The notes beneath the pieces were generated by a model. That model was not told the DNA's origin, did no database searches, and was given only the letters and a program-made list of their open reading frames with translations. A DNA stretch of 64,000 nt from NCBI GenBank assembly GCA_016794565.1, contig JAEUHQ010000097.1, positions 1 to 64,000 of the forward strand, in the 5' to 3' direction. The stretch's first letter is position 1, and each line of letters starts with the position of its first letter. Made by a program: the position numbers and the translations under genes. Positions 1 through 64,000 of this stretch are shown here, piece after piece. The DNA comes from Planctomycetota bacterium. Its GTDB lineage: Bacteria; Planctomycetota; UBA1135; UBA2386.

Positions 1-91
1 GCACGAGTCGAACACGCGGGCCCGACCGGGCACGTCGCCTGCCTCGCCCCTCGCCGGCCGAGCCCTTGCCTTCGGGATCCACGGGGTTATT

Positions 92-109
92 GTTTACCGC
101 ATGGTAAAC
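92..109. promoter_or_regulatory. Inverted-repeat operator over the arsR start codon
   Basis: A perfect 7-bp inverted repeat, GTTTACC-N4-GGTAAAC, spans the ATG at 101-103. The right half-site is formed by the first codons of the downstream repressor gene. ArsR-family dimers bind such short dyads, and autoregulation is the usual arrangement in ArsR/SRPBCC operons. Binding here would block transcription and the start region. That this ArsR protein is the ligand is inference. Confidence 0.6.
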
Positions 110-442
110 CGTTCGGACTCGCTGGACCGGGTGTTCCGTGCTCTCGCGGATCCCACTCGCCGCGCGATGCTGACGAGGCTCGCGAAGGGGCAAGCGTCGA
201 TCGGGACCCTCGGCGATCCGTTCGCCATGACCAAGGCCGCGGTGACGAAGCACGTGAAGGTGCTCGAGCGCGCGGGACTGCTCGTGCGGGCAGTGGAGGG
301 TCGTGTGCACACCTGCCGCATCGACCCGGCGCCGCTGACCAAGGCGGAGCAATGGGTGGAGCAGGTGCGTTCCTTCTGGGAGGGCCGCCTGGACGAATTG
401 AGCAACTACCTCGCGAACACCGAGTCGCGACGCGCCCCATGA
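101..442 (+). CDS. ArsR/SmtB-family HTH transcriptional regulator
   Basis: A 113-residue winged-helix protein of the ArsR class that pairs with SRPBCC genes. Its N-terminus matches the class signature (LDRVFRALADPTRRAML, residues 8-24), followed by the recognition-helix segment MTKAAVTKHVKVLERAGL around residues 43-60 and a basic wing. No CxC metal-binding pair is present, so metal sensing is unlikely. The gene overlaps the next one by 4 bp (ATGA at 439-442), indicating translational coupling. Known members repress their own operon; the dyad over this start codon fits. The ATG at 101 is chosen because the class begins at this point. The physiological signal cannot be read from the sequence. 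Confidence 0.9.
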   Translation: MVNRSDSLDRVFRALADPTRRAMLTRLAKGQASIGTLGDPFAMTKAAVTKHVKVLERAGLLVRAVEGRVHTCRIDPAPLTKAEQWVEQVRSFWEGRLDELSNYLANTESRRAP

Positions 443-873
443 CCGCGCCCCTTGCCGTCACGATCACACGCGATCTCGCGGCGCCGATCGAAGCAGTGTG
501 GCGAGCCTGGACCGACGCGGCGGCCGTCGTCCGCTGGATGAAGTGCGCCCCCGACATCGTGCTGGCGTTCGACAACTGGCGGCCCGCAACGGGCACGCGC
601 TTCACGTCGTCGATGAGCAAGCCCGGCGCGTGGGCGATGCGCGGCTCGGGGGAGTTCCTGATCGTCGAGCCGCCCCGGTTGCTCGCCTACCGGCTGGATG
701 CGAACCCCGAGATCGGCGCCCCGCCGACCGAAGTCCGGGTCGAACTCACACCACGGCGAAGTGGCACGCGAGTTGTCGTCGTCCACACCGGGCTGCCGGA
801 CGAATCCATGTGCCGGGTCATCGAAGACGGATGGAGCAGCAGCCTCACGATGCTCGGTCGAGAACCCTTCTGA
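439..873 (+). CDS. SRPBCC (AHSA1/START-like) family protein
   Basis: A 144-residue single-domain protein with the SRPBCC/AHSA1 pattern: ITRDLAAPIEAVWRAWTD near the N-terminus (residues 7-24), a central beta-sheet with G-E-F and E-PPR-L turns, and the closing helix with DGWSSSL near residues 129-135. The fold makes a deep hydrophobic ligand cavity. Family members next to ArsR regulators have no established common reaction. The start ATG overlaps the repressor stop by 4 bp, so both are made from one mRNA. The protein appears cytosolic, with no signal sequence. A role in binding a small lipophilic molecule is family-level inference. Confidence 0.85.
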   Translation: MTAPLAVTITRDLAAPIEAVWRAWTDAAAVVRWMKCAPDIVLAFDNWRPATGTRFTSSMSKPGAWAMRGSGEFLIVEPPRLLAYRLDANPEIGAPPTEVRVELTPRRSGTRVVVVHTGLPDESMCRVIEDGWSSSLTMLGREPF

Positions 874-892
874 ACCCTCCTCTCCACGAATC

Positions 893-1354
893 ATGCGATC
901 CACGGTCGTCCTGTGCCGGCTCCTCCTGGGCGCGGTGTTCCTGCTCTTCGGCCTCAACACGCTGCTGTGGTCCTTCGGGACCCCGCTGTTCCCGCCGCCG
1001 CCGTCGATGCCCGAACGCGCCGCGGCGTTCCAGCACGCACTCACGGCAACGGGCTTCATGCACCCGCTGCGCGGTGCAGTCGAGTCCGCTGCAGGCCTGC
1101 TGCTGGTGACCGGCATGATGGTGCCGCTCGCCCTCGTGCTGCTGGCGCCGGTACTGGCGCACGTCGTGCTCTACCACGCCGTGCTCGATCCGACCGCGGG
1201 CGGCCGCGTCTTCACCGGCGTGCTCGTGGCGCTGGCGATGTTCCTTCTGCACGCCTACGCGTCGTCGTTCGCGGGCCTCCTCCGGTTGCGACCGCCGTCC
1301 CGTTGGCACCCCCGCGCGAACGCGGCCGGCCGAACGGTGCCTCCGGCCGCGTGA
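893..1354 (+). CDS. DoxX-family small membrane protein
   Basis: A 153-residue integral membrane protein with about four hydrophobic helices: residues 5-23, about 60-80, 83-100 and 108-125. The N-terminal RLLLGAVFLLFGLNTLL and the middle segment with ATGFMHPLRGAVESAAGLLL resemble the DoxX family. The start ATG lies 19 bp after the SRPBCC stop, so it is the likely third gene of the ArsR operon. DoxX-like proteins are proposed membrane partners of redox or stress proteins, but their chemistry is not established. A basic, proline-rich tail follows the last helix. Function is unknown. Confidence 0.75.
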   Translation: MRSTVVLCRLLLGAVFLLFGLNTLLWSFGTPLFPPPPSMPERAAAFQHALTATGFMHPLRGAVESAAGLLLVTGMMVPLALVLLAPVLAHVVLYHAVLDPTAGGRVFTGVLVALAMFLLHAYASSFAGLLRLRPPSRWHPRANAAGRTVPPAA

Positions 1355-1382
1355 ACCCCGTACGGCCGCCGGGGGCGGGGTT
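1354..1382. terminator. Candidate bidirectional hairpin terminator
   Basis: AACCCCG at 1354-1360 pairs with CGGGGTT at 1376-1382 around a G/C-rich loop, directly after the DoxX-like stop and between two converging genes. No T-run follows. The position is good and the energy plausible, but this is not proof of termination. Confidence 0.35.
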
Positions 1383-1436
1383 GCCAGGCGCGACCTCGCT
1401 GCCGCCGCAGCGCGTCGCTGCGCCCGTGCGGCCGGG

Positions 1437-4400
1437 TCACTTCTTCGTGTCGAGAACGACGAGCAGGTCCTGCGCCTTCACCGCGGCCTTCACGTCCGTG
1501 CACAGCTCGCGAACGGTGCCGGCGACCGGCGCGCGCACGATCGTCTCCATCTTCATCGCCTCGAGGGTCAGCAGCGGCTCGCCCTCGGCGACGGCCTGTC
1601 CTTCCCGCACGTGCACGACGATCACGCGGCCCGGCATCGGCGCACCGACGTCGCCCGCGTTCGCGGGATCGGCGCGACGGCGCGCTTCGCCTTCCTTCAC
1701 GCGTGAGCGGTCGGGCACCGCGACCGTGCGGTTCTGGCCGTTCAGCTTGAAGTACACAGTGACGTGCCCTTCTTCGTCCGGCTCGCTCTTCGCCTCGAGC
1801 GACACGACGAGCGTCTTGCCCGGCTCGATCTCGATCCAGGCCTCCTGGCCCATCTCGAGGCCGTAGAAGTAGATCGGCGTCGGCAGGATCGACACGTCGC
1901 TGCAGCGGTTCTGGAACGCGAAGAACTCGTCCATCACGCGCGGGTAGAGCGCGTAGCTGATGACATCGCGCATCGCGGGCTTCTGGCCCGTGCGGTCGGT
2001 GACGTGCTTCGTCGCCTTGCCGAAGTCGAACGGTGGCATGCCGTCGCTCGGGCGACCCTTCAGCACCGGCAGTCCCTTCAGCACCGCCGCGCGCAGATCC
2101 TCCGGGAATCCGCCCGGCGGATGCCCGAGGTAGCCCTGGAAGTACTGCACGACGCTCTGCGGGAAGTCGAGCGCCTTGGCCGAGACCAGCAGCTTCTGCT
2201 TCGTCGCGTTCGTCGACGCGGCGAGGTCGCCGCGCATCACGAGCAGGTCGTTCTGCACGAGGAACATCGCGAAGTCGCCGACCATCTTGCTCGACGGCGT
2301 GACCTTGGGGATGTCGCCGCACAGCTGGTTCACGACGGCGAACGCGTGCTTCACGTCGCCCCAGCGGTGCAGGAGGCCGAGCGACGCGGCCTGCGGACGC
2401 AGGTTGCTGTACTGGCCACCCGGGATCTCGTGGTAGTAGACCTCGCTCGTGCTGCTCTTCAGGCCGCACTCGAACGGCGCGTAGTACTCGCGCACTGCCT
2501 CCCAGTAGTCGGCGAGCGGCTGCATCGCGCGGTTCGTGAGGCCGGACTCGCGGGAGCGCCCGTGCAGCGCCGCGATGAGAGCGTTCATGCTCGGCTGCGA
2601 CGTGAGTCCCGCCATCGGTGCCAGGGCCACGTCGACGATGTGCACGCCGCTGTCGATCGCCTCGATGTACGTCGCGATGCCGTTGCCCGACGTGTCGTGC
2701 GTGTGCAGGTGGATCGGCAGTGCCGTCGTCTCGCGCAGGCGGGTGATCAGCATGCGCGCCGCCTGCGGTCGCAGGAGACCCGCCATGTCCTTCACGCACA
2801 GGATGTGCGCACCCATGTCCTCGATGCGCCTGCCGAGGTCCGTGTAGTAGTCGAGCGAGTACTTCGTGCGCGCGGGGTTGTCGACGTCGCCCGTGTAGCA
2901 CACCGCGACCTCCGCGATCTTGCCGGTCTTCAGCACGCGCCGGACCGACACCTCCATCGAGTCGAGGTCGTTCAAGCTGTCGAACACGCGGAACACGTCG
3001 ATGCCGGCGAGCGCCGCTTCGTCGATGAAGCCTTCGACGACGTTCTGCGGGTAGCTCGTGTAGCCGACCGCGTTGGCGCCACGCAGAAGCATCTGGTGCA
3101 GCACGTTCGGGATCGCGCGCTTCAGCTGCTGCAGCCGATCCCACGGGTCCTCGTTCAGGAAGCGGTACGCGACGTCGAACGTCGCACCGCCCCACGTCTC
3201 GAGCGAGAACAACGGATGGCCGAGCACGGCGGTCGCGTGCGCGATCGCCAGCATGTCCTTCGTGCGGACGCGCGTCGCGAGCAGCGACTGGTGCGCGTCG
3301 CGCATCGTGGTGTCGGTCAGCAGCGGCCGCTTCTGCTTCTTGATCCACTCCACGACCTTGGCAGGGCCGCCCTCGGCGAGCATCTGCGCGGTCCCGAAGG
3401 GCGGCGCGCCGGGCGGCACCGCGGGGACGGGCGGCGCCAGCAGGGTCGATGGTCGCAGACGCTGGTCGGCGCGGATCGTCGGGTGGCCGTTCACGACGAT
3501 CTCGGCGAGGTACGTGAGCAGCTTCGTCGCGCGGTCCTTGCCGAGCTTGATCTCGAACAGCTCCGGCGTGTCGTCGAGGAAGCGGGTCCACGTCTCGCCG
3601 CGCAGGAAGGCGGAGTGATTGAGCACGTTCGCGAGGAACGCGAGGTTCGTCTTCACGCCGCGGATGCGGAACTCCTTCAGCGCCCGCAACCCCTTCTGCG
3701 CCGCGGAGGCCAGCGTCGGCCCGTACGTGATGCTCTTCACGAGCAGCGAGTCGTAGTGGCCCGACACGACGGTGCCCGCGAGCCCGTCGCCGCCGTCGAG
3801 GCGCAGGCCGAAACCGCCCGGCGCGCGGTACGCGAGGATGGTGCCGGTGTCGGGCAGGAAGTCGTTCTGCGGATCCTCGGTGGTGATGCGGCACTGGATC
3901 GCGAAGCCGCGCGGCTGCACGCTCGACTGCGAGAAGATGCCGATCTCCGGGCTCGCGAGATCGAAGCCCTGCTCGATGCGGATCTGCGTCTGCACGAGGT
4001 CGATGCCGGTGATCTGCTCCGTCACGGTGTGTTCGACCTGGAGCCGCGGGTTCACCTCGATGAAGTAGTGCTGCTCGCCGTCGACGAGGAATTCGAACGT
4101 GCCTGCGTTGTGGTACCCGCCCTTCTTCGCGAGCCGCAGCGAGTCCTCGAACAACCCCTTCCGCACCTTGTCGGAGAGGTTCGGCGCCGGCGCGATCTCG
4201 ACTACCTTCTGGTGGCGCCGCTGCACCGAGCAGTCGCGTTCGTGCAGGTGCACGACGTTGCCGGCGAGGTCGCCGAGGACCTGCACTTCGATGTGCCGCA
4301 CCCTCTGCAGGAACTTCTCGAGGAACACGACCGGGCTTCCGAACGCCGCCATCGATTCGCTGCGCGCCTGGCGCAGCAGCGGAGCCATGTCGCGCAGGTC

Positions 4401-4937
4401 CTCGATGACGCGCATGCCGCGGCCGCCGCCGCCGTGCGCCGCCTTCACGATCGTGGTGCCGTGCTGTCGGAAGAACGTCTCCGCCGCCGCGAACGCCGGC
4501 GCTTCGTCGGTCGGCAGTTCGATGCCGGGCACGCACGGGATCCCGAGCGCCTCGGCGGCCTTCCTGGCCTCGACCTTGTCGCCGAGCCCTTGGATCACCT
4601 GCGCGCGCGGCCCGATGAACGCGATGCCGGCGGCGCGCACCGCCGCCGCGAATGCGTGGTTCTCGGACAGGAAGCCGTAGCCCGGGTGGATCGCGTCGAC
4701 CTTCGCCTTCTTCGCGATCGCGATGATCTCGTCGCCGCCGAGGTACGCCGCGACCGGGCCCTTGCCCTTGCCGATCAGGTAGCTCTCGTCCGCCTTGTAG
4801 CGATGCTGGTTCGTCGCGTCCTCTTCGCTGAAGACGGCGACGGTCCGGATGCCGAGTTCGGCGCACGCACGGAACACGCGGATCGCGATCTCTCCGCGGT
4901 TGGCGCAGAGAATCTTGTGGAACGGGCGGGTTTCCAT
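1437..4937 (-). CDS. pyc: Pyruvate carboxylase
   Basis: A 1166-residue single-chain pyruvate carboxylase (usual length about 1150) making oxaloacetate from pyruvate, bicarbonate and ATP. In order: biotin carboxylase with ANRGEIAIRVFRA near the start, the glycine-rich ATP loop KAAHGGGGRGMRV at about residues 160-172, and ERDCSVQRRHQKVVE. Next comes the carboxyltransferase barrel opening with TTMRDAHQSLLATR (about 540) and carrying the metal-binding HLHTHDTSGNG (about 743). The biotinyl domain has EAMKM, with the acceptor lysine near residue 1129. The start is placed at METRPFHK: upstream in-frame sequence has no homology signal, and a TACCCT hexamer lies 7 nt before this ATG. It appears monocistronic. 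The role is anaplerosis. Confidence 0.97.
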   Translation of the reverse strand: METRPFHKILCANRGEIAIRVFRACAELGIRTVAVFSEEDATNQHRYKADESYLIGKGKGPVAAYLGGDEIIAIAKKAKVDAIHPGYGFLSENHAFAAAVRAAGIAFIGPRAQVIQGLGDKVEARKAAEALGIPCVPGIELPTDEAPAFAAAETFFRQHGTTIVKAAHGGGGRGMRVIEDLRDMAPLLRQARSESMAAFGSPVVFLEKFLQRVRHIEVQVLGDLAGNVVHLHERDCSVQRRHQKVVEIAPAPNLSDKVRKGLFEDSLRLAKKGGYHNAGTFEFLVDGEQHYFIEVNPRLQVEHTVTEQITGIDLVQTQIRIEQGFDLASPEIGIFSQSSVQPRGFAIQCRITTEDPQNDFLPDTGTILAYRAPGGFGLRLDGGDGLAGTVVSGHYDSLLVKSITYGPTLASAAQKGLRALKEFRIRGVKTNLAFLANVLNHSAFLRGETWTRFLDDTPELFEIKLGKDRATKLLTYLAEIVVNGHPTIRADQRLRPSTLLAPPVPAVPPGAPPFGTAQMLAEGGPAKVVEWIKKQKRPLLTDTTMRDAHQSLLATRVRTKDMLAIAHATAVLGHPLFSLETWGGATFDVAYRFLNEDPWDRLQQLKRAIPNVLHQMLLRGANAVGYTSYPQNVVEGFIDEAALAGIDVFRVFDSLNDLDSMEVSVRRVLKTGKIAEVAVCYTGDVDNPARTKYSLDYYTDLGRRIEDMGAHILCVKDMAGLLRPQAARMLITRLRETTALPIHLHTHDTSGNGIATYIEAIDSGVHIVDVALAPMAGLTSQPSMNALIAALHGRSRESGLTNRAMQPLADYWEAVREYYAPFECGLKSSTSEVYYHEIPGGQYSNLRPQAASLGLLHRWGDVKHAFAVVNQLCGDIPKVTPSSKMVGDFAMFLVQNDLLVMRGDLAASTNATKQKLLVSAKALDFPQSVVQYFQGYLGHPPGGFPEDLRAAVLKGLPVLKGRPSDGMPPFDFGKATKHVTDRTGQKPAMRDVISYALYPRVMDEFFAFQNRCSDVSILPTPIYFYGLEMGQEAWIEIEPGKTLVVSLEAKSEPDEEGHVTVYFKLNGQNRTVAVPDRSRVKEGEARRRADPANAGDVGAPMPGRVIVVHVREGQAVAEGEPLLTLEAMKMETIVRAPVAGTVRELCTDVKAAVKAQDLLVVLDTKK

Positions 4938-4944
4938 GCGAACG

Positions 4945-4950
4945 AGGGTA
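4945..4950 (-). promoter_or_regulatory. Putative -10 element upstream of pyc
   Basis: TACCCT (minus strand) ends 7 nt before the pyc ATG, and no Shine-Dalgarno is present. At that distance transcription would begin at or next to the A of ATG, giving a leaderless mRNA. No convincing -35 was found. The same arrangement precedes several other operons here. Confidence 0.35.
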
Positions 4951-5102
4951 TGCGGACGAGGGAGGGCGGACGATGGCGAACAGAACGGTTTTCGGGTGTC
5001 CGCGAACGCCATCTGAACCCGGTCCGCGGGTACGGTTGTGAGACGCTTTCCGCGGTGCCTCCGGCGTGGGCCCGCCGCCACGAGACGGCGCTCCGGCACA
5101 CG

Positions 5103-5245
5103 GGACGTGATGCACGATGGGACGGCAGCGCCTGGCATCCGCTCGGCGCCGGCACGACGTGCCCCACCACGGGGAGATCGGCCCCGCCGGCCTCGTGTCG
5201 GTCACGGCCACCGTCGCGTTGCAGCTCACGGCCGGAGCGTCCTGA
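5103..5245 (+). pseudogene. Remnant of a beta-propeller surface-protein gene
   Basis: This lies in the 442-bp gap (4938-5379) between pyc and the sigma-factor gene. Frame 3 (5103-5165) reads DARWDGSAWHPLGAGTTCP, matching the repeat plus the GTTCP junction of the propeller gene at 12623-14113. After an apparent internal deletion and frame change, 5174-5245 reads EIGPAGLVSVTATVALQLTA followed by GAS and a stop. That parallels the C-terminus of the intact gene (EIANGIIASITATNALQLTA then GSF). Two separated blocks in the right order argue for decay of a once-complete paralogue. The rest of the gap shows nothing recognisable. Confidence 0.65.
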
Positions 5246-5379
5246 TCGGTCGAACGCCGCAATCGACGCGAACGAGGACGCGTACGGCGCGGAATTCGAT
5301 GCGACTTCCGGGCCTCGCTGCGGGGAACGTGTGGTCGTCAATCCGCTCTTCGCCCGTGACGGCACCCCACCTCGCCACT

Positions 5380-5991
5380 ATGGACTCGCTGCTGCCCCAG
5401 CATCGCGGCGCCTCGCCGCCGCGCCTGCTCGACCGGGGGCCGACGACGACTCCCGACGACCGACGGGTGGAACTACGAGGCGTGGACGCGGAACGGATCT
5501 CACGACTGGAACTGGCCGAGGCACTGACGCCGTTGCCCGCGATGCTGCGCGTGAAGAACGCGAGACTCGGCCTGCCCCTCCGCACGCACGAACTCGAAGA
5601 CGTCGTGCAGAACACGCTGCTCGCCGTTCTCGGCAAGCTGTGCGACTACGACGGGCGCGTTCCGGTGCTGCGATGGGCGTACGGTTTCGGGATCATCGAA
5701 GTGCACCGCGCGATCGAGCGCCGCGCGCGGCGCCGCGAACAGGAGCACAAGGCCGAACCGGTGGACGAACCAGCCCGCGACGGCATCGACCGCGAACGCC
5801 TCGTCGGGGCCCTGGAAGGCCTCGACCGGGACGACCGCCTCGTCATCGAGCGCCGCCATTTCGCGGAGGAGCCGTTCGAAGCGATCGCCGACGGACTCCG
5901 CGTTCCGCTGTCGACGGTGAAGTCGCGCTACTACCGCGGCATGCAGAGGCTCCGCGACAAGGTCCGCGCTGCCGAGGCACGGGACCGATGA
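5380..5991 (+). CDS. ECF-type RNA polymerase sigma factor
   Basis: A 203-residue sigma-70 family factor of the extracytoplasmic-function type. Region 2 covers about residues 50-120, with the ELEDVVQNTLLAVLGKL helix and the RWAYGFGIIEVHRAIERRARR segment. Region 4 is at about 145-195, with LDRDDRLVIERRHF, PFEAIADGL and the recognition helix LSTVKSRYYRGMQRLRDKV. The start ATG at 5380 leaves a variable leader of about 50 residues. The stop overlaps the ATG of the next gene (ATGA), so sigma factor and membrane partner are co-translated. Target promoters are unknown; autoregulation is typical. Confidence 0.9.
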   Translation: MDSLLPQHRGASPPRLLDRGPTTTPDDRRVELRGVDAERISRLELAEALTPLPAMLRVKNARLGLPLRTHELEDVVQNTLLAVLGKLCDYDGRVPVLRWAYGFGIIEVHRAIERRARRREQEHKAEPVDEPARDGIDRERLVGALEGLDRDDRLVIERRHFAEEPFEAIADGLRVPLSTVKSRYYRGMQRLRDKVRAAEARDR

Positions 5992-6608
5992 GCGCGCCCG
6001 ACCGTTCGCGCGCCGAAGCAATGGTGCAGCGCGTGCTCGCCGGCGACGCGTCGTCCGACGATCCCGACGTACGTCGGGTGCTCGCGCCGTTCCCGGACCT
6101 CGCCGAGGAGCTGCGCGACCTGCTCGAGGTTCGAGCGGCGATGGACGCGGGCAGGGACGACATCGACACGATCGAGTCGCAGGCCCGCGCCGAAGCGACC
6201 GACGACGACGCACGGTTCGTGCGCCGCGTCGTGGCGCCGGAGCCGCAACGTCGTCCGTGGACGCGGTGGTCGGTCGCGGCAGCCGCGCTCGTCGCCGCGG
6301 TCCTCTGGTTCGCCTGGAACACTCGCGACGGCAGCCGCGATCACGGGCGCCTTCGCGGCGAAGCGGCACCGCGCATCGATCGCTCCGTGTCACCGTGGTC
6401 GATCGACCCTGGCGTGCCGCTGCCCCCGGGCTCCCGGTATGTTGCGACGCTCGAGATCGACGGACGATCCGTCGGCGCACCGGAGTCGTTCGTTTGTCCC
6501 ATCGTGCTACCCGCTTCCTGGCAGCGTGCGGTCGACCACGCGCACACCGCGACCCTCGTCGTCGAGATCCCGGACCTCGGCTCGCTGCGTCGCGTAGCGC
6601 TGCGCTGA
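5988..6608 (+). CDS. Membrane-anchored anti-sigma-like protein
   Basis: A 206-residue protein with an acidic helical cytoplasmic half (residues 1-90), one transmembrane segment at about 94-110 (WSVAAAALVAAVLWFAW) and an extracytoplasmic C-terminal domain. Length, topology and the 4-bp overlap with the ECF sigma gene match the anti-sigma arrangement in which the N-terminal part binds sigma. No HxxxCxxC zinc motif is present, so it is not a classic ZAS anti-sigma factor. The C-terminal domain resembles no family I recognise. The 3' end overlaps the proposed start of the CHAT gene. The assignment rests on context and topology. Confidence 0.65.
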   Translation: MSAPDRSRAEAMVQRVLAGDASSDDPDVRRVLAPFPDLAEELRDLLEVRAAMDAGRDDIDTIESQARAEATDDDARFVRRVVAPEPQRRPWTRWSVAAAALVAAVLWFAWNTRDGSRDHGRLRGEAAPRIDRSVSPWSIDPGVPLPPGSRYVATLEIDGRSVGAPESFVCPIVLPASWQRAVDHAHTATLVVEIPDLGSLRRVALR

Positions 6609-9133
6609 CGCTCGTCCTCGCGGCCGCCGCTGTGGCGCAGGAACCGCCGCTGCCGCCCAACTTCGACCGCTTCGCCGCGCACGGCGACCGCCTGCTGGCG
6701 TGGGACGCGTCGTCCGATTCGCTGCCGGAGAACTGGACTGCCGACGTCGCGGCGAAGGTCGCCACCTTCGTCGCGGACTACGCGACGAATCCCGACTTCG
6801 CGCATCCGCGGGTCGCCGAACGCGCGGGCCCGCTGCTCGCTGCAGTACACCGCCTCCTGCCGCGCCTGTCGAAACTCGACCGCGCGCGTCTGTGGCAGTT
6901 CGACCGCGACCGGGTCGCGATCCTGAAGGGGCGCGGCGACCACGAAGCGGCGCACACGTTCGTCACCGACGTCGTGCTGCCGGCCATCGGCGAGCAGGAC
7001 GCGGCGCGCACACAGTTCCTGCTCGAGGCCGCCGAGGTCGCTCGCCGGACCCTGCGCTGGTCCGAGTCCGCGGCGTGGCTCGACGCGACGGAGAGGTCGA
7101 TCGCAGCGGCAGCGCCGGACGACGCAGCGGCGTCGCGTGTGCGCGTCACCATCGCAGTGAGCCGCGGGCTGCTTCAACTCGAGCGCGGCACGCCCGACCT
7201 CGCGTGGCGGCACGCCGAGGCGGCGCGCGGCGCCGCGCTCGCGACCGGCGACCCGCTCGACGCGTGGCGCGCGACGTTCCTCGAACTGCGACTCGCGTAC
7301 GCGACCGGACAACCCGCCGCTGCGATCGCGGCACTCGATGCGTTCGTCGACCGCCACGGCGGCACCGTGTCGCCCGAACGACTGGTCGCACTGCGCGTAC
7401 GCGCGGCGATGACGGTGCTGCAGGGTCCCCCGCCGGACGCGGCGAGCATCGACCGTTCCATCGCATGGCTGCGAGAAGCGGCGAGCCTCCCCGACGCGAC
7501 GGCGGACGAACGCATGCTCGCGCGGCTTCACCTCGTGCTGCACGCGTTGCGAACCGGCGCCGCGGACGAAGCCGCTCGCGAACTCGACGCCGCCGAAACC
7601 CTCGTCGCACGCTCCGACGACGTCGACGAGCGGCGGCTCGTACTGCCTTCGCTGCGTCTGCGCCTCGTGACGGACACCGGCGCGTCGGCCGAGGAGGTCC
7701 GGCGACGCGCAGACGAACTCGGCGCCGTGTGGAGCAGGGTGCAGTCGCGCTGGGCCGACGAGGCGCCGCGGCACACGGGGCTCGGCCCGCTCTTCCTCGT
7801 GAACCGCCAGCGCGCCCTCGTCGAACTGATGCGCGCGTCACTCGTCGTCGACGGCACGAGGGGCCCTTCGACGGCGCTCGCGCAGTGGCTCGACACCGAG
7901 GGCCACGGAACGATGGCGCGGACCGTTGGCGCACCGCGCCCGTCAACCCGCGATCTGCAGGCGACGCTCTGCGGCCGAGGCGGCGTGGCGGTCTTCGTCG
8001 CGGGGCCGGAGCACGGTCTCGTGCTCACGATCGCGGCGGACGCCGTCGACGTCTTTCCGATCCACGCTGGCAGCGTCGAGATCGAGCGCCTCGGCAAGGA
8101 CCTGCTGCGGGCCGTGGCGGCCGTGCGCGACGCGGGTGCGCCGCACGATGCACTGCTCGCGGCGGCGCGGGCGCTCCGCGATTCGCTCCTGCCCGAAGCG
8201 CTGCGGGCGCGGATCGCGCAGTGGCAGACGCTCGCGCTGGTCGGCGCGGACCTCGTCGCGGGCGTTCCGTTCGAGCTGCTGCCGCTCGACGACGGCCGGC
8301 TGCTCGGCAGCACGCACGAACTCTGCTACCTGCCGTCGCTCGCGATCGGCTGCTGGCTGCGCAGCGCGCGCCCTGCCAGCCCCGCACCGCGGCTCACCGT
8401 CGACGTGGTCGCCTGCCCCGATGCGGCACCGCTCGCGCCGACCGCCGACACCGTGACGCCGTTGCCGTGGACCGCTGCCGACACCGAGCGGCTGCGGCGC
8501 TCCGCGGCGAACGGCGAAGTCCGTGTCGTCACCGGTCGGGACGCGACGCTCGCGGCCTGCGACGACGCAGCCGGCGACCTGCTCGCGATCGTCGCGCACG
8601 GTGTCCGCGACGAGACGCGCCTCGATCCGCAGGGCATCCTGCTCGGCGACGGCAGGATCGCATGGCCAGCCGATTTCGAACACACGACGCTGCCGCGGTT
8701 CGTCGTGTTCGCGGCGTGCCGCGCCGGCCGCGGGCGCCTGCGCCGCGGCGACGACGGCCGCCACCTGCTCGGCGGCTCCGCGCTGCTCGCCGGCGCGCGC
8801 GCGGTCGTCGCGCCGTGGTTCGACGTCGACTACGAAGCGACGAAGGCGCTGCTCGCCGCGATCCACGAACGACTCGCGAGCGGCGCCACGCTCGCCGCGG
8901 CGCTGCGCGACGCGCGCGCAACGCTCGGCGGCGACCACGGGGAGCGTTCGCTCGAGTCCTTCCTCTTCCACCTGCACGGCCTGGGCGACCTGCCTCTCGT
9001 CGCCGCCGCCGCGGACCCGACCGCATCGCCTGCGCGCACGACGAACTGGCTCGTCGCCATCGCGGTACTGCTCGGGATCACGGCTTCGGTGTGGGGGGTA
9101 CGTCGGGCGGCTCGGTCGGCGGGCGGCGCGTGA
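6494..9133 (+). CDS. Exported, membrane-anchored CHAT-domain protease
   Basis: A caspase-like (CHAT) cysteine peptidase of about 879 residues. A signal peptide (AALTLVLAAAAVAQ, cut near AQEP) is followed by a long alpha-helical, TPR-like region and then the CHAT domain. The dyad is visible: His in IVAHG (codon 8597-8599, residue about 702) and Cys in FAACRAG (codon 8717-8719, residue about 742). A C-terminal TM segment (NWLVAIAVLLGITASVWGV) and basic tail follow. No ATG is near the signal peptide. The TTG at 6494 is chosen because GGAG sits 8 nt upstream, and it overlaps the anti-sigma gene by 115 bp. The start remains uncertain. Substrate is unknown; co-operon sigma/anti-sigma genes suggest a signalling or stress role. 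Confidence 0.85.
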   Translation: MSHRATRFLAACGRPRAHRDPRRRDPGPRLAASRSAALTLVLAAAAVAQEPPLPPNFDRFAAHGDRLLAWDASSDSLPENWTADVAAKVATFVADYATNPDFAHPRVAERAGPLLAAVHRLLPRLSKLDRARLWQFDRDRVAILKGRGDHEAAHTFVTDVVLPAIGEQDAARTQFLLEAAEVARRTLRWSESAAWLDATERSIAAAAPDDAAASRVRVTIAVSRGLLQLERGTPDLAWRHAEAARGAALATGDPLDAWRATFLELRLAYATGQPAAAIAALDAFVDRHGGTVSPERLVALRVRAAMTVLQGPPPDAASIDRSIAWLREAASLPDATADERMLARLHLVLHALRTGAADEAARELDAAETLVARSDDVDERRLVLPSLRLRLVTDTGASAEEVRRRADELGAVWSRVQSRWADEAPRHTGLGPLFLVNRQRALVELMRASLVVDGTRGPSTALAQWLDTEGHGTMARTVGAPRPSTRDLQATLCGRGGVAVFVAGPEHGLVLTIAADAVDVFPIHAGSVEIERLGKDLLRAVAAVRDAGAPHDALLAAARALRDSLLPEALRARIAQWQTLALVGADLVAGVPFELLPLDDGRLLGSTHELCYLPSLAIGCWLRSARPASPAPRLTVDVVACPDAAPLAPTADTVTPLPWTAADTERLRRSAANGEVRVVTGRDATLAACDDAAGDLLAIVAHGVRDETRLDPQGILLGDGRIAWPADFEHTTLPRFVVFAACRAGRGRLRRGDDGRHLLGGSALLAGARAVVAPWFDVDYEATKALLAAIHERLASGATLAAALRDARATLGGDHGERSLESFLFHLHGLGDLPLVAAAADPTASPARTTNWLVAIAVLLGITASVWGVRRAARSAGGA

Positions 9134-10721
9134 CGCCGCCGCCGACGATGTCACCGTCGCCGCCGTTGAAGCCGATCTCGGCCCCGGTCGTATCGCCGTA
9201 CGCCCGACTCTCCCGCAGGTCGAGGAACGAAGCGTCCTGTGAGTAGCACGAGACCAGCGACGACAGAGGTTCCATGCCGAGCTCGCCCCGACGGATGGCA
9301 CGGGCATAGACGAAGGCAATCCAGCCCGCGGGAACGAGACCGGCGGCGGACACTTCCACGGGCACGGACATCGTCGTCGCCCCGAGTGGCACCGGCACCC
9401 GGACCACGGCGCGAGCCATCGGTTCGAGATTGGCCGCAGCGCTCGGCTGCATCCACACGCGCAATTCGAGCTCGACGGGCAACGGCCCCTGCGTGACATC
9501 CATCGGCAGACCGACGTCGACGGTCCACGACAGCGTGTTCGGGGTCAGCGCAGACGAGTGCTGCTGCATCCACGTCGGCCGGACGTTCACGACATCTCCG
9601 GCGAGGAAGTGGTGCAACCGTTCCTGCTGCTGCAGCGCCATCAGGTCGCAGTCCTGGTCGCCGTCGAAGTCCGCGGCGCAGAGGGCATCGACCGCGCCAT
9701 TCGGTCGGTCGGGTCCGCTGACGAGATCCCACTGCCCGGCCCGGACCAGTTCGGTGACGCCGTTCGCGGCCTGCCCGCTGCGCACGAAGTGCACGATCGA
9801 ATTCGTCGCGTCGCCGACGAGCACGTCGTTGCGCCCGTCGCCGTCCATGTCGCCGCCCGCGAGCGACGCCGCTGTGACGTTGCCGAAGTCGACAACCTGC
9901 GAGAAACCGGCGTACTGCGCGACGAGCACATGGCTCGCGACCGGCCACTCCGGGCTCGCGGGGAACCACCCGAACGCGACGAGCAGGTCCTTGCTGACGC
10001 CGTTGCCGGGCACCACCGCGAGCAGGTCCTCACCGGCTGGGCTGGCCGGGAACTGGAAGTACCAGATCGCGGTGCCGCCCCACGTCGTCACGAAGACCTC
10101 GGACCCGTACCGCAGGACGAGTTCGTGTTCGGGGCCGCCGCCCCAGTCCATCGTCAGCACGGTCGTCGGATCCCCGGGCACGGGCACGGTCCCGACCAAG
10201 GTCCAGGCGCCCGTCCACACCGCGCGGCGGATGCCCCCTGCACTCGGCCCGCCCGCGAAGAGCCACGGCGTGACGCCGTCCGACCCCGCCCACAGGTGCG
10301 CGAACCCGGCCCAGCTCGGGTCGAACAGGTCGAAACGTTCGCGCGGCTTCTGGTGGTCGGCGGCGCACTCGAACCAGTGCAGCCCGGTCGGGCCGAGCAC
10401 GAGGATCGCGTCGCGTCCTTCGGGCCCCGCCCCGGGGAAGACGCAGGCGTCGAGGATGCCCGTTGCGACGCGGAACATCATCGTGCACTCGGCCGGCCCC
10501 GGCATGTAGCAGGCGTCGACCGCGCCGGCGGGTGTGAGGACCGTCACCACCATGTCGCGCATGGTGTCGTCGCCGACGAAGGCCGCCTCGCTGCGCAGGT
10601 AGGTGCCGGCCGCGTCGGGGTCCATGCGGACGGCCAGCTTCGTTTCGGCGGGGAGGGACTGTCCGCGGACCGCCGCGACCGCGACCAGGACACACAGAAG
10701 GGAACGCATCGAGTTTGCCAT
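9078..10721 (-). CDS. Secreted FG-GAP/VCBS-repeat protein
   Basis: A 547-residue secreted protein. Its signal peptide is RSLLCVLVAVAAVRGQ, and the mature part contains FG-GAP/VCBS-like blades with calcium-loop motifs (GDMDGDGRNDVLVGD, AADFDGDQDCDLMAL). Such repeats fold into beta-propellers for adhesion or ligand binding at the cell surface. The start at MANSMRS (10721) is preferred; MRS at 10709 is the alternative. The 3' end overlaps the converging CHAT gene by 56 bp, encoding a proline-rich tail (RRPPTEPPDVPPTPKP). It lies 94 bp downstream of the Kelch protein gene on the same strand, with a hairpin between. Ligand is unknown. Confidence 0.8.
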   Translation of the reverse strand: MANSMRSLLCVLVAVAAVRGQSLPAETKLAVRMDPDAAGTYLRSEAAFVGDDTMRDMVVTVLTPAGAVDACYMPGPAECTMMFRVATGILDACVFPGAGPEGRDAILVLGPTGLHWFECAADHQKPRERFDLFDPSWAGFAHLWAGSDGVTPWLFAGGPSAGGIRRAVWTGAWTLVGTVPVPGDPTTVLTMDWGGGPEHELVLRYGSEVFVTTWGGTAIWYFQFPASPAGEDLLAVVPGNGVSKDLLVAFGWFPASPEWPVASHVLVAQYAGFSQVVDFGNVTAASLAGGDMDGDGRNDVLVGDATNSIVHFVRSGQAANGVTELVRAGQWDLVSGPDRPNGAVDALCAADFDGDQDCDLMALQQQERLHHFLAGDVVNVRPTWMQQHSSALTPNTLSWTVDVGLPMDVTQGPLPVELELRVWMQPSAAANLEPMARAVVRVPVPLGATTMSVPVEVSAAGLVPAGWIAFVYARAIRRGELGMEPLSSLVSCYSQDASFLDLRESRAYGDTTGAEIGFNGGDGDIVGGGVTRRPPTEPPDVPPTPKP

Positions 10722-10766
10722 GGAGGGAGAGGGGCCCGAACCCGGGCAGCGCCTTCTCCCCGGACA

Positions 10767-10800
10767 CCCGGGCGGAAGTTTCACCGATGTCCGCCCGGGA
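10767..10800 (-). terminator. Hairpin between the Kelch and FG-GAP genes
   Basis: A perfect 10-bp stem, CCCGGGCGGA / TCCGCCCGGG (10767-10776 and 10790-10799), with a 13-nt loop. It lies 16 bp past the Kelch gene stop and ahead of the FG-GAP gene. There is no U-tract, so it may attenuate rather than fully terminate. Confidence 0.4.
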
Positions 10801-10815
10801 CCTGGCCGGTCCGCC

Positions 10816-12198
10816 TCAGCGACCGATCACCATGCGCGCGGCCTCGCTCGCACCCATCTGGGTGCCGAACACGCCGAACGCCTGATGGTCCAGGATGGAA
10901 CCGACGATCGACGGGTTCGCCGGGATCGGCACGTTGAAGAAGTACTGGCCGCCGGCCAGGGTGGTCGTGGTCAGGAGAGGCGCCGCTGCCGACGACAGGA
11001 AGGCCAGGCAACTCGAGCCGGCGAGCGGCATCCCGGGTGTGAACGGGCCGGGGACCACGAACTCGCCCCAGAGCGCCATCGGCACTCCGGCCATGCCCGT
11101 CAGGCCGCCGATCGGAACGTTGAGTGTTCCCGCCGCGGGCACGCGGGGCTCCACGGGCGGGAACAGCAGCTGCAGGTTGGGCGTGCGGCAGTTCGTGTTC
11201 GGACTGATCGCGTACACTTGGTAGCTCGCGGCAAGGTCGTGCACCACTTCCGTGCCGGCCCGGTCCGCCAGCACGATCTCGCTCCGCACCGCGTCGAGCG
11301 CCGCACTCACGAGCACGGGCGACCCTGCGAACGGCAAGGACGGCGTCACCTGCGTCCAGTTCGAGAGCAGGATGGAACCCGCGACGGGAGCAGTGAACGG
11401 CAACGGCAGTGTCCAGGTGTCGTTCGGGAAGGTCGCCGAGCCATCGACACCGCCGGCGATCAGCAGCTGCTGCCGCGCGACGTCGAACACCGACGCATGG
11501 TAGGCGCGCTGCGGCCCCTTGCCGGCGCGGGTCCAGCGCTGGCCATCGAACCACCACAGGTCGGCGAGGACGGAGGTGCTGGCGCCGCCGTGGAGCACGA
11601 GCCCGTGGCCGCCATCCGGCGACAGGACGGCACCCGCACGCGCCGACGGCAGCCCGCCGCCCGGCGTGCGGTTCCTCCAGACCGTGCCGTCGAACGACCA
11701 CAGGTCCTGGAGCAACGTCGCGCCCGAGCCGCCGAACAAGAACGCTTCGCCACCGGGCCCCGGCACGCTGCACGCCGCGGCGAGGGTGCGTCCGCTCGGC
11801 GAGGGCGACAGCACGCCGAGGGTGATCCAGGACGGGCCGCCCTTCCACACGGACGTGACACCGGCCGCGTCGAGATGCACGAGCCCGACGTTCTGGCCGA
11901 CGGAGTAGGGCGCCAGCGCTTCCAGGGCGCCGCCCGCGGGATTGTTGGTGAGGCCGAGGGACACGAAGGCGCTTCCGTTCCAGCCCAGAGTGTCCGTGCC
12001 CGCCGCCGAGCTGACGATCATCGTCGGTGCGCCGCGCCACGGATCGGTCACGACGTTCGTCACGGGCGTGCCCGTGAGGCTCGGGGCCGCGACCCAGTTG
12101 TCGAAGCGCTGCGCCAGCGCGGCGGGCGAGCAGCAGGCGATGACCAGGGGAAGGGAACGACCGGCGCGCAGCGCGGTCACGAACCAGGGAGTGCTCAT
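10816..12198 (-). CDS. Secreted Kelch-repeat protein
   Basis: A 460-residue protein with a signal peptide (SLPLVIACCSPAALAQ) and Kelch-type blades, seen as repeated LFGGSGATLLQDLWSFDG and LHGGASTSVLADLWWFDG with G-G, W and R-x-G positions conserved. After about residue 330 comes a beta-rich C-terminal domain with FFNVPIPANPSIVG. A similar stretch, FFLPDSPPIVG, is in the propeller protein at 12623. The start at 12198 (MSTPWF) has GAGGAC about 8 nt upstream. A 12-bp hairpin lies in the leader. Kelch propellers bind protein or glycan ligands; the role here, likely at the cell surface, is unknown. Confidence 0.8.
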   Translation of the reverse strand: MSTPWFVTALRAGRSLPLVIACCSPAALAQRFDNWVAAPSLTGTPVTNVVTDPWRGAPTMIVSSAAGTDTLGWNGSAFVSLGLTNNPAGGALEALAPYSVGQNVGLVHLDAAGVTSVWKGGPSWITLGVLSPSPSGRTLAAACSVPGPGGEAFLFGGSGATLLQDLWSFDGTVWRNRTPGGGLPSARAGAVLSPDGGHGLVLHGGASTSVLADLWWFDGQRWTRAGKGPQRAYHASVFDVARQQLLIAGGVDGSATFPNDTWTLPLPFTAPVAGSILLSNWTQVTPSLPFAGSPVLVSAALDAVRSEIVLADRAGTEVVHDLAASYQVYAISPNTNCRTPNLQLLFPPVEPRVPAAGTLNVPIGGLTGMAGVPMALWGEFVVPGPFTPGMPLAGSSCLAFLSSAAAPLLTTTTLAGGQYFFNVPIPANPSIVGSILDHQAFGVFGTQMGASEAARMVIGR

Positions 12199-12224
12199 CA
12201 CGATGTCCTCGTCGGGAAGAAGAT

Positions 12225-12251
12225 CGCCGCGCAGCACGATGCTGCGCGGCG
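12225..12251 (-). promoter_or_regulatory. Perfect 12-bp hairpin in the Kelch gene leader
   Basis: CGCCGCGCAGCA (12225-12236), loop CGA, then the exact complement TGCTGCGCGGCG (12240-12251). It ends 26 nt upstream of the Kelch gene ATG and just before its ribosome-binding region. It could be an mRNA-stability or attenuation hairpin. No expression evidence is available. Confidence 0.45.
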
Positions 12252-12283
12252 CTGGTCTCCCCCGCACCAGCGCGCGTGGTCTC

Positions 12284-12299
12284 ACGAATCGCGATTCGT
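12284..12299. promoter_or_regulatory. 16-bp perfect palindrome, candidate operator
   Basis: ACGAATCGCGATTCGT is exactly self-complementary. It lies between two divergent surface-protein genes, the expected place for a dimeric regulator to control both. Which protein binds it is unknown. Confidence 0.4.
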
Positions 12300-12622
12300 C
12301 GCCGACTGCAGCGCCTCGCGCCCGACGACCGATCCCGCCAGCGCGCCGCCGCGGAAGGCCCTGTGCTGTCCCCGTTCGCGTGCCGCCGAGTCGCAACGAA
12401 TCGCCGCGAAGTTCGCGACCGCCGCGCGCGGCAGGAGGACGCAACACGAACCTGGCGACAGCAGCAGCCGACGGTCGCCGCGGCTTCCGTCACGGGGGAC
12501 TTGCGGCGGTCGTCCGCACGCGGTGCAGTTCCCACCACGTTTCTCCGCCGCGAACGCACCGCTGCCCGACGGCCGGTTGCCTCGCCTGCAATGCACTCGT
12601 CGGGTCGGACCTCGGAGATCAC

Positions 12623-14113
12623 ATGAACTCGCGTCTCGTTGCGGCGGCGTTCCTCTCGTTCGTTCCAGCGGCCCCCGCGATCGCGCAGTGCACAACGCAA
12701 TGGCTGCCCGGCTCGACCCTCACGAACGGCATCGTGCACGCACTCGCGGTGATGCCGAACGGCGACGTCGTCGCCGGCGGAACCTTCACCCAGATCGAAG
12801 GGGTCGCGGCCAATCACCTCGCGCGATGGGACGGCTCGACCTGGACCCCACTGGGCACCGGGGTCCCCAACGACGTGATGGCACTCTGCGTCACGAAGAA
12901 CGGCGACCTCGTGGTTGCGCAGAGCTGGACCCAGACGAGTTTCACGTGGCTGACGACGATCGACCGATGGAACGGCACGTCGTGGACCAGCCTCGGCGCG
13001 CCGTGGGCGCCTTCGGGTGGCTTCCTCGGCGCGACGATGTGCCTGTTCGAGAAAGCGGACGGCACGATCGCCGCCGGCGGTTTCAGCGGCTTCGGATACG
13101 CGCTGCACCGGGTGGCGACGTGGAACGGCACCTCGTGGTCCCCGATTCCGATCACGGCCCCGAGCCCCGTCGGCGTCGTGTACTCGCTCGCCGAGACCGC
13201 GACCGGTGATCTGTTGATCGGCGGCCACGGCATCGACGGCATCCTGCGATGGGACGGCACGGCGACGCAGATCTTCGCTGCCACGCTTACGAGCGACATG
13301 ATCCTCGAACTCGCGCGGCTGCCGAACGGCGATCTCCTCGCTGGTGGCAAGTTCGCGGCGCTGGGCGGCACGACTGCGAACAGCGTCGCGCGTCACGACG
13401 GTTCGGCGTGGCACGCCCTCGGCGCGGGCAGCGGTCCGTCGACGGTCAGCGCGCTGTGCGTACTGCCCGACGGCGACCTCCTCGCGGGCGGCACGTTCAC
13501 GAACTTGGGCGGGGTCGCCGCCAGCAACATCGCGCGATGGAACGGCACCGCGTGGACACCCCTCGGCACAGGTGTCTCGGGTTCGAGCGCAAACTGGGAA
13601 TCGGTGCGCGCTCTCGCGTTCCCTCCCGCCGGTCCCGCGTTCGTCGGCGGCAGCTTCACTGCCGCGGACGGCACTCCCACGACCAGTCTCGCGCGCATCG
13701 GCACGACGTGCCCCGCGTCCTCGAGCGTGTTCGGCTACGGCTGCGGCACGAACACCCTCGCCGTCACGTCGCCGGCGTGGGCGAACGGCACGTTCCGCGC
13801 AACGGGCACCGGCCTGCCAGCGACCTGCTGGGTCATCACCGTCACGAGCCTCGACGCAGTGAACCCCGGCCTCGGCATGGACCTCGTCTACCCGATTGGC
13901 GTGCCCGGCTGCGATCTGTTCGTCGCGCCCGACATCCTCGCCCTCGCCCTCACGACGACGGGCACCGCGGAGACGTCGTTCTTCCTGCCCGATTCGCCGC
14001 CGATCGTCGGCGTGACCTTCTACCACCAGTGGATCCCGTGGGAGATCGCCAACGGGATCATCGCGTCGATCACCGCGACGAACGCTCTCCAGCTCACGGC
14101 CGGCAGCTTCTAG
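12623..14113 (+). CDS. Secreted beta-propeller repeat protein
   Basis: A 496-residue exported protein. After a signal peptide (SRLVAAAFLSFVPAAPAIAQ) come about six propeller repeats of the form NGDLLAGGTFTNLGGV / ARWNGTAWTPLGTG, about 45 residues each. After GTTCP (about residue 370) a C-terminal domain begins with FGYGCGTNTLAV and contains GCDLFVAPDILALAL and FFLPDSPPIVGVTFYHQW. This resembles the tail domain common on planctomycete surface proteins. The ATG at 12623 is the only start giving a clean signal peptide. A decayed copy of this gene type lies at 5103-5245. No enzyme motif is seen; an adhesive or structural surface role is inferred. Confidence 0.8.
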   Translation: MNSRLVAAAFLSFVPAAPAIAQCTTQWLPGSTLTNGIVHALAVMPNGDVVAGGTFTQIEGVAANHLARWDGSTWTPLGTGVPNDVMALCVTKNGDLVVAQSWTQTSFTWLTTIDRWNGTSWTSLGAPWAPSGGFLGATMCLFEKADGTIAAGGFSGFGYALHRVATWNGTSWSPIPITAPSPVGVVYSLAETATGDLLIGGHGIDGILRWDGTATQIFAATLTSDMILELARLPNGDLLAGGKFAALGGTTANSVARHDGSAWHALGAGSGPSTVSALCVLPDGDLLAGGTFTNLGGVAASNIARWNGTAWTPLGTGVSGSSANWESVRALAFPPAGPAFVGGSFTAADGTPTTSLARIGTTCPASSSVFGYGCGTNTLAVTSPAWANGTFRATGTGLPATCWVITVTSLDAVNPGLGMDLVYPIGVPGCDLFVAPDILALALTTTGTAETSFFLPDSPPIVGVTFYHQWIPWEIANGIIASITATNALQLTAGSF

Positions 14114-14146
14114 GTCGAGCGATCCGGACACGGCACGATTGCCGCG

Positions 14147-15277
14147 ATGACCTGGCTCGCGCTCGCGCTCGCGGCGTTCTGGATCGCGCTGGTCGCGGTC
14201 GAGCTGCGCGGCGTGTGTTCGCTGCGCGAGCTGCCGCCGCACCGCGCCGACTCGAAGCCGACGACGGTCACCGCGGTGATGGCCGTGCGCGACGACCGGG
14301 ACCACGTGCGCGCCTCGGTGCAGCGACTGCTCGAACAGCGCGACGTCGACCTCCGCCTCGTCGTCGTCGACGACCGCAGCGTGGACGGAACCGACGAAGT
14401 CCTCGCGGCGCTCGCGGCCGACGAACCGCGCCTCGACGTGCGCAAGATCCGATCGCTGCCCGCGGGATGGCTCGGCAAGTGCCACGCGTTGCACGAAGGC
14501 ACTCGCGACGCGGCATCGCCGTGGCTGCTCTTCGTCGACGGCGACTCGCGACTCGCGCCCGATCTGGTCGCACGCGCCGTCGCCGCCGCGGACGCCGCGA
14601 ACGCGCACCACGTCGCGCTCCTGCCGACGATCGAACCGTCGTCGCTGCCCGGCAAGGGGTGCCTGCTCGCGTTCCAGTCCGTCGTCGCCGACCGCCTGCG
14701 CCGCGTGAACACGACGCCGCAGCGGGCGTTCGTCGGCACCGGCGCGTTCAACCTCGTGCGCGCCGACGCGTACGGGGCGATCGGCCGCCACGAAGGTCTC
14801 CGGCTCGAGGTCGTCGACGACGTGTGGCTCGGCGGCCTGCTGTTCCGCGCCGGGTTCCGTTCGCGCCTCTGGATCGCGTCGCGCGATTTGTCGGTCGACT
14901 GGGGCGGCACGCCGGGCCGGCTCTTCCGCGACGTCGAGAAGAACATGTTCGCGGTGCTCCGCTACCGCACGGTCGCGGCACTCCTGCTGGGCATCGGCGG
15001 CGTCGCCCTCGTGCTCGCTTCGCTCTCGGCGCCCTGGTGGGCCGGAGCGCCGGGGCTCGCCGCGACCGCCGCGTTCCTCGCGACGGCCGTTGCTCCGATC
15101 GTGCTCGCACGGAGGCTCGGCTGGCCCGTCGCTTCGGCTCTGCTGTCGCCGCTCGGCCGCCTCGTGCTCCCGCTCGCGCTGCTGCGCTCGACCCTGACCA
15201 CGACGTGGCGCGGCGGCGTGTCCTGGCGCGGCACCTTCTACCCGCTCGCCGAACTGCGGCGGAGTCAGGCGCGGTGA
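14147..15277 (+). CDS. Family 2 glycosyltransferase, membrane-bound
   Basis: A 376-residue GT-A glycosyltransferase of the processive GT2 type. An N-terminal TM helix (residues 3-20) is followed by the nucleotide-sugar fold: TAVMAVRDDRDHVRASV, VVVDDRSVDGT (first Asp pair, about 73-83), the metal-binding DGD in LLFVDGDSRL (about 126-135), and VGTGAFNLVR. The acceptor-site region follows with VVDDVWLG. C-terminal hydrophobic helices are at about 280-300, 305-325 and 330-348. It resembles glycosyltransferases found in hopanoid and cell-surface glycan clusters. Its neighbours do not reveal the sugar or acceptor. It converges on the cytochrome operon with an 18-bp gap. Confidence 0.85.
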   Translation: MTWLALALAAFWIALVAVELRGVCSLRELPPHRADSKPTTVTAVMAVRDDRDHVRASVQRLLEQRDVDLRLVVVDDRSVDGTDEVLAALAADEPRLDVRKIRSLPAGWLGKCHALHEGTRDAASPWLLFVDGDSRLAPDLVARAVAAADAANAHHVALLPTIEPSSLPGKGCLLAFQSVVADRLRRVNTTPQRAFVGTGAFNLVRADAYGAIGRHEGLRLEVVDDVWLGGLLFRAGFRSRLWIASRDLSVDWGGTPGRLFRDVEKNMFAVLRYRTVAALLLGIGGVALVLASLSAPWWAGAPGLAATAAFLATAVAPIVLARRLGWPVASALLSPLGRLVLPLALLRSTLTTTWRGGVSWRGTFYPLAELRRSQAR

Positions 15278-15295
15278 TCGATCACCGGTGAGCGG

Positions 15296-16819
15296 TCACT
15301 CGTGACCGGTCGGATGGCACTGGTAGCACGCGGCCGTCGTCCACTGGTAGCCGGAGACGCCGTTGTGGTGCGAACCGGCGTTCTGCTGGTTGTGCTCGTG
15401 GCAGTCGATGCACGAGAACGCCGGACGGTTCGCCGGGTTGTTGTGGCAGTCGAAGCACGCGAAGCCCGAGTGACGCCCGCTGTTGATCGGGAAGTGGTGG
15501 TTCCAGTTGCCCGCCCCCCACGTCGACGTGTTGTGGCAGTTCTGGCACTGCTGGCTCATCTGGAACGACACGTGCGGCGGATCGGTCGCGCCGTTGTAGT
15601 CGGCGAGGTGGCACGAGGCACACGCGGTGCTGAGCCCGGTGTAGACGCCTGGAGTCGTGTGGCACGACGTGCACGCCCGTGCATGCGCGTTCGTGAGCGG
15701 GAACGACGCCGGGTGGCCGGTGGCACCGTGCCAGTTCGCGGTGCTGTGGCACTGCGCGCAGTCGGTGCCGAAACCTGCAGTCTGGTGGTTCGGATTCTGC
15801 GTCGCCTGCCAGTTGTCGAGGTGGCAGCTGCTGCACGTCGTCGACGTGCCCGAGTAGGAGTTGTTCGGGTGACATTCGCTGCACGAGCGGCCGGCGTGAC
15901 CGAACGTGAGCGCGAACGAGCCCGGGTGCTGCCAGTTCGCGGTGCGGAACGTCCGTGTGTCGTGGCACATCGCACAGTCCGTCGAGAAGCCGGCCGCGGC
16001 GTGTGAAGGCTGCGACGTCGCCGCGAAGTCGTCCGAGTGGCACGTGCTGCAGGCGGTCGACAGGCCGGTGAACGAGTTCGGCGTCGTGTGGCACTCGCGG
16101 CACGCGCGACCTGCGTGCCCGAAGGACAGAGGGAACGACGCGGGGTGGTCGAACCGCGACGGCACCCAACCGACCGGCAGATGGCAGTTCTCGCAGTCCT
16201 GGGCGAAGTTCAGCACCACATGGTTCGGATCCGTCGTTCGCGCGAAGTCGGCCTGGTGGCAGTGCGCGCACTTCGCACTCGCGCCGGCGAAGTTGCCGAC
16301 CTGTGCACCCGGATGGCAGCGGAAGCACGCCGCCGCGGCGTGCGCGCCGACCAACGGGAATCGCGTGCGATCGTGCATCGCGATCGCCTCGCGCGGCTGC
16401 CACGTGCGCTCGTCGTGGCAGTCCTTGCAGTTGCGGCCGAGGCGCTGCTGGTGCGGATCGGCGTGGCAGCCCGAACACCCCTGCGCAGCGAAGTTCGCGA
16501 CCGGCCCGCGGTCGTTGTGGCACAGGAGGCAGCCGGCATCGGCGTGCGCTCCCACCAGCGGCACACCGGTCTTCGCGGCATGGTCGTACGTGAACGTCTT
16601 CTTGATCGTGTGCCAATCGCTGCCCTCGTGGCAGAGCGAACAGTCGGCCGGGAACGAGTCGTGCGGGACCACCGGACCGTGGCCCGGGTTCCACCCCTGC
16701 TGCGGCACGAACGTCGCGCACGCGACGGCGACGACGAAGGCCGCGACACACACGACGAACCAGCGAACGCCGCTCCGCGCCCGGCGAACGGAGACCACGG
16801 GTTGCTGCGAGGTCTGCAT
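15296..16819 (-). CDS. Multiheme c-type cytochrome with 19 CxxCH motifs
   Basis: A 507-residue exported protein with 19 CxxCH haem-attachment sites. The N-terminal basic stretch and hydrophobic segment (residues 19-36) act as signal or anchor; Cys34 in VAVAC could be a lipidation site, though the lipobox is imperfect. From about residue 200 there are four tandem modules of about 70-75 residues, each with three CxxCH. Each also has a spare His in HPASFPL or nearby (variant in the last module), suggesting bis-His haems. The start ATG (16817-16819) shares one base with the stop of the upstream porin gene (TGATG); an in-frame ATG 12 nt upstream is less likely. It should be the terminal electron carrier of the operon. 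Confidence 0.9.
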   Translation of the reverse strand: MQTSQQPVVSVRRARSGVRWFVVCVAAFVVAVACATFVPQQGWNPGHGPVVPHDSFPADCSLCHEGSDWHTIKKTFTYDHAAKTGVPLVGAHADAGCLLCHNDRGPVANFAAQGCSGCHADPHQQRLGRNCKDCHDERTWQPREAIAMHDRTRFPLVGAHAAAACFRCHPGAQVGNFAGASAKCAHCHQADFARTTDPNHVVLNFAQDCENCHLPVGWVPSRFDHPASFPLSFGHAGRACRECHTTPNSFTGLSTACSTCHSDDFAATSQPSHAAAGFSTDCAMCHDTRTFRTANWQHPGSFALTFGHAGRSCSECHPNNSYSGTSTTCSSCHLDNWQATQNPNHQTAGFGTDCAQCHSTANWHGATGHPASFPLTNAHARACTSCHTTPGVYTGLSTACASCHLADYNGATDPPHVSFQMSQQCQNCHNTSTWGAGNWNHHFPINSGRHSGFACFDCHNNPANRPAFSCIDCHEHNQQNAGSHHNGVSGYQWTTAACYQCHPTGHE

Positions 16820-18468
16820 CAGAACCGCCATTGCAGGTAGAGACCGAGGGCCCATGCGTCCTCACGATCACCGAACCATCGTTCGACGGCGAAGTCGAGG
16901 TCGCCGGTGGCGCCGATCGGGTGCGACAGACCGACTTCCGCCGACTGCCGTGTCAGCGTCTCGGGACCGGTGACGAGATCGCCGAGTTCGTAGCGATGCC
17001 AGCGATAACCGACGCGCCAGTAGCCGCCGCCGACCGGGCCGCGCAGCAACAGGCGCGCACCGGGGCCGGACGAATAGCCGCCGTCGGCTTCGTACAGCGA
17101 CACACCGAGGTTGCTGCCGGCGCCGATCACCTCGGCCAGGTCGCCGTCGAGGCCGAACGACGTGCCCTCGTCGTCCTGGTCCTGCCACAGATCGGCACGC
17201 GCCCCGAAGCGCAACCGCTTGCTGGTGCGCCACCAGCCCTGGAGCGACAGGCGGTCGACGTGGCCGTCGCGCACCAGCTCGACCGGCAGGCTCTGGTACT
17301 CGGCGCGTTTCAGCTCCGGCCACGTGAAGCGCGACACCGAGACGCCCGCCCCGAGATCGCTGCCGTCCCAACGCAACGACGCGAACAGTTCGGTGAGATC
17401 GACGTCGCGGCTCTTCACGGTGTCGCTGCCCGTGTAGAGGTCGACCTTCGCACTCGCGAACCAGCGCACGCGCTCCGCGATGACGCCGTCGGCGCGCAGC
17501 AACAACAGGTCGCGATCGGGTGCCCCTTCGTGCCACGTCTTCTGCAGGCCGATGGTCGCGGCGAACGTTCGCTTCGCGTTCGCCGTGTAGTCGAAGAACA
17601 GGTGGATGCCGGTGTCCTCGCCCGTCTCGCGCGACGGGAACGGTCGCGGGTAGGCCCCGAAGCCGGCGCCGAACCGCAGGCCGTGCTCGAAGCGGCGGAC
17701 CACCTCGACGCCGTCGACGAGCCCGATCTCGGGCAGATGCGGCGACAGGAACCGGCCGATCTCGACGCCGGTCGGCGCCCACTGCTCGGTACCGAACGCC
17801 ACCGACAGCAGGTCGAGCCGCCCGTTCCGGTCGGTTTCGTCCGGGGCATCGGGCAGCATCACGCGGCGTTCGTCGACTTCGCCGGAGAAACGCGTGCGCT
17901 CGCCGTAGCCGAGGAAGTTCGTGCCATCCGCGCGCACGCCGAGCCGGCCGAGCAGGTAGTCGTTCCGCTGATCGCCGGCGGTGTCGCGGTTCCACTGGCC
18001 GAACGCGAACAACCGGCCGACGAGCGACGCCGGTCGTTCGTCGGGGCGCTGGCTGTAGGTCGGCACGAGCAGCGGCTGATCGGGAGTGCGGGCACCTTCG
18101 CGCCGCGTCCAGGGCGGGTGTTCCGGCACGGCCTTCGGCGTCGGCCTCGGCGGGGATGCAGGCGCCGCCGCGATCACGACGTTCGCTTCGCCCCGCGTGC
18201 CGACCGGCACGTCGGGCACTCCCGGCGGCAGTTCGGCGCGCGCCGACGTGCTGCTGACCGACCGCACCTCGGCGTCGATGCCCGCCGTTCCCGGGGGGAA
18301 CAGGCGGACGACGACGCCGGGCGCGAGCCCCGCGTCGCGGCCGAGATCGAGGAACACGTCGCGCCCGCTGACGGAGGTGACCGTGACCTGCACGGTGCGC
18401 TCCTGGCCCTGTTGCGCAACCGCCCCGGCGGCGACCAGCGCGAGCATCGTCACGGCGAGAACCTTCAC
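16819..18468 (-). CDS. Outer-membrane beta-barrel (porin partner of cytochromes)
   Basis: A 549-residue protein: signal peptide KVLAVTMLALVAAGAVAQ, a periplasmic domain of about 100 residues, a proline-rich linker (ASPPRPTPKAVPEHPP), then about 400 residues of alternating amphipathic strands. It ends in LYLQWRF with the C-terminal Phe typical of outer-membrane barrels. The start is GTG at 18468: GGAGG lies upstream at 7-nt spacing and GTGA overlaps the stop of the preceding cytochrome gene. Placement between two multihaem cytochromes matches porin-cytochrome conduits such as MtrB/PioB, in which the barrel sheathes a cytochrome through the outer membrane. Sequence homology to MtrB is not obvious, so the role is inferred. 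Confidence 0.75.
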   Translation of the reverse strand: MKVLAVTMLALVAAGAVAQQGQERTVQVTVTSVSGRDVFLDLGRDAGLAPGVVVRLFPPGTAGIDAEVRSVSSTSARAELPPGVPDVPVGTRGEANVVIAAAPASPPRPTPKAVPEHPPWTRREGARTPDQPLLVPTYSQRPDERPASLVGRLFAFGQWNRDTAGDQRNDYLLGRLGVRADGTNFLGYGERTRFSGEVDERRVMLPDAPDETDRNGRLDLLSVAFGTEQWAPTGVEIGRFLSPHLPEIGLVDGVEVVRRFEHGLRFGAGFGAYPRPFPSRETGEDTGIHLFFDYTANAKRTFAATIGLQKTWHEGAPDRDLLLLRADGVIAERVRWFASAKVDLYTGSDTVKSRDVDLTELFASLRWDGSDLGAGVSVSRFTWPELKRAEYQSLPVELVRDGHVDRLSLQGWWRTSKRLRFGARADLWQDQDDEGTSFGLDGDLAEVIGAGSNLGVSLYEADGGYSSGPGARLLLRGPVGGGYWRVGYRWHRYELGDLVTGPETLTRQSAEVGLSHPIGATGDLDFAVERWFGDREDAWALGLYLQWRF

Positions 18469-20453
18469 CGCGTTCCTCCCTTCGGGACACCGAGCGTGTG
18501 GCAGTCACCGCAGGCCGTGCCGAGCGGCTTGTAGCGCACGACCGCGCCCTGTGACGTCGCGTGGCTCACGTGGCACGAAGCACACGCGACCTTCCCGTGC
18601 ACGTCGTCGAGCGGGAACCGTGTGGTGGCGTGATCGAACGCCGCGATGCGGAACGACTCGACGCCGTGGCACCGTGCACAGTCCGTCGTGCCGGCGCGAA
18701 CGAACTGACCGGCGTGGGGATCCTGGTGGCAGCTGGCGCACGACGTGCCGGCGGCGCGGCCGAGGCGCGACGCCTTCGTCGGGCCCTGCGCCGCGCGCGG
18801 ATGGCACGAAGTGCAGTCGACCTTCGTGTGCGCTCCGGCGAGCTTCCATCCGGTCCACACCGCATGGTCGAAGGTGCCCGCGACCGGCGCGAACGCAGCC
18901 GTGTCGTGGCATCGCGCGCAGTCGGTGCGGCCGGCGACCTGCTTCTCGCGGCCTGCACGATCGAAGGTGCCCCCGTGCACGTCGCGGTGGCACGCGATGC
19001 ACTGCTGCGGCGTGCCGCGGAACGTGCGCACGCCGTCCTTCACTTCGCCGTGGCACTTCGAGCAGGCGACCGCGTCGTGCGAGCCGGTCAGCGGGAACGC
19101 GGTCTTCGAGTGCGACGCGACGCCGAACTCGGGCGGACGGAACGACAGCGTGCGGTGGCACGCCGTGCACTCGCGGTATCGCGCTTCGTGGTCGAACTGA
19201 CCGCGGTGCACGTCGGCATGGCACACGCGGCACGCCGCGGGCTCCCTGCCGGGGAACCGCTGCTCGCGCGCAGAGCCGTCGTGGCACTTCGCGCAAGCGA
19301 CTTCGGCGTGCGGCGGGTCGAGGGCGAACCCCGTCGCCGCGTGGAGCGCTGGCTCCATGCGCGCGCTGCGGAAGTCGCGGTCGGCATCCCCGTGGCAGCC
19401 GGCACATCCGTCCGCCGGACCGATCGCGGCCACGGCGGCCTTCGTCAGCGCGGCGCCATGCGGACTCTCGTGGCACACCGCGCACGACGCGAGCGGGGGC
19501 GCGGCACCCGGCCACCGGCCCGGCCGATCGCGATCGCCGTGGCACACGCCGCAGGCAACCTCCGCGTGCGCACCGCGGAGCGGCCACTTCGCGTCGGTGT
19601 GTGCCGCGGGGGCAGTGCCCGCGTCGACCCATTTCGTCGCCGCATGACAGCGCGCGCAGTCCGTCGTGTTCCCGAGGCGAAGCGCAGCGACGGCCCCGGT
19701 CGATCCGTGCGGATCGGCGTGGCACGCGGCGCACTGGCGCGCTGCCTTCGGCGGATCGCTCTGCAGGCGTGCGACTTCGTCCGGGGTTCCCGGGCGGTGG
19801 CATGCGGCACACGCGACCCTCTGGTGCGCGTCGCGCAACGCGAACGTCGCGTGCCGGAAGCCGGGTGTCTCCTTCCACGCCCCGACTTGACCGTGGCACT
19901 TCTCGCAGTCGCCTCCGAACGCACCGCGGTGCTCGTCGGCATGGCACTCGATGCACGTCTGCGTGAGCCCGAGATAGCGCCCGCCGTGGGGTGGCACGAC
20001 CGCATCCGCGGCGAGATGGCACTTGTTGCACGCGACGTCGCGGTGGGCGCCCGTGAGACGCCAGTCGACGTGCCGATGGTCGTACTGCTCGGCGACCACG
20101 CCCGCGAGCGCGAACGCGTGGTTCGCGAGGAGCGGCGCACTGTCCCCGTGGTGATCCGAATGGCACGTGCCGCAGCGCTCGCGCTGCGCGGCCGGCATCG
20201 CGCCGTGCAGGCCCTTGCCGCTCGCCACCTGGGCTGCGATCGCCGCGTGGCACTTGTTGCACGCGTTGGCGTCGATGCCGGCTCCCTCGCGATGGCATGC
20301 TTCGCAGTTGCGACCCTGGTCGAGTTCGGGGAGAGCCACGTGGGCGGGATGCAGCGGGCCCGGCCCGATGCGGGCCCCGCGCAGATCCCACAACGTGACC
20401 GCGAGCACGAGCGCCAGCGAGACGGCGGGCAGGAGCCAGCGCAAGGCCTTCAT
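18465..20453 (-). CDS. Multiheme c-type cytochrome with 23 CxxCH motifs
   Basis: A 662-residue exported cytochrome with 23 CxxCH motifs. An N-terminal hydrophobic signal/anchor (residues 5-24, ALRWLLPAVSLALVLAVTLW) is followed by haem sites throughout, repeating the pattern CxxCHxDxHxGxF / FDHxxxxFPLxGxHxxVxCxxCH. That pattern is usual in stacked multihaem cytochromes with distal His ligands. It overlaps the upstream oxidoreductase gene (ATGA, 20450-20453) and the downstream porin gene (GTGA, 18465-18468). The position suggests it carries electrons across the periplasm or into the barrel. No catalytic signature of nitrite or hydroxylamine enzymes (CxxCK) is seen. Confidence 0.9.
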   Translation of the reverse strand: MKALRWLLPAVSLALVLAVTLWDLRGARIGPGPLHPAHVALPELDQGRNCEACHREGAGIDANACNKCHAAIAAQVASGKGLHGAMPAAQRERCGTCHSDHHGDSAPLLANHAFALAGVVAEQYDHRHVDWRLTGAHRDVACNKCHLAADAVVPPHGGRYLGLTQTCIECHADEHRGAFGGDCEKCHGQVGAWKETPGFRHATFALRDAHQRVACAACHRPGTPDEVARLQSDPPKAARQCAACHADPHGSTGAVAALRLGNTTDCARCHAATKWVDAGTAPAAHTDAKWPLRGAHAEVACGVCHGDRDRPGRWPGAAPPLASCAVCHESPHGAALTKAAVAAIGPADGCAGCHGDADRDFRSARMEPALHAATGFALDPPHAEVACAKCHDGSAREQRFPGREPAACRVCHADVHRGQFDHEARYRECTACHRTLSFRPPEFGVASHSKTAFPLTGSHDAVACSKCHGEVKDGVRTFRGTPQQCIACHRDVHGGTFDRAGREKQVAGRTDCARCHDTAAFAPVAGTFDHAVWTGWKLAGAHTKVDCTSCHPRAAQGPTKASRLGRAAGTSCASCHQDPHAGQFVRAGTTDCARCHGVESFRIAAFDHATTRFPLDDVHGKVACASCHVSHATSQGAVVRYKPLGTACGDCHTLGVPKGGTR

Positions 20454-22726
20454 CGCCCACCCCCGCCGCGCAGCACGGAGAAGTCGACGCCGCCGTAGCG
20501 CAAGGCCGTGACGGCGTGCACGACGGTGAGCAGCAGCAGCAGCACCGCGAGCCAGCGATGGAGCCAGCGCCAGGTCGACAGGAGCCCGCGCACTTCCTCG
20601 TAGTGCGTGAGCTGCATCGCGAGGCGATGGGACCGTTGCGCGAGCGAGAGCACCCGCACGGCTTCGGTGCGCGGGATGCCCTCGGCGGCGGCGCGAGCGC
20701 GCAATCGTCCCAGTTCCCTCTGCAGACGCAGTTCGCTCCGCAGGAGCCCGGCGATGCGCGCGAAGAAGCCGCGCCCGAAGTGGGCCGCATCCGCGAGGCG
20801 CTCCACGACCGCGCGCACCTCGGCACCGAAGCCGCGGCCGTCGCGATCCCACTCGCCGGCGATGGCGGCGACCTTGGCACTCATCTCCTCGAACTCCTGC
20901 TGACGACCGTTCTGGGCCCGCGGGAGGAACGAGTAGAACCAGCGGCCGACGACGCCGGCGACGACGACGACCAGCATCGTGAGCAGCGCGTGCCCCCCGG
21001 CCGAATCGCGCAGCAGGAAGCCGCTGTGCAGCACGGCGAACAGGAGCGCCGCAAGACCGGTCGCGACGTGCATGTTCATCCACGACTTCAGCGAGCCGGG
21101 CAGCCAACGACCGAGACTCGGTGCACGCCGCGCGAGGTACGCCAGGTTGGTGGCGAAGAGCCCGACCGCCAGCAGTGCCGCGAACAGGCCGATCTGGCCC
21201 TGCGGGCGCAGCAGATCGTGCCACGGCGACGCGCCGCGTTCGGGTGCGGGGAGGTCGTAGTACTCACGACACAGCACGCGGTGCACGAGCAGCGCGACCA
21301 TGCCGGCGAGCGTGCCCGCGAGAGCGACCACGAGGCCGGTGCCACGATCCGTCGCGATCCTCTCCTCGGGCCGCAGCGACGAGTCGAAGGAGACACCGGC
21401 GGCCTCGAGCAGGGGGAACGGCGGCGTGCCCCCGGCGAAGACGAACACGTCGTCGGCGGCCACGTGTTCGACAGCGGTCGCGACACCGCCCGCCGCCTCG
21501 ACGGCCGCCTCCCCCGCCGACGCGAGCAGCGCGCCTTCCGGGGTGATCTCCTTCACCACCGTGCCGAACCGCACCTGCACCGTGCCGGCCGCCACCGCCG
21601 CGCCGATGCGCTCTTCGTTGCGGGCCTTGAGCCGCGAGAACGCGTCGCGCCGGTAGCTGATCGTGACCTGGTTGTCGCCCTGCTCGGCGAGAGCCATGGC
21701 CGCTTCGATCGCACTGTCGCCGCCGCCGACGACCAGGATCGAACGGCCGTGGTAACCCTCGGCGTCGAGCAGCGAGTACGCGACCTTGGGCAGATCCTCG
21801 CCGGGCACCCCGAGTCGCTGCGGCGAGCCCCGCCGGCCGACCGCGAGACAGACATGGTGGCTGCGGAGCACGCCCCGGTTCGTGGTGACGACGAAATGGT
21901 CGCCCGTGCGCTCGATCTTCTGGAGCACGACGCCGGTCTTGACCGGCAGGTCGTGCTCGGCGACGAGGCCCTGCCACAGCTCGACCAGTTCTTCCTTCGA
22001 GTATTCGAGGCGACCGAGCCTGCCGTGGAGGGGCAGGTCCATCGGCTGGGTCATCACGAGCTTCTTGCGCGGGTAGGCGGCGACGGTGCCACCGATCTCG
22101 GCGGCCTGGTCGATGCCAAGGCAACGGAGCCCGCGCTCCTTCGCCCCGAGCAGGCACGAGACACCGGCAGGGCCGAGGCCGACGACCAGCAGGTCGAGCG
22201 GACCCTTCGCCACGCCCTTCGGCGCTTCGCCCGCGGCGATGCGCGCCGCCACCCTGCTCGCCACGAGGCCCCCGTGCTGCACCGCGGTACGCACGAGTGC
22301 GAAGCCCGTGATCTCGCCCGCGAGGAACAGCCCCGGTACGCCGACCGCCTCCAGACCTTCGTCGACCGCCGGCAGGTCCTTGCGATCCTTGATGTCGCCG
22401 AGCGTCAACGCAATCGCGTTCGTCGGACACGCGGCGGCACAGAGGCCGTGGCCGACGCACCGGGCCCCGTGCACGATGACCGCCTGGCCGAACGCCAGCG
22501 CGAGCACACCGTCTTCGGGACAAGCCCGCACGCACGCGCCGCAGCCGATGCACGCCGACAGGTCGATGCGCGGATGCTGCAGGCGCGCCTTGTCGCTGCC
22601 GCGCGTCCTGGCGCGGGCACGCTCGGCCATGTTGTCGGCATGATGGCGCAGTTCGTGCCGCCGGCGCAGCAGCGCGAGCAGCACGATGGCCAGGAACAGG
22701 ACCGGTAACGAGAAGAGCCAGGACAC
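20450..22726 (-). CDS. Membrane ferredoxin-FAD-cytochrome b oxidoreductase
   Basis: A 758-residue multi-domain protein. An N-terminal TM helix (3-20) precedes a ferredoxin domain with CIGCGACVRACP (Cys59, 62, 65, 69). A second half-site, CVGHGLCAAACP (Cys90, 96, 100), has His93 replacing a Cys. A GLFLAGEITG segment (132-141) comes next. A flavin disulfide-reductase-like unit has a FAD loop at VGLGPAGVS (182-190) and an NAD(P) loop in VVGGGDSAIEAA. About five C-terminal TM helices include two His-x13-His pairs (MHVATG..VLH and LHRWLA..VVH), the cytochrome b diheme pattern. The GTG start at 22726 is preferred; GTG at 22753 is possible. It would pass NAD(P)H or quinone electrons to the downstream cytochromes. 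It is the first gene of the operon. Confidence 0.85.
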   Translation of the reverse strand: MSWLFSLPVLFLAIVLLALLRRRHELRHHADNMAERARARTRGSDKARLQHPRIDLSACIGCGACVRACPEDGVLALAFGQAVIVHGARCVGHGLCAAACPTNAIALTLGDIKDRKDLPAVDEGLEAVGVPGLFLAGEITGFALVRTAVQHGGLVASRVAARIAAGEAPKGVAKGPLDLLVVGLGPAGVSCLLGAKERGLRCLGIDQAAEIGGTVAAYPRKKLVMTQPMDLPLHGRLGRLEYSKEELVELWQGLVAEHDLPVKTGVVLQKIERTGDHFVVTTNRGVLRSHHVCLAVGRRGSPQRLGVPGEDLPKVAYSLLDAEGYHGRSILVVGGGDSAIEAAMALAEQGDNQVTISYRRDAFSRLKARNEERIGAAVAAGTVQVRFGTVVKEITPEGALLASAGEAAVEAAGGVATAVEHVAADDVFVFAGGTPPFPLLEAAGVSFDSSLRPEERIATDRGTGLVVALAGTLAGMVALLVHRVLCREYYDLPAPERGASPWHDLLRPQGQIGLFAALLAVGLFATNLAYLARRAPSLGRWLPGSLKSWMNMHVATGLAALLFAVLHSGFLLRDSAGGHALLTMLVVVVAGVVGRWFYSFLPRAQNGRQQEFEEMSAKVAAIAGEWDRDGRGFGAEVRAVVERLADAAHFGRGFFARIAGLLRSELRLQRELGRLRARAAAEGIPRTEAVRVLSLAQRSHRLAMQLTHYEEVRGLLSTWRWLHRWLAVLLLLLTVVHAVTALRYGGVDFSVLRGGGGR

Positions 22727-23062
22727 GAGAGTGGGCCGGGGTCGCGAGCGCACCCCGGGGCGGCACGGACAATCGGCGTACCGAGTGGGTCCCGATCCGC
22801 TTTCGTCCCGGATCCGGACACCGCGCCGCCCGCGGGCTGCACTACGCCGGCGGCCCGGCACGTCGGTCGCCTGATTTCTCGACAGCCGGGGCGCGCCAAC
22901 TGCGTGCAATCCCTACCGGCACTCGTGCAGGAACTACCCGGTCGGAGCAGCCCCGGCGGGGCGCACCTGGAGAACGATGCACCCGTTCCCCACACCGCAG
23001 CGCCGCACTGCGCTCGCGTTTCGTTTCCTTTCCTCGCGTCGTCGCTAGACTCGGCGCACTGG
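22727..23062. other. 336-bp divergent promoter region of the cytochrome operon
   Basis: This lies between the divergent oxidoreductase operon and the lipoprotein-kdsB-pyrG operon. Apart from a -10-like TAGACT at 23046, no clear promoter, operator or small gene was recognised. A GG-N8-GC arrangement near 22905-22925 (minus strand) was tested as a sigma-54 site, and its spacing is wrong. Confidence 0.5.
23046..23051 (+). promoter_or_regulatory. Putative -10 element of the lipoprotein-kdsB-pyrG operon
   Basis: TAGACT lies 11 nt before the ATG at 23063, with no Shine-Dalgarno between. The distance implies a leader of only a few bases or none. No good -35 is visible. Confidence 0.4.
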
Positions 23063-23638
23063 ATGACCGCCGACGCGCTCGCCAGGACTTGTTCGCTGAT
23101 CGCCGCCGCGGCCCTCGTCGCCGGATGCAGCAGCGCCCCCCCGCCGAACCGCGTCGTCACCGTGCACGAAGGCCAGCCGACGCGTGTGGTACTCGCGCAG
23201 ACGAAGGACGGCACGACGCTGCTGCTGCAGAACGCCAGCAGCGCCGACAGCGCCGCGTTCTACGGCGTCACGGAGTCGCGTGTGCTCGGCAAGGTGATCG
23301 ACGACGACAGCCTGCAGACGCTGCTCGACGGCTTCGCGGAGCGCGGCATGTTCGCCGAAGCGACGGCCAGCGCCCCTTCGAACGTCCGCGACGTGCTGTT
23401 CGTGGAACAGGACGGCCGGCGCTGGGTCTGGTCGCGGCGCCTCGCCGGAGTTCAGAGGGACGAGGCGCTGTTCCACCAAGGGCGCAGCTACTTCCTCGAA
23501 GTCTGGAACAGCACGAGCGCGTTCCGCAGCGCGGCGCCCGGAGTCCGACCCGACCTCGAAGGCGAGGACGCCCGTGCGCATCGCAACGCGGAGTCGGCGA
23601 AGGGCAAGCTCGAGCGCCTGGAAGGGAGAAAGCCATGA
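23063..23638 (+). CDS. Putative lipoprotein of unknown function
   Basis: A 191-residue lipoprotein: signal sequence with lipobox LVAGC (Cys22), then a soluble domain of about 165 residues rich in polar and acidic residues and ending in a charged helix ([12 protein letters not shown]). I do not recognise the domain. The start ATG at 23063 gives the complete signal peptide. The stop overlaps the kdsB ATG (ATGA), so it is translated with kdsB and pyrG. A role in envelope maintenance is suggested only by that linkage. Confidence 0.7.
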   Translation: MTADALARTCSLIAAAALVAGCSSAPPPNRVVTVHEGQPTRVVLAQTKDGTTLLLQNASSADSAAFYGVTESRVLGKVIDDDSLQTLLDGFAERGMFAEATASAPSNVRDVLFVEQDGRRWVWSRRLAGVQRDEALFHQGRSYFLEVWNSTSAFRSAAPGVRPDLEGEDARAHRNAESAKGKLERLEGRKP

Positions 23639-24389
23639 CCCGCGCGACGACGATCCGCGCCCTTGCGATCGTGCCCGTGCGCGTCGGCAGTCAGCGGCTG
23701 CCGGGCAAGGCGCTGCTCGAGGAGAGCGGCAAGGCGCTGTTCCTCCACACCTGCGATCAGGCCAGGAAGGCGAAGAACATCGATAGCGTCTGCGTCGCCA
23801 CCGACGACGATCGCGTCGAGGCGATCGCGCGCCAGCACGACTTCGTCGTCGTGCGCACGAGCCCGGCCTGCCGCACCGGGAGCGAGCGCTGCGCCGAAGC
23901 CGCCGCCGCGATCCCGTGCGAAGCGGTGCTCGACATCCAGGGCGACTGGCCGGAGGTCGATCCGAACGACCTCGAGGCGGTGGTCGACCAGCTGCTGAGC
24001 AAGCGCGCGGTGTGCAACACACTGTGCGTGCCGCTCCGCGACGAAGCGGCGATCGCGAATCCGAACGTCGTCAAGGTCGTGCGCGGCGGGAACGGCAAGG
24101 CTCTCTACTTCAGCCGGGCCGTGATCCCGTTCGTGAAGGAAGGCTCGTTCCCGATCCTGCGCCACATCGGCGTGTACGGCTTCGCGCGCGACACCTTGCT
24201 GCGCGTGCCCGGCCTGCCGAGCAGCGGACTCGCCGAGGCCGAGAGCCTCGAACAGTTGCGCTTCCTCGAGAACGACATTCCGATGCACGTGCTCTTTGCC
24301 AAGGGCGACCCGTGGGGCATCGAGACGCGCGCCGACTATGACGCCTTCCTGCAGCGCAGGAAGGCCGAGGCAACTTCGAGAACACACCG

Positions 24390-24393
<4 letters not shown>
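23635..24393 (+). CDS. kdsB: 3-deoxy-manno-octulosonate cytidylyltransferase (CMP-Kdo synthetase)
   Basis: A 252-residue nucleotidyltransferase that activates Kdo with CTP for lipopolysaccharide inner core. Family motifs: [13 protein letters not shown] (residues 14-26, nucleotide-binding loop), [10 protein letters not shown] (about 80-89), and [11 protein letters not shown] in place of the usual QGDEPL segment. YFSRAVIPF and HIGVYGF follow, and [16 protein letters not shown] lies near the C-terminus. Length fits the family (about 250). GAAGGGAG precedes the ATG. It is coupled by 4-bp overlaps both upstream and to pyrG, which supplies its CTP substrate. A related CMP-sugar specificity is possible, but Kdo is the simplest reading. 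Confidence 0.9.
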
Positions 24394-26040
<1,647 letters not shown>

Positions 26041-26042
<2 letters not shown>

Positions 26043-26072
26043 TCCTGGGCGCCCCCGAGGGCGCCCACGATC
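26041..26072. terminator. Bidirectional hairpin between pyrG and SDR gene
   Basis: TGGGCGCCC-CCGA-GGGCGCCCA forms a perfect 9-bp stem (26046-26067). It extends to 14 bp with one mismatch by flanking GATC/GATC. It occupies the whole gap between two converging genes. There is no long T-run, but stem strength and place make it the best terminator candidate of the window. Confidence 0.6.
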
Positions 26073-26847
26073 ACCACATGACCTGGCCGCCGCAGTGCGA
26101 GATCGCCTGCCCGGTCATGCCGCGCGCGGCCTTGCTGCAGAGCCAGACGACGAGTTCGCCGATCTCCTCTGGCTCCAGCATGCGGCCGAGCGGGACCGCG
26201 GCCATCGCACCTGCCTTGGCCTTCGCGAAGGCGACGCCCATGCCGTCCGCCATCAGCTGGATGCCGGCCTTCGCCATCTCCGTGTCGACCCAGCCAGGAC
26301 AGATCGTGTTCACCGTGATCCTGCGAGGCGCGAGTTCGAGCGCGAGTGCCTTCGTGAACCCGATCACGCCATGTTTGCTCGCGCAGTACGCCGTGTAACC
26401 GGGCACGCCGAAGCGCCCGAGCACCGAGCTGATGCTGACGATCCGACCGCCGTCGCCGAGATGCGGCAGCGCTGCGCGTGTCGTGAAGAACACTCCGTCG
26501 AGGTTCGTGCGCACGATCTCGTCCCAGCGATCGGGTCCCGCCACTCCGCAACCGTTCGGCCCGCCGATGCCCGCGTTGTTCACGACGACGTCGAGCCCAC
26601 CGAGAGCCTTCGCGGCCTTCTTGACGACCGCGCCGATCGCCTTCGCGTCGGTCACGTCCGCCGCGAACGCGAACGCCGGCTGCCGCAGCGAACGAATCGT
26701 CGCGACGGTGCGCGTGAGCGGTTCGCGGCGTCGGCCGACCACCGCCACCGCCGCGCCGGCGCGTGCGAGGCACCGCGCGATCCCGGCGCCGATACCCGTG
26801 CCACCTCCCGTGACCAGACACTTCCTGCCCGCGAGCAACTTGCTCAT
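26071..26847 (-). CDS. Short-chain dehydrogenase/reductase (SDR)
   Basis: A 258-residue classical SDR. Cofactor loop TGGGTGIG (residues 13-20) with RRR at 39-41, which favours NADP(H); then NNAG (90-93), catalytic Ser141, Tyr154 and Lys158 in YTAYCASK, and PGW after strand 6. Length is typical. Similar proteins include 3-ketoacyl and 3-hydroxybutyrate dehydrogenases, but the substrate is not readable. The start ATG overlaps the elbB stop by 4 bp. The pair may act in one detoxification or reductive step. Confidence 0.85.
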   Translation of the reverse strand: MSKLLAGRKCLVTGGGTGIGAGIARCLARAGAAVAVVGRRREPLTRTVATIRSLRQPAFAFAADVTDAKAIGAVVKKAAKALGGLDVVVNNAGIGGPNGCGVAGPDRWDEIVRTNLDGVFFTTRAALPHLGDGGRIVSISSVLGRFGVPGYTAYCASKHGVIGFTKALALELAPRRITVNTICPGWVDTEMAKAGIQLMADGMGVAFAKAKAGAMAAVPLGRMLEPEEIGELVVWLCSKAARGMTGQAISHCGGQVMW

Positions 26848-27533
26848 GCGCGCCCCCCCGCCTCGGCGCGCCGGCTCACGCGGGCGAGCACCGCATCCAC
26901 GAGCTTGCGAACGCCCATCGCGACCTCGCCCACCGACGCGTCGAACATGTAGGCCGGCGTCGACACGATGCCGTTCGCGTCGTCGACGACACAACCGGTG
27001 ACCGGGCACTCCCGGTGCACGCACCCCATCGCGACGAGCGCCGCCGCCGTGCCCTGGTCGTCGCCGATCGTCAGGGTCGGATGGACCGTGCGGCCGAGCG
27101 CAGCGGCGACGACGGCCGGTGCGATGCAGATCGCGCCGATCGGCTTCTTCGCGGCGTGCATGTCACGCAGGAGGCGCGCGACCTCCGGATGCGGCACCGC
27201 CGCGGCACCCTTGCTGGCGAAGTCGCTCAGGTTCTTCGCTGCGCCGAAGCCGCCCGGCAGGATCACGGCGTCGAGATCCGCGGCCCGCAGGGTCGCGAGG
27301 TCCTGGATGCGGCCGCGGGCGATGCGTGCGGCCTCGACGAACATGTCACGCGTGCCCGAGGCGGGAGCTTTCTGCGCATGGTCGACGACGTGCAGCTGCG
27401 GCCCCTTCGGCGCCGTGCACATCGCGGCGGCACCGGCTTCGTCGAGGCACAACAACGTGAGCACGGACTCGTGGATCTCGGATCCGTCGAGGAAGCCACA
27501 ACCGGAGAGAACGACGCCGACCTTCGGTTTCAT
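26844..27533 (-). CDS. elbB: ElbB-type glyoxalase (DJ-1/PfpI fold)
   Basis: A 229-residue DJ-1/PfpI-fold protein of the ElbB group (E. coli ElbB about 217 residues). It starts KVGVVLSGCGFLDGSEIHES, carries ILPGGFGAAKNLSDFA (91-106), and has the nucleophile elbow GAICIAPA with Cys136. ElbB has weak glyoxalase III activity, and its association with isoprenoid synthesis is historical. It heads a two-gene unit with the SDR (ATGA overlap). It is divergent from the ChaN-like gene with only 35 bp between starts, so the promoters must overlap. Confidence 0.92.
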   Translation of the reverse strand: MKPKVGVVLSGCGFLDGSEIHESVLTLLCLDEAGAAAMCTAPKGPQLHVVDHAQKAPASGTRDMFVEAARIARGRIQDLATLRAADLDAVILPGGFGAAKNLSDFASKGAAAVPHPEVARLLRDMHAAKKPIGAICIAPAVVAAALGRTVHPTLTIGDDQGTAAALVAMGCVHRECPVTGCVVDDANGIVSTPAYMFDASVGEVAMGVRKLVDAVLARVSRRAEAGGRA

Positions 27534-27568
27534 GTTCGTGCGATTCCGCCGAGAATGGGCACCGCATC

Positions 27569-28351
27569 ATGCCGCGATCCCGGGGCCGAATCCTCCTGCC
27601 GTTCTGCCTCGTGAGCGCATGTACGCCGATGGACTTCGTGTGGGACACGAAGCCGTCGGACGAACTCGACGCCTACCTCGCGTCGTTCGCGGCCGCAGCC
27701 GGCACGTCGATCGACGCCGCGCGTCCCGCCCCGGCGATGCTGGACACGATCGCCAACTCGCGCCTCGTCTGGCTCGGCGACCACCACCGCAGCACGCACT
27801 TGCACCGCCTGCAGCTCGACCTGCTCGGCGGCCTCTGCGCGCAGGGCACGCGCCTCGCGTTCGTGCTCGAGGCGATCGGCACGCAGGACGAAGGCGAAGT
27901 CGCGCGCTGGCTCGCGGGGCGCGAGTCGCTCGAGGTGCTGCGCACGACACTCCGCACGCGGTGGCCCGGTTCGTGGCTCGACGCCGACGACGACCTGGAC
28001 GCGCCCTTCTACCGCGATCTCGTCGCGTTCGCGCGCGAGCACCGGATCCCGATCGCGGCGCTCGAGGCGACGCCGCGTGCACCGATCCGTCAGCGCGACG
28101 AACGAATGGCCGAGCGGGTTCGCGCCGCGGCACGAGCGTGGCCGGATCGGGTGGTCGTCGTGGTCGTGGGCCAGGCCCACCTCCTCGGCGCCGGCGACCT
28201 GGTGCGCCGCACCGGCCTCGGCGGGCTCACGATCGGCGGAGTCCCGCCGGCACGTCTCGCCGCCGCGGCCGTGCCGCGGTCGCCCGGGTTCCTGCGCAGC
28301 AACGGCGGACTCTGGTGGTTCGCCGACCTGTTCGCCGACGCCCGCGGCTGA
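27569..28351 (+). CDS. ChaN-like lipoprotein
   Basis: A 260-residue protein with lipobox LVSAC (Cys18) and a ChaN/Tiki-like domain. LVWLGDHHRSTHLHRLQLDLL (about residues 66-86) resembles the LGE-H-x2-H motif of the superfamily. FVLEAIGTQDEGEVARWLAG, an AALEATP segment and a closing VVVVGQAHLLG strand follow. ChaN of Campylobacter binds haem and Tiki proteins are metalloproteases; which applies here is unknown. The His-rich segment suggests metal or haem binding. It ends one base from the converging sthA stop. Confidence 0.75.
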   Translation: MPRSRGRILLPFCLVSACTPMDFVWDTKPSDELDAYLASFAAAAGTSIDAARPAPAMLDTIANSRLVWLGDHHRSTHLHRLQLDLLGGLCAQGTRLAFVLEAIGTQDEGEVARWLAGRESLEVLRTTLRTRWPGSWLDADDDLDAPFYRDLVAFAREHRIPIAALEATPRAPIRQRDERMAERVRAAARAWPDRVVVVVVGQAHLLGAGDLVRRTGLGGLTIGGVPPARLAAAAVPRSPGFLRSNGGLWWFADLFADARG

Positions 28352-28352
28352 C

Positions 28353-29777
28353 TCAGACCCTGCCGGCGACCTGTGCGCGTTGCGCCAACTGTCCGAGCAC
28401 GTCGAGCGCCGCCACTCGATAGGCCTCCGCGAGCGTCGGGAAGTTGTAGATGCGATCGACGAACACGCGGACGTCCATCTCGGCGAGCATCGCCATCTGC
28501 GCCAGGTGCACGAGTTCGGTCGCCCCTTCGCCGACCACTTGGCAACCGACGATGCGGAGGCTCTGCGGTTCGACCACGAGCTTCAGCATGCCGTCGACGG
28601 CGTTCGCGATCTGGCCGCGGGCCAGCTCCGCGAACTTCGCGCGGCCCACGAAGCAGTCGCCGAACTTCTTGCGCGCATCGGCTTCGTTCAGGCCGATGCA
28701 GGACATCTCGGGGATCGTGTAGATGCCGGACGGGATGCAGTCGTTGCCGACGCCCCGCGGCAGGTCGAACGCGGCGCACATCGCGCGCCGCCCCTGCTCC
28801 ATCGACGCCGACGCGAGCGACGGCGGGCCGATCACGTCGCCGACGGCGAAGATGTGCCCGACCGCGGTCCTGCAGTCCGCATCGACCGGCACGTGCCCGC
28901 GTTCGTTGGTCGCGAGGCCCGCGGCTTCGATGCAGAGACCGTCCACGTTCGCCACGCGCCCGAGCGCGCAGAGCAGCTTCTCCGACTTCAGCTCCCAGCC
29001 GTTGCCGAGTTTCGTCACGACGGTGTCGACGCCGTTCCACTGCACGCTCGCCACCTTGGCTCCACCCACGAACGTGCAACCGGGGTTCGCCTGGAACGCG
29101 TGCACGAACCGGTCGAGGATCTCGCTGTCCATGAAGCCGAGCGGTCGTTCGCCGCGGTCGACCATGGTCACGTGGCAACCGAGGGCCGCGAAGATCGTCG
29201 CGTACTCCGACGCGATCACGCCGGCGCCGAGCACGACCAGCGACTTCGGCAGGTAGGCCATCGACAGGATCGAGTCGCTGTCGAAGACGTGCTCGTGGTC
29301 GATCGGGATCTCCGGCGGCGTGCGCGGGCGCGACCCCGTCGCGATCACGACGACGTCCGCGGCGAGCCGGCGCGTGGCGCCGTGGATCGATTCCACCTGG
29401 ATCGTGTGCGCGTCGAGGAAGCGCGCGCGCCCGTGGATCTGGCGGATGCCGTTGCGCTCGAGCTGCGCCCGCTGGAACGCCACGTGCGCCGTGACGACCG
29501 CTTCCATGCGGTCCATCAGGCTCGCGAGCTGCAGGTCGCTCGGCAGCTCGAACTGCACGTGGTGGCTGAGGCGCGACCGGAACCCCGACAGGTACACCGC
29601 GGTCTCGCGCAGGGTCTTGCTCGGGATGGTGCCCCGGTGAACGCATGCGCCACCGACGCCGATCTCGCGTTCGACCACACAGACGCTGCGCCCGTTCTTC
29701 GCCGCCTGCACGGCCGCCTTCTGGCCGGCCGGGCCGCTGCCGATCACCACGACGTCCCACTTCTCCGGATCGCTCAT
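28353..29777 (-). CDS. sthA: Soluble pyridine nucleotide transhydrogenase (Si-specific)
   Basis: A 474-residue flavoprotein disulfide-reductase family member: FAD loop VVVIGSGPAGQKAA (9-22), then GGACVHRGTIPSK (43-55). That keeps a single Cys (Cys45) where true disulfide reductases have CxxxxC; this with GTIPSK is the SthA signature. The NAD(P) loop VVLGAGVIASEYATIFA and the ATGSRPRTP, FAVGDVIGPPSLA and YTIPEMS segments follow. It equilibrates NADPH and NADH. The start overlaps the HDOD gene stop (ATGA). The TM cytochrome operon 6 kb away also uses pyridine nucleotides, but linkage is not shown. Confidence 0.9.
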   Translation of the reverse strand: MSDPEKWDVVVIGSGPAGQKAAVQAAKNGRSVCVVEREIGVGGACVHRGTIPSKTLRETAVYLSGFRSRLSHHVQFELPSDLQLASLMDRMEAVVTAHVAFQRAQLERNGIRQIHGRARFLDAHTIQVESIHGATRRLAADVVVIATGSRPRTPPEIPIDHEHVFDSDSILSMAYLPKSLVVLGAGVIASEYATIFAALGCHVTMVDRGERPLGFMDSEILDRFVHAFQANPGCTFVGGAKVASVQWNGVDTVVTKLGNGWELKSEKLLCALGRVANVDGLCIEAAGLATNERGHVPVDADCRTAVGHIFAVGDVIGPPSLASASMEQGRRAMCAAFDLPRGVGNDCIPSGIYTIPEMSCIGLNEADARKKFGDCFVGRAKFAELARGQIANAVDGMLKLVVEPQSLRIVGCQVVGEGATELVHLAQMAMLAEMDVRVFVDRIYNFPTLAEAYRVAALDVLGQLAQRAQVAGRV

Positions 29778-30619
29778 CGCATTCCCTCCACCACCGCCAG
29801 CGCGCGGCCCTTCATCCCGATCAGCTCGCCGACCTGATCCGCATAGAGGTTGAGCCCGACGAGCACCGGGTGCGCTCGCAGCTCCTCCTCCGCAGGTGCC
29901 GTCGCGAGCACGCTCGGCGCGACGTGGTGACTCAGCATGTCCGCGAAAGCGACCGTCATCGCGAGATCCTGGAACCGCGTCGCGGCCGCAATGTCGTGGT
30001 GGAACTGCATCGCCTCGAGGAACTGCTCCGACAGCTTCCACTCGCGGGCGAGCAGAGTGCCGGCCGCCACGTGGTGTTCCTGCAACGCGGCGAGCAGTTC
30101 GTTCCGGGGCACTTCGGCGCCCTTGCCGGCGGTGCGGTCGAGGTTGTTCAAGAGAACCGCCTTGCCGATGTCGTGCAGGAGCCCGCACAGGAACGAGATC
30201 TCGACGTTGCGCCGGCGCAGACGCGCGATCTCCTTGCTGAAGAAGCCGCAGAGCACGGAGTGCTTCCACAGGGACCCGAGCAGTTCGGCGCAGGTCGCAT
30301 TGGCGAACATCCGGCCGCGCACGGCGACCGCAGTGGCGATCTCCGTGATCATCTGCATGCCGAGCCGACCGCATGCCTGCTGCAGCGACGAACAGGGCAC
30401 CTGCCCCGCGTAGGCGACGGAGTTCGCGACACGAAGGACGTTGGACGCGATCGTCTGGTCGCGGTGGATCACCGCGGACAGCTTCGCCGCGTCGGTGGTC
30501 TCCTGCTGGCAGAGGCTCATCACTTCCGCGGCGGTCGCCGGCATCGGCGGCACGTCGAGCTTCCGCTCGGAGATCGCGGTCCGGAACAGCCGCGAGAGGT
30601 CCGTGGTCGCACTCGTCAT
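29774..30619 (-). CDS. HDOD-domain signalling protein
   Basis: A 281-residue protein occupied by an HDOD domain: LPPMPATAAEVMSL-type opening (VPPMPATAAEVMSLC), QTIASNVLRVANSVAY, LGMQMI, and an intact-looking HD in LLHDIGKAVLL. An HHVAAGTLLAREWKLSEQF tail follows. HDOD proteins are regulatory relatives of HD phosphohydrolases, found in motility, surface and stress signalling. No output domain is attached. The start at MTSATTD (30619) is preferred; MLSTMTS at 30631 is possible. It is co-translated with sthA and divergent from the FapA-like gene. Confidence 0.85.
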   Translation of the reverse strand: MTSATTDLSRLFRTAISERKLDVPPMPATAAEVMSLCQQETTDAAKLSAVIHRDQTIASNVLRVANSVAYAGQVPCSSLQQACGRLGMQMITEIATAVAVRGRMFANATCAELLGSLWKHSVLCGFFSKEIARLRRRNVEISFLCGLLHDIGKAVLLNNLDRTAGKGAEVPRNELLAALQEHHVAAGTLLAREWKLSEQFLEAMQFHHDIAAATRFQDLAMTVAFADMLSHHVAPSVLATAPAEEELRAHPVLVGLNLYADQVGELIGMKGRALAVVEGMR

Positions 30620-30745
30620 CGTCGACAGCATCGACCGACGATCGGTCCGGGATGAGGCCGCGGCGAACACACGCTGGCACGGGCGCCACCCGTTCGTCCC
30701 TCCGGCGGAGCCAGTCCGTCCCATCGGAATGCCGATGCTCGCTTC

Positions 30746-32053
30746 GTGGGCCGCATCCGGATCTCCATCCGCAGCGACGGACTCGCGGCGGAAGCCACCG
30801 CGGAGCCGGGCGCTCCGTGCACCGAACGGGACCTCGCCTCCGCATTGGCGACCGCCGGCGTGATCGCGGGCATCGACAGCGTCGCCCGGGACGCGTTCGT
30901 GACGCTGATCGCCGGTCCGGCCGCGGCACCTGCCACCGTCGTCGCTCGAGGCCGGGCTGCGATCGCCGGCGAAGACGGGCGCGTCGAGCCGCAATTCGCA
31001 CTCACGAAGTCCGTCGGCCGCCAGCATCCCGACGGGCGCATCGACTGGCACGAACGCGATCTCCTCCATCCGGTGGCAGACGGCGCACTGCTCGCGACGA
31101 TCGTTCCCCCGACGGCCGGCGTGCCGGGCGAGGACGTGCGCGGGCTCGCGCTCGCGGCGAAGCCCGGGCGACCCCACACGATGCGTTTCGGCCCCGGAGC
31201 GGTGGTCGAAGGCCTCGAGGTCAAGGCGGCGCGCGCGGGTGTCGTGCTGCAGGACTCGCGTCAGATCGACGTGGTCACGCTCTACGAGCACCGCGGCGAC
31301 GTCGATCTTCGCAGCGGCAACCTGCACAGCGAGGGTTCCCTGACCGTGAGCGGCGAAGCGACGGACGGCTCCCGCATCGACGCCACCGGCGACGTCGTCG
31401 TCGGTGGTTCGGTGCAACACGCGGTCGTCGTGGCCGGCGGATCGGTGCACGTCGCCGGGGGCATCCTCGCCGGAAGCGAAGTCCGGGCGAACGCGCAGGT
31501 CACCTGCCGCCACGCGACGTCTTCCCGGCTCGACGCCGGCGGCGACGTCGAACTGCGAGACGAAGCGACGCATTCGGAACTGCGCGGCGACAACGTGCGC
31601 ATCGTCTCCGGTCGCGGCACCGCGTTCGGCGGCTCGGTGCGCGTGCGTCACACCATCGAACTGACGAACGCCGGCACCGCGAACGGAGCCGCGACCCTGC
31701 TGGTCGTCGCGGACGTCCTCGAGGAGAGCACCGCGCTGGTGCGGGCGACGAACGTCGACACCAAGGTCGAACGATCCGCTGTCCGGGCACGCCGCGATCT
31801 GGCCGGATCCGCCGGCAAGATGAATCGCGCAGCCGTGAAGGGTTCGGACCAGGCGCAGCAGCAGCGGCTCGCCCTGCTGCAGCGACAACGCACGCTGCTG
31901 AAGGACGCGGCCATCCACGTCCACGGCACCACACACGCAGGTGTTCGCATCCAGTTCGGAGCGGTCACGCTGCCCATCGAGCGATCCCGGACGTCCGTCC
32001 GGTTCCGCTGGGACGCCGAACACGACTGCATTGTCGAAGAGACCATCCCATGA
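30746..32053 (+). CDS. FapA family (DUF342) protein
   Basis: A 435-residue FapA/DUF342 protein. The N-terminal region has LATIVPPTAGVPGEDVRG (about 112-129), which matches the family's PPT-G-G-DV-G hallmark. It is followed by a right-handed beta-helix of GDV / GSV turns (GDVVVGGSVQHAVVVAGGSV, GGILAGSEVRANAQV) and a helical segment near 350-390. FapA proteins assemble polar or surface-associated filaments and influence cell morphology or motility. The start is GTG at 30746, the only in-frame start before the domain. The stop overlaps the CBS gene ATG. Confidence 0.88.
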   Translation: MGRIRISIRSDGLAAEATAEPGAPCTERDLASALATAGVIAGIDSVARDAFVTLIAGPAAAPATVVARGRAAIAGEDGRVEPQFALTKSVGRQHPDGRIDWHERDLLHPVADGALLATIVPPTAGVPGEDVRGLALAAKPGRPHTMRFGPGAVVEGLEVKAARAGVVLQDSRQIDVVTLYEHRGDVDLRSGNLHSEGSLTVSGEATDGSRIDATGDVVVGGSVQHAVVVAGGSVHVAGGILAGSEVRANAQVTCRHATSSRLDAGGDVELRDEATHSELRGDNVRIVSGRGTAFGGSVRVRHTIELTNAGTANGAATLLVVADVLEESTALVRATNVDTKVERSAVRARRDLAGSAGKMNRAAVKGSDQAQQQRLALLQRQRTLLKDAAIHVHGTTHAGVRIQFGAVTLPIERSRTSVRFRWDAEHDCIVEETIP

Positions 32054-32454
32054 GCATCGATCTTCACCGTCTGCGCGCGAAGGACGTCATGAACAAGGAC
32101 GTGCAGTGGGTCGACGCCAGCGAGAACCTTCGAGTCGCCGGTTCGCGCATGGTCGCCGAGGGCATTCGGGCGCTGCTCGTCGCGGGGCCCGAAGCGAGCG
32201 ATCTGCCCGGCATCGTCACGAGCAAGGACATCGTCAACCTGCTCGGCTCCCAGGACCCCGCGGTGCTGGGCGAACTCCAGGTGCGCGACGTGATGACGCG
32301 CCCGGCGATCTGCGTGCCCTCTGCGACGAACCTCATCGACTGCATCAACCTGATGCGGATGAGCGGCATCCGGCGCGTGCCGGTTCTCGACGGCACACGG
32401 GTGATCGGCGTGCTGAGCACGAGCGACATCATTCGCCACGCACTGAGCGGCTGA
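32050..32454 (+). CDS. Two-CBS-domain protein
   Basis: A 134-residue stand-alone CBS pair. CBS1 starts at AKDVMNKDVQWVDASENL (about 10-27) and ends GIVTSKDIVNLL. CBS2 starts at VRDVMTRPAICVPSATNL and ends GVLSTSDIIRHAL. Bateman modules bind adenosyl ligands such as AMP, ATP or c-di-AMP and act as energy or ligand sensors. Translated with the FapA-like protein through a 4-bp overlap, it may tune that protein. Direct partners are unknown. Confidence 0.9.
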   Translation: MSIDLHRLRAKDVMNKDVQWVDASENLRVAGSRMVAEGIRALLVAGPEASDLPGIVTSKDIVNLLGSQDPAVLGELQVRDVMTRPAICVPSATNLIDCINLMRMSGIRRVPVLDGTRVIGVLSTSDIIRHALSG

Positions 32455-32460
32455 TCGCCG

Positions 32461-33237
32461 TCAGCGCGAGCCCGACAGCGACGCGACGTGCGCGCGCAGG
32501 CCGGGGCCGGCGGCGGCGAACGACGGGAAGCGCGCGCGCGGCCGGTTCCACGAGACAACACCCCCGTCCGGCCGCCAGACGTCGCCGCCGGCAGCCGCGA
32601 CGAGGGCCGCACCCGCCGCGACGTCCCACTCGTTCTTTCCGTTCCAGGTCCACGTCGCGTCGGCGATGCCAGCGGCCACGAGCGCCAGTTTCCACGCCAC
32701 GGAACCCACCGGCAGCAGATGGCACGCACCGCCCTGCCACCGCGCCCACTCACCGCGCTTCGTTTCGCTGCGGCTCGCGAGTACACGCAGGCGACCGTCC
32801 GCCGGCGGCCACGGCAACCGCGGGTCGCCGTGCACCCGGACGCCGAGACCGAGACCGCCGACCACGCGCACGCCGATCGCCGACGCGCCGATCGCCCCCA
32901 GCACCGGTTCGCCGTCGACGACCAGGCCGATCGACACCGAGTGGTCCGCGCGCCCCGCGACGAAGGAACGGGTGCCGTCCAGCGGGTCGACGATCCACAC
33001 ACGGCGCGAGCGGTGGCGCGAGCCGTCGTCGTCGCGCTCCTCGGACAGCCAGCCGTCGCCGGGCGACGGCACCGTGCGGCGCAGCAGTTCGTCGACTTCG
33101 CGATCGGCTGCGGTGACGAGGCTGTGGCCGTCTTTCCATTCGAACGGCACGTCCGTTCGCGCGTGGGAGCGCACGACTTCCATCGCCGCGATGAGCGCAC
33201 GATCCGCGGTCTCGAGGTCGCGCGCGTCCGCGTTCAT
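32461..33237 (-). CDS. Inositol monophosphatase/CysQ-family phosphatase
   Basis: A 258-residue Mg-dependent phosphatase of the IMPase superfamily. Metal ligands are visible: SEE (65-67), DPLDGT in VWIVDPLDGTRSF (80-92), and NEWDVAAGAALVAAAGG near 205-221. The opening with VTAADREVDELL and sparse active-site loops fits 3'(2'),5'-bisphosphate nucleotidase (CysQ) or inositol-1-phosphatase; sequence alone does not decide. It overlaps the LOG-like gene by 4 bp and is last in the minus-strand series from coaB. It converges with the CBS gene 6 bp away. Confidence 0.85.
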   Translation of the reverse strand: MNADARDLETADRALIAAMEVVRSHARTDVPFEWKDGHSLVTAADREVDELLRRTVPSPGDGWLSEERDDDGSRHRSRRVWIVDPLDGTRSFVAGRADHSVSIGLVVDGEPVLGAIGASAIGVRVVGGLGLGVRVHGDPRLPWPPADGRLRVLASRSETKRGEWARWQGGACHLLPVGSVAWKLALVAAGIADATWTWNGKNEWDVAAGAALVAAAGGDVWRPDGGVVSWNRPRARFPSFAAAGPGLRAHVASLSGSR

Positions 33238-33830
33238 CCCGAGCCGCCGCCGCGTGGATCGCCGGCTCGCGGCCGCCACGGCGCGGCGTTCGCGATCTGG
33301 TCGATGGCCGCGGCCGCATCCGGTGCGACGGAGAAGATCCCGCGGAACTGCGGCTGCACGAACCCGCCCGCGAACGCGTTCTCGACCATGCTCAGCAGCG
33401 GGGCCCAGTAGTCGAACGCGTTCAGCACGACGACGGGCCGGTCGTGGAAGCCGAGCTGCTTGAAGGACAGGATCTCGAACAGCTCCTCGAACGTGCCGAG
33501 CCCGCCGGGCAGAGCCACGAACGCGTCGCCGAGTTCGTCGAGGCCGCGTTTGCGCAGCCGCATGTCCGTGACGGAGTCCATGCGGTGCGCGGCGTCGCAG
33601 TGCACGTTCTTGTCGATGAACTCCTGCAGGATCACGCCGACCGTCCGGCCGCCCGCCGCGCGTGCGCCGCGCGAAACGGCGCCCATGAGGCCGAAGCGGC
33701 CGCCACCCCAGACGAGCTCCCATCCGCGTGCGCCGATGCGGCGACCGAGATCCTCGGCGACGTCGAAGTAGCGGCGGTCGATGCGTTCGCTCGACGATGC
33801 GTACACCGTGACGCGGAACGGCCGGCTCAC
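33234..33830 (-). CDS. LOG-family (TIGR00730-type) Rossmann protein
   Basis: A 198-residue protein with the lysine-decarboxylase-like fold: VTVYASSSERID at the N-terminus, VWGGGRFGLMGAVSRGA (40-56) and the signature PGGLGTFEELFE (108-119). LOG proteins are nucleoside-5'-monophosphate phosphoribohydrolases that release free bases (cytokinins in plants); bacterial members often have this nucleotide-hydrolysing activity. The GTG start at 33830 overlaps the Nudix stop (GTGA). Neighbouring Nudix and phosphatase genes make a nucleotide clean-up set plausible. Confidence 0.88.
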   Translation of the reverse strand: MSRPFRVTVYASSSERIDRRYFDVAEDLGRRIGARGWELVWGGGRFGLMGAVSRGARAAGGRTVGVILQEFIDKNVHCDAAHRMDSVTDMRLRKRGLDELGDAFVALPGGLGTFEELFEILSFKQLGFHDRPVVVLNAFDYWAPLLSMVENAFAGGFVQPQFRGIFSVAPDAAAAIDQIANAAPWRPRAGDPRGGGSG

Positions 33831-34378
33831 AGCTGGTTCCCCGCCGCGAGCCATCGATCGAGCAGCACGAGGCCGGCGAGCGACTGCCCGTCGGAACACT
33901 CCTGGTCGATCAGGACGCGCCGGGCCTCGGCGAACGGCATGCGGTGCACGGTGATCCGCTCGCTCGGCTCGAGATCCTGAGCATCCTCGCGCAGACCGCG
34001 CGCGAGCCAGTAGTGGCAGATCTCGTTCGACACGCCCTTGTACGGGGCGAAGCGCCCGAGGGGCGTCCACTCTTCGGCGAACAGACCGGCTTCTTCGTGC
34101 AGTTCCTTCTTCGCGACCGCGAGCGGATCCTCACCGGCCTGCATGCCGCCGATCGGGAACTCCCAGAAGTCGGCGCCGAGCAGGTAGCGATGCACTCGCA
34201 GCAGCACCGTCGATCCGTCGGCGAACACGGGGATCGCGCCGCAGCTCCCCGGCATGTCGACGTAGTAGTAGACGCCCTCGCTGCCGTCCGACTGCACGTA
34301 GCGATCGCGGCAGTAGCGGTGCCACGGGTTCTGGACGAGCACCTCTCGCTGCAGACGGCTGAACGGCGCACGATCCAT
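33827..34378 (-). CDS. Nudix hydrolase (ADP-ribose pyrophosphatase-like)
   Basis: A 183-residue Nudix protein with box GGMQAGEDPLAVAKKELHEEAGL (residues 77-99). The only variation is Lys for Arg in REx2EE, and the metal-binding Glu residues are kept. The box is preceded by FWEFPIGG, which resembles the ADP-ribose pyrophosphatase group. The start at MDRAPFS (34378) is 2 bp beyond the bamA stop. Likely substrates are ADP-ribose or sugar nucleotides; exact specificity cannot be read. Confidence 0.87.
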   Translation of the reverse strand: MDRAPFSRLQREVLVQNPWHRYCRDRYVQSDGSEGVYYYVDMPGSCGAIPVFADGSTVLLRVHRYLLGADFWEFPIGGMQAGEDPLAVAKKELHEEAGLFAEEWTPLGRFAPYKGVSNEICHYWLARGLREDAQDLEPSERITVHRMPFAEARRVLIDQECSDGQSLAGLVLLDRWLAAGNQL

Positions 34379-34380
34379 CG

Positions 34381-37077
34381 TCAGCGCCCGAACGAGAAGT
34401 AGAGCTGGCGACGGTCGTCGCTCTCTTCGTAGAGCCAGGGCCAGCCGAGATCGAGCGCGATCGGCCACTCGAGGTACGGGACCTCGATGCGGATGCCGAA
34501 GCCAGAGCTCGCGCGCAGCTGGTGGAACGTCGGATCGTCGATCGACAGACCGAGCAGGCCGAAGTCGGTGAAGATCACGCCGCGCAGCAGTTCGCGGTCG
34601 CGCAGTTCGCCCTCGAGCCGCGTGGAGACGAGCGGCACGAAGACCTCGACCGACGCCGTGTACACCGCCTCGCCGCCGATCGGGCGGCCGAACTGGCTCG
34701 GACCGGCGTCGCGGAAGTCGAAGCCGCGGAGATTGTTGCCGCCCATGTAGAAGCGCTCCGTGAGGAACACGTCGTCGCTGCCCCCGAAGGCGTCGGCCAC
34801 GCCGAAGAAGTGTTCGAGATGGAGCACGGTCCGATGGCCCATCTCGTTCTCACCGATGGGCACGTAGACCTGTCCGGTGTGCACGGCCTTGGTCAGGCTC
34901 TCCTCGCCGCCGAGGAAGCCGCCGACCATCTCGCCGGACAGCGACAGCTCGAAACCGGACGTCGGTCGCCGCAGGTCGTCGAAGTCGCGGTAGCGCGCGT
35001 GCAGACGCATGCTCCGCAGCTCGGTCTGCCCTTCCGCGTCGAACACCAGCGACGACGCGTCCTGGGCCAGGTCGTCGATGTCGACCGACTCTTCGCGGAA
35101 GGTCAGACCGGTGTTGAACTCCTCGGTGAAGTTGCGCGACAGCCCGACTTCGCCGCCCAGCTTGTCGGACGAGTAGCCCTCCGACCAGCGGCGGATCTGG
35201 CGGTGGCCCGAGACGCGCAGTTCCCAGGTGTCGAAGTACTGACGGAACACGTCCGGCTCGATGAACGTGATCTGCGCCTGGCTGACTCGGGAGCCGGGGG
35301 CGACGAGCATGTTCAGGGTCTGTCCGCCGCCGTGGAACGCTTCGTTGTCGATGATCTCGCCGAGCGCGGTGATCGGGTTCGGACTGCTCGGCGGGTTCCA
35401 CAGATCGAAGTTGCGCTTGTTGAAGATGACCTGCGCGCCGTAGCCCTGGCCCGTGCTGATGCTGAGACCCCAGCGCAGTTCGCCCGTCGCGACGTCCTCG
35501 ACGTCGATCGCGAGATCGACCTGGTTGTCCGCATCACGGACGGGTTCGAGTTGGAAGCGCGGGCCGCGCGACGTCGCCGGGTCCGTGAAGAAGCGGGTCT
35601 GCTGGATGCTGCGCAGCGCCCGGTTCACTTCGGTCATGTCGATGCGGTCTCCGGGCAGGACGCGCACCCGGCGGCGGATCACGTGGTCGCGGGTGTAGCG
35701 GTTGCCGCGGATCACCACGTCGTGCAGCGTCTTCGGCACACCCTCGACGACCTGGAACACGATCGCGACCTCGTTGCCGACGCCGTAGACCTCGCGCACC
35801 GGCAGCACGAGCGACCACTGCGGCACGTTCGCCATCCCGGGGAAGCTGCGCGGCGGGTGACCGCGCTTGCCGTAGAAGTCCTCGATCGCGAGGCGATCCC
35901 GCTGCAGGCGGTCGTGGTCGTAGAACTCGCCGGGCACCACCTTGCAGTCGCGCAGGATCTCCTCCGCCGGGTAGAGCGGCGCGGTGGTCAGCGTCCTGCC
36001 GTCGCGATCCACGTGCTCGAGGCTCACGGACGCGATGCGGTAGCGCGGCCCTTCGACGACGACGATCGACACGTCGACCGACGAACGGTCCTCGGCGACG
36101 CGCACGTCGCCGATGTCGACGGTCGCGTCGAGGAAGCCGCGGCTGCGGTAGAAGAGGCGGAGGCGGTCGAGGTCCTCTTCGAGGATCTCGGTGCTGTACG
36201 CGGCACCACGAGTGAGACCGCGCGCCGGATCGCTCTGGATGTGCGACTCGCGCAGCACGTAGTCGTCGCTGCCGAAGAAGCCGAGGTGCGGCTCGATGGC
36301 GAACGAGAAGTTGCCGAGGAACGAGATCGATCCGATCGTGACCTTCGGACCCTCGTCGATCCGGAAGTGGACCGTGCTGCGTTGCCGACGCTTCGCGTCG
36401 GCGTCGGCGCCGGGAGCGTCCTCGACGGAGCGCTCGACGAGCTCGATGCTGCAGAACGCGTAGCCTTCGCGCTGGTACCGGGTGAGCAGCACCTTGCGCA
36501 TCGCTTCCGCCTCCGTCCGGGTGACCTTCCGATCCGGGTCGAGACCGAGCAGGCTGTCGACGTCGCCGCGCGCGAGACTGCGCAGACCGTGGAACTCGAC
36601 GCCTTCGTAGACCTCGATCTCCCGGTCGACGACGAAGCGGACGACCACGTCGGCGTCGACACTCTGCGCGTAGGCGCGGACGACGATGCGGCGGTCGTTC
36701 CAGAGGCTCTCGCAGTCGGTCGACACGTTGCGGGCTTCGAAGGGGCGGCCGACGCGCGTCAGCAGACTGCGGGTCAGCGATTCCGCCGATGCCGCGTCGA
36801 CCGGCGCCGACTTGCCGTCCGGCGACGATCGCTCGATCTGGATGGCACGGACCGTGCGCCCTTGCAGGCGCCGGATCGCGGCGTCGAAGTAGACGTCGCC
36901 GTCCTGACGCACCGGAACCTCCTGGCGGCCGGGGTCCTGCGGCGGAGTGGCCGCATCCGGCCTCTCCTGTGCGACGACCGCGCTGCCGCCCGCCACGACG
37001 AACCACGCGGCGAAGCCGAGCAACGCCGCCGCGCGACGGTCACTGCATCGGTTCGGCCCTGCGCGTGTAGTTCTCAA
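34381..37077 (-). CDS. bamA: Outer-membrane assembly factor BamA (Omp85)
   Basis: An Omp85 protein of about 898 residues. Signal peptide (AALLGFAAWFVVAGGSAVVAQ), then POTRA repeats to about residue 490 (e.g. VRFVVDREIEVYEGVEFHG; KVTIGSISFLGN; LHDVVIRGNRYTRDHVIR). A 16-strand-type barrel follows with the conserved RGFDF loop in NNLRGFDFRDAG, ending in LYFSFGR. BamA folds and inserts outer-membrane barrels. No ATG precedes the signal peptide. TTG at 37077 is chosen, overlapping the end of dnaB by 38 bp, and gives a basic n-region; the start is uncertain. Linkage to dnaB is unusual but close. Confidence 0.92.
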   Translation of the reverse strand: MRTTRAGPNRCSDRRAAALLGFAAWFVVAGGSAVVAQERPDAATPPQDPGRQEVPVRQDGDVYFDAAIRRLQGRTVRAIQIERSSPDGKSAPVDAASAESLTRSLLTRVGRPFEARNVSTDCESLWNDRRIVVRAYAQSVDADVVVRFVVDREIEVYEGVEFHGLRSLARGDVDSLLGLDPDRKVTRTEAEAMRKVLLTRYQREGYAFCSIELVERSVEDAPGADADAKRRQRSTVHFRIDEGPKVTIGSISFLGNFSFAIEPHLGFFGSDDYVLRESHIQSDPARGLTRGAAYSTEILEEDLDRLRLFYRSRGFLDATVDIGDVRVAEDRSSVDVSIVVVEGPRYRIASVSLEHVDRDGRTLTTAPLYPAEEILRDCKVVPGEFYDHDRLQRDRLAIEDFYGKRGHPPRSFPGMANVPQWSLVLPVREVYGVGNEVAIVFQVVEGVPKTLHDVVIRGNRYTRDHVIRRRVRVLPGDRIDMTEVNRALRSIQQTRFFTDPATSRGPRFQLEPVRDADNQVDLAIDVEDVATGELRWGLSISTGQGYGAQVIFNKRNFDLWNPPSSPNPITALGEIIDNEAFHGGGQTLNMLVAPGSRVSQAQITFIEPDVFRQYFDTWELRVSGHRQIRRWSEGYSSDKLGGEVGLSRNFTEEFNTGLTFREESVDIDDLAQDASSLVFDAEGQTELRSMRLHARYRDFDDLRRPTSGFELSLSGEMVGGFLGGEESLTKAVHTGQVYVPIGENEMGHRTVLHLEHFFGVADAFGGSDDVFLTERFYMGGNNLRGFDFRDAGPSQFGRPIGGEAVYTASVEVFVPLVSTRLEGELRDRELLRGVIFTDFGLLGLSIDDPTFHQLRASSGFGIRIEVPYLEWPIALDLGWPWLYEESDDRRQLYFSFGR

Positions 37078-38389
37078 AACGCATGTACTCGCGGAAGAAG
37101 CGCAGCACGACCTCACCCGTCGGACCGTTGCGCTGTTTGGCGATGATGATCTGGGCCAGACCGGCGTTCTGTTCCGTCGGTTTGTAGTACTCGTCGCGGT
37201 GCAGCAGGATGATGACGTCGGCATCCTGCTCGATGGCGCCCGACTCGCGAAGGTCGCTCATCCGGGGGCGGTGATCATCACGGTTCTCGACGTCGCGATT
37301 CAACTGCGACAACGCGATGACGGGAATCGACAGCTCGCGCGCGATGCTCTTCAGGCCGCGCGAGATCGCCGAGATCTCCTGCTGGCGACTTTCCATCCGC
37401 CCGCCGGCCGACATCAGCTGCAGGTAGTCGACGACGGCCATCTGGATGCCGTGCTTCTGCTTCAGCCGGCGGCACTTCGCGCGAAGCTGCGTGATCGAGA
37501 TGCCGGGTGTGTCGTCGACGAAGATCGGGGTCTCGTAGAGCCGCGCCGCCTCGTCCTGCAGCCGTTTGTACTGCTGGTCGGTGATGCGGCCCTTGCGCAT
37601 CGCCTGACCGTCGATCTGCGCGCGGCAGCAGAGCATGTTCTGGATGATCTGCTGGTTCGACATCTCGAGCGAGAAGAACGCGACCGACGCGCCATGGCTC
37701 GCGGACCGCTCTGTCAGATTGAGCGCGAAACTCGTCTTTCCCATCGACGGACGCGCCGCGACGATGATCAGTTCGCCGGGCTGCAGCCCGCCCGTCATGT
37801 CGTCGAAGTCGTAGTAGTCGGTCCCGACGCCGGTGAGGCGGCCATCGCGCTCGCGCAGCCTGTCGATGCGCTCGAACGTCGACTGCAGAACGGAGCTGAT
37901 GCTCACGGCATCGCCCGACTTGTCCATTCGGGAGATCTCGAAGATCTGCCGCTCCGCTTCGTCGAGCAGGTCCTTCGCGTCGAGTTCGTTGTCGTAGGCA
38001 CGACGCGCGACGTCGAGACAGGTCTCCAGGAGACGCCGCTGCACGGCCTTCTCCCGGACGATCTCCGCGTGGTGCACGACACCCGCCGCGGTGACCACGC
38101 ACTCCATCAGGTCCAGCAACTGCGCGTGCCCGCCGGCGTCGTCGAGGCGCCCGATGCGCGAGAGCTCTTCGCCGACCACGATCGGGTCGGTCGCGTGACG
38201 TCCGTTGAACGACGCGACGATCGTCTCGAAGATCACCTGGTGGCGCGGCAAGTAGAAATCCTCGGGCTTGAGGAACGCCACGTCGGCGACGGCATCGGAA
38301 TGCAGGAGCAACGCGCCGAGCACGGAGCGCTCCGCTTCCAGGTTCTGGGGCACACCACGCCCTTCGAAGGTCTGCTTGAAGTCCACCAT
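37040..38389 (-). CDS. dnaB: Replicative DNA helicase DnaB
   Basis: A 449-residue replicative helicase. The N-terminal DnaB domain starts PQNLEAERSVLGALLLH (14-30). The RecA-like motor has Walker A in AARPSMGKTSFALNL (211-225), VAFFSLEMS, the DYLQLM Walker B region and LSQLNRDVENR with RPRMSDLRESGAIEQDAD. The DnaB hexamer unwinds DNA ahead of the fork. AAGGAGG lies about 15 nt upstream of the ATG, longer than optimal. No intein or insertion is present. The 3' end overlaps bamA. Confidence 0.97.
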   Translation of the reverse strand: MVDFKQTFEGRGVPQNLEAERSVLGALLLHSDAVADVAFLKPEDFYLPRHQVIFETIVASFNGRHATDPIVVGEELSRIGRLDDAGGHAQLLDLMECVVTAAGVVHHAEIVREKAVQRRLLETCLDVARRAYDNELDAKDLLDEAERQIFEISRMDKSGDAVSISSVLQSTFERIDRLRERDGRLTGVGTDYYDFDDMTGGLQPGELIIVAARPSMGKTSFALNLTERSASHGASVAFFSLEMSNQQIIQNMLCCRAQIDGQAMRKGRITDQQYKRLQDEAARLYETPIFVDDTPGISITQLRAKCRRLKQKHGIQMAVVDYLQLMSAGGRMESRQQEISAISRGLKSIARELSIPVIALSQLNRDVENRDDHRPRMSDLRESGAIEQDADVIILLHRDEYYKPTEQNAGLAQIIIAKQRNGPTGEVVLRFFREYMRFENYTRRAEPMQ

Positions 38390-38497
38390 CGCGCTACAGG
38401 GCGCCCCTCCTTAGCGAGGCGATCGACCGACGCAAGGACACGCTCCGTGGATGGCGTGTGGGAAACGGTGGACGAACTGGGGACGCCGGTCCGCGAT

Positions 38498-38513
38498 GCC
38501 CGCATCGGCGGGC
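38498..38513 (-). terminator. Hairpin after the FtsK-like gene
   Basis: GCCCGC-ATCG-GCGGGC forms a 6-bp GC stem with a tetraloop, about 10 nt beyond the stop of the FtsK-like gene and 108 bp before dnaB. There is no T-run. It may limit read-through into dnaB. Confidence 0.35.
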
Positions 38514-38523
38514 GACGCACGCA

Positions 38524-39813
38524 TCACGCGAGAACACGACCCTGCGTCGCGTCGCCTTCGAGTTCGACGACGCCGCGCGCCGCCAGCTGCGTGAGCAGAT
38601 CGATCGCCTGCGCGTAGTCGATGCGCAAACGCCGCTGCAAGAGCGAAGCACTCACGCGGCGCGTGCCTTCGAGCAGGTCCATCGCTTCGGCGATCAGACC
38701 CTCGTCGACTCCGCCATCGAAGAGCCCTTGCTGGCGCACGGCGGGCGACTCGTTCGTCGGAGGCAAAGCGGATTCCTGCGCGCCACGAACCGGAACATGC
38801 GGCTCCGGCCGCGGGATGTCGACGATCGGCTCGGCTGTGGCCGCCGGCTCCGCCTCGTCGATGGCCGAAGCGAAGTCGAGCTCGAGGGAGGGCGTCGCTC
38901 GCGCGGTCGCCGCATCGGCGGGTTCGAGAGCCTCGTCGACGTCCGCGGGTTCGACCGGCACGCCGTGCACGGACTCTTCCAACGAACGCATCGCGACGTC
39001 GCGCTCCGCTGCGACAGCCTCGTCGGCGAGCGGTTCGCCCGCCATCGACGCCGCGGGCTCCCACCAGGGCTCGGGTTCGTCGCGATGCGCGGCGGGCTCT
39101 TCGTCGCCGTTCGAGGGCGCCGCGCCGACGTCGCCCGTCCCGTCGAACAGGGGCGCATTCGAGTCTTGCACCGGAGCGAACGGCTCCGGCACCGCTTCGG
39201 TGCGGGGCGTGGGCATCAGCGCCCCGAGCCCGCGAAGATGGTCGGTGACCGCGGTCTCGACGCCGCCTTCGGGGATCGGACCCGCACGGCGCAGGCGCTC
39301 GAAGCTGTCGCTGAAGAAGAAGTCCGTCGCGAGCAGCAGCGCCGCGAACGTCATCGCCCACACGAGCACGATGCTCGGCAGGTAGCCGACCGCGGACACG
39401 AGCGCGCCGGCGAGCCAGGCGCCGAGCTGCCCCTTGTTGGGCGCCGGCGTCACCCCGCCATCGCCGAGGTTGAGCAGGACACCGAGCATCACCGCCAGCA
39501 ACGCGATGCGGCCGAGGCGCACGAGGGGCCGCTCGATCGAGCCCACCACGAACCAGATCGTGCTCCACGTGACGACGAGCAGGAAGAAGATCACCGCCGG
39601 CGCGAGCCCGAGGGCGCGGTAGAGACCGGCGATCAACACCTGCAGCGGAGCCGTCGGATGCACCACCGCGTAGTTCAGGTGGTAGTAGACGAGCGCGGAG
39701 ATGCTGAAGACGGAGACCCCGATCGGCAGCAGGGGCCACAGCCATTCCGCCGCCGTGCGGGGCGAACCTTCCGAAACGGCGATGCCTCGCCCTGCTGTGT
39801 CCAGCGTGCTCAC
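38524..39813 (-). CDS. FtsK-like membrane protein lacking the ATPase motor
   Basis: A 429-residue protein with the ends of an FtsK/SpoIIIE translocase but no motor. About four TM helices lie in residues 25-165, then an acidic, proline-rich linker (about 190-355), then a C-terminal winged helix (about 362-425) with LIAEAMDLLEG and ASLLQRRLRIDYAQAIDLL. That tail matches the FtsK gamma domain, as in the neighbouring ftsK (ATLLQRALAVGYTRATRLL). No Walker A or B occurs anywhere. The GTG start at 39813 has GGGAGG upstream. Gene order suggests duplication of ftsK with loss of the motor. It may anchor or regulate translocase-DNA contacts. Confidence 0.8.
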   Translation of the reverse strand: MSTLDTAGRGIAVSEGSPRTAAEWLWPLLPIGVSVFSISALVYYHLNYAVVHPTAPLQVLIAGLYRALGLAPAVIFFLLVVTWSTIWFVVGSIERPLVRLGRIALLAVMLGVLLNLGDGGVTPAPNKGQLGAWLAGALVSAVGYLPSIVLVWAMTFAALLLATDFFFSDSFERLRRAGPIPEGGVETAVTDHLRGLGALMPTPRTEAVPEPFAPVQDSNAPLFDGTGDVGAAPSNGDEEPAAHRDEPEPWWEPAASMAGEPLADEAVAAERDVAMRSLEESVHGVPVEPADVDEALEPADAATARATPSLELDFASAIDEAEPAATAEPIVDIPRPEPHVPVRGAQESALPPTNESPAVRQQGLFDGGVDEGLIAEAMDLLEGTRRVSASLLQRRLRIDYAQAIDLLTQLAARGVVELEGDATQGRVLA

Positions 39814-39920
39814 GGTTGCTGCCCCTCCCGGGCGTTGTCGATGTCCTCCGGCGCGACCGGACGACGCCAAGCGAATCTACCGCTCGACGCGACGAGCCAC
39901 AAGCGATGGGGAACGACGCC

Positions 39921-42749
39921 TCACGCGTTGGCCTCGGATTCCGCGCCGTCGCCGCCGTCGCTTCGCGACGCTTCGGCATCCGCAACCGCGGGCTCGGGCG
40001 CGACGGGCCGGTCACGCGCATCCTCGGGCAGCGCGCCGCTGCCCGCGCCTTCGTCGCCCGCACCTTCGTCGCCTGTCGTGTTCTCCGCGTCGCTCTCTGC
40101 CTCGCCCTCCGCGTCGGCGAGTGCGGCTTCCATCTGCTCTTCGCGCGCCTGCCACTCCTCGAGCGTCATCAGCACGTCGCGCGACTTGCTGCCGACGAAC
40201 GGACCGACGAGGCCGTCCTCCTCCATCAGCTCGAGCAGACGCGTCGCCCGCGTGTAGCCGACCGCGAGCGCCCGCTGCAGCAGCGTCGCCGAACCGCGCT
40301 GCTGGCCGAGGACGATCTCGACCGCCTCGCGGTAGCGCTCGTCGCGATCCGCGATCGACGGCCTCGAACTGCTCTGCGTCTGCACGAGGGCGGGGTTGAA
40401 GTCCGGCTCCTGGCCGTGCTCCTCCAGGAAGCGCACGACGGCGTGCATCTCGTCGTCGGCGACGAACGTGCCCTGCGCGCGCAGCAGCGCGCCGCCGCCC
40501 GGTGGCATGTAGAGCATGTCACCGAAGCCGAGCAGCTTCTCGGCGCCATTCGCGTCGAGGATGACGCGCGAGTCGATGCGGCGGTTCACCTTGAACGCGA
40601 TCTGGCAAGGCAGGTTGGCCTTGATGATGCCCGTGATCACCTCGCTGCTCGGGCGCTGCGTCGCCAGGATGACGTGCATGCCGACCGCGCGCGACTTCTG
40701 CGCGAGCCGCTGGATCAGCTCCTCGACCTCGTTCTGCGCGACGTTCATCAAGTCGGCGAACTCGTCGATCACGATGACGATGTACGGCAGATGCACGCGC
40801 TCCGGGTCCGGCTCGCGGTTCAAGCGCTTCTGCAGCTCCTGCTGCCCGAGGCGGTTGTAGTTGCGGATGTGGTTCACGCCCGCCGCGGACAGCAGCGCGT
40901 AGCGGTTCTCCATCTCGTCGACCGCCCACTGAAGGACGCCCGGCGCCTTCTTCATGTTCGTGACGACGTCGCAGCAGAGATGCGGCACGCGCTTGTACGC
41001 CTGCAGTTCGACCATCTTCGGGTCGACGAGGATCAACTTCACCTGGCTCGGCGTGCGCGTCATCAACACGGAGAGCAGGATCGTGTTGATGCACACCGAC
41101 TTGCCGGAGCCCGTCGTGCCGGCGATCAGGAGGTGCGGCATGCGCGCGAGGTCCTCCACGATCGAATTGCCCGCGACGTCCTTGCCGAGGTAGAGCGGGA
41201 TCGCGAGCGACTCGGAGCGACCGAACTGCTCGAGCAGGTCGCGCATGAACACCTTCTGCCGCTCGGCATTCGGCACTTCGACGCCGATCGTGTCCTTGCC
41301 GGGGATCGGCGCCACGACGCGCACGGACACCGCCTTCAGCGCCGCCGCGAGGTCCGACTCGAAGCCCGCGACCTTGTTGACGCGGATGCTCTCCGCGAGG
41401 CGCAACTCGTACTGCGTGACCGCCGGACCGACCGACGCGGCGACGATCTCGGCCTGGATGCCGAAGTGCGCGAGCTTCTGCACGATTGCCTGCCCGCCGC
41501 GCGAGAGGACCTCCGACGTGGCGCTGAGATCGTTCGTCGCCGCCTCCTGGAAGAGTTCGATCGGCGGGAACGGATAGGCCTCGTCGAACGGCAGGTTGTT
41601 CTGGCCGGAAGCCTTCTTCTTGGGCTTCGGCTTCGGCGGCTGCTTCGGCCGCGCGATCACCACGGGAACCGGTACGGCGGGAGCCGGCGCGGGCGCCTCG
41701 ACTTCCGGGTCGTCGCGCTCGTCGTCGAACGGCGTGTCCTTGTCGCCGTCGGCGCTGCCGACCTGGCCCGCAGCCTTCTTCTTCCCGACCGGCTCGTCGT
41801 CGCCGATGCCGCGCGATCCTGCGGCCTCGTCGTCTGCATCGACCGCGCCGGTGTCCCCGTCCTGCGCCGCCGCGGCCTTCGCCTTGCGCCCGCGCCGCCG
41901 ACCCGCCGCTTCCGACCTCTCCTCCTCGTCCGTGTCCGTGTCCGCGATCCCGCCCGCGGCCCCCTTGGCCGCGTCGGCGTCCACGACCGGCGCTTCGGTG
42001 CGTTCGGGTTCGGTCGCGACCGTCGGACGACGGCGGCGGCGCGGTTCGCGCACACCGTCGTCCTCCGCCGCGCCTTCGTCGTCGAGCGACACACCGGCGG
42101 TCGCGGGACGGGGCCACAGGCGGCGGCGCATCGCATCGACCGCGCCGAACATGCGCAGCAGCATCTGCGAGAACATCCACTCGGTGGCGATCAGCAGCGA
42201 AACGAGCGCGCCGAAACCGACGAACAGCAGGCGACCCGTTCCGCCGAACGCCGCCTCGAGGCGCGGCGACACGAACGCGCCGAAACGCCCGCCGGCGCCG
42301 TACGGGGTGGTGTTGCCGAAGCCGGCCGCACCGTCCGAGCCGGCGAACAGGATCGCGCACATCGCGGCGAACACGACGACCCCGAGAGCTTTCAGCACGA
42401 CGCGCTCCGTGCGTCTGCCGAGGAACAACTGCACGGCGGCGAGGAGCAGCAGGACGAACGGCAGCCACCCGGCGTAGCCGAGGGAACACGTGAAGCCGAA
42501 CGCGAGGTAGTAGCCGACCGAGCCGCCGTAGTTGACGCCGTCCGTCGGCACAGGACCGTCGAGACTCGCGAGGCGGAACGTCGCGAGTGACAACATCGCG
42601 AACAGCGAGAAACCGCACAGCGCGAGCGCCAGGACTTCCCGCGCACGCTGGGACAGCCCCGGCCGCGGCGCGTCTTCGAGGGGAACGAAGCGCGTGCCGC
42701 GCTTCTTCGTAGCCGCTTCGGACTCCTTGCCGGTGTCGCCCTTGCTCAC
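39921..42749 (-). CDS. ftsK: DNA translocase FtsK/SpoIIIE
   Basis: A 942-residue DNA translocase. N-terminal TM helices (about 40-65, 85-105, 110-150, 180-205) are followed by a long charged and proline-rich linker (about 240-390). The alpha/beta motor has Walker A GTTGSGKS (about 545), PHLLIAG, IVIVIDEFADLM (Walker B) and LATQRPSSEVITGIIK. The gamma winged helix (about 855-905) has LLQRALAVGYTRATRLL. It pumps chromosome DNA at the division septum toward dif. The GTG start overlaps the coaB stop (GTGA). A Glu/Asp-rich tail of about 60 residues after gamma is unusual. Confidence 0.95.
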   Translation of the reverse strand: MSKGDTGKESEAATKKRGTRFVPLEDAPRPGLSQRAREVLALALCGFSLFAMLSLATFRLASLDGPVPTDGVNYGGSVGYYLAFGFTCSLGYAGWLPFVLLLLAAVQLFLGRRTERVVLKALGVVVFAAMCAILFAGSDGAAGFGNTTPYGAGGRFGAFVSPRLEAAFGGTGRLLFVGFGALVSLLIATEWMFSQMLLRMFGAVDAMRRRLWPRPATAGVSLDDEGAAEDDGVREPRRRRRPTVATEPERTEAPVVDADAAKGAAGGIADTDTDEEERSEAAGRRRGRKAKAAAAQDGDTGAVDADDEAAGSRGIGDDEPVGKKKAAGQVGSADGDKDTPFDDERDDPEVEAPAPAPAVPVPVVIARPKQPPKPKPKKKASGQNNLPFDEAYPFPPIELFQEAATNDLSATSEVLSRGGQAIVQKLAHFGIQAEIVAASVGPAVTQYELRLAESIRVNKVAGFESDLAAALKAVSVRVVAPIPGKDTIGVEVPNAERQKVFMRDLLEQFGRSESLAIPLYLGKDVAGNSIVEDLARMPHLLIAGTTGSGKSVCINTILLSVLMTRTPSQVKLILVDPKMVELQAYKRVPHLCCDVVTNMKKAPGVLQWAVDEMENRYALLSAAGVNHIRNYNRLGQQELQKRLNREPDPERVHLPYIVIVIDEFADLMNVAQNEVEELIQRLAQKSRAVGMHVILATQRPSSEVITGIIKANLPCQIAFKVNRRIDSRVILDANGAEKLLGFGDMLYMPPGGGALLRAQGTFVADDEMHAVVRFLEEHGQEPDFNPALVQTQSSSRPSIADRDERYREAVEIVLGQQRGSATLLQRALAVGYTRATRLLELMEEDGLVGPFVGSKSRDVLMTLEEWQAREEQMEAALADAEGEAESDAENTTGDEGAGDEGAGSGALPEDARDRPVAPEPAVADAEASRSDGGDGAESEANA

Positions 42750-43399
42750 GAGGTCCGTCCCTTGTTCCAGAGTTCCGTCGCCAGCGCGACGACACGCGCC
42801 GCCGCCTGTTCCTTGCCCAGTCTCGGCAACGCTTCGTCCGGCCCGTCGCGGGTACACAGGACGAACTCGCCGTCGCCGCTGCCGATCGTGTCGTGCAAGT
42901 TCACGACGACCGCATCGAGGTCCTTCTTGCGGAGCTTCTCGCGACCGCGCGCGATCGCCCGCGGCATGCCCGCCGACGTCGACTCCAACGCGAATCCGAC
43001 GACGACCCGACGCCCCTTCTTCGCGGCGAGACCGGCGACGATGTCCGGATTCGGCACCAGAACGAGCGTGGTCGGGCCCGGCGCGCGTGGCGGCTTGCCG
43101 GCGGCTCGTTCCGCGGGGCGCCAGTCCGACACGGCCGCTGCAGCGATCGCGATGTCAGCGTTCTCGAACACCGACTCGGCAGCGGCCTGCATCTGCAGCG
43201 CCGACACCACCGGCATCACCGACGCTCCGACGGGCGGCTCGACCTCGACCGGCCCCACGACCAGCGTCACTGCGTGACCGGCGTCCAAGGCCGCGCGAGC
43301 GAGCGCGCACCCCATCCGCCCCGAGCTCGCGTTGCTCAGGAAACGAACGTCGTCGAGGTACTCCCGCGTCGGTCCGGCCGTGATCAAGATGGAGGCCAT
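42746..43399 (-). CDS. coaB: Phosphopantothenate-cysteine ligase (CoaB domain only)
   Basis: A 217-residue protein matching the C-terminal half of bacterial CoaBC: ILITAGPTREYLDDVRFLSNASSGRMG (4-30), AAAVSDWRP (87-95), the helix KKDLDAVVVN and VGFALES. CoaB joins phosphopantothenate with Cys using CTP. The CoaC flavoprotein half that normally precedes it is absent here, so CoaC must be encoded elsewhere. The product of pyrG would provide CTP. It is coupled to ftsK by a GTGA overlap. Confidence 0.9.
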   Translation of the reverse strand: MASILITAGPTREYLDDVRFLSNASSGRMGCALARAALDAGHAVTLVVGPVEVEPPVGASVMPVVSALQMQAAAESVFENADIAIAAAAVSDWRPAERAAGKPPRAPGPTTLVLVPNPDIVAGLAAKKGRRVVVGFALESTSAGMPRAIARGREKLRKKDLDAVVVNLHDTIGSGDGEFVLCTRDGPDEALPRLGKEQAAARVVALATELWNKGRTS

Positions 43400-43536
43400 G
43401 CCCTCGACACGGAGTCGAACTTGGAACCAGTATCCGCCACGCGTCCTATCGTAGTAACGATCTGTCGCCGAGGGAGAAAAAACACTTCGCAGCCTCTACG
43501 AAAGCGCCGTTGGATTCGCCCGTGCATGTTCGTCCC

Positions 43537-45147
43537 GTGAACCTTCTCCGCCGCGCCGCGATCGTGTCACCGATGCTGGTCGCGGCATGCTGGTCGCCGA
43601 CGGCGAATCGCGACTCGGCGGACGCGCAGGTCTACTCGATCCTCGCGAAAACGGCGCAGACAGTCACGGGCGAGGCGCGCCCGTTCGCGGTCGAACGACC
43701 CACCGACACGCTGCGGCGGCGGCTCGCCGACAAACCGGGCCCGTCGCGCCTGACGCTGACGCAGGCGCTCGACGTCGCGGCGGAGAACAGCCGCGAGTTC
43801 CAGCGACAGAAGGAACAGCTCTACCTCGCGGCACTGAACCTGACCCGCAGCCAACACGACTTCGTGTTCCGGTTCGGCGGCGGCGGCAACGCGGAAGTCG
43901 CGGGGCAGAGCGACGAGACGGCGGATGCGGCGATCGGCGACGACCTGTCGGCATCCGCGACGAGCGTGACCGGCACGCGCCTCGTCGCGAGCTTCGCGAA
44001 CACCTTCCTGCGGTCGGTCATCCACGGCGGCAGCTTCGACGGCAGCTCGATCCTGAACCTCACGCTGACGCAGCCCCTGCTGCGCGGCGCCGGCCGGCGG
44101 ATCGTGCGCGAGCCGCTGACCCAGGCGGAGCGCGATGTCGTCTACGCAATGCGCGACTTCGAGCGCTTCCGCGCCGACTTCGCGACGAGCGTGGTCGGCG
44201 ACTACTGGAACGTCGTGGCCCAGGTGGCCGACCTCGCCAACGTGGAAGCGAACTACCAGAGCCTCGCCCAGTCGCGGGAACAGATCGAAGAGCTGTACCG
44301 CGCCGGACGACGCACGATCACCGACCTCGGCCGCGCGAAGCAGAGCGAGTACTCCGCCGACGCCCAGCGTGTCGCGGCGAAGAACCGACTGCAGACCTCG
44401 CTCGATCGTTTCAAACTCACGCTCGGCCTGCCGGTCACGGCCGAACTCGATCTCGACTCGGCCGAGCTCGACCAGGTGAAGGCGAGGGGCGTCGAAGCGG
44501 TCCAGATCGACGAGCGCGCGGCCGTCGACCTCGCCCTGGAGCGGCGGTTCGACCACCGCACCGCGGTCGACGAAGTCGAGGACGCGGGCCGGCGCATTCT
44601 CGTCGCCGAGGACGCACTGACGATGGCGCTCGACTTCTCCGTGGCGCTCAACGTGCCTTCGGAGTCGGGCAAGGGCCTCAATCTCGACTGGTCGCGCGTC
44701 AACTGGGCGGCCGGCTTCGAGCTGGACCTCGCTCTCGACAAGCTCGCCGAACGGAACGCCTACCGCAGCTCGCTGATCGCCTTCGACGCGGCGATCCGGG
44801 CACGCGAGGCGAGCGGCGACCAGATCGCCGCCGACGTCCGCAGCTCGCTGCGCAACATCCGCAGCGCGATGGACACCTACCGCATCCAATCCGTCGCGGT
44901 CGACCTCGCGACGCAGCGCGTCGAAGCCACGACCGATCTCTACGATGCCGGACGTGTCGAGGCGCTCGAGAAGCTGGACGCCCAGGACGCGCTCCTGCAG
45001 GCTCAGCTCGACCTCACGCGCGCGACGGTGGACTACGCGATCGCCCGCCTCCAGTTGATGAACGACCTCGAGGGCATCCGCCTCGAATCCCACGGGCTGC
45101 GCTTCGACCAGGCGCTGCCGATGCCGCAGCCGAAGACCGCCGAGTGA
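43537..45147 (+). CDS. TolC-family outer-membrane efflux lipoprotein
   Basis: A 536-residue outer-membrane factor. Signal with lipobox LVAAC (Cys18 from the chosen GTG at 43537), then the TolC helical-barrel pattern: LTLTQALDVAAENSREFQRQKEQLYLA and LTQPLLRGAG in the first half, and long amphipathic helices with DLATQRVEATTDLYDAGRVEALEKLDAQ in the second. It forms the exit duct of a tripartite pump. Start codons TTG 43510 and GTG 43522 are in-frame alternatives. It heads a four-gene export operon and abuts the adaptor gene. Confidence 0.85.
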   Translation: MNLLRRAAIVSPMLVAACWSPTANRDSADAQVYSILAKTAQTVTGEARPFAVERPTDTLRRRLADKPGPSRLTLTQALDVAAENSREFQRQKEQLYLAALNLTRSQHDFVFRFGGGGNAEVAGQSDETADAAIGDDLSASATSVTGTRLVASFANTFLRSVIHGGSFDGSSILNLTLTQPLLRGAGRRIVREPLTQAERDVVYAMRDFERFRADFATSVVGDYWNVVAQVADLANVEANYQSLAQSREQIEELYRAGRRTITDLGRAKQSEYSADAQRVAAKNRLQTSLDRFKLTLGLPVTAELDLDSAELDQVKARGVEAVQIDERAAVDLALERRFDHRTAVDEVEDAGRRILVAEDALTMALDFSVALNVPSESGKGLNLDWSRVNWAAGFELDLALDKLAERNAYRSSLIAFDAAIRAREASGDQIAADVRSSLRNIRSAMDTYRIQSVAVDLATQRVEATTDLYDAGRVEALEKLDAQDALLQAQLDLTRATVDYAIARLQLMNDLEGIRLESHGLRFDQALPMPQPKTAE

Positions 45148-45152
45148 ACGTC

Positions 45153-47270
45153 ATGACCCGCTCCCGCTTCTCCGCGATCGCCGTCGCGCTCGCCCTTCTC
45201 GCCGCTTGCGGGGGCTCCTCGGGCTCCGAGGCCGCCCTCGACGCGAAGGTCTTCGTGGTGAAGACGGACGACCTCCCGATCGTGGTGAAGGAGAACGCCG
45301 AACTGCAGGCCCTGCGCGAGACGATCGTTCGCTCCGAGGTCGAAGGCCAGGCGACGATCATCTTCATCATCCCGGAAGGGACGGTCGTGAAGCAGGGCGA
45401 GCGCCTCGTCGAACTCGATGTCAGCGAGCTCGTCGAGAAGGCCGCCAACCAGGCGATCTCCGTCGCGAAGGCCGAGGCGGCGCTGAAGCAGGCGCGGAAG
45501 GAGAAGGAGATCCTCGAAAAGGAGCTGACGACCAACCGCACGACCGCGGAGTCGAAGCTGCGCATCGCGGAGATGGAGCTGGAGAAGCTCCTCGGCCGAC
45601 GTGGCGGCGAGAAGAGGAGCGAGAGCAAGAACGGCGAGATGCTGAAGAAGCTGCAGGCGTTGGTCGACACGCCGCCGGCGGAACCGCTCGCCAGCGATCC
45701 GGATGCCGGCGCCGACGCGCCGGCGACGGCGCAGGTCGATCCGCGAACCTACGTCGGGCTCGTCGACAAGGTGCAGCAGCTGCTCGCCGTCGACGGCGAC
45801 AGCACCGGCGCCCTCGACCGCGACATGGGCGAGATGGCGAACAAGATCCTGCAGCAGGTCGACCAGATCCGCCTCGCGATGGCCGACCTCAAGGTGAAGG
45901 AGGACACGTTCACCCACAGCCGCCGGCTCGCGAAGAAGCAGTTCATCACGCGCAACGAGCTGGAGAAGGACCAGCTCGCGTGGCAATCGCAGGTCTCCAA
46001 GGTCACGCTCGCCTGGAACGACCTCGACCTGCTCGTCAACTACACGCTCGCGAAGGAACGCATCCAGCTCACGCAGGACCGCGACAACGCCTCGCTCGAA
46101 GTCGACCGCGTGAAGGGTTCGAACGAAGCGCTCGAGATCAAGGCCGACAGCGATCTCGACAGCAAGGAGAAGGAGTTCGGCCTCGCGAAGGAGCGCCTCG
46201 AGAACCTGCAGCGCCAGATCAAGAGCGCCGTGATCCACGCGCCGACGCCGGGCACCGTCGTCTATGCGCGCCTGGACCGCAACCGCGGCGGCGGCGAGGC
46301 GGTGCGCGAAGGCGTGCAGGTCCGCGAGCGCCAGGAACTCATCATCCTGCCGGACACGACGAAGATGCGCTGCGTCGTGAAGGTCCAGGAAGCGCAGGTC
46401 GACAAGGTGACGCGCGGGCAGGCGGCCACGGTCGTCGTCGAAGCGTTCCAGGGCGAATCGTTCCCGGGGCGCGTGTCCACCGTCGCGCCGGTCGCCGACA
46501 GCAACAGCGGCTGGATGACGAGCGATCGCAAGGTCTACACGACGATGGTCGAACTCGACACCGACAACCCCGACGGGCGCCTGCGTTCCCGCATGGCGGC
46601 GAACGTGACGATCATGGTCGAGACCGTGAAGAACACGCTGCCCATCCCGCTGCAGGCCGTCGCGCGCGACCGGTCCGTCAACTACGTCTGGAAGGAAGGG
46701 CCGAACGGCCCGGTTGCGACCGTCGTGAAGGTGGGCCGCCAGAACTCGGAGCGCGTCGAGATCCTCGAAGGAGTGAGGGACGGCGACCGCGTCCACCTGA
46801 AGGAGCCCGCCGGCGTGCAGCCGCCCAAGTTCGAGCAGCCCGTCGTGGCGGTACCGGCAGCGGCGGCGCCGACCACGGCAGGCGCCGACGGCGCGCGACC
46901 CGACGCCAACGGTCCCGGCGGAACCAGCGGAACCGGCCGGCGCAACCCGGGCGCTTCGATGAAGAAGCTCGCGGAGATGTCCGCGACGGAGCTCGAGGAG
47001 TACAAGGGTCGCCTCGACATGATGCAGGGCATGGTCGATCGCATGCGCGACGGCGGCAACGCGGACGGCGCGGCCGAGGCCGAAGCAGCGATCAGCGGCC
47101 TGCGGAAAGCCCTCGAGTCGAACGATCTGGCGGCGGGCCAGGTGCACCAGGACAAGCTGCGTACCCTGATGCGCGCCGCGATGCCCCGCCGCAACGGCGG
47201 CGGAAACGGCAATGGCGGCGGTGGCCCGCCCGGCGACGGCGGCGGTTCGCGCGGCGAACGCGGCAACTGA
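45153..47270 (+). CDS. HlyD/MacA-type periplasmic adaptor lipoprotein
   Basis: A 705-residue adaptor. Lipobox LLAAC (Cys19); lipoyl half-motifs (SEVEGQATIIFIIPEGTVVK and HAPTPGTVVYARLDR) flank an unusually long alpha-hairpin (about 90-350) rich in Lys/Glu. A beta-barrel region follows, and MP-proximal repeats end near residue 560. An added C-terminal part (about 570-705) has a helical bundle (MKKLAEMSATELEEYKGRL) and a Gly/Asn-rich tail. MacA is about 370 residues, so hairpin and tail are both extended. The ATG at 45153 is chosen; GTG at 45144 overlaps the TolC stop. Confidence 0.85.
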   Translation: MTRSRFSAIAVALALLAACGGSSGSEAALDAKVFVVKTDDLPIVVKENAELQALRETIVRSEVEGQATIIFIIPEGTVVKQGERLVELDVSELVEKAANQAISVAKAEAALKQARKEKEILEKELTTNRTTAESKLRIAEMELEKLLGRRGGEKRSESKNGEMLKKLQALVDTPPAEPLASDPDAGADAPATAQVDPRTYVGLVDKVQQLLAVDGDSTGALDRDMGEMANKILQQVDQIRLAMADLKVKEDTFTHSRRLAKKQFITRNELEKDQLAWQSQVSKVTLAWNDLDLLVNYTLAKERIQLTQDRDNASLEVDRVKGSNEALEIKADSDLDSKEKEFGLAKERLENLQRQIKSAVIHAPTPGTVVYARLDRNRGGGEAVREGVQVRERQELIILPDTTKMRCVVKVQEAQVDKVTRGQAATVVVEAFQGESFPGRVSTVAPVADSNSGWMTSDRKVYTTMVELDTDNPDGRLRSRMAANVTIMVETVKNTLPIPLQAVARDRSVNYVWKEGPNGPVATVVKVGRQNSERVEILEGVRDGDRVHLKEPAGVQPPKFEQPVVAVPAAAAPTTAGADGARPDANGPGGTSGTGRRNPGASMKKLAEMSATELEEYKGRLDMMQGMVDRMRDGGNADGAAEAEAAISGLRKALESNDLAAGQVHQDKLRTLMRAAMPRRNGGGNGNGGGGPPGDGGGSRGERGN

Positions 47271-47281
47271 ACGCGCGACGA

Positions 47282-48013
47282 ATGGCCGCCATGGACGACC
47301 GCCCGGTGATCGCCGAGTTCGCCGACGTGCACCGTCACTACGTGATGGGCAAGAACGTCGTGAAGGCCCTGAACGGCGTGTCCGTGCAGGTCCGCAAGGG
47401 CGACTACCTCGCGATCATGGGGCGCTCCGGCTCGGGCAAGAGCACGATGCTGAACATCCTGGGCGGCCTCGACCGTCCGACGTCGGGCGCGTATCGCGTC
47501 GGCGGCCGAGACGTGAGCAAACTGAACGACGACGACCTCTCCGACGTACGCGGACGCGAGATCGGGTTCATCTTCCAGTCCTTCAACCTCATCCCGCAGC
47601 TGACCGTGCTCGAGAACCTCGAGGTGCCGCTCTTCTACCAGGGGCGCGTCGGCGCGGAGTCGCGCAAGAAGGCGGAGTACCTCGCTGGTCGCGTCGGTCT
47701 GTCGGGCCGCCTCGAGCACAAGCCGATGGAGCTTTCCGGCGGCCAGCAGCAGCGCGTCGCGATCGCACGGGCGCTGATGAACGACCCGTTGTTCCTCCTC
47801 GCCGACGAGGCGACGGGCAACCTCGACAGCAACACCGAGAAGGAGATCCTCGACCTGTTCGACGACCTGCGACCGGATGGCGTCACGATCGTCATCGTGA
47901 CGCACAACCCGAAGGTCGCCGAGCGCGCGGATCACACGCTGTGGCTGAAGGACGGTCAGGTCGAGAAGCTCGTCGACAACCGCGCGGCGGCGCGCGACGG
48001 AGACGCGCCGTGA
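47282..48013 (+). CDS. ABC transporter ATP-binding protein (MacB-type)
   Basis: A 243-residue ABC ATPase of the MacB/LolD class. Walker A GRSGSGKST (residues 48-56), Q-loop FIFQSFNLIPQLTVLENL, signature LSGGQQQRVAIARAL, Walker B FLLADEATGNLDS and the H-loop THNP. It is not fused to the permease, unlike E. coli MacB, so it resembles the split arrangement. ATG at 47282 is used; 47291 is possible. The stop overlaps the permease GTG. It powers mechanotransmission rather than direct transport. Confidence 0.95.
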   Translation: MAAMDDRPVIAEFADVHRHYVMGKNVVKALNGVSVQVRKGDYLAIMGRSGSGKSTMLNILGGLDRPTSGAYRVGGRDVSKLNDDDLSDVRGREIGFIFQSFNLIPQLTVLENLEVPLFYQGRVGAESRKKAEYLAGRVGLSGRLEHKPMELSGGQQQRVAIARALMNDPLFLLADEATGNLDSNTEKEILDLFDDLRPDGVTIVIVTHNPKVAERADHTLWLKDGQVEKLVDNRAAARDGDAP

Positions 48014-49275
48014 TCCGCGACTCGATGCGCATGGTGACCCTCGGGCTGAAGAGCCTGATGCTGCACAAGCTGCGCAGTTCGCTGACCACCGCGGGCATCC
48101 TGTTCGGCGTCGCGTCGGTCATCGCGATGCTCGCGGTCGGTGAGGGAGCGTCGCAGGAGACGCTCGATCAGTACCGCGCGATGGGCGTCTCCAACGTCCT
48201 GATCCGCAGCACGAAGCCCGAGGAGACGCAGCAGACGTCGTCGACGTCGTCGAGCTGGAGCATCCTCGGCTACGGCATGACCTACGCGGAGGCCGATCGC
48301 ATCCAGAACCTGCTTCCCCAGGCGACCGTCGTGCGCGTCCGTGAGTTCCAGCGCGGCCTGATGCACGGCGAGAACTGGGCCTCGAAGATGATCGTAGGCA
48401 CCGAGGTGGCCTTCCTCGACGTCGCGAACCTCCGGATCAAGGAAGGGCGCTGGCTGACGGAGCTCGATCAGCAGCACCAGGCGAACGTGTGCGTTCTCGG
48501 CGCGAGCATCGCGAAGGCGCTGTTCCCGCTCGAGAACCCGCTGGGGCAGACCGTGCTCGCCGGAGTCGAGGACCGCTTCGAAGTGGTCGGTGTGCTCGAC
48601 ACGCAGGGGCGCGCGGCGAGCCCGAACGGCTTCACGCTGGACGAGTGCGTCTACGTGCCGATGAGCAGCTCGCGGCGCCGGTTCGGGGACGTCGTGCGCA
48701 ATCCGTCGACGAACCGATGGGAGTCGGTCGAACTGCACGAGGTCAAGGTCAAGCTGCCGAGTTCGGACCAGGTCGAAGACGCTGCCGCCGTGCTGCGTTT
48801 CATGTTGCAGCCCGCGCATGCGACGAAGGGCGACTTCGAGATCACCGTCCCGCTCGAACTGCTGCGCCAGGAGGAGAAGCAGCGGCGCATGTTCAACCTC
48901 GTGCTTGCCGTGATCGCGTCGATCAGCCTGCTGGTCGGCGGCATCGGCATCATGAACGTGATGCTCGCGACGGTCACCGAACGCACCCGCGAGATCGGCA
49001 TCCGGCGCGCGCTCGGCGCGAAGAAGAAGCACATCGTGCAGCAGTTCCTCGTCGAGGCCGGCGTGCTCTCGGCACTCGGCGGCGTCGTCGGAGTCGGCCT
49101 CGGCCTGATCGTGCCGGAGGCGATCACGTACTGGTTCGGCCAGAAGACGTCGGTGATGGCGACACATGTGATCCTCGCGTTCGGGATCTCGGCCGCGGTC
49201 GGTGTCGTGTTCGGCCTCTACCCGGCGTGGCGCGCAGCGAACATGGATCCTGTCGAAGCGCTGCGCCACGAGTGA
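48010..49275 (+). CDS. ABC transporter permease (MacB-type, FtsX fold)
   Basis: A 421-residue permease: TM1 near residues 30-52 (RSSLTTAGILFGVASVIAMLAVGEGA), a periplasmic MacB core domain (about 55-285), then three C-terminal TM helices. The FtsX signature is VGGIGIMNVMLATVTERTREIGIRRALGA (about 315-343). GTG overlaps the ATPase stop. With the ATPase, adaptor and TolC-like lipoprotein it forms a complete MacAB-TolC-like exporter. Substrates of such systems include peptides, lipoproteins and antibiotics; not determinable here. Confidence 0.93.
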   Translation: MIRDSMRMVTLGLKSLMLHKLRSSLTTAGILFGVASVIAMLAVGEGASQETLDQYRAMGVSNVLIRSTKPEETQQTSSTSSSWSILGYGMTYAEADRIQNLLPQATVVRVREFQRGLMHGENWASKMIVGTEVAFLDVANLRIKEGRWLTELDQQHQANVCVLGASIAKALFPLENPLGQTVLAGVEDRFEVVGVLDTQGRAASPNGFTLDECVYVPMSSSRRRFGDVVRNPSTNRWESVELHEVKVKLPSSDQVEDAAAVLRFMLQPAHATKGDFEITVPLELLRQEEKQRRMFNLVLAVIASISLLVGGIGIMNVMLATVTERTREIGIRRALGAKKKHIVQQFLVEAGVLSALGGVVGVGLGLIVPEAITYWFGQKTSVMATHVILAFGISAAVGVVFGLYPAWRAANMDPVEALRHE

Positions 49276-49371
49276 GGCGCGGCACCGCGCGATCAAGGCG
49301 ACGCGACCCTCACGCCGAAGCAGATGCCCTTGGCCACCGCGGCCCGGCGCTCAGGCGCGAGCGGAGCTCGT

Positions 49372-49391
49372 CGCCTGCAGGCGGCGCCTGC
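49372..49391. terminator. Hairpin between permease and response-regulator genes
   Basis: A 12-bp palindrome CGCCTGCAGGCG (49372-49383) overlaps a 6-bp stem GCAGGC-GGC-GCCTGC (49377-49391) in the 123-bp gap between converging genes. It could serve both transcripts. There is no T-run. Confidence 0.3.
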
Positions 49392-49398
49392 GCCATCC

Positions 49399-49773
49399 TC
49401 ACGTCTTCTGGGCCACGTGCTTCTCGACGAGCTCGATGAGTTCGTCCGGCTCGAAGGGCTTTCGGAAGTAGTCGGCGGCCCCCATCTCCGTGCTCTTCTG
49501 GTGGCCGCGCGAGTGCTCGCGCGCCGTGAAGATCACCACGGGGATCCCGGCCGTCGCCGGATCTCGCTTCAGGCGCGTCAACGTCTCCCACCCGTCGATG
49601 CCCGGCATCATGATGTCGAGCAGGATCAGGTCGGGCGCCTGTGCCTTCGCCTTGCCGATGCCGTCCTCGCCGTTCGTGGCGGATTCGACCCGGAACCCCG
49701 CGGCCTCGAGCACCATCTGGGTGGAGACGATGATCAGCTTCTCGTCTTCGATGATCAGGACGGTTCTTTGCAT
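49399..49773 (-). CDS. Single-domain response regulator
   Basis: A 124-residue receiver-only protein. Acid pocket EDE (9-11), phospho-acceptor Asp53 in LILLDIMMPG, Thr in VVIFTA and Lys in FRKPF are all present. There is no output domain, so it acts by protein contact. The ATG lies inside the end of the histidine-kinase gene (19-bp overlap), implying co-translation with its probable kinase. Outputs may be diguanylate or anti-sigma partners outside the window. Confidence 0.93.
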   Translation of the reverse strand: MQRTVLIIEDEKLIIVSTQMVLEAAGFRVESATNGEDGIGKAKAQAPDLILLDIMMPGIDGWETLTRLKRDPATAGIPVVIFTAREHSRGHQKSTEMGAADYFRKPFEPDELIELVEKHVAQKT

Positions 49774-50864
49774 GACACTCTCTCTTGCGGACTCCCGGCC
49801 GCTCCGGCCGCCGCCGCCTCCGCCGTCGGGCGGTGGAGCGGCAACATGAAAGAGAAATCGGCTCCGCGACCCAGTTGGCTGGAGACTTCGATGCGACTCC
49901 CGTGCGCTTCGACGATGCCGCGCGCCACGAACAGGCCGAGGCCGGCGCCGCCGTGGTGGCGCGTGAGCGGATCCTCGACCTGGAAGAACTTCTCGAAGAT
50001 TCGCCGTTGGTACCGGGGGTCGATGCCGATTCCGTCGTCGGCGACGCCGAACCGGAGGCCGCCGTCCGCGGTGCGTTCGATGCGAACTTCGACAGTGCCC
50101 CCGTCCCTGGCGAACTTCACCGCATTCTCCACCAGCGCCTGGCACGCGCGGCGCAGGTCGGCGCGATCGGCGAACAGGCACGCCTCGGTCGTGTCGGCCC
50201 GGAACGTCAACGTTATCCGCCGATCGCGCGCCGGCTGCTCGAACGGCAGCAGCAGGCCCGTGGAGAACTCGGCGACCGTCACCACTTCGCGGTCCTGGCC
50301 GTAGTCGGCAGACTCGAGGTTGCCGAGGTTGATCAGCTTGTCGATCTGGTGCTCGAGGCGAACGGACTGTTCACGGATCGACTCGCACGCGCGGCGCTGT
50401 CTGTCGTCGAGCTTGCCGAGCGATCCCTTGGCCAGCATCGTCGAGAACGTCTTGATGCCGGTCAGCGGCGTGCGCAGTTCGTGCGCGACGATCGACAGGT
50501 ACTGGTTCTTCAGCTGGTCCGTCTTGAAGTCCGCGGTGACGTCGCGAAGGAGCGTGATGACACCGCACGGTTCGCCGCGGTGGTCCTGCGCGAACCTGGT
50601 CGTGCACTTGACGTAGAGGAGGTCGTGCTGGCTGTGATGGACCTCGACGGTGCGGGCGAACTCCTTGCCCTTCGCCGTGCGCCGCTGATCCGCGATCAGC
50701 GTCTGCAGCAGGTCACCGCCCCCCTCGATCGCATCGAGCGGTTTGCCGGCCGCGACGAGGGCGCGCACACCGAGCAGGTCCTCGGCGGCGGAGTTGAGCA
50801 GCACGACGTTGCCGGCCCGTCCGACGAAGACGACACCGTCCATGATGCTGCTGATCGTCGTCAT
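49755..50864 (-). CDS. PAS-containing histidine kinase
   Basis: A 369-residue soluble-looking kinase: N-terminal PAS (about 5-112, MDGVVFVGRAGNVVLLNSAAEDLLG), HisKA with phospho-acceptor His128 in AHELRTPLTG, and an HATPase domain with LVENAVKFARDGG, VADDGIGID and GGAGLGLFVARGIVEAHG. No TM helix is predicted, so the stimulus is intracellular or reaches PAS by ligand or redox. It is followed by its overlapping receiver. It starts 83 bp downstream of the STAS gene, so one transcript could carry all three. Confidence 0.93.
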   Translation of the reverse strand: MTTISSIMDGVVFVGRAGNVVLLNSAAEDLLGVRALVAAGKPLDAIEGGGDLLQTLIADQRRTAKGKEFARTVEVHHSQHDLLYVKCTTRFAQDHRGEPCGVITLLRDVTADFKTDQLKNQYLSIVAHELRTPLTGIKTFSTMLAKGSLGKLDDRQRRACESIREQSVRLEHQIDKLINLGNLESADYGQDREVVTVAEFSTGLLLPFEQPARDRRITLTFRADTTEACLFADRADLRRACQALVENAVKFARDGGTVEVRIERTADGGLRFGVADDGIGIDPRYQRRIFEKFFQVEDPLTRHHGGAGLGLFVARGIVEAHGSRIEVSSQLGRGADFSFMLPLHRPTAEAAAAGAAGSPQERVSCKEPS

Positions 50865-50947
50865 GCGATTCGTCGGGACGACGAGTCACGGCTGCGGCGG
50901 GCGGGAGACCGGAACCTGCCCCCCTGCGCCCGGGCCAGCGAGACGCG

Positions 50948-51343
50948 TCACTTCGTGTTCGCGGTCTTGATCGCGGCCAGCGCGTCGTCTTCCTTCTCGA
51001 AGATCGACAGATGCTTGCTGATGCGCATGATCTCGAAGATCTTGACGATGAACGGCTTGATGTTGCTCAGGTAGAGCTTCGCGTTGCGCGACGACGTGAC
51101 GTTGTTGGCAACGATGATCAGGCCGACGCCGCAGCTGTCGATGATCTTGACGTTGTCGAGGTTGAGCACGAAGTGCTGGAAGCCGTCTTCGATCTTGCTG
51201 CTGATCGTCTCCTTCAGCGATTCCTTCAGTGCGTCGGTGACGTAGAAGTTCAGGCTGCGATCGTTGAACGAGATGATGACGGTCTTGTCGTCCTTCAGCG
51301 CGGTGACCGAGAGGCCCTGGCTCTTCTTCCCTACGATTTCCAT
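50948..51343 (-). CDS. STAS-domain anti-sigma-factor antagonist-like protein
   Basis: A 131-residue STAS protein with the SpoIIAA-type phosphorylation loop at IIDSCGVGLI (Ser70). It starts MEIVGKKSQ and is richer in Lys, Ile and Asn than its neighbours. SD AAGGAA precedes the ATG by about 6 nt. In partner-switching, unphosphorylated STAS binds an anti-sigma kinase; no such kinase (RsbW type) is in the window. A two-layered hairpin in its leader may control translation. It sits upstream of HK and RR, forming a signalling set. Confidence 0.9.
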   Translation of the reverse strand: MEIVGKKSQGLSVTALKDDKTVIISFNDRSLNFYVTDALKESLKETISSKIEDGFQHFVLNLDNVKIIDSCGVGLIIVANNVTSSRNAKLYLSNIKPFIVKIFEIMRISKHLSIFEKEDDALAAIKTANTK

Positions 51344-51352
51344 GGCGTTCCT

Positions 51353-51403
51353 TCGATGGATGGGGCGCGCCAGGTTCCACGGCGCGCGCACTCGATCCAT
51401 CGA
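51353..51403 (-). promoter_or_regulatory. Two-layered inverted repeat in the STAS gene leader
   Basis: Outer 9-bp arms TCGATGGAT (51353-51361) and ATCCATCGA (51395-51403) enclose an inner 7-bp stem GCGCGCC/GGCGCGC (51365-51371, 51381-51387) with a 9-nt loop. The outer stem touches the Shine-Dalgarno (51348-51353). The fold could sequester the ribosome site or mark mRNA processing. The outer dyad could instead be a protein operator. Confidence 0.45.
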
Positions 51404-51495
51404 CCTGCCCGGCCCGCAGAGTTGAGCTTCGCCGCGAAAAAAGAAGGGGGTCGCCGAAGGCAAGCCGCGCCGGCGCGCCGACAGGGACGCGGCAC

Positions 51496-52224
51496 TCAGC
51501 CGCCCGTGGCATCGGCCTCGCGGTAACGCAACGCGACGTTCGCGCGACCGATGAGGGCGAGCAATTGCGGGCATTTCCTGAGCCCGAGCTGGTTGGCCTT
51601 GTTGGCGACGCTCGCGACGCTGCGGCCGAGTTCGCGAGCCACCGTCAGGTTGTCCCGGTCGGGATAGAGCGCCTGGAGCCGCTCGACCTGCGCCGGGGTC
51701 CAGCGCGGCATTTCCTGGCGGCGCGCCCCTTCCCCCGCCGCGACGACCTGTCGCGCGCTCTGCGCCGCGAACCGCTTGTCCTTCGCGAGACACAGGCTCT
51801 GCGCCATCGCCGCGACGTCGGCACGCGACCGCGCCAGCGCGACCTCCAGGTCGTCGTCCGAACGCGTGCCGTAGAAGTCCCTCAGGGCGTGCACCTCCTC
51901 ACGGGTCCACGGCCCTTGCCGAGGGCGCGCACGCAGCTCCTGCACGCGCTTCCGTACCTCGACGAGAGGGCGCCCGAGCATCGGGGCGAGCAGCCGCGGA
52001 TCGACCGCGCCCCAGCACTCGCGCAAGCGGCCGTCGTCGCTCGCCGTCCAGGCACCCCGGCGCGGCGGAACGCGCAGCAGTTGCATCGCCTTCTTGAAGA
52101 CGCTCGACTCGGTCCGGCGCAGCAGCAGCGCGGTGTCCGCCACTCCCCGCCGCGGCATCAACTGGCGCAGGCGCTCCATCTCCTGCACCGACCAGTTGCC
52201 GCGGCGGAGCGGTCGCGCGGTCAC
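51496..52224 (-). CDS. Protein with four Myb/SANT-like repeats
   Basis: A 242-residue protein built from four repeats of a Trp-led three-helix unit: GNWSVQEMERLRQL (9-51), GAWTASDDGRLREC (57-98), GPWTREEVHALRDF (104-147) and PRWTPAQVERLQAL (173-216). Each ends in a putative recognition helix (e.g. SVASVANKANQLGL). The pattern resembles Myb/SANT DNA-binding repeats, rare in this tandem form in bacteria. Basic linkers and no other domain suggest a DNA-binding regulator or architectural protein. The GTG start overlaps the ptsI stop (GTGA). Targets are unknown. Confidence 0.7.
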   Translation of the reverse strand: MTARPLRRGNWSVQEMERLRQLMPRRGVADTALLLRRTESSVFKKAMQLLRVPPRRGAWTASDDGRLRECWGAVDPRLLAPMLGRPLVEVRKRVQELRARPRQGPWTREEVHALRDFYGTRSDDDLEVALARSRADVAAMAQSLCLAKDKRFAAQSARQVVAAGEGARRQEMPRWTPAQVERLQALYPDRDNLTVARELGRSVASVANKANQLGLRKCPQLLALIGRANVALRYREADATGG

Positions 52225-53999
52225 GACCGGCGCTCCTCCGGTGTCCCGGCCAGTTGCCGCGTCCACCGCACGAGGATCTCGTCGCGCACCAGTGCACGGA
52301 CGGCTGTCGTCGACTGCAGCGCCAGCGCCCGAGCAGCCAGGTCGCGGCACTCGCACTCGGTGAAGCTGCGCAGCATCAGGCGGACGCGTGGCAGGAACAC
52401 GGGCGCCATCGACAGCTCGCGGAACCCGAGCCCGATCAGCAAGGGCGTGAACAGGTGGTCCCCGGCGATCTCGCCGCAGATCGACACACCCTTGCCCGCC
52501 GAGTTCGCCGCATCCGCGATCTGCTTCAGGACCCGCAGCACGCCCGGGTGGAACGGGTCGTACATCTTGGCAACCCGCTGGTTGTCGCGATCGACCGCGA
52601 GCAGGTACTGCACGAGGTCGTTGGTGCCGACCGAGACGAAGTCGCAGAGCGGCAGGACGTCGGGCAGCACGGACACGAGGACTGGCACTTCGACCATCGC
52701 GCCGAGTTCGATGGTCGCGTCGTGCGGGACACCATTCGCCTTCAGATCCGCGACGAGCTGCCCCATCACTTCGCGACAACGCGCGACCTCGTTGCGCGTC
52801 GTCACCATCGGCAACAGGATCCGCGCATGCCCGTGCGCGCTCGCCCGCAGGATGGCGCGCATCTGCGAGTACAGGATGTCCGGCCAGTCGAGGCAGAGGC
52901 GAATGCCGCGCCATCCGAGGACCGGATTGCGCTCGTCGGGCATCTTGAAGTAGCCGAGCGGCTTGTCGCCACCGACGTCGAGCGTGCGGAACGTCACCGG
53001 CTTGCCTTCGGCGCCGATCATCGCGCGGCTGTACATCGCGACCTGCTCGTCCTCGGTCGGGAACTGCCTCCGCTCCATGAACGCGAACTCCGTGCGGAAG
53101 AGGCCGATCCCCGCGATCGACTCCGGCTCGAGGCTGTCGAGGTCGCGAACGCCTTCGACGTTCGCCATCAACTGCACCGCGACGCCGTCCTGCGTGACCG
53201 AAGGCTGGAATCGCAGTTCCGAGAGCCGGCGATCGATCGCCACCTGCTCGGCCCGCATCCGTTCGTAGTCCTGCAACTGCTCCGGCGTCGGGTCGAGGAT
53301 CACGAGCCCGGCGTCCCCGTCGATGATCGCGACCGTGCCCGTCTGGGACTCGAGCATGATCTGCTCGATCCCGACGACCGACGGAATGCCGAGGGACCGC
53401 GCGAGGATCGCACCGTGCGAGTACTTGCCGCCGTGCTCGGTGACGATGCCGCGGATGTGGGCCCGGTCGAGGATGCCGGCGTCGCTCGGCAGGAACTCCT
53501 CCGCTGCGAACAGGTAGTCGATCCCGTTGGCCGTGTACTTGCCGCGCTCGGTCGCCAACAGCGCGCCGACGAGCTGACGACCGATGTCGCGCAGGTCCGC
53601 CGCGCGTTCGCGCATCGCGGCGTTCTCCATCGCGGCGAAGCAAGCCTCGTAGCGAGCGATCACCCGCTGCAGCGCCACTTCGAGGTTGACGTGGTGCTGC
53701 ACGATCTCGGACTCGACATCCTTCTGGAACGTCGGGTCGTGCAGGATCGCGAGCTGCGCGTCGTAGATGCGCGCATCGTGCGTCGCGATGGCGCCGGACA
53801 GCTCCTTCTGGAGCGCCATCAGGTCCGCGGCGACTTCGGCGATCGCACACTGGAACCGCGCGCGCTCAGCCGCCAGACCGTCGGGTGCGACCTTCCACGT
53901 CGGGATGTGATCGAGCGCCGCATGGAAGTGGACGATCGGCGCGATCGCCACACCTGGGGCCGCAGCGATGCCTTTCAGTTTGCGAGCCATCCGTGCCAT
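52221..53999 (-). CDS. ptsI: PTS enzyme I (phosphoenolpyruvate-protein phosphotransferase)
   Basis: A 592-residue enzyme I (E. coli 575). Phospho-His195 in GGKYSHGAILARSLGIP (the usual T before SH is Y here), then the PEP-binding barrel with GIGLFRTEFAFM, RTLDVGGDKPL, MVEVP and the catalytic Cys in SICGEIAGD. It transfers phosphate from PEP to HPr or an NPr-like protein. No HPr or EII gene is in the window, so a regulatory rather than sugar-import PTS is possible. ATG at 53999 is used; the second Met is 9 nt later. It is divergent from the coiled-coil gene. Confidence 0.95.
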   Translation of the reverse strand: MARMARKLKGIAAAPGVAIAPIVHFHAALDHIPTWKVAPDGLAAERARFQCAIAEVAADLMALQKELSGAIATHDARIYDAQLAILHDPTFQKDVESEIVQHHVNLEVALQRVIARYEACFAAMENAAMRERAADLRDIGRQLVGALLATERGKYTANGIDYLFAAEEFLPSDAGILDRAHIRGIVTEHGGKYSHGAILARSLGIPSVVGIEQIMLESQTGTVAIIDGDAGLVILDPTPEQLQDYERMRAEQVAIDRRLSELRFQPSVTQDGVAVQLMANVEGVRDLDSLEPESIAGIGLFRTEFAFMERRQFPTEDEQVAMYSRAMIGAEGKPVTFRTLDVGGDKPLGYFKMPDERNPVLGWRGIRLCLDWPDILYSQMRAILRASAHGHARILLPMVTTRNEVARCREVMGQLVADLKANGVPHDATIELGAMVEVPVLVSVLPDVLPLCDFVSVGTNDLVQYLLAVDRDNQRVAKMYDPFHPGVLRVLKQIADAANSAGKGVSICGEIAGDHLFTPLLIGLGFRELSMAPVFLPRVRLMLRSFTECECRDLAARALALQSTTAVRALVRDEILVRWTRQLAGTPEERRS

Positions 54000-54095
54000 G
54001 CCGTTTTCCGGGACGGTGCCGCAGTTTGCAACATGGCCGCTTCATCTGATCGTCACTGCGAGCCGATCGACGGCACGGGGCCGACGAGCATCACC

Positions 54096-55547
54096 ATGAA
54101 GAACGCGCCAGAGTCCAAGAACACGACCGACGATCTGCCGACCTTCCTGCACGCGGGCGGAGCCACCGACGCGAACGCGGAGGGCGGCAGTCCGAACGAC
54201 ACCGAGAGTCTCGACGGAGAGGGCGACTCGACGGAGCCTGGAGCGACGACCGCGCCGGACCCGACGGACGCGGGCGAGTCGAGCGGTCATGGAACGCCCA
54301 CGACCGACATCGGGCGGCCGCCGCGCAACCGCAAGGAACGCACCGCGAACGCGGGTTCCGGCAGCATCGGCGGTCTCCTGTTCGGCGCGGCACTGGTCGC
54401 CGCGGCCGTGGTCCTCGGGGTCGCGCCCATCGCACCCGCCGCGCTCGAGTCGCTGTCACGCCTGGGCGTCTCGTCCGCCACGCTGCTGGTCGCCGGAGTC
54501 GTGTTCCTCGCCGCTGGATCCAACCGTCGCCACATCGCGGCACTCCAGGGCCGGGTCGACGACCTCGGCGGCAACACCGAAGACGTGACGAGCCTGCGCG
54601 AAGGCATGCAGTTCCTCGTCGAATCGCAGCACGCGAGCAACGAACGCCCGCCGGCAGCCGGTGAGGAGCTCCAGCACGTGCTGATCGCGCTCCAGCGCCA
54701 GGACGAGAAGATCAACAACCTCACGAAGGCCATCAAGATGTACGGCAAGCCCTTGATGGAGATCTCCGGCCAGGGCACGGAGTTGTCGGGCGCGATCACG
54801 CACATCCGCACGGCGGTCGAAGCGGGCAACGAAGCCGCGAAGCAGACCTTCGGCCGGATGGAGAAGCAGCTCGAAGCCCAGCTCGAGGCCCAGACCGCAC
54901 CGAGCAAGGACGCGGCGGCGATCCAGGCGTCGCTCCAGAAGCTGCACGCGACGATGGAGGCCGTGCAGAAGAAGACCGGGACGATGCCGACGCTCGAGCC
55001 GTTGCAGCAGCAGGTCGGCCGACTCGAGGTCGCGGTCGCCGCGATCGCGCAGCGCGTCGAGGACAACGAACTCCGCAAGAGCCTGCTGCGCCTCGAGGAC
55101 GCCACGCAGAAGTCCCGCGAAGACGTGCAGCAGCTCCTGCGCGGCGACGGCCTGCAGAAGGCCACGAGCCAGCTCCAGGAACGCCTCGACAAGGCCACGG
55201 GCCGCCTCAGCGACGGCCTCACGCAGATGCGCGACGGCCACCTCGGCGGTCTCGAGTCGTCGCTGCGCGAGATCCAGCGCGAAGTGAGCGGCGTCGCGAC
55301 CAGCGTCGCCCAGATCCAGGCTGCCGTGAAGGCCGGCGGCGGGCGCGCGGCAGCCGCACCGACCGCGGCGGCCACGCCGATCGCGGCGCCGACACCGGCA
55401 CCCGCACCGGCTGCTCCGACCACGCCGGCGGTGCCGGCGGCGGCGAGCGATGCGGCGGGCAACACGGCGTACCAGACGGGCACCCGTTCGAGCGCCGGCA
55501 AGAACGTTCTCGGCGCCATCGCGAAGCTGAAGCAGATGAAGACGTGA
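54096..55547 (+). CDS. Membrane protein with long coiled-coil region
   Basis: A 483-residue protein of unknown family. The N-terminal 85 residues are acidic, Gly/Thr-rich and disordered. Two TM segments follow at about 88-108 (GGLLFGAALVAAAVVLGVAPI) and 122-138. Then about 270 residues of heptad-like helix (DLGGNTEDVTSLREGMQFL; KQLEAQLEAQTAPSKDA; LERLEDAT-type repeats), an Ala/Pro linker and a short basic tail (GKNVLGAIAKLKQMKT). ATG at 54096 is preferred; ATG at 54033 would add 21 residues. The topology suggests a scaffold on the cytoplasmic or periplasmic face. Function cannot be assigned. Confidence 0.7.
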   Translation: MKNAPESKNTTDDLPTFLHAGGATDANAEGGSPNDTESLDGEGDSTEPGATTAPDPTDAGESSGHGTPTTDIGRPPRNRKERTANAGSGSIGGLLFGAALVAAAVVLGVAPIAPAALESLSRLGVSSATLLVAGVVFLAAGSNRRHIAALQGRVDDLGGNTEDVTSLREGMQFLVESQHASNERPPAAGEELQHVLIALQRQDEKINNLTKAIKMYGKPLMEISGQGTELSGAITHIRTAVEAGNEAAKQTFGRMEKQLEAQLEAQTAPSKDAAAIQASLQKLHATMEAVQKKTGTMPTLEPLQQQVGRLEVAVAAIAQRVEDNELRKSLLRLEDATQKSREDVQQLLRGDGLQKATSQLQERLDKATGRLSDGLTQMRDGHLGGLESSLREIQREVSGVATSVAQIQAAVKAGGGRAAAAPTAAATPIAAPTPAPAPAAPTTPAVPAAASDAAGNTAYQTGTRSSAGKNVLGAIAKLKQMKT

Positions 55548-55567
55548 GTTCGCCCGACGCCGCCCGG

Positions 55568-55573
55568 TAGCCT
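55568..55573 (+). promoter_or_regulatory. Putative -10 element of the CWC-mutarotase operon
   Basis: TAGCCT ends 7 nt before the ATG at 55581 with no Shine-Dalgarno. Transcription would start at about the ATG. No -35 is evident. Confidence 0.35.
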
Positions 55574-55580
55574 CACGACC

Positions 55581-55829
55581 ATGGCCGAGCTCGTCGACCC
55601 CGCGCGCTGTCCGTTGTGCGGCGGCCGCAACGACTGCGCGCTGGCGGATCCGGCGCGCGGTTCCGCGTGCGCCGACTGCTGGTGCTCGCAGGTGACCTTC
55701 GATCGCGAACTGCTGCAATGCGTGCCGGACTCCGCCGCCGGCAAGGCGTGCATCTGCCGGAACTGCGCCACCCGCCCCGATCGCCCCTCCGCCGAACCAC
55801 CATGGAACAGCAACTCGCCGCGGGCGTGA
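55581..55829 (+). CDS. Cysteine-rich CWC-family small protein
   Basis: An 82-residue protein with ten Cys: CPLC (10-13), C19, CADCWC (30-35), C47, and CICRNC (57-62). The CWC core and the closing ACICRNC pattern match the cysteine-rich CWC family. Metal (likely zinc) binding is expected; function is unknown. It overlaps the mutarotase gene by 28 bp in another frame, and the Cys pattern shows both frames are real. The last 20 residues beyond CICRNC are low in Cys and may be a tail created by the overlap. Confidence 0.8.
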   Translation: MAELVDPARCPLCGGRNDCALADPARGSACADCWCSQVTFDRELLQCVPDSAAGKACICRNCATRPDRPSAEPPWNSNSPRA

Positions 55830-56671
55830 CCCGCATCAAGGATCCCGGCGGCCGCGACGCGCTGCAGCTCGCGTGCGGCGACAGCGTCGCCGTGGTGTCG
55901 CTGCTCGGCGCACAGGTCCTGTCGTGGCGCACCGCCTGCGGGGACGTGCTGTGGACCGCGACCAACGCGAAGTACGAAGCGGGCAAGCCCGTGCGCGGCG
56001 GCGTCCCGCTCGTGTTCCCTTGGTTCGGCGACCACCCGAGCGACGACAAGCGTCCTGCGCACGGTTTCGCCCGCAACCTCGAGTGGCGGCTCGTGCACGC
56101 CAATCCGGGACCCGAGGTCGTGCTCGAGACCTCGGACGACGACTCCACGCGCACACTGTGGCCGCACGCGTTCCGGCTGCGACTCTCGATCTCCGTCGCC
56201 GACACGCTGCGACTCGTGTTGACGGTCGAGAACCCCGGCGAGCAGCCGTTCTCCTTCGAGGAGGCGCTGCACACCTACTTCGCGGTCGGCGACGTGAAGA
56301 CGGCGACGCTGCACGGCCTGGAGGGTGTGCCGTTCACGGAGACGGCCGCGGCACCCGAGGCGAAGTGGGACCCGAGACAACCACTCGCGTTCCGCGCGGA
56401 GACCGATCGTGTCTTCCAGGGCGCACCCGAGAAGCTCGAGTTGCGTGCCCCGTCCCTGTCACGCGCCGTGGCGCTCAAGTCGCGCGACGCGAAGTCCACC
56501 ATCGTGTGGAACCCGTGGCCCGAGAAGTGCGCGCGCCTGGCGCAGATGGCGCCCGACGATTGGACGAAGTTCTGCTGCGTCGAGACCGCGAACGTGCGGG
56601 CGAACGCGGTGAAGCTCGGCCCCGGTGAAGCGCATCGCATGTCCCTGACCCTGACCTGCGCGAAGGTCTAG
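55802..56671 (+). CDS. D-hexose-6-phosphate mutarotase (aldose 1-epimerase fold)
   Basis: A 289-residue galactose-mutarotase-fold protein of the YeaD group. GGVPLVFPWFGDHPSDDKRPAHGFARNLEW (61-90) carries the phosphate-binding Arg and catalytic His. FEEALHTYFAVGDV (second His) and a late VVWNPW-type loop (IVWNPWPEKC) with FCCVETANV follow. YeaD interconverts anomers of glucose-6-phosphate and related sugars, speeding entry to glycolysis. The start overlaps the CWC gene. The stop is one base from the converging lipoprotein stop. Confidence 0.92.
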   Translation: MEQQLAAGVTRIKDPGGRDALQLACGDSVAVVSLLGAQVLSWRTACGDVLWTATNAKYEAGKPVRGGVPLVFPWFGDHPSDDKRPAHGFARNLEWRLVHANPGPEVVLETSDDDSTRTLWPHAFRLRLSISVADTLRLVLTVENPGEQPFSFEEALHTYFAVGDVKTATLHGLEGVPFTETAAAPEAKWDPRQPLAFRAETDRVFQGAPEKLELRAPSLSRAVALKSRDAKSTIVWNPWPEKCARLAQMAPDDWTKFCCVETANVRANAVKLGPGEAHRMSLTLTCAKV

Positions 56672-56672
56672 A

Positions 56673-57470
56673 CTAAGGCTTCGCCGCGAGGCGACGCCGC
56701 GCGAGTTCGCGCAGGAGATCGGCGGACCAGCGGGTGGAATCGTCCGCCGGAGCGCCGATGCAGAGGCGCCACTGCTCCTCTGCGGCACCGGTGTCGCCGG
56801 CCGCGGCGAGTGCGTCGCCGTAGAACAGGTGGTTCACCGGGACCGAACGCAGCGCCACCGCACGGGCGAGCGCCCTCGTCCCCGCCGCTACATCGCCGTA
56901 CGGCCACGGCGCCTTGCTGCGGAACCTGCCCTGGAGGCGCAGCGGTGCGCCGCCGTCGAGTGCGGCGTTCGCGGCGATAGCCGCATCGATCGCCTTCACG
57001 AGACGGCCGCCGTACCCCGCCATGAGCGAGCGAGCCGGTCCGTTCGCCCATGCGAGCAGGGAGACGTGCAGCCCCTCGTGGAGGCGCGCAGCCGCGTCGT
57101 CCGGCCGCGTGTTCACGGCGCGCTCGGCACAGGCGAGGCCTTCGTTGCACAACGAAACGATGCCCGCGCGCACATCGTCACCGAGCCGATCTTCCGCCGC
57201 GAGCACCGTCGCACGGTCGGCGTCGCGGTGGAGGTCGAGCCACGCCACGGTCGCCTGCTGGAGGCGCAGGTCGGCGGCCTGGAACAACCGCTCGGTCGCG
57301 AACATCTGCGCCGCGGCGTCGCTCGGCGCCGCACGCGCGGCGTTCAGCGCGTCCTGGGCGAGGGCATCGATGCCCGACGCCGACGACAACGTCTCGTCGG
57401 CCGGCGGCGCGGAGAGCGCACAGGCACCGAACAGCAGACCGAGCAGCGCGACGACCGGGCCGGATCGCAC
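56673..57470 (-). CDS. Putative lipoprotein with helical repeats
   Basis: A 265-residue protein: signal with lipobox LFGAC (Cys17) from GTG at 57470, then an all-helical domain. HEGLHVSLLAWANGPARSLMAGYGGRLVKAIDAAI and a TPR-like ending (PVNHLFYGDALAAAGDTGAAEEQW) are visible. TPR-like helices suggest protein contact. It could be a member of a TRAP-associated helical lipoprotein family, but the signature Cys-rich start is not seen, so no function is given. It is transcribed away from the biotin genes 50 bp upstream. Confidence 0.65.
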   Translation of the reverse strand: MRSGPVVALLGLLFGACALSAPPADETLSSASGIDALAQDALNAARAAPSDAAAQMFATERLFQAADLRLQQATVAWLDLHRDADRATVLAAEDRLGDDVRAGIVSLCNEGLACAERAVNTRPDDAAARLHEGLHVSLLAWANGPARSLMAGYGGRLVKAIDAAIAANAALDGGAPLRLQGRFRSKAPWPYGDVAAGTRALARAVALRSVPVNHLFYGDALAAAGDTGAAEEQWRLCIGAPADDSTRWSADLLRELARRRLAAKP

Positions 57471-57520
57471 GGTGGAGAACGTAGCGGCGCGCACGCGGTT
57501 GTCACGAACGCCGCACGTCG

Positions 57521-58021
57521 TCACTCCATCTCGAGCAGGAGCGCGCCGCCGGCAACGGCTTCGCCCTTCTTGCAGAGCACGCGCGAGACCCTGCCCGCAC
57601 TCTCGGCGACGAGCGGGTTCTGCATCTTCATCGCCTCGAGCACGACGAGCGTCTGCCCTTCTTCGACCTGCGATCCCTCCGCGACCTTCACGTCGACGAC
57701 GATGCCCGGCATCGCGGCGCGCAGTTCGCGCCTTCCGCCCGCCTTGTGGCCGGCGACCGCGTGCGCGGCGCGCTCGCGTTCGTCCTCGACGTGCACCGCG
57801 TATCGCTCGCCGAGCATCTGCAGCACGACCTCTTCGCGCTGCACGTCCGCCACGACGTCGTAGCTCCTCCCGTCGACCAGGAGCGAGAACGTGTCGCCGT
57901 CGCCGACCAGGGCCATGTCCAGCGCGAACGTGCGGTCGCCCGACCGCGCGACCAGCCGGTCGCCATGCCGTTCGATCGTGAACTCCCGCTCTTCGCCTTC
58001 CAGTTTCGTCAGGTACTTCAC
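57521..58021 (-). CDS. Biotin carboxyl carrier protein of acyl-CoA carboxylase
   Basis: A 166-residue carrier subunit. The N-terminal half (1-95) is a linking domain as in acyl-CoA carboxylase alpha chains. The C-terminal biotinyl domain has RAAMPGIVVDVKV and EAMKMQNPL with acceptor Lys132. GTG start at 58021 overlaps the biotin carboxylase stop (GTGA), so the two are made together. The BT-like N-terminus suggests a propionyl/acyl-CoA carboxylase rather than AccB (about 150 with a Pro/Ala linker). The partner carboxyltransferase is probably at 62545-64000. Confidence 0.9.
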   Translation of the reverse strand: MKYLTKLEGEEREFTIERHGDRLVARSGDRTFALDMALVGDGDTFSLLVDGRSYDVVADVQREEVVLQMLGERYAVHVEDERERAAHAVAGHKAGGRRELRAAMPGIVVDVKVAEGSQVEEGQTLVVLEAMKMQNPLVAESAGRVSRVLCKKGEAVAGGALLLEME

Positions 58022-59514
58022 GGCGTGCTCCTCCGGAGGCGTTCGACGCGACCGAGCATGGCCCAGCGCGGGGCCGCATCACCCTGGGCTCTCGTCCCGC
58101 CCGCGCCTGCGCCGACACGCTCCGTCACGAGGAACCGAGCAGCGGCCGCGGCGAGCATCGCGAGCTCACGGCGCGACGCCGGCGGTCGTTTGTCGATGCG
58201 GTCGAGGATGCCGGTGTCGTAGTCGCCAGAGCGGAACTCGTCGCTCTGCAGCGTTCGTAGCGCCACTGGCAGCGACGTCGAGACGCCGACGATGCGCAGT
58301 TCGCGCAGGGCGCGCTGGCAGCGGGCGATCGCCTGTTCGCGATCGGCACCGTGCACGACGAGCTTGGCGAGCATGCTGTCGTAGAACGGCGTCACCTCCA
58401 TTCCGCGGAAGAGCGCGCTGTCGAGCCGGACGCCGGGGCCGCCCGGCATGTTGAGGCGAGTGATGCGGCCGAGCGACGGGAAGTAGGTGTTCGGGTCCTC
58501 GGCGTTGACCCGGACCTCGATCGAGTGGCCGCGCGGCTCGGCGACCGGCGCGAGTTTCTCGCCGGCGCCGACGCGGATCTGTTCGCGCACGAGATCGACC
58601 CCGTACCGCATCTCGGTGACCGGGTGCTCGACCTGGAGCCGCGTGTTCATCTCGAGGAAGTAGAACCTGCCCTCGGAGTACAGGAACTCGACCGTCCCGG
58701 CGCCGACGTAGCCGACCGCTCGCGCGAGGTCGCACGCCGCCTTGCCCATCTGTGCGCGCACCTCGGGGGACAGCGCGATGCACGGCGATTCCTCGACGAG
58801 CTTCTGGTGGCGGCGCTGCACGGAACACTCGCGTTCGCCGTAGTGCACGACGTTGCCGTGCTTGTCCGCCATCACCTGGATCTCGACGTGCCGCGGCCGC
58901 GTCACGAACTTCTCGAGGTAGACACGGTCGTCGCCGAACGCGCCCTTCGCCTCGGCGCGCGCCATGTGGAACGCTTCGAGGAGTTGCTTCTCCTCGCGCA
59001 CGATGCGGATGCCCTTGCCACCGCCGCCCGCAGCGGCCTTCAGCATGACCGGGTAGCCGACCTGCTTCGCCGCGGCGGCGAGCCGCGCCTCGTCGACCTC
59101 TTCCTGCAGGCCCGGCACGAGCGGCACGCCCGCCTTCATCGCGATCTTGCGCGCTTCGACCTTGTCCCCCATCGCGAGGATCGCCGGCGGCGGCGGCCCC
59201 AGGAACTCGACGCCCGCATCGATGCAGGCCTGTGCAGCGTCTTCGTTCTCGCTGAGGAACCCATAGCCCGGGTGCAGCGCGTCGCAGCCGGACTTCTTCG
59301 CGGCGGCGACGACCTTGCCGATGTCGAGGTAGCTCTCGCTCGGCTTGCTGCCCCCGAGGTGCACCGCGTGGGTCGCCCGGCGGACGTGCAGCGCGGTGCG
59401 GTCCGCGTCGGAGTAGACGGCAACCGTCTCGATGCCCATCTCCTGGGCGGTGCGGATCACACGAAGGGCGATCTCGCCGCGATTGGCGACGAGGATGCGT
59501 CGGATGGCCGGCAT
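58018..59514 (-). CDS. accC: Biotin carboxylase subunit of acyl-CoA carboxylase
   Basis: A 498-residue biotin carboxylase. ANRGEIALRVIRTAQEMGI (9-27), HPGYGFLSEN, the glycine loop KAAAGGGGKGIRIV (about 158-171), ECSVQRRHQKLVEE, EMNTRLQVEHPVTE and the catalytic VRVNAEDP. It carboxylates biotin on the carrier with ATP and bicarbonate. The start at 59514 is set by family alignment; a TAGGTT hexamer lies 10 nt upstream. With carrier (overlap) and distal carboxyltransferase it makes a three-chain acyl-CoA carboxylase. The tail has about 40 extra residues. Confidence 0.93.
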   Translation of the reverse strand: MPAIRRILVANRGEIALRVIRTAQEMGIETVAVYSDADRTALHVRRATHAVHLGGSKPSESYLDIGKVVAAAKKSGCDALHPGYGFLSENEDAAQACIDAGVEFLGPPPPAILAMGDKVEARKIAMKAGVPLVPGLQEEVDEARLAAAAKQVGYPVMLKAAAGGGGKGIRIVREEKQLLEAFHMARAEAKGAFGDDRVYLEKFVTRPRHVEIQVMADKHGNVVHYGERECSVQRRHQKLVEESPCIALSPEVRAQMGKAACDLARAVGYVGAGTVEFLYSEGRFYFLEMNTRLQVEHPVTEMRYGVDLVREQIRVGAGEKLAPVAEPRGHSIEVRVNAEDPNTYFPSLGRITRLNMPGGPGVRLDSALFRGMEVTPFYDSMLAKLVVHGADREQAIARCQRALRELRIVGVSTSLPVALRTLQSDEFRSGDYDTGILDRIDKRPPASRRELAMLAAAAARFLVTERVGAGAGGTRAQGDAAPRWAMLGRVERLRRSTP

Positions 59515-59524
59515 GCGGCGGGGG

Positions 59525-59530
59525 AACCTA
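59525..59530 (-). promoter_or_regulatory. Putative -10 element upstream of accC
   Basis: TAGGTT (minus strand) ends 10 nt before the accC ATG; no Shine-Dalgarno. It is back-to-back with the nhaA element 55 bp away. Confidence 0.35.
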
Positions 59531-59585
59531 GCCGGAAGCCGTTCCAGCCGCGACCGGTTTCGCTGGAAGCGACGCGCCTCCCGCC

Positions 59586-59591
59586 TACGGT
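59586..59591 (+). promoter_or_regulatory. Putative -10 element upstream of nhaA
   Basis: TACGGT ends 10 nt before the nhaA ATG at 59602. The match to TATAAT is modest and no -35 or Shine-Dalgarno is seen. Confidence 0.3.
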
Positions 59592-59601
59592 GTCCGCCGA
59601 A

Positions 59602-60933
59602 ATGCACGGCCCCGAGACGAACCGCGACGCGTCCTCGCCCCTGACCGACTTCCTCCGCTCCGAAGCGTTCCCGGGCATCCTGCTCGTCGCCTGCGCGACG
59701 ATCGCGATCGCCGTCGCGAACTCGCCGCTCGCCGACACGTGGAACCACCTTTGGCACGCGACCTTCGCGGTCACTCTCGGCGACGCCACCATCTCGAAGT
59801 CGGTCGCGCACTGGATCAACGACGGCCTGATGGTGCTGTTCTTCTTCTTCGTCGGGCTCGAGATCAAACACGAGGTGCTCGACGGACAACTGCAGTCGCT
59901 GCGTCGCGCGGCGCTGCCGGTTGCGGCGGCGATCGGCGGCATGGTCGTGCCGGCCGCGCTCTACGCCGCGACCGTCGCGTGGCACGGCGCGCCGGAGGCA
60001 CGGGCGGGATGGGGCATCCCGATGGCCACCGACATCGCGTTCGCGCTCGGTGTCCTGGCGCTCCTCGGCGACCGCGTGCCGCCCGGCCTCAAGGTCTTCC
60101 TGGCGACCCTCGCGATCGCCGACGACCTCGGCGCCGTGCTCGTCATCGCGATCTTCTACACGGACCACATCGCGTGGCAGTACCTGGGACTCGGCGCCGC
60201 CGTGCTCGCCGCGTCGTACGCCACGAACCGTCTCGGCGTGCGGAAGACGTGGCCGTACGTGGTGTACGGCATCGCGCTGTGGGCGACGTTCCTGCAGTCC
60301 GGTGTCCATGCGACGATCGCCGGCGTCGCGCTCGCGTTGACGATCCCCGCCCGGCGCAGCCTCGACGAGAAGGAGTTCACGCAACGCGGGCGCGTGCTGC
60401 TGGACGAGTTCGACCGCGTGGGCGACCCCGATCCGCTGACGAACCAGGAACAACTGCACGTCGTGCAGGAACTCCAGCGCCACGCGACCGACGTGCAGGC
60501 GCCGCTGCAGCGGATGACGCACGGCCTGCACCCCCTGGTGAAGCACTTCGTGATCCCGGTGTTCGCGCTCGCGAACGCCGGCGTCGACGTCACTCGCGGC
60601 CTCGGCGACGCGCTGCACCACCCGGCCGCGCACGGCGTCGCCGTCGGACTCCTGCTCGGCAAGCCGATCGGGGTCTTCGTTGCCACGTGGCTCGCGACGA
60701 AGCTGCTCGCCTGCACCCTGCCGGACGGAGTCACGTGGCGGCACGTGCACGGCGCCGCGTGGCTCGCCGGCATCGGCTTCACCATGTCCCTGTTCGTCGA
60801 CGGTCTCGCGTTCGCCGGCGCGCCCCCCGCGTTCGAAGCCTCGAAGGTCGCGATCCTGATCGCGTCGCTCTGCGCTGGCGCGGTCGGTTTCGTCCTGCTC
60901 CGCCGGGCACCTGCGATGCCGGCCGGCGGATGA
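59602..60933 (+). CDS. nhaA: Na+/H+ antiporter NhaA
   Basis: A 443-residue NhaA antiporter (E. coli 388) with about 12 TM helices. The unwound-helix motifs are visible: MATDIAFALGVLALLGDRVP with Asp144 and AIADDLGAVLVIAIFY with Asp174-Asp175, the transport dyad. LFFFFVGLEIKHE, FALANAGVDV and GFTMSLFVDGLAF also match. It exports Na+ for H+ at alkaline pH. An added loop of about 40 residues near 260-305 is longer than in E. coli. Monocistronic; ATG at 59602 fits the family. It interrupts the acyl-CoA carboxylase genes. Confidence 0.95.
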   Translation: MHGPETNRDASSPLTDFLRSEAFPGILLVACATIAIAVANSPLADTWNHLWHATFAVTLGDATISKSVAHWINDGLMVLFFFFVGLEIKHEVLDGQLQSLRRAALPVAAAIGGMVVPAALYAATVAWHGAPEARAGWGIPMATDIAFALGVLALLGDRVPPGLKVFLATLAIADDLGAVLVIAIFYTDHIAWQYLGLGAAVLAASYATNRLGVRKTWPYVVYGIALWATFLQSGVHATIAGVALALTIPARRSLDEKEFTQRGRVLLDEFDRVGDPDPLTNQEQLHVVQELQRHATDVQAPLQRMTHGLHPLVKHFVIPVFALANAGVDVTRGLGDALHHPAAHGVAVGLLLGKPIGVFVATWLATKLLACTLPDGVTWRHVHGAAWLAGIGFTMSLFVDGLAFAGAPPAFEASKVAILIASLCAGAVGFVLLRRAPAMPAGG

Positions 60934-60975
60934 CGTCGCACCATCGCGACCCTGCCAACCGCGGCGGCAGCCCGC

Positions 60976-60981
60976 TAGAAC
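60976..60981 (+). promoter_or_regulatory. Putative -10 element of the Gfo/Idh gene
   Basis: TAGAAC ends exactly 7 nt before the ATG at 60989 with no Shine-Dalgarno. It is the clearest case in the window for a leaderless start. Confidence 0.4.
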
Positions 60982-60988
60982 GGCGCGC

Positions 60989-62080
60989 ATGACTCGATTG
61001 CGCGTGCTGGTCGTCGGTTGCGGCAACATGGGCACGGCGCATGCACGCGCCTACCACCGCCTGGCCGACGACTTCGAGATCGTCGGGCTCGTGAGCCGGG
61101 GCCCGGAGTCGCGCGACCGGCTGTCGGCCGAACTCGGCGGGCCGGACCCTTCGAGGAGGCCGACCACGTTCGACGACTTCGAACGCGCCTTCGCGGCGAC
61201 CCGACCGGACGTCGTGTCGATCAACACGTACCCGGACACGCACGCGGCGATCGCCAGGACGGCGCTGCGTCTCGGCTGCCACCTGTTCGTCGAGAAGCCG
61301 CTCGCCGAGACCGTCGAAGAAGCGCAGGAGATCGCCGACCTCGCGACGCGGCTCCGACGCAAGGTGATCGTCGGCTACGTACTCCGCGTGCATCCGGCGT
61401 GGCAGCGCTTCGTGCAGGTCGCGCAGACGCTCGGCAAGCCGCTCGTGATGCGCATGAACCTGAACCAGCAGAGCCACGGCAAGAACTGGCGGACCCACAA
61501 GGCACTGATGGACTCGATGTCCCCGATCGTCGACTGCGGCGTGCACTACGTCGACGCGATGTGCCGGATGACGCAGAGCCGCCCGATCCGGGTGAGCGCG
61601 ATCCGCGCCCGACTCACCGAGGAGCTGAAGCCGGGCATGTACAACTACGGCCAGCTGCAGGTGACGTTCGCGGACGGGTCGGTCGGCTGGTACGAAGCCG
61701 GCTGGGGCCCGATGATGAGCGAGATCGCTTACTTCGTGAAGGACGTGATCGGGCCGCGCGGCTCGGTGTCGATCGTCGAGCGCACGGGAGAACGCACTGC
61801 CGGGAGCGCCGATGTCGGCTCGCACGCGAAGACGAACTCGCTTCGTGTGCACCACGGCGGCCTCGACGGGAACGGGCAGTTCGTTCGCCCGGACGAGTGG
61901 ATCGACACGACCGACGAACCCGACCACGACGAACTGTGCCTGCGCGAACAGCGTTCGCTGCTGCACGCGATCCGCACCGACGAGGACCTCTCCTCGCACC
62001 TCGCCGAAGCCGTCGAGAGCCTGCGCATCGTGCTCGCCGCCGATCGCGCCGCGCGCGAGGGCCGCGCCGTCGAACTCTGA
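60989..62080 (+). CDS. Gfo/Idh/MocA-family oxidoreductase
   Basis: A 363-residue NAD(P)-dependent oxidoreductase. Rossmann start VLVVGCGNMGTAHARAY (6-22), the EKPLAET motif (Lys about 101), and a C-terminal beta-sheet domain with CGVHYVDAM in place of the usual GxHxxD. Family members oxidise sugars or related rings (inositol, glucose-fructose). The substrate cannot be read from context. It may be monocistronic. Confidence 0.9.
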   Translation: MTRLRVLVVGCGNMGTAHARAYHRLADDFEIVGLVSRGPESRDRLSAELGGPDPSRRPTTFDDFERAFAATRPDVVSINTYPDTHAAIARTALRLGCHLFVEKPLAETVEEAQEIADLATRLRRKVIVGYVLRVHPAWQRFVQVAQTLGKPLVMRMNLNQQSHGKNWRTHKALMDSMSPIVDCGVHYVDAMCRMTQSRPIRVSAIRARLTEELKPGMYNYGQLQVTFADGSVGWYEAGWGPMMSEIAYFVKDVIGPRGSVSIVERTGERTAGSADVGSHAKTNSLRVHHGGLDGNGQFVRPDEWIDTTDEPDHDELCLREQRSLLHAIRTDEDLSSHLAEAVESLRIVLAADRAAREGRAVEL

Positions 62081-62093
62081 CCGCCGGCCGCCT

Positions 62094-62309
62094 CTATTGC
62101 TGCTTCGTTTCGGCCGGCTTGGTCGCCGGAGCGCCGCTCTCGACGCATCCGCCGCAGCAGCTCTGCTTCGACGGACTGCCGCAGCACGAACCGGTTTCGC
62201 TCGCCACGGGCGCGGCGGGCAGCGCTTTCGGATCGGACGCGGCGTCGACCGGCTCGGCGCCGCACGCGGCGAACGCGACCAGGCAGAACAGGGCGGTGAG
62301 AGTCTTCAT
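62094..62309 (-). CDS. Small cysteine-rich lipoprotein
   Basis: A 71-residue lipoprotein. Signal peptide (KTLTALFCLVAFAAC, Cys16), Ala/Pro spacer, then SCCGSPSKQSCCGGC (residues 41-55) with five Cys in two CCG groups, and a Thr/Lys-rich end. The CCG doublets suggest metal or metal-cluster binding; no family is recognised. It lies between a dehydrogenase and an intergenic repeat, transcribed toward the former, and is too small for domain search to be conclusive. Confidence 0.65.
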   Translation of the reverse strand: MKTLTALFCLVAFAACGAEPVDAASDPKALPAAPVASETGSCCGSPSKQSCCGGCVESGAPATKPAETKQQ

Positions 62310-62368
62310 GGCGAAGAGGCTGCCGTTCGTCGGGCACGGTGGCAAGGGCTGGCAGCCGACGAGGTCGA

Positions 62369-62538
62369 CGTACGGACACCGCGCCGCAACGGCGCAGCGG
62401 CGCAGCGGTGCCTCTGATCGCTTCCGCGGAACGCGGGCCCCCGCCGTTGCAGCGGTGCCGGCGGCTCTGGTTCGCCGGCGTACGGACACCGCGTCGCAAC
62501 GGCGCAGCGAGGGCTCTGATCGCTTCCGCGGAACGCGG
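62369..62538. repeat. Two-copy intergenic direct repeat
   Basis: A composite unit appears twice: 62369-62436 and 62479-62538. The left block (31 bp from CGTACGGACACCGCG; one C/T difference) is at 62369-62399 and 62479-62509. The right block (25 bp, from CTCTGATCGCTTCC) is at 62412-62436 and 62514-62538, identical in both. Spacing between blocks differs by 8 bp. A 15-mer from the left block also occurs at 22815-22829. Confidence 0.65.
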
Positions 62539-62551
62539 AAGCGATCAGAGC
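62513..62551 (-). terminator. Perfect 18-bp hairpin overlapping the carboxyltransferase stop
   Basis: Arms 62513-62530 and 62534-62551 are exact complements around the loop GAA. The carboxyltransferase stop codon (62545-62547) lies inside the stem. Its 5' arm reuses the right block of the repeat. It is probably an exceptionally stable terminator or mRNA 3'-end protector, though there is no T-run. Confidence 0.6.
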
Positions 62552-64000
62552 GGGATGTTGCCGTGCTTCTTCGGCGGGTTCGTGTCGCGCTTGCTGCGGA
62601 GCAGTTCGAGCGCCTGGATCAGGACGGGCCGGGTGCGGTGCGGCTCGATGACGTCGTCGATGAAGCCGCGCGCCGCCGCCTGGTAGGGGTTCGCGAACTT
62701 CGCCTTGTAGTCGGCGACGAGCCGCTTCTCCTCGGCCTTCGGATCCTTCGCGGACTGGATCTCGCGGCGGAACACGATCTTCGCCGCGCCGTCCGCGCCC
62801 ATCACCGCGATCTCGGCGCTCGGCCACGCGACGTTGAAGTCGGAGCGGATGTGCTTGCTGCTCATGACCGTGTAAGCGCCGCCGTACGACTTTCGCGTGA
62901 TCACGGTCAGCTTCGGCACGGTCGCTTCGCAGTACGCGTAGAGCAGCTTCGCTCCGTGCGTGATGATGCCGCCCCACTCCTGGTCCTTGCCGGGCAGGAA
63001 GCCGGGCACGTCCTCGAACGTGACGAGCGGGATGTTGAACGAGTCGCAGAAGCGGATGAAGCGCGCACCCTTCAGGCTCGCCTTGATGTCGAGCACGCCG
63101 GCGAGGTGGTTCGGCTGGTTGCAGACGACGCCGACGACGCGCCCGCCGAGGCGCGCGAAACCGACGACGATGTTCTTCGCGAAGCGCCCGTGCACTTCGA
63201 AGAACTTGCCGTGGTCGACGACCTTCTTCACCACGTTGCGGATGTCGTAGGGCTGATCGCTCGACGCCGGCACGATCGAGTCGAGCGCCTCGTCCATGCG
63301 GTTCGGATCGTCGTCCGTCGCCCGGAACGGCGGGTCCTCACCGTTGTTGAGCGGCAGGTACGAGAGCAGCTCGCGCATCTGCACGAGGCAGGTCGCGTCG
63401 TCCGGCGCAGTCAGGTGGGCGACACCGGAGACTTCGCTGTGCACACGCGCGCCGCCGAGCTCTTCGCTCGTCGTGTCCTCGTGCGTGACGGTCTTCACCA
63501 CGTCCGGGCCCGTGATGTGCATGAAGCTCGTGCCCTCGACCATCAGGATGAAGTCCGTGATGGCGGGCGAATACACGGCGCCGCCGGCGCACGGCCCCAT
63601 GATCGCGCTGATCTGCGGAACGACGCCGCTCGCGAGCGTGTTGCGCAGGAAGATGTCGGCGTAGCCGCCGAGCGACATCACGCCTTCCTGGATGCGCGCG
63701 CCGCCGGAGTCGGACAGGCCGAGCATCGGCACGCCGAGCTTCACGGCCATGTCCATCACCTTGCAGATCTTCGCTGCGTGAGTCTCCGACAGGCTGCCGC
63801 CGAAGACGGTGAAGTCCTGCGCGTAGAGACACACCGGCCGGCCGTCGACGCGCGCGGTGCCGGTGACGACGCCGTCGCCGAGGATCTGGTTCTTGTCCGA
63901 ATCCATGCCGAAGTCGCGGCACCGGTGCGTCACGAACCGGTCGACTTCGACGAACGTGCCCGGATCGACGAGCAGGTCGATGCGCTCGCGCGCGGTCAGC
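62545..64000 (-). CDS. Acyl-CoA carboxylase carboxyltransferase subunit (partial)
   Basis: The C-terminal 485 or so residues of a PccB/MmdA-type carboxyltransferase, truncated at the window edge. The frame stays open to 64000, reading [26 protein letters not shown] upstream of the GTG at 63933. Crotonase-fold landmarks: [12 protein letters not shown] and [16 protein letters not shown] (first half); [42 protein letters not shown] and [14 protein letters not shown] (second half). It likely uses propionyl-CoA or another acyl-CoA with biotin from the carrier at 57521. It is separated from the other subunits by nhaA and two genes. Confidence 0.95.

Follow-up and report, generated by a model that had tools for sequence, protein, structure and literature searches.

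A planctomycete PCC3-type operon encodes a candidate electron conduit with a fused ferredoxin-FAD input module

PCC3 was first recognised in genomes in 2017, when He et al. (PMC5566968) described its components as an inner-membrane cytochrome b (IMP) with two motifs, a large periplasmic multihaem cytochrome, a variable outer cytochrome and a porin; it is also covered by a survey of the Gallionellaceae (PMC10734462). The IMP comprises about 300 aa, with five TM helices, the motif WX3HX13H on TM3 and TM5, and SGXXG on TM4 (PMC5566968). The porins span about 750–1000 aa, and as many as 42 TM regions have been predicted in them (PMC5566968, PMC10734462). He et al. proposed that the IMP is quinone-active and also noted the likeness of its HX13H spacing to NADPH oxidases and ferric reductases (PMC5566968). 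The function of PCC3 has been described as unverified (PMC12442390). MtrCAB, MtoAB and PioAB combine a periplasmic multihaem cytochrome, an outer-membrane barrel and an outer cytochrome, a working similar to that of the operon described here; the latter differs, however, in having its own input module rather than CymA. The OmbB-OmaB-OmcB and Ext conduits of Geobacter are likewise porin-cytochrome gene clusters, but matches to ExtN, ExtO and ExtJ are weak and below the NCBIfam cut-offs, and no homologous input module was found there.

The window, that is, the whole stretch of 64,000 nucleotides analysed, contains four overlapping genes on one strand (Table 1), with the junctions GATGA, GTGA and TGATG. 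Their coordinates match the original prediction exactly and the junctions agree with it, as do the products: a ferredoxin-FAD-cytochrome b protein, a 23-CxxCH cytochrome, a barrel ending in Phe, and a 19-CxxCH cytochrome. In 5,000 residue shuffles, CxxCH appeared on average 0.26 times in CYT1 (maximum 4) and 0.28 times in CYT2 (maximum 5), so that the actual counts, far above these, are non-random.

Table 1. Positions of the four genes and of the RED domains within the window
Feature	Positions	Strand	Start and product	Assignment or basis
RED	20450..22726	(-)	GTG start, 758 aa	fused inner-membrane reductase
RED ferredoxin domain	22409..22570	(-)	residues 53-106	Pfam Fer4 families
RED FAD/NAD(P) domain	21368..22198	(-)	residues 177-453	Pyr_redox_3
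RED cytochrome b (PCC3-type IMP) domain	20453..21364	(-)		His motifs, AF2
CYT1	18465..20453	(-)	ATG start, 662 aa, 23 CxxCH	cytochrome
BARREL	16819..18468	(-)	GTG start, 549 aa, signal peptide, ends WRF	
CYT2	15296..16819	(-)	ATG start, 507 aa, 19 CxxCH	cytochrome

Alignment and profile searches give RED the domain order N-terminal TM helix, ferredoxin, YpdA/TrxR-like FAD-NAD(P) and five-TM cytochrome b. The ferredoxin carries the pattern C59xxC62xxC65xxxC69 and C90xxH93xxC96xxxC100, in which the second cluster has His in place of one Cys. This His is present in 139/152 relatives, and the matching first-cluster position is C or S/T. The flavin domain (115 bits against Pfam Pyr_redox_3) has a two-dinucleotide-binding fold with GxGxxG and GGGDSA-type motifs that are invariant in relatives, as is a basic YR..F.R motif; the YpdA model scores 117 bits, under its equivalog cut-off of 339.9. 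Fold and motifs suggest that RED uses a pyridine nucleotide. A role as thioredoxin reductase was ruled out, since the flavin domain lacks a redox CxxC pair.

The cytochrome b domain contains W549-x3-H553-x13-H567, AGVVGR (with A for the S of the PCC3 SGXXG) and W719-x3-H723-x13-H737. The four His of the two WX3HX13H motifs, presumed haem b ligands, are invariant in 53 sequences, and two or more motifs of this type occur in 141/151 IMP ORFs (those scoring above 80 bits). The AlphaFold2 model of the domain (pLDDT 89) contains the helices. Because Foldseek returned no PDB match at E ≤ 0.001, the putative haem b arrangement is modelled on motif analogy; the top-ranking matches (F-BAR, ABC helices) were dismissed as meaningless. 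Sequence similarity to Ferric_reduct/DUF4405 is weak (26.9 bits against PF01794, cut-off 28). RED would resemble NADPH oxidases and ferric reductases (PF01794) in that a FAD-NAD(P) domain feeds two b haems with paired His on TM3 and TM5, but it has an additional ferredoxin, and its flavin domain is YpdA/TrxR-like rather than FNR-type. A PF00033 search of the same genome gave no match, which rules out a bc1-type cytochrome b identity for RED.

In 53 unique fused-RED loci the genes again run RED-CYT1-BARREL-CYT2, either alone or together with a fifth gene. This fifth gene, X, encodes a further large cytochrome with 11 haems and defines type B clusters. The original prediction had named rare co-occurrence of the four genes as a reason to abandon it; all partners are in fact present in 90/103 relative loci with enough flank. 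Fd-FAD loci with no detected porin or cytochromes are L125, L126, L152, L170 and L172, some of them near contig ends. The clusters were found in at least ten phyla and thus extend beyond the planctomycetes. Among 300 Burkholderiales genomes, the 17 with an Fd-FAD gene are the same 17 that hold a strong PCC3-type IMP, and in 17/17 the neighbourhood of the Fd-FAD gene contains the IMP, a 24/27-haem cytochrome and another large cytochrome. The Fd-FAD enzyme is a regular PCC3 partner. Fusions of Fd-FAD to the IMP form one clade in planctomycetes, and a second fusion lies at L146. Both the strict pairing and the fusions point to direct electron transfer between Fd-FAD and IMP.

The same observations bear on the role of the membrane domain. 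If it were a quinol- or quinone-active cytochrome b, as in the model of He et al., Fd-FAD might be a secondary input, a sensor or a bifurcating partner; a weak Ni_hydr_CYTB similarity in 6/53 members is consistent with this, as are IMP-like proteins, among them weaker hits and one at L217, that accompany other redox partners. We consider such a role unlikely in view of the 17-to-17 pairing with strong IMPs, the fusions in the planctomycete clade and at L146, and the closer similarity of the domain to Ferric_reduct/DUF4405.

Pfam finds cytochrome c7/c3-type repeats, and nothing else, in CYT1 and CYT2. Multihaem sequence similarity is generic and cannot by itself fix cellular location. CYT1 has an N-terminal membrane anchor, from which we presume it to be a wire spanning the periplasm. 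Its haem count falls within the PCC3 periplasmic range of about 21–27, and its relatives mostly hold 17, 20, 23 or 26 haems; the counts rise by threes, as do the periplasmic haems of PCC3 (21/24/27). An MtrA-type decahaem identity was ruled out for CYT1 by its 23 haems and by the DmsE/MtrA-type decahaem model, which covers only part of the protein and stays far below its cut-off (71 bits vs 192). CYT2 is built of triheme modules of about 75 residues, and haem number across its relatives ranges from 7 to 70. It is predicted to be a lipoprotein (Cys34 within VAVAC) and is presumably the outer cytochrome. A lipoprotein-type Cys occurs in CYT2 of 57/57 fused-RED clusters. A PDB sequence search with the barrel, the cytochromes and X returned nothing useful.

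BARREL consists of a signal peptide, a small beta domain (residues 22–99), a linker and a 22-strand barrel (148–548) with terminal Phe. AlphaFold2 predicts this barrel confidently, with a mean pLDDT of 83, an outcome contrary to the barrel failure that had been named as a possible refutation, and Foldseek places outer-membrane barrels as the nearest folds of the model. Pfam gave no significant match to BARREL. The proposed profile searches for MtrB/PioB porins likewise came out negative, with no Pfam or NCBIfam match to BARREL or 21 relatives at E ≤ 1, and membership of the MtrB/PioB/Ext porins was ruled out. An hhalign comparison with eight PCC3-type porins (Prob 91, E 1.1e-6, 216 columns) marks BARREL as a remote homologue of these porins. 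The cytochromes could alternatively be confined to the periplasm, storing charge or supplying a periplasmic reductase, with the barrel an unrelated pore. A lipobox-type Cys is indeed missing from CYT2 in 34/58 split-RED clusters, but the barrel, a remote homologue of PCC3 porins, accompanies the cytochromes across phyla, and X of type B clusters mostly has a lipobox-like start; we regard periplasmic confinement as very improbable.

By these comparisons the operon is a planctomycete form of PCC3. It shares with PCC3 an inner-membrane cytochrome b with two WX3HX13H motifs, a large multihaem cytochrome, a second cytochrome of variable haem number that is presumably the outer one, a porin, and a low residue-to-haem ratio (26 residues per haem in CYT1, 23 in CYT2). 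It differs in the fusion of the IMP to a ferredoxin-FAD module, in a barrel of 22 strands and 549 aa vs porins of about 750–1000 aa, in a lipoprotein-like CYT2, and in gene order. The original prediction knew of no described system with this exact gene order, a view that holds only in part: PCC3 has counterparts for all four components, whereas the gene order and the RED fusion remain distinct. The inner flavin-based entry module, Fd-FAD, was previously not listed among PCC3 components in the literature searched. The words "ferredoxin" and "FAD" are absent from the text of PMC5566968. The passages found in open-access PMC texts on Melioribacter, Caldithrix, MBNT15, Deferribacter, Verrucomicrobia PCC and humin oxidation likewise describe no Fd-FAD/PCC3 pairing. 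New here are the pairing of Fd-FAD with the IMP, the planctomycete fusion, the span of at least ten phyla, and haem growth by threes.

We therefore propose a PCC3-type conduit in which an NAD(P)H-fed, NOX-like transmembrane module probably supplies a trans-envelope haem chain, with outward flow the likelier direction. The genes and their domains, ligand and lipobox conservation, the barrel prediction, co-occurrence and PCC3 homology are the observed basis, and the barrel model, co-occurrence, the invariant His and the CYT2 lipobox support the original claim of a self-contained porin-cytochrome conduit that brings its own redox input on the cytoplasmic side. RED would be an inner-membrane protein whose ferredoxin-FAD-NAD(P) part faces the cytoplasm. 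With NAD(P)H as the most likely donor, electrons would pass through the FAD and Fe-S clusters of RED to a transmembrane stack of two b haems on TM3 and TM5, in the style of NADPH oxidases and ferric reductases. Inner-membrane-anchored CYT1 would then conduct them over the periplasm through its 23 haems, the 22-strand barrel would provide passage for the cytochrome chain through the outer membrane, and the lipid-anchored, presumably surface-exposed CYT2 would pass electrons to, or accept them from, something outside.

Electron uptake had originally been judged equally possible. This symmetry weakens if NAD(P)H is the inner partner, NAD(P)H being a donor of low potential and the membrane potential favouring flow outward, the direction that we infer. 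Run inward, the conduit would have CYT2 oxidise an outside donor (Fe(II), a mineral or a humic hydroquinone) and RED reduce NAD(P)+ or ferredoxin. Multihaem conduits are in principle reversible, PCC3 occurs in neutrophilic Fe(II) oxidisers and was proposed for Fe(II) oxidation (PMC5566968), and in iron-oxidising Sideroxydans CL21 one PCC3 copy showed a rise in its inner-membrane component (PMC12442390). In S. lithotrophicus ES-1, however, expression of both PCC3 clusters fell on Fe(II) (PMC8788666), and the second cluster's outer cytochrome went undetected in the proteome (PMC12016527). Reduction of NAD(P)+ by donors in the Fe(II) range against the membrane potential would moreover run steeply uphill, and the operon offers no apparent coupling site. 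We judge inward operation to be quite improbable.

Extending outward, NAD(P)H-driven flow to PCC3 as a class, as NOX-like electron exporters rather than quinone-linked Fe(II) oxidases, is a tentative step to which we give slightly short of even chances. The Fd-FAD/IMP pairing names the likely electron entry point of PCC3. If the proposal is true, (I) the PCC3 haem wire receives its electrons from a conserved Fd-FAD flavoenzyme, which most phyla encode as a separate protein and Planctomycetota as a fusion, (II) this wire can be extended by three-haem modules, to as many as 70 haems within a single outer cytochrome, and (III) many aerobic and anaerobic bacteria link cytoplasmic reductant directly to the outside, bypassing the quinone pool. 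The range of such conduits now includes marine Bacteroidota and Planctomycetota, seldom considered electroactive, and the input and direction of PCC3 become testable in cultured Planctomycetes bacterium Poly30, Maribellus luteus, Arenibacter and Thermobacterium. The host MAG itself encodes a c-type cytochrome assembly protein as well as oxygen reductases, so that it can produce c-type cytochromes.

The four minus-strand genes at 15296-22726 of the window, which belongs to a planctomycete draft genome (5.07 Mb, 223 contigs), match the original prediction exactly: they encode a fused ferredoxin-FAD-cytochrome b protein (RED), a multihaem cytochrome (CYT1), a predicted outer-membrane barrel (BARREL) and a second multihaem cytochrome (CYT2), joined by GATGA, GTGA and TGATG junctions. 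Shuffled CYT1 and CYT2 proteins contain on average fewer than 0.3 CxxCH motifs, versus 23 and 19 in the real ones. A convergent glycosyltransferase gene borders the operon on one side, and a divergent open reading frame lies upstream of it. We note that a CTP synthase gene (pyrG), recognised by its protein start, adjoins a kdsB-like cytidylyltransferase gene, both read from sequence alone as ordinary housekeeping neighbours.

Features of the operon and its surroundings in the window
Feature	Position	Strand	Product
RED	within 15296-22726	-	758 aa
CYT1	within 15296-22726	-	662 aa, 23 CxxCH
BARREL	within 15296-22726	-	549 aa
CYT2	within 15296-22726	-	507 aa, 19 CxxCH
Ferredoxin motif of RED	22409-22570		CxxHxxCxxxC
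Glycosyltransferase-2 gene	14147-15274	+	
CTP synthase gene (pyrG)	24390-26042	+	

The AlphaFold2 model of BARREL, built on an alignment of 22 relatives, is a barrel of 22 strands (residues 148-548) with a small N-terminal beta domain (mean pLDDT 82.7, about 90 across the barrel), and its top solved Foldseek matches are all outer-membrane barrels (PapC, the OprD family and MOMP). The barrel assignment made beforehand therefore did not fail.

The co-occurrence of the four genes was likewise borne out. A search of 31 genomes, among them that of the window, turned up BARREL homologues in 19; the barrel loci examined have identical neighbours in identical order as far as each contig extends. About 45 full-length RED genes were found among 392 genomes of the phylum, and CYT1, BARREL and CYT2 adjoin RED in the loci examined wherever the contig allows. 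GTDB genomes hold at least 425 relatives of RED, the best 80 of which fall in Planctomycetota, Calditrichota, Krumholzibacteriota, Neomarinimicrobiota, Acidobacteriota, Gemmatimonadota, Bacteroidota, Ignavibacteriota, Chlorobiota, Zixibacteria, Kiritimatiellota, Myxococcota, Nitrospinota, Spirochaetota and Pseudomonadota; once loci from Burkholderiales and Pseudomonadales are counted in, ten or more of these phyla have complete clusters. Draft metagenome genomes supply most of the relatives. Among 103 distinct loci with enough flank, 90 contain all three partners, so the genes are not rare companions; several of the other 13 end at a contig edge. The order RED-CYT1-BARREL-CYT2 is seen in 33 loci and the same order plus an 11-haem gene, X, in 20; where RED is split into separate genes, the main order is cytb-FdFAD-CYT1-CYT2-BARREL (16 loci). 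The complete genome of Planctomycetes bacterium Poly30 (CP036434.1) carries a full type A cluster, with a 26-haem CYT1 and a 16-haem CYT2, and is a candidate test organism.

RED comprises an N-terminal transmembrane helix followed by arginines, ferredoxin-type clusters, an FAD-NAD(P) domain and five C-terminal transmembrane helices. The flavin domain is YpdA/thioredoxin-reductase-like (Pyr_redox_3, 115 bits); it lacks the redox CxxC and is therefore not a thioredoxin reductase. The second Fe-S motif is CxxHxxCxxxC, and 139 of 152 relatives likewise have His instead of one of the Cys residues. The second position of the first motif is Cys in Planctomycetota and often Ser (CxxS) in Bacteroidota; [3Fe-4S] or His/Ser-ligated clusters are candidates for such motifs. 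The membrane domain carries W549x3H553x13H567, AGVVGR and W719x3H723x13H737, with all four histidines invariant in a set of 53 cytochrome b domains that spans many phyla. Its similarity to PF01794 lies just under the Pfam cut-off, and Foldseek returned no solved structural relative of its model in the PDB at E<=0.001.

These motifs recall the porin-cytochrome complex PCC3, first described from Proteobacteria (PMC5566968, He et al. 2017), which combines a porin with two cytochromes, one periplasmic (median 21 haems) and one extracellular (median 34), and with an inner-membrane protein (IMP) some 300 aa long. This IMP has five transmembrane helices, two WX3HX13H and SGXXG, and He et al. proposed that it is a quinone-active cytochrome b. 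The RED domain shares both WX3HX13H motifs, and its AGVVGR carries A for the S of SGXXG. The BARREL family matches eight PCC3-type porins in profile comparison (Prob 91, E 1.1e-6, 216 columns). A full gene for the ferredoxin-flavin part (Fd-FAD) was found in 17 of 300 Burkholderiales genomes (575-627 bits), exactly the 17 that also give the highest IMP scores (127-170 bits). In 16 of them it directly adjoins, divergently, a two-motif IMP, after which come a 24- or 27-haem cytochrome and, in most cases, another large cytochrome; in L210, the one exception, it belongs to the same cluster but sits downstream of the porin. Together, the IMP motifs, this pairing and the porin match indicate, on sequence grounds, that all four PCC3 parts are represented in the operon and that the Fd-FAD enzyme is a regular PCC3 partner. 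The words "ferredoxin" and "FAD" are absent from the text of PMC5566968, and later PCC3 papers give four components. A distant relative in a Methylotenera genome (L217:9674-14677) combines a flavoprotein of 828 aa with a 10-CxxCH protein and an IMP-like one that carries two WX3HX13H motifs; no porin was detected at this locus, which is perhaps a related non-PCC3 system.

Phylogeny of 146 Fd-FAD sequences puts every one of the 57 planctomycete fusions in a single clade (SH-aLRT 99) and PCC3-bearing Burkholderiales in a clade of their own. An uncultured delta-proteobacterium has an independent Fd-FAD/cytochrome b fusion next to a 27-haem cytochrome (L146:9878-12181).

Both cytochromes are built of cytochrome c7/c3-like repeats. 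The CYT1 N-terminal anchor looks uncleaved, and a Cys after the CYT2 hydrophobic stretch is kept in all 57 complete CYT2 genes of fused-RED clusters, as would be expected of a lipoprotein. CxxCH spacing in CYT2 follows a recurring pattern of roughly 31-17-25 residues, which marks out a three-haem module some 75 residues long. In tallies that take in related and hence non-independent sequences, CYT1 has 17, 20, 23 or 26 motifs in 107 of 113 complete genes, and CYT2 counts are 1 mod 3 in 94 of 115 (7, 10, 13, 16, 19, 22, 25, 28, 34, 37, 49 and 70). So many distinct values in series show that haem chains grow in modules of three. With 70 CxxCH in 1,748 aa, the CYT2 of Saprospiraceae bacterium OFTM152 (L164:14050-19293) is the largest among those examined; other haem-rich relatives have 49 (L165) or 62 (PCC3 loci L205, L207 and L209).

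The ferredoxin-flavin part of RED is likely cytoplasmic, because positive residues follow the first helix. Electrons would then pass from NAD(P)H through FAD, Fe-S and two b haems to CYT1 (23 haems), the barrel, CYT2 (19 haems) and the outside. Were NAD(P)H the donor, redox and membrane potential would both favour this outward flow, and no energy would be conserved at RED; the first candidate roles would for this reason be to rid the cell of excess reductant or to reduce minerals or humics. PCC3 expression in Sideroxydans is mixed: PCC3 is down on Fe(II) in ES-1 (PMC8788666), and the IMP is up in iron-oxidising CL21 (PMC12442390).

The window's own genome holds a second conduit cluster, of type B, on another contig (L020:1058-10575), with RED, a 23-haem CYT1, a barrel, a 7-haem CYT2 and X (11 CxxCH, about 950 aa), the last starting with a lipobox-like sequence. 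Type B copies form one clade of 25 sequences (SH-aLRT 100) inside the fused forms, and X has exactly 11 CxxCH without exception (L115:16553-19459 and 19 other loci). A sequence search found no PDB relative of X, which shows weak similarity to an MtrC domain and may be the surface reductase of these clusters. One type B cluster (L091, G403:C1:4326000-4342000) looks broken: about 3 kb separate CYT1 from the barrel, and there are CYT2-like fragments of one motif each.
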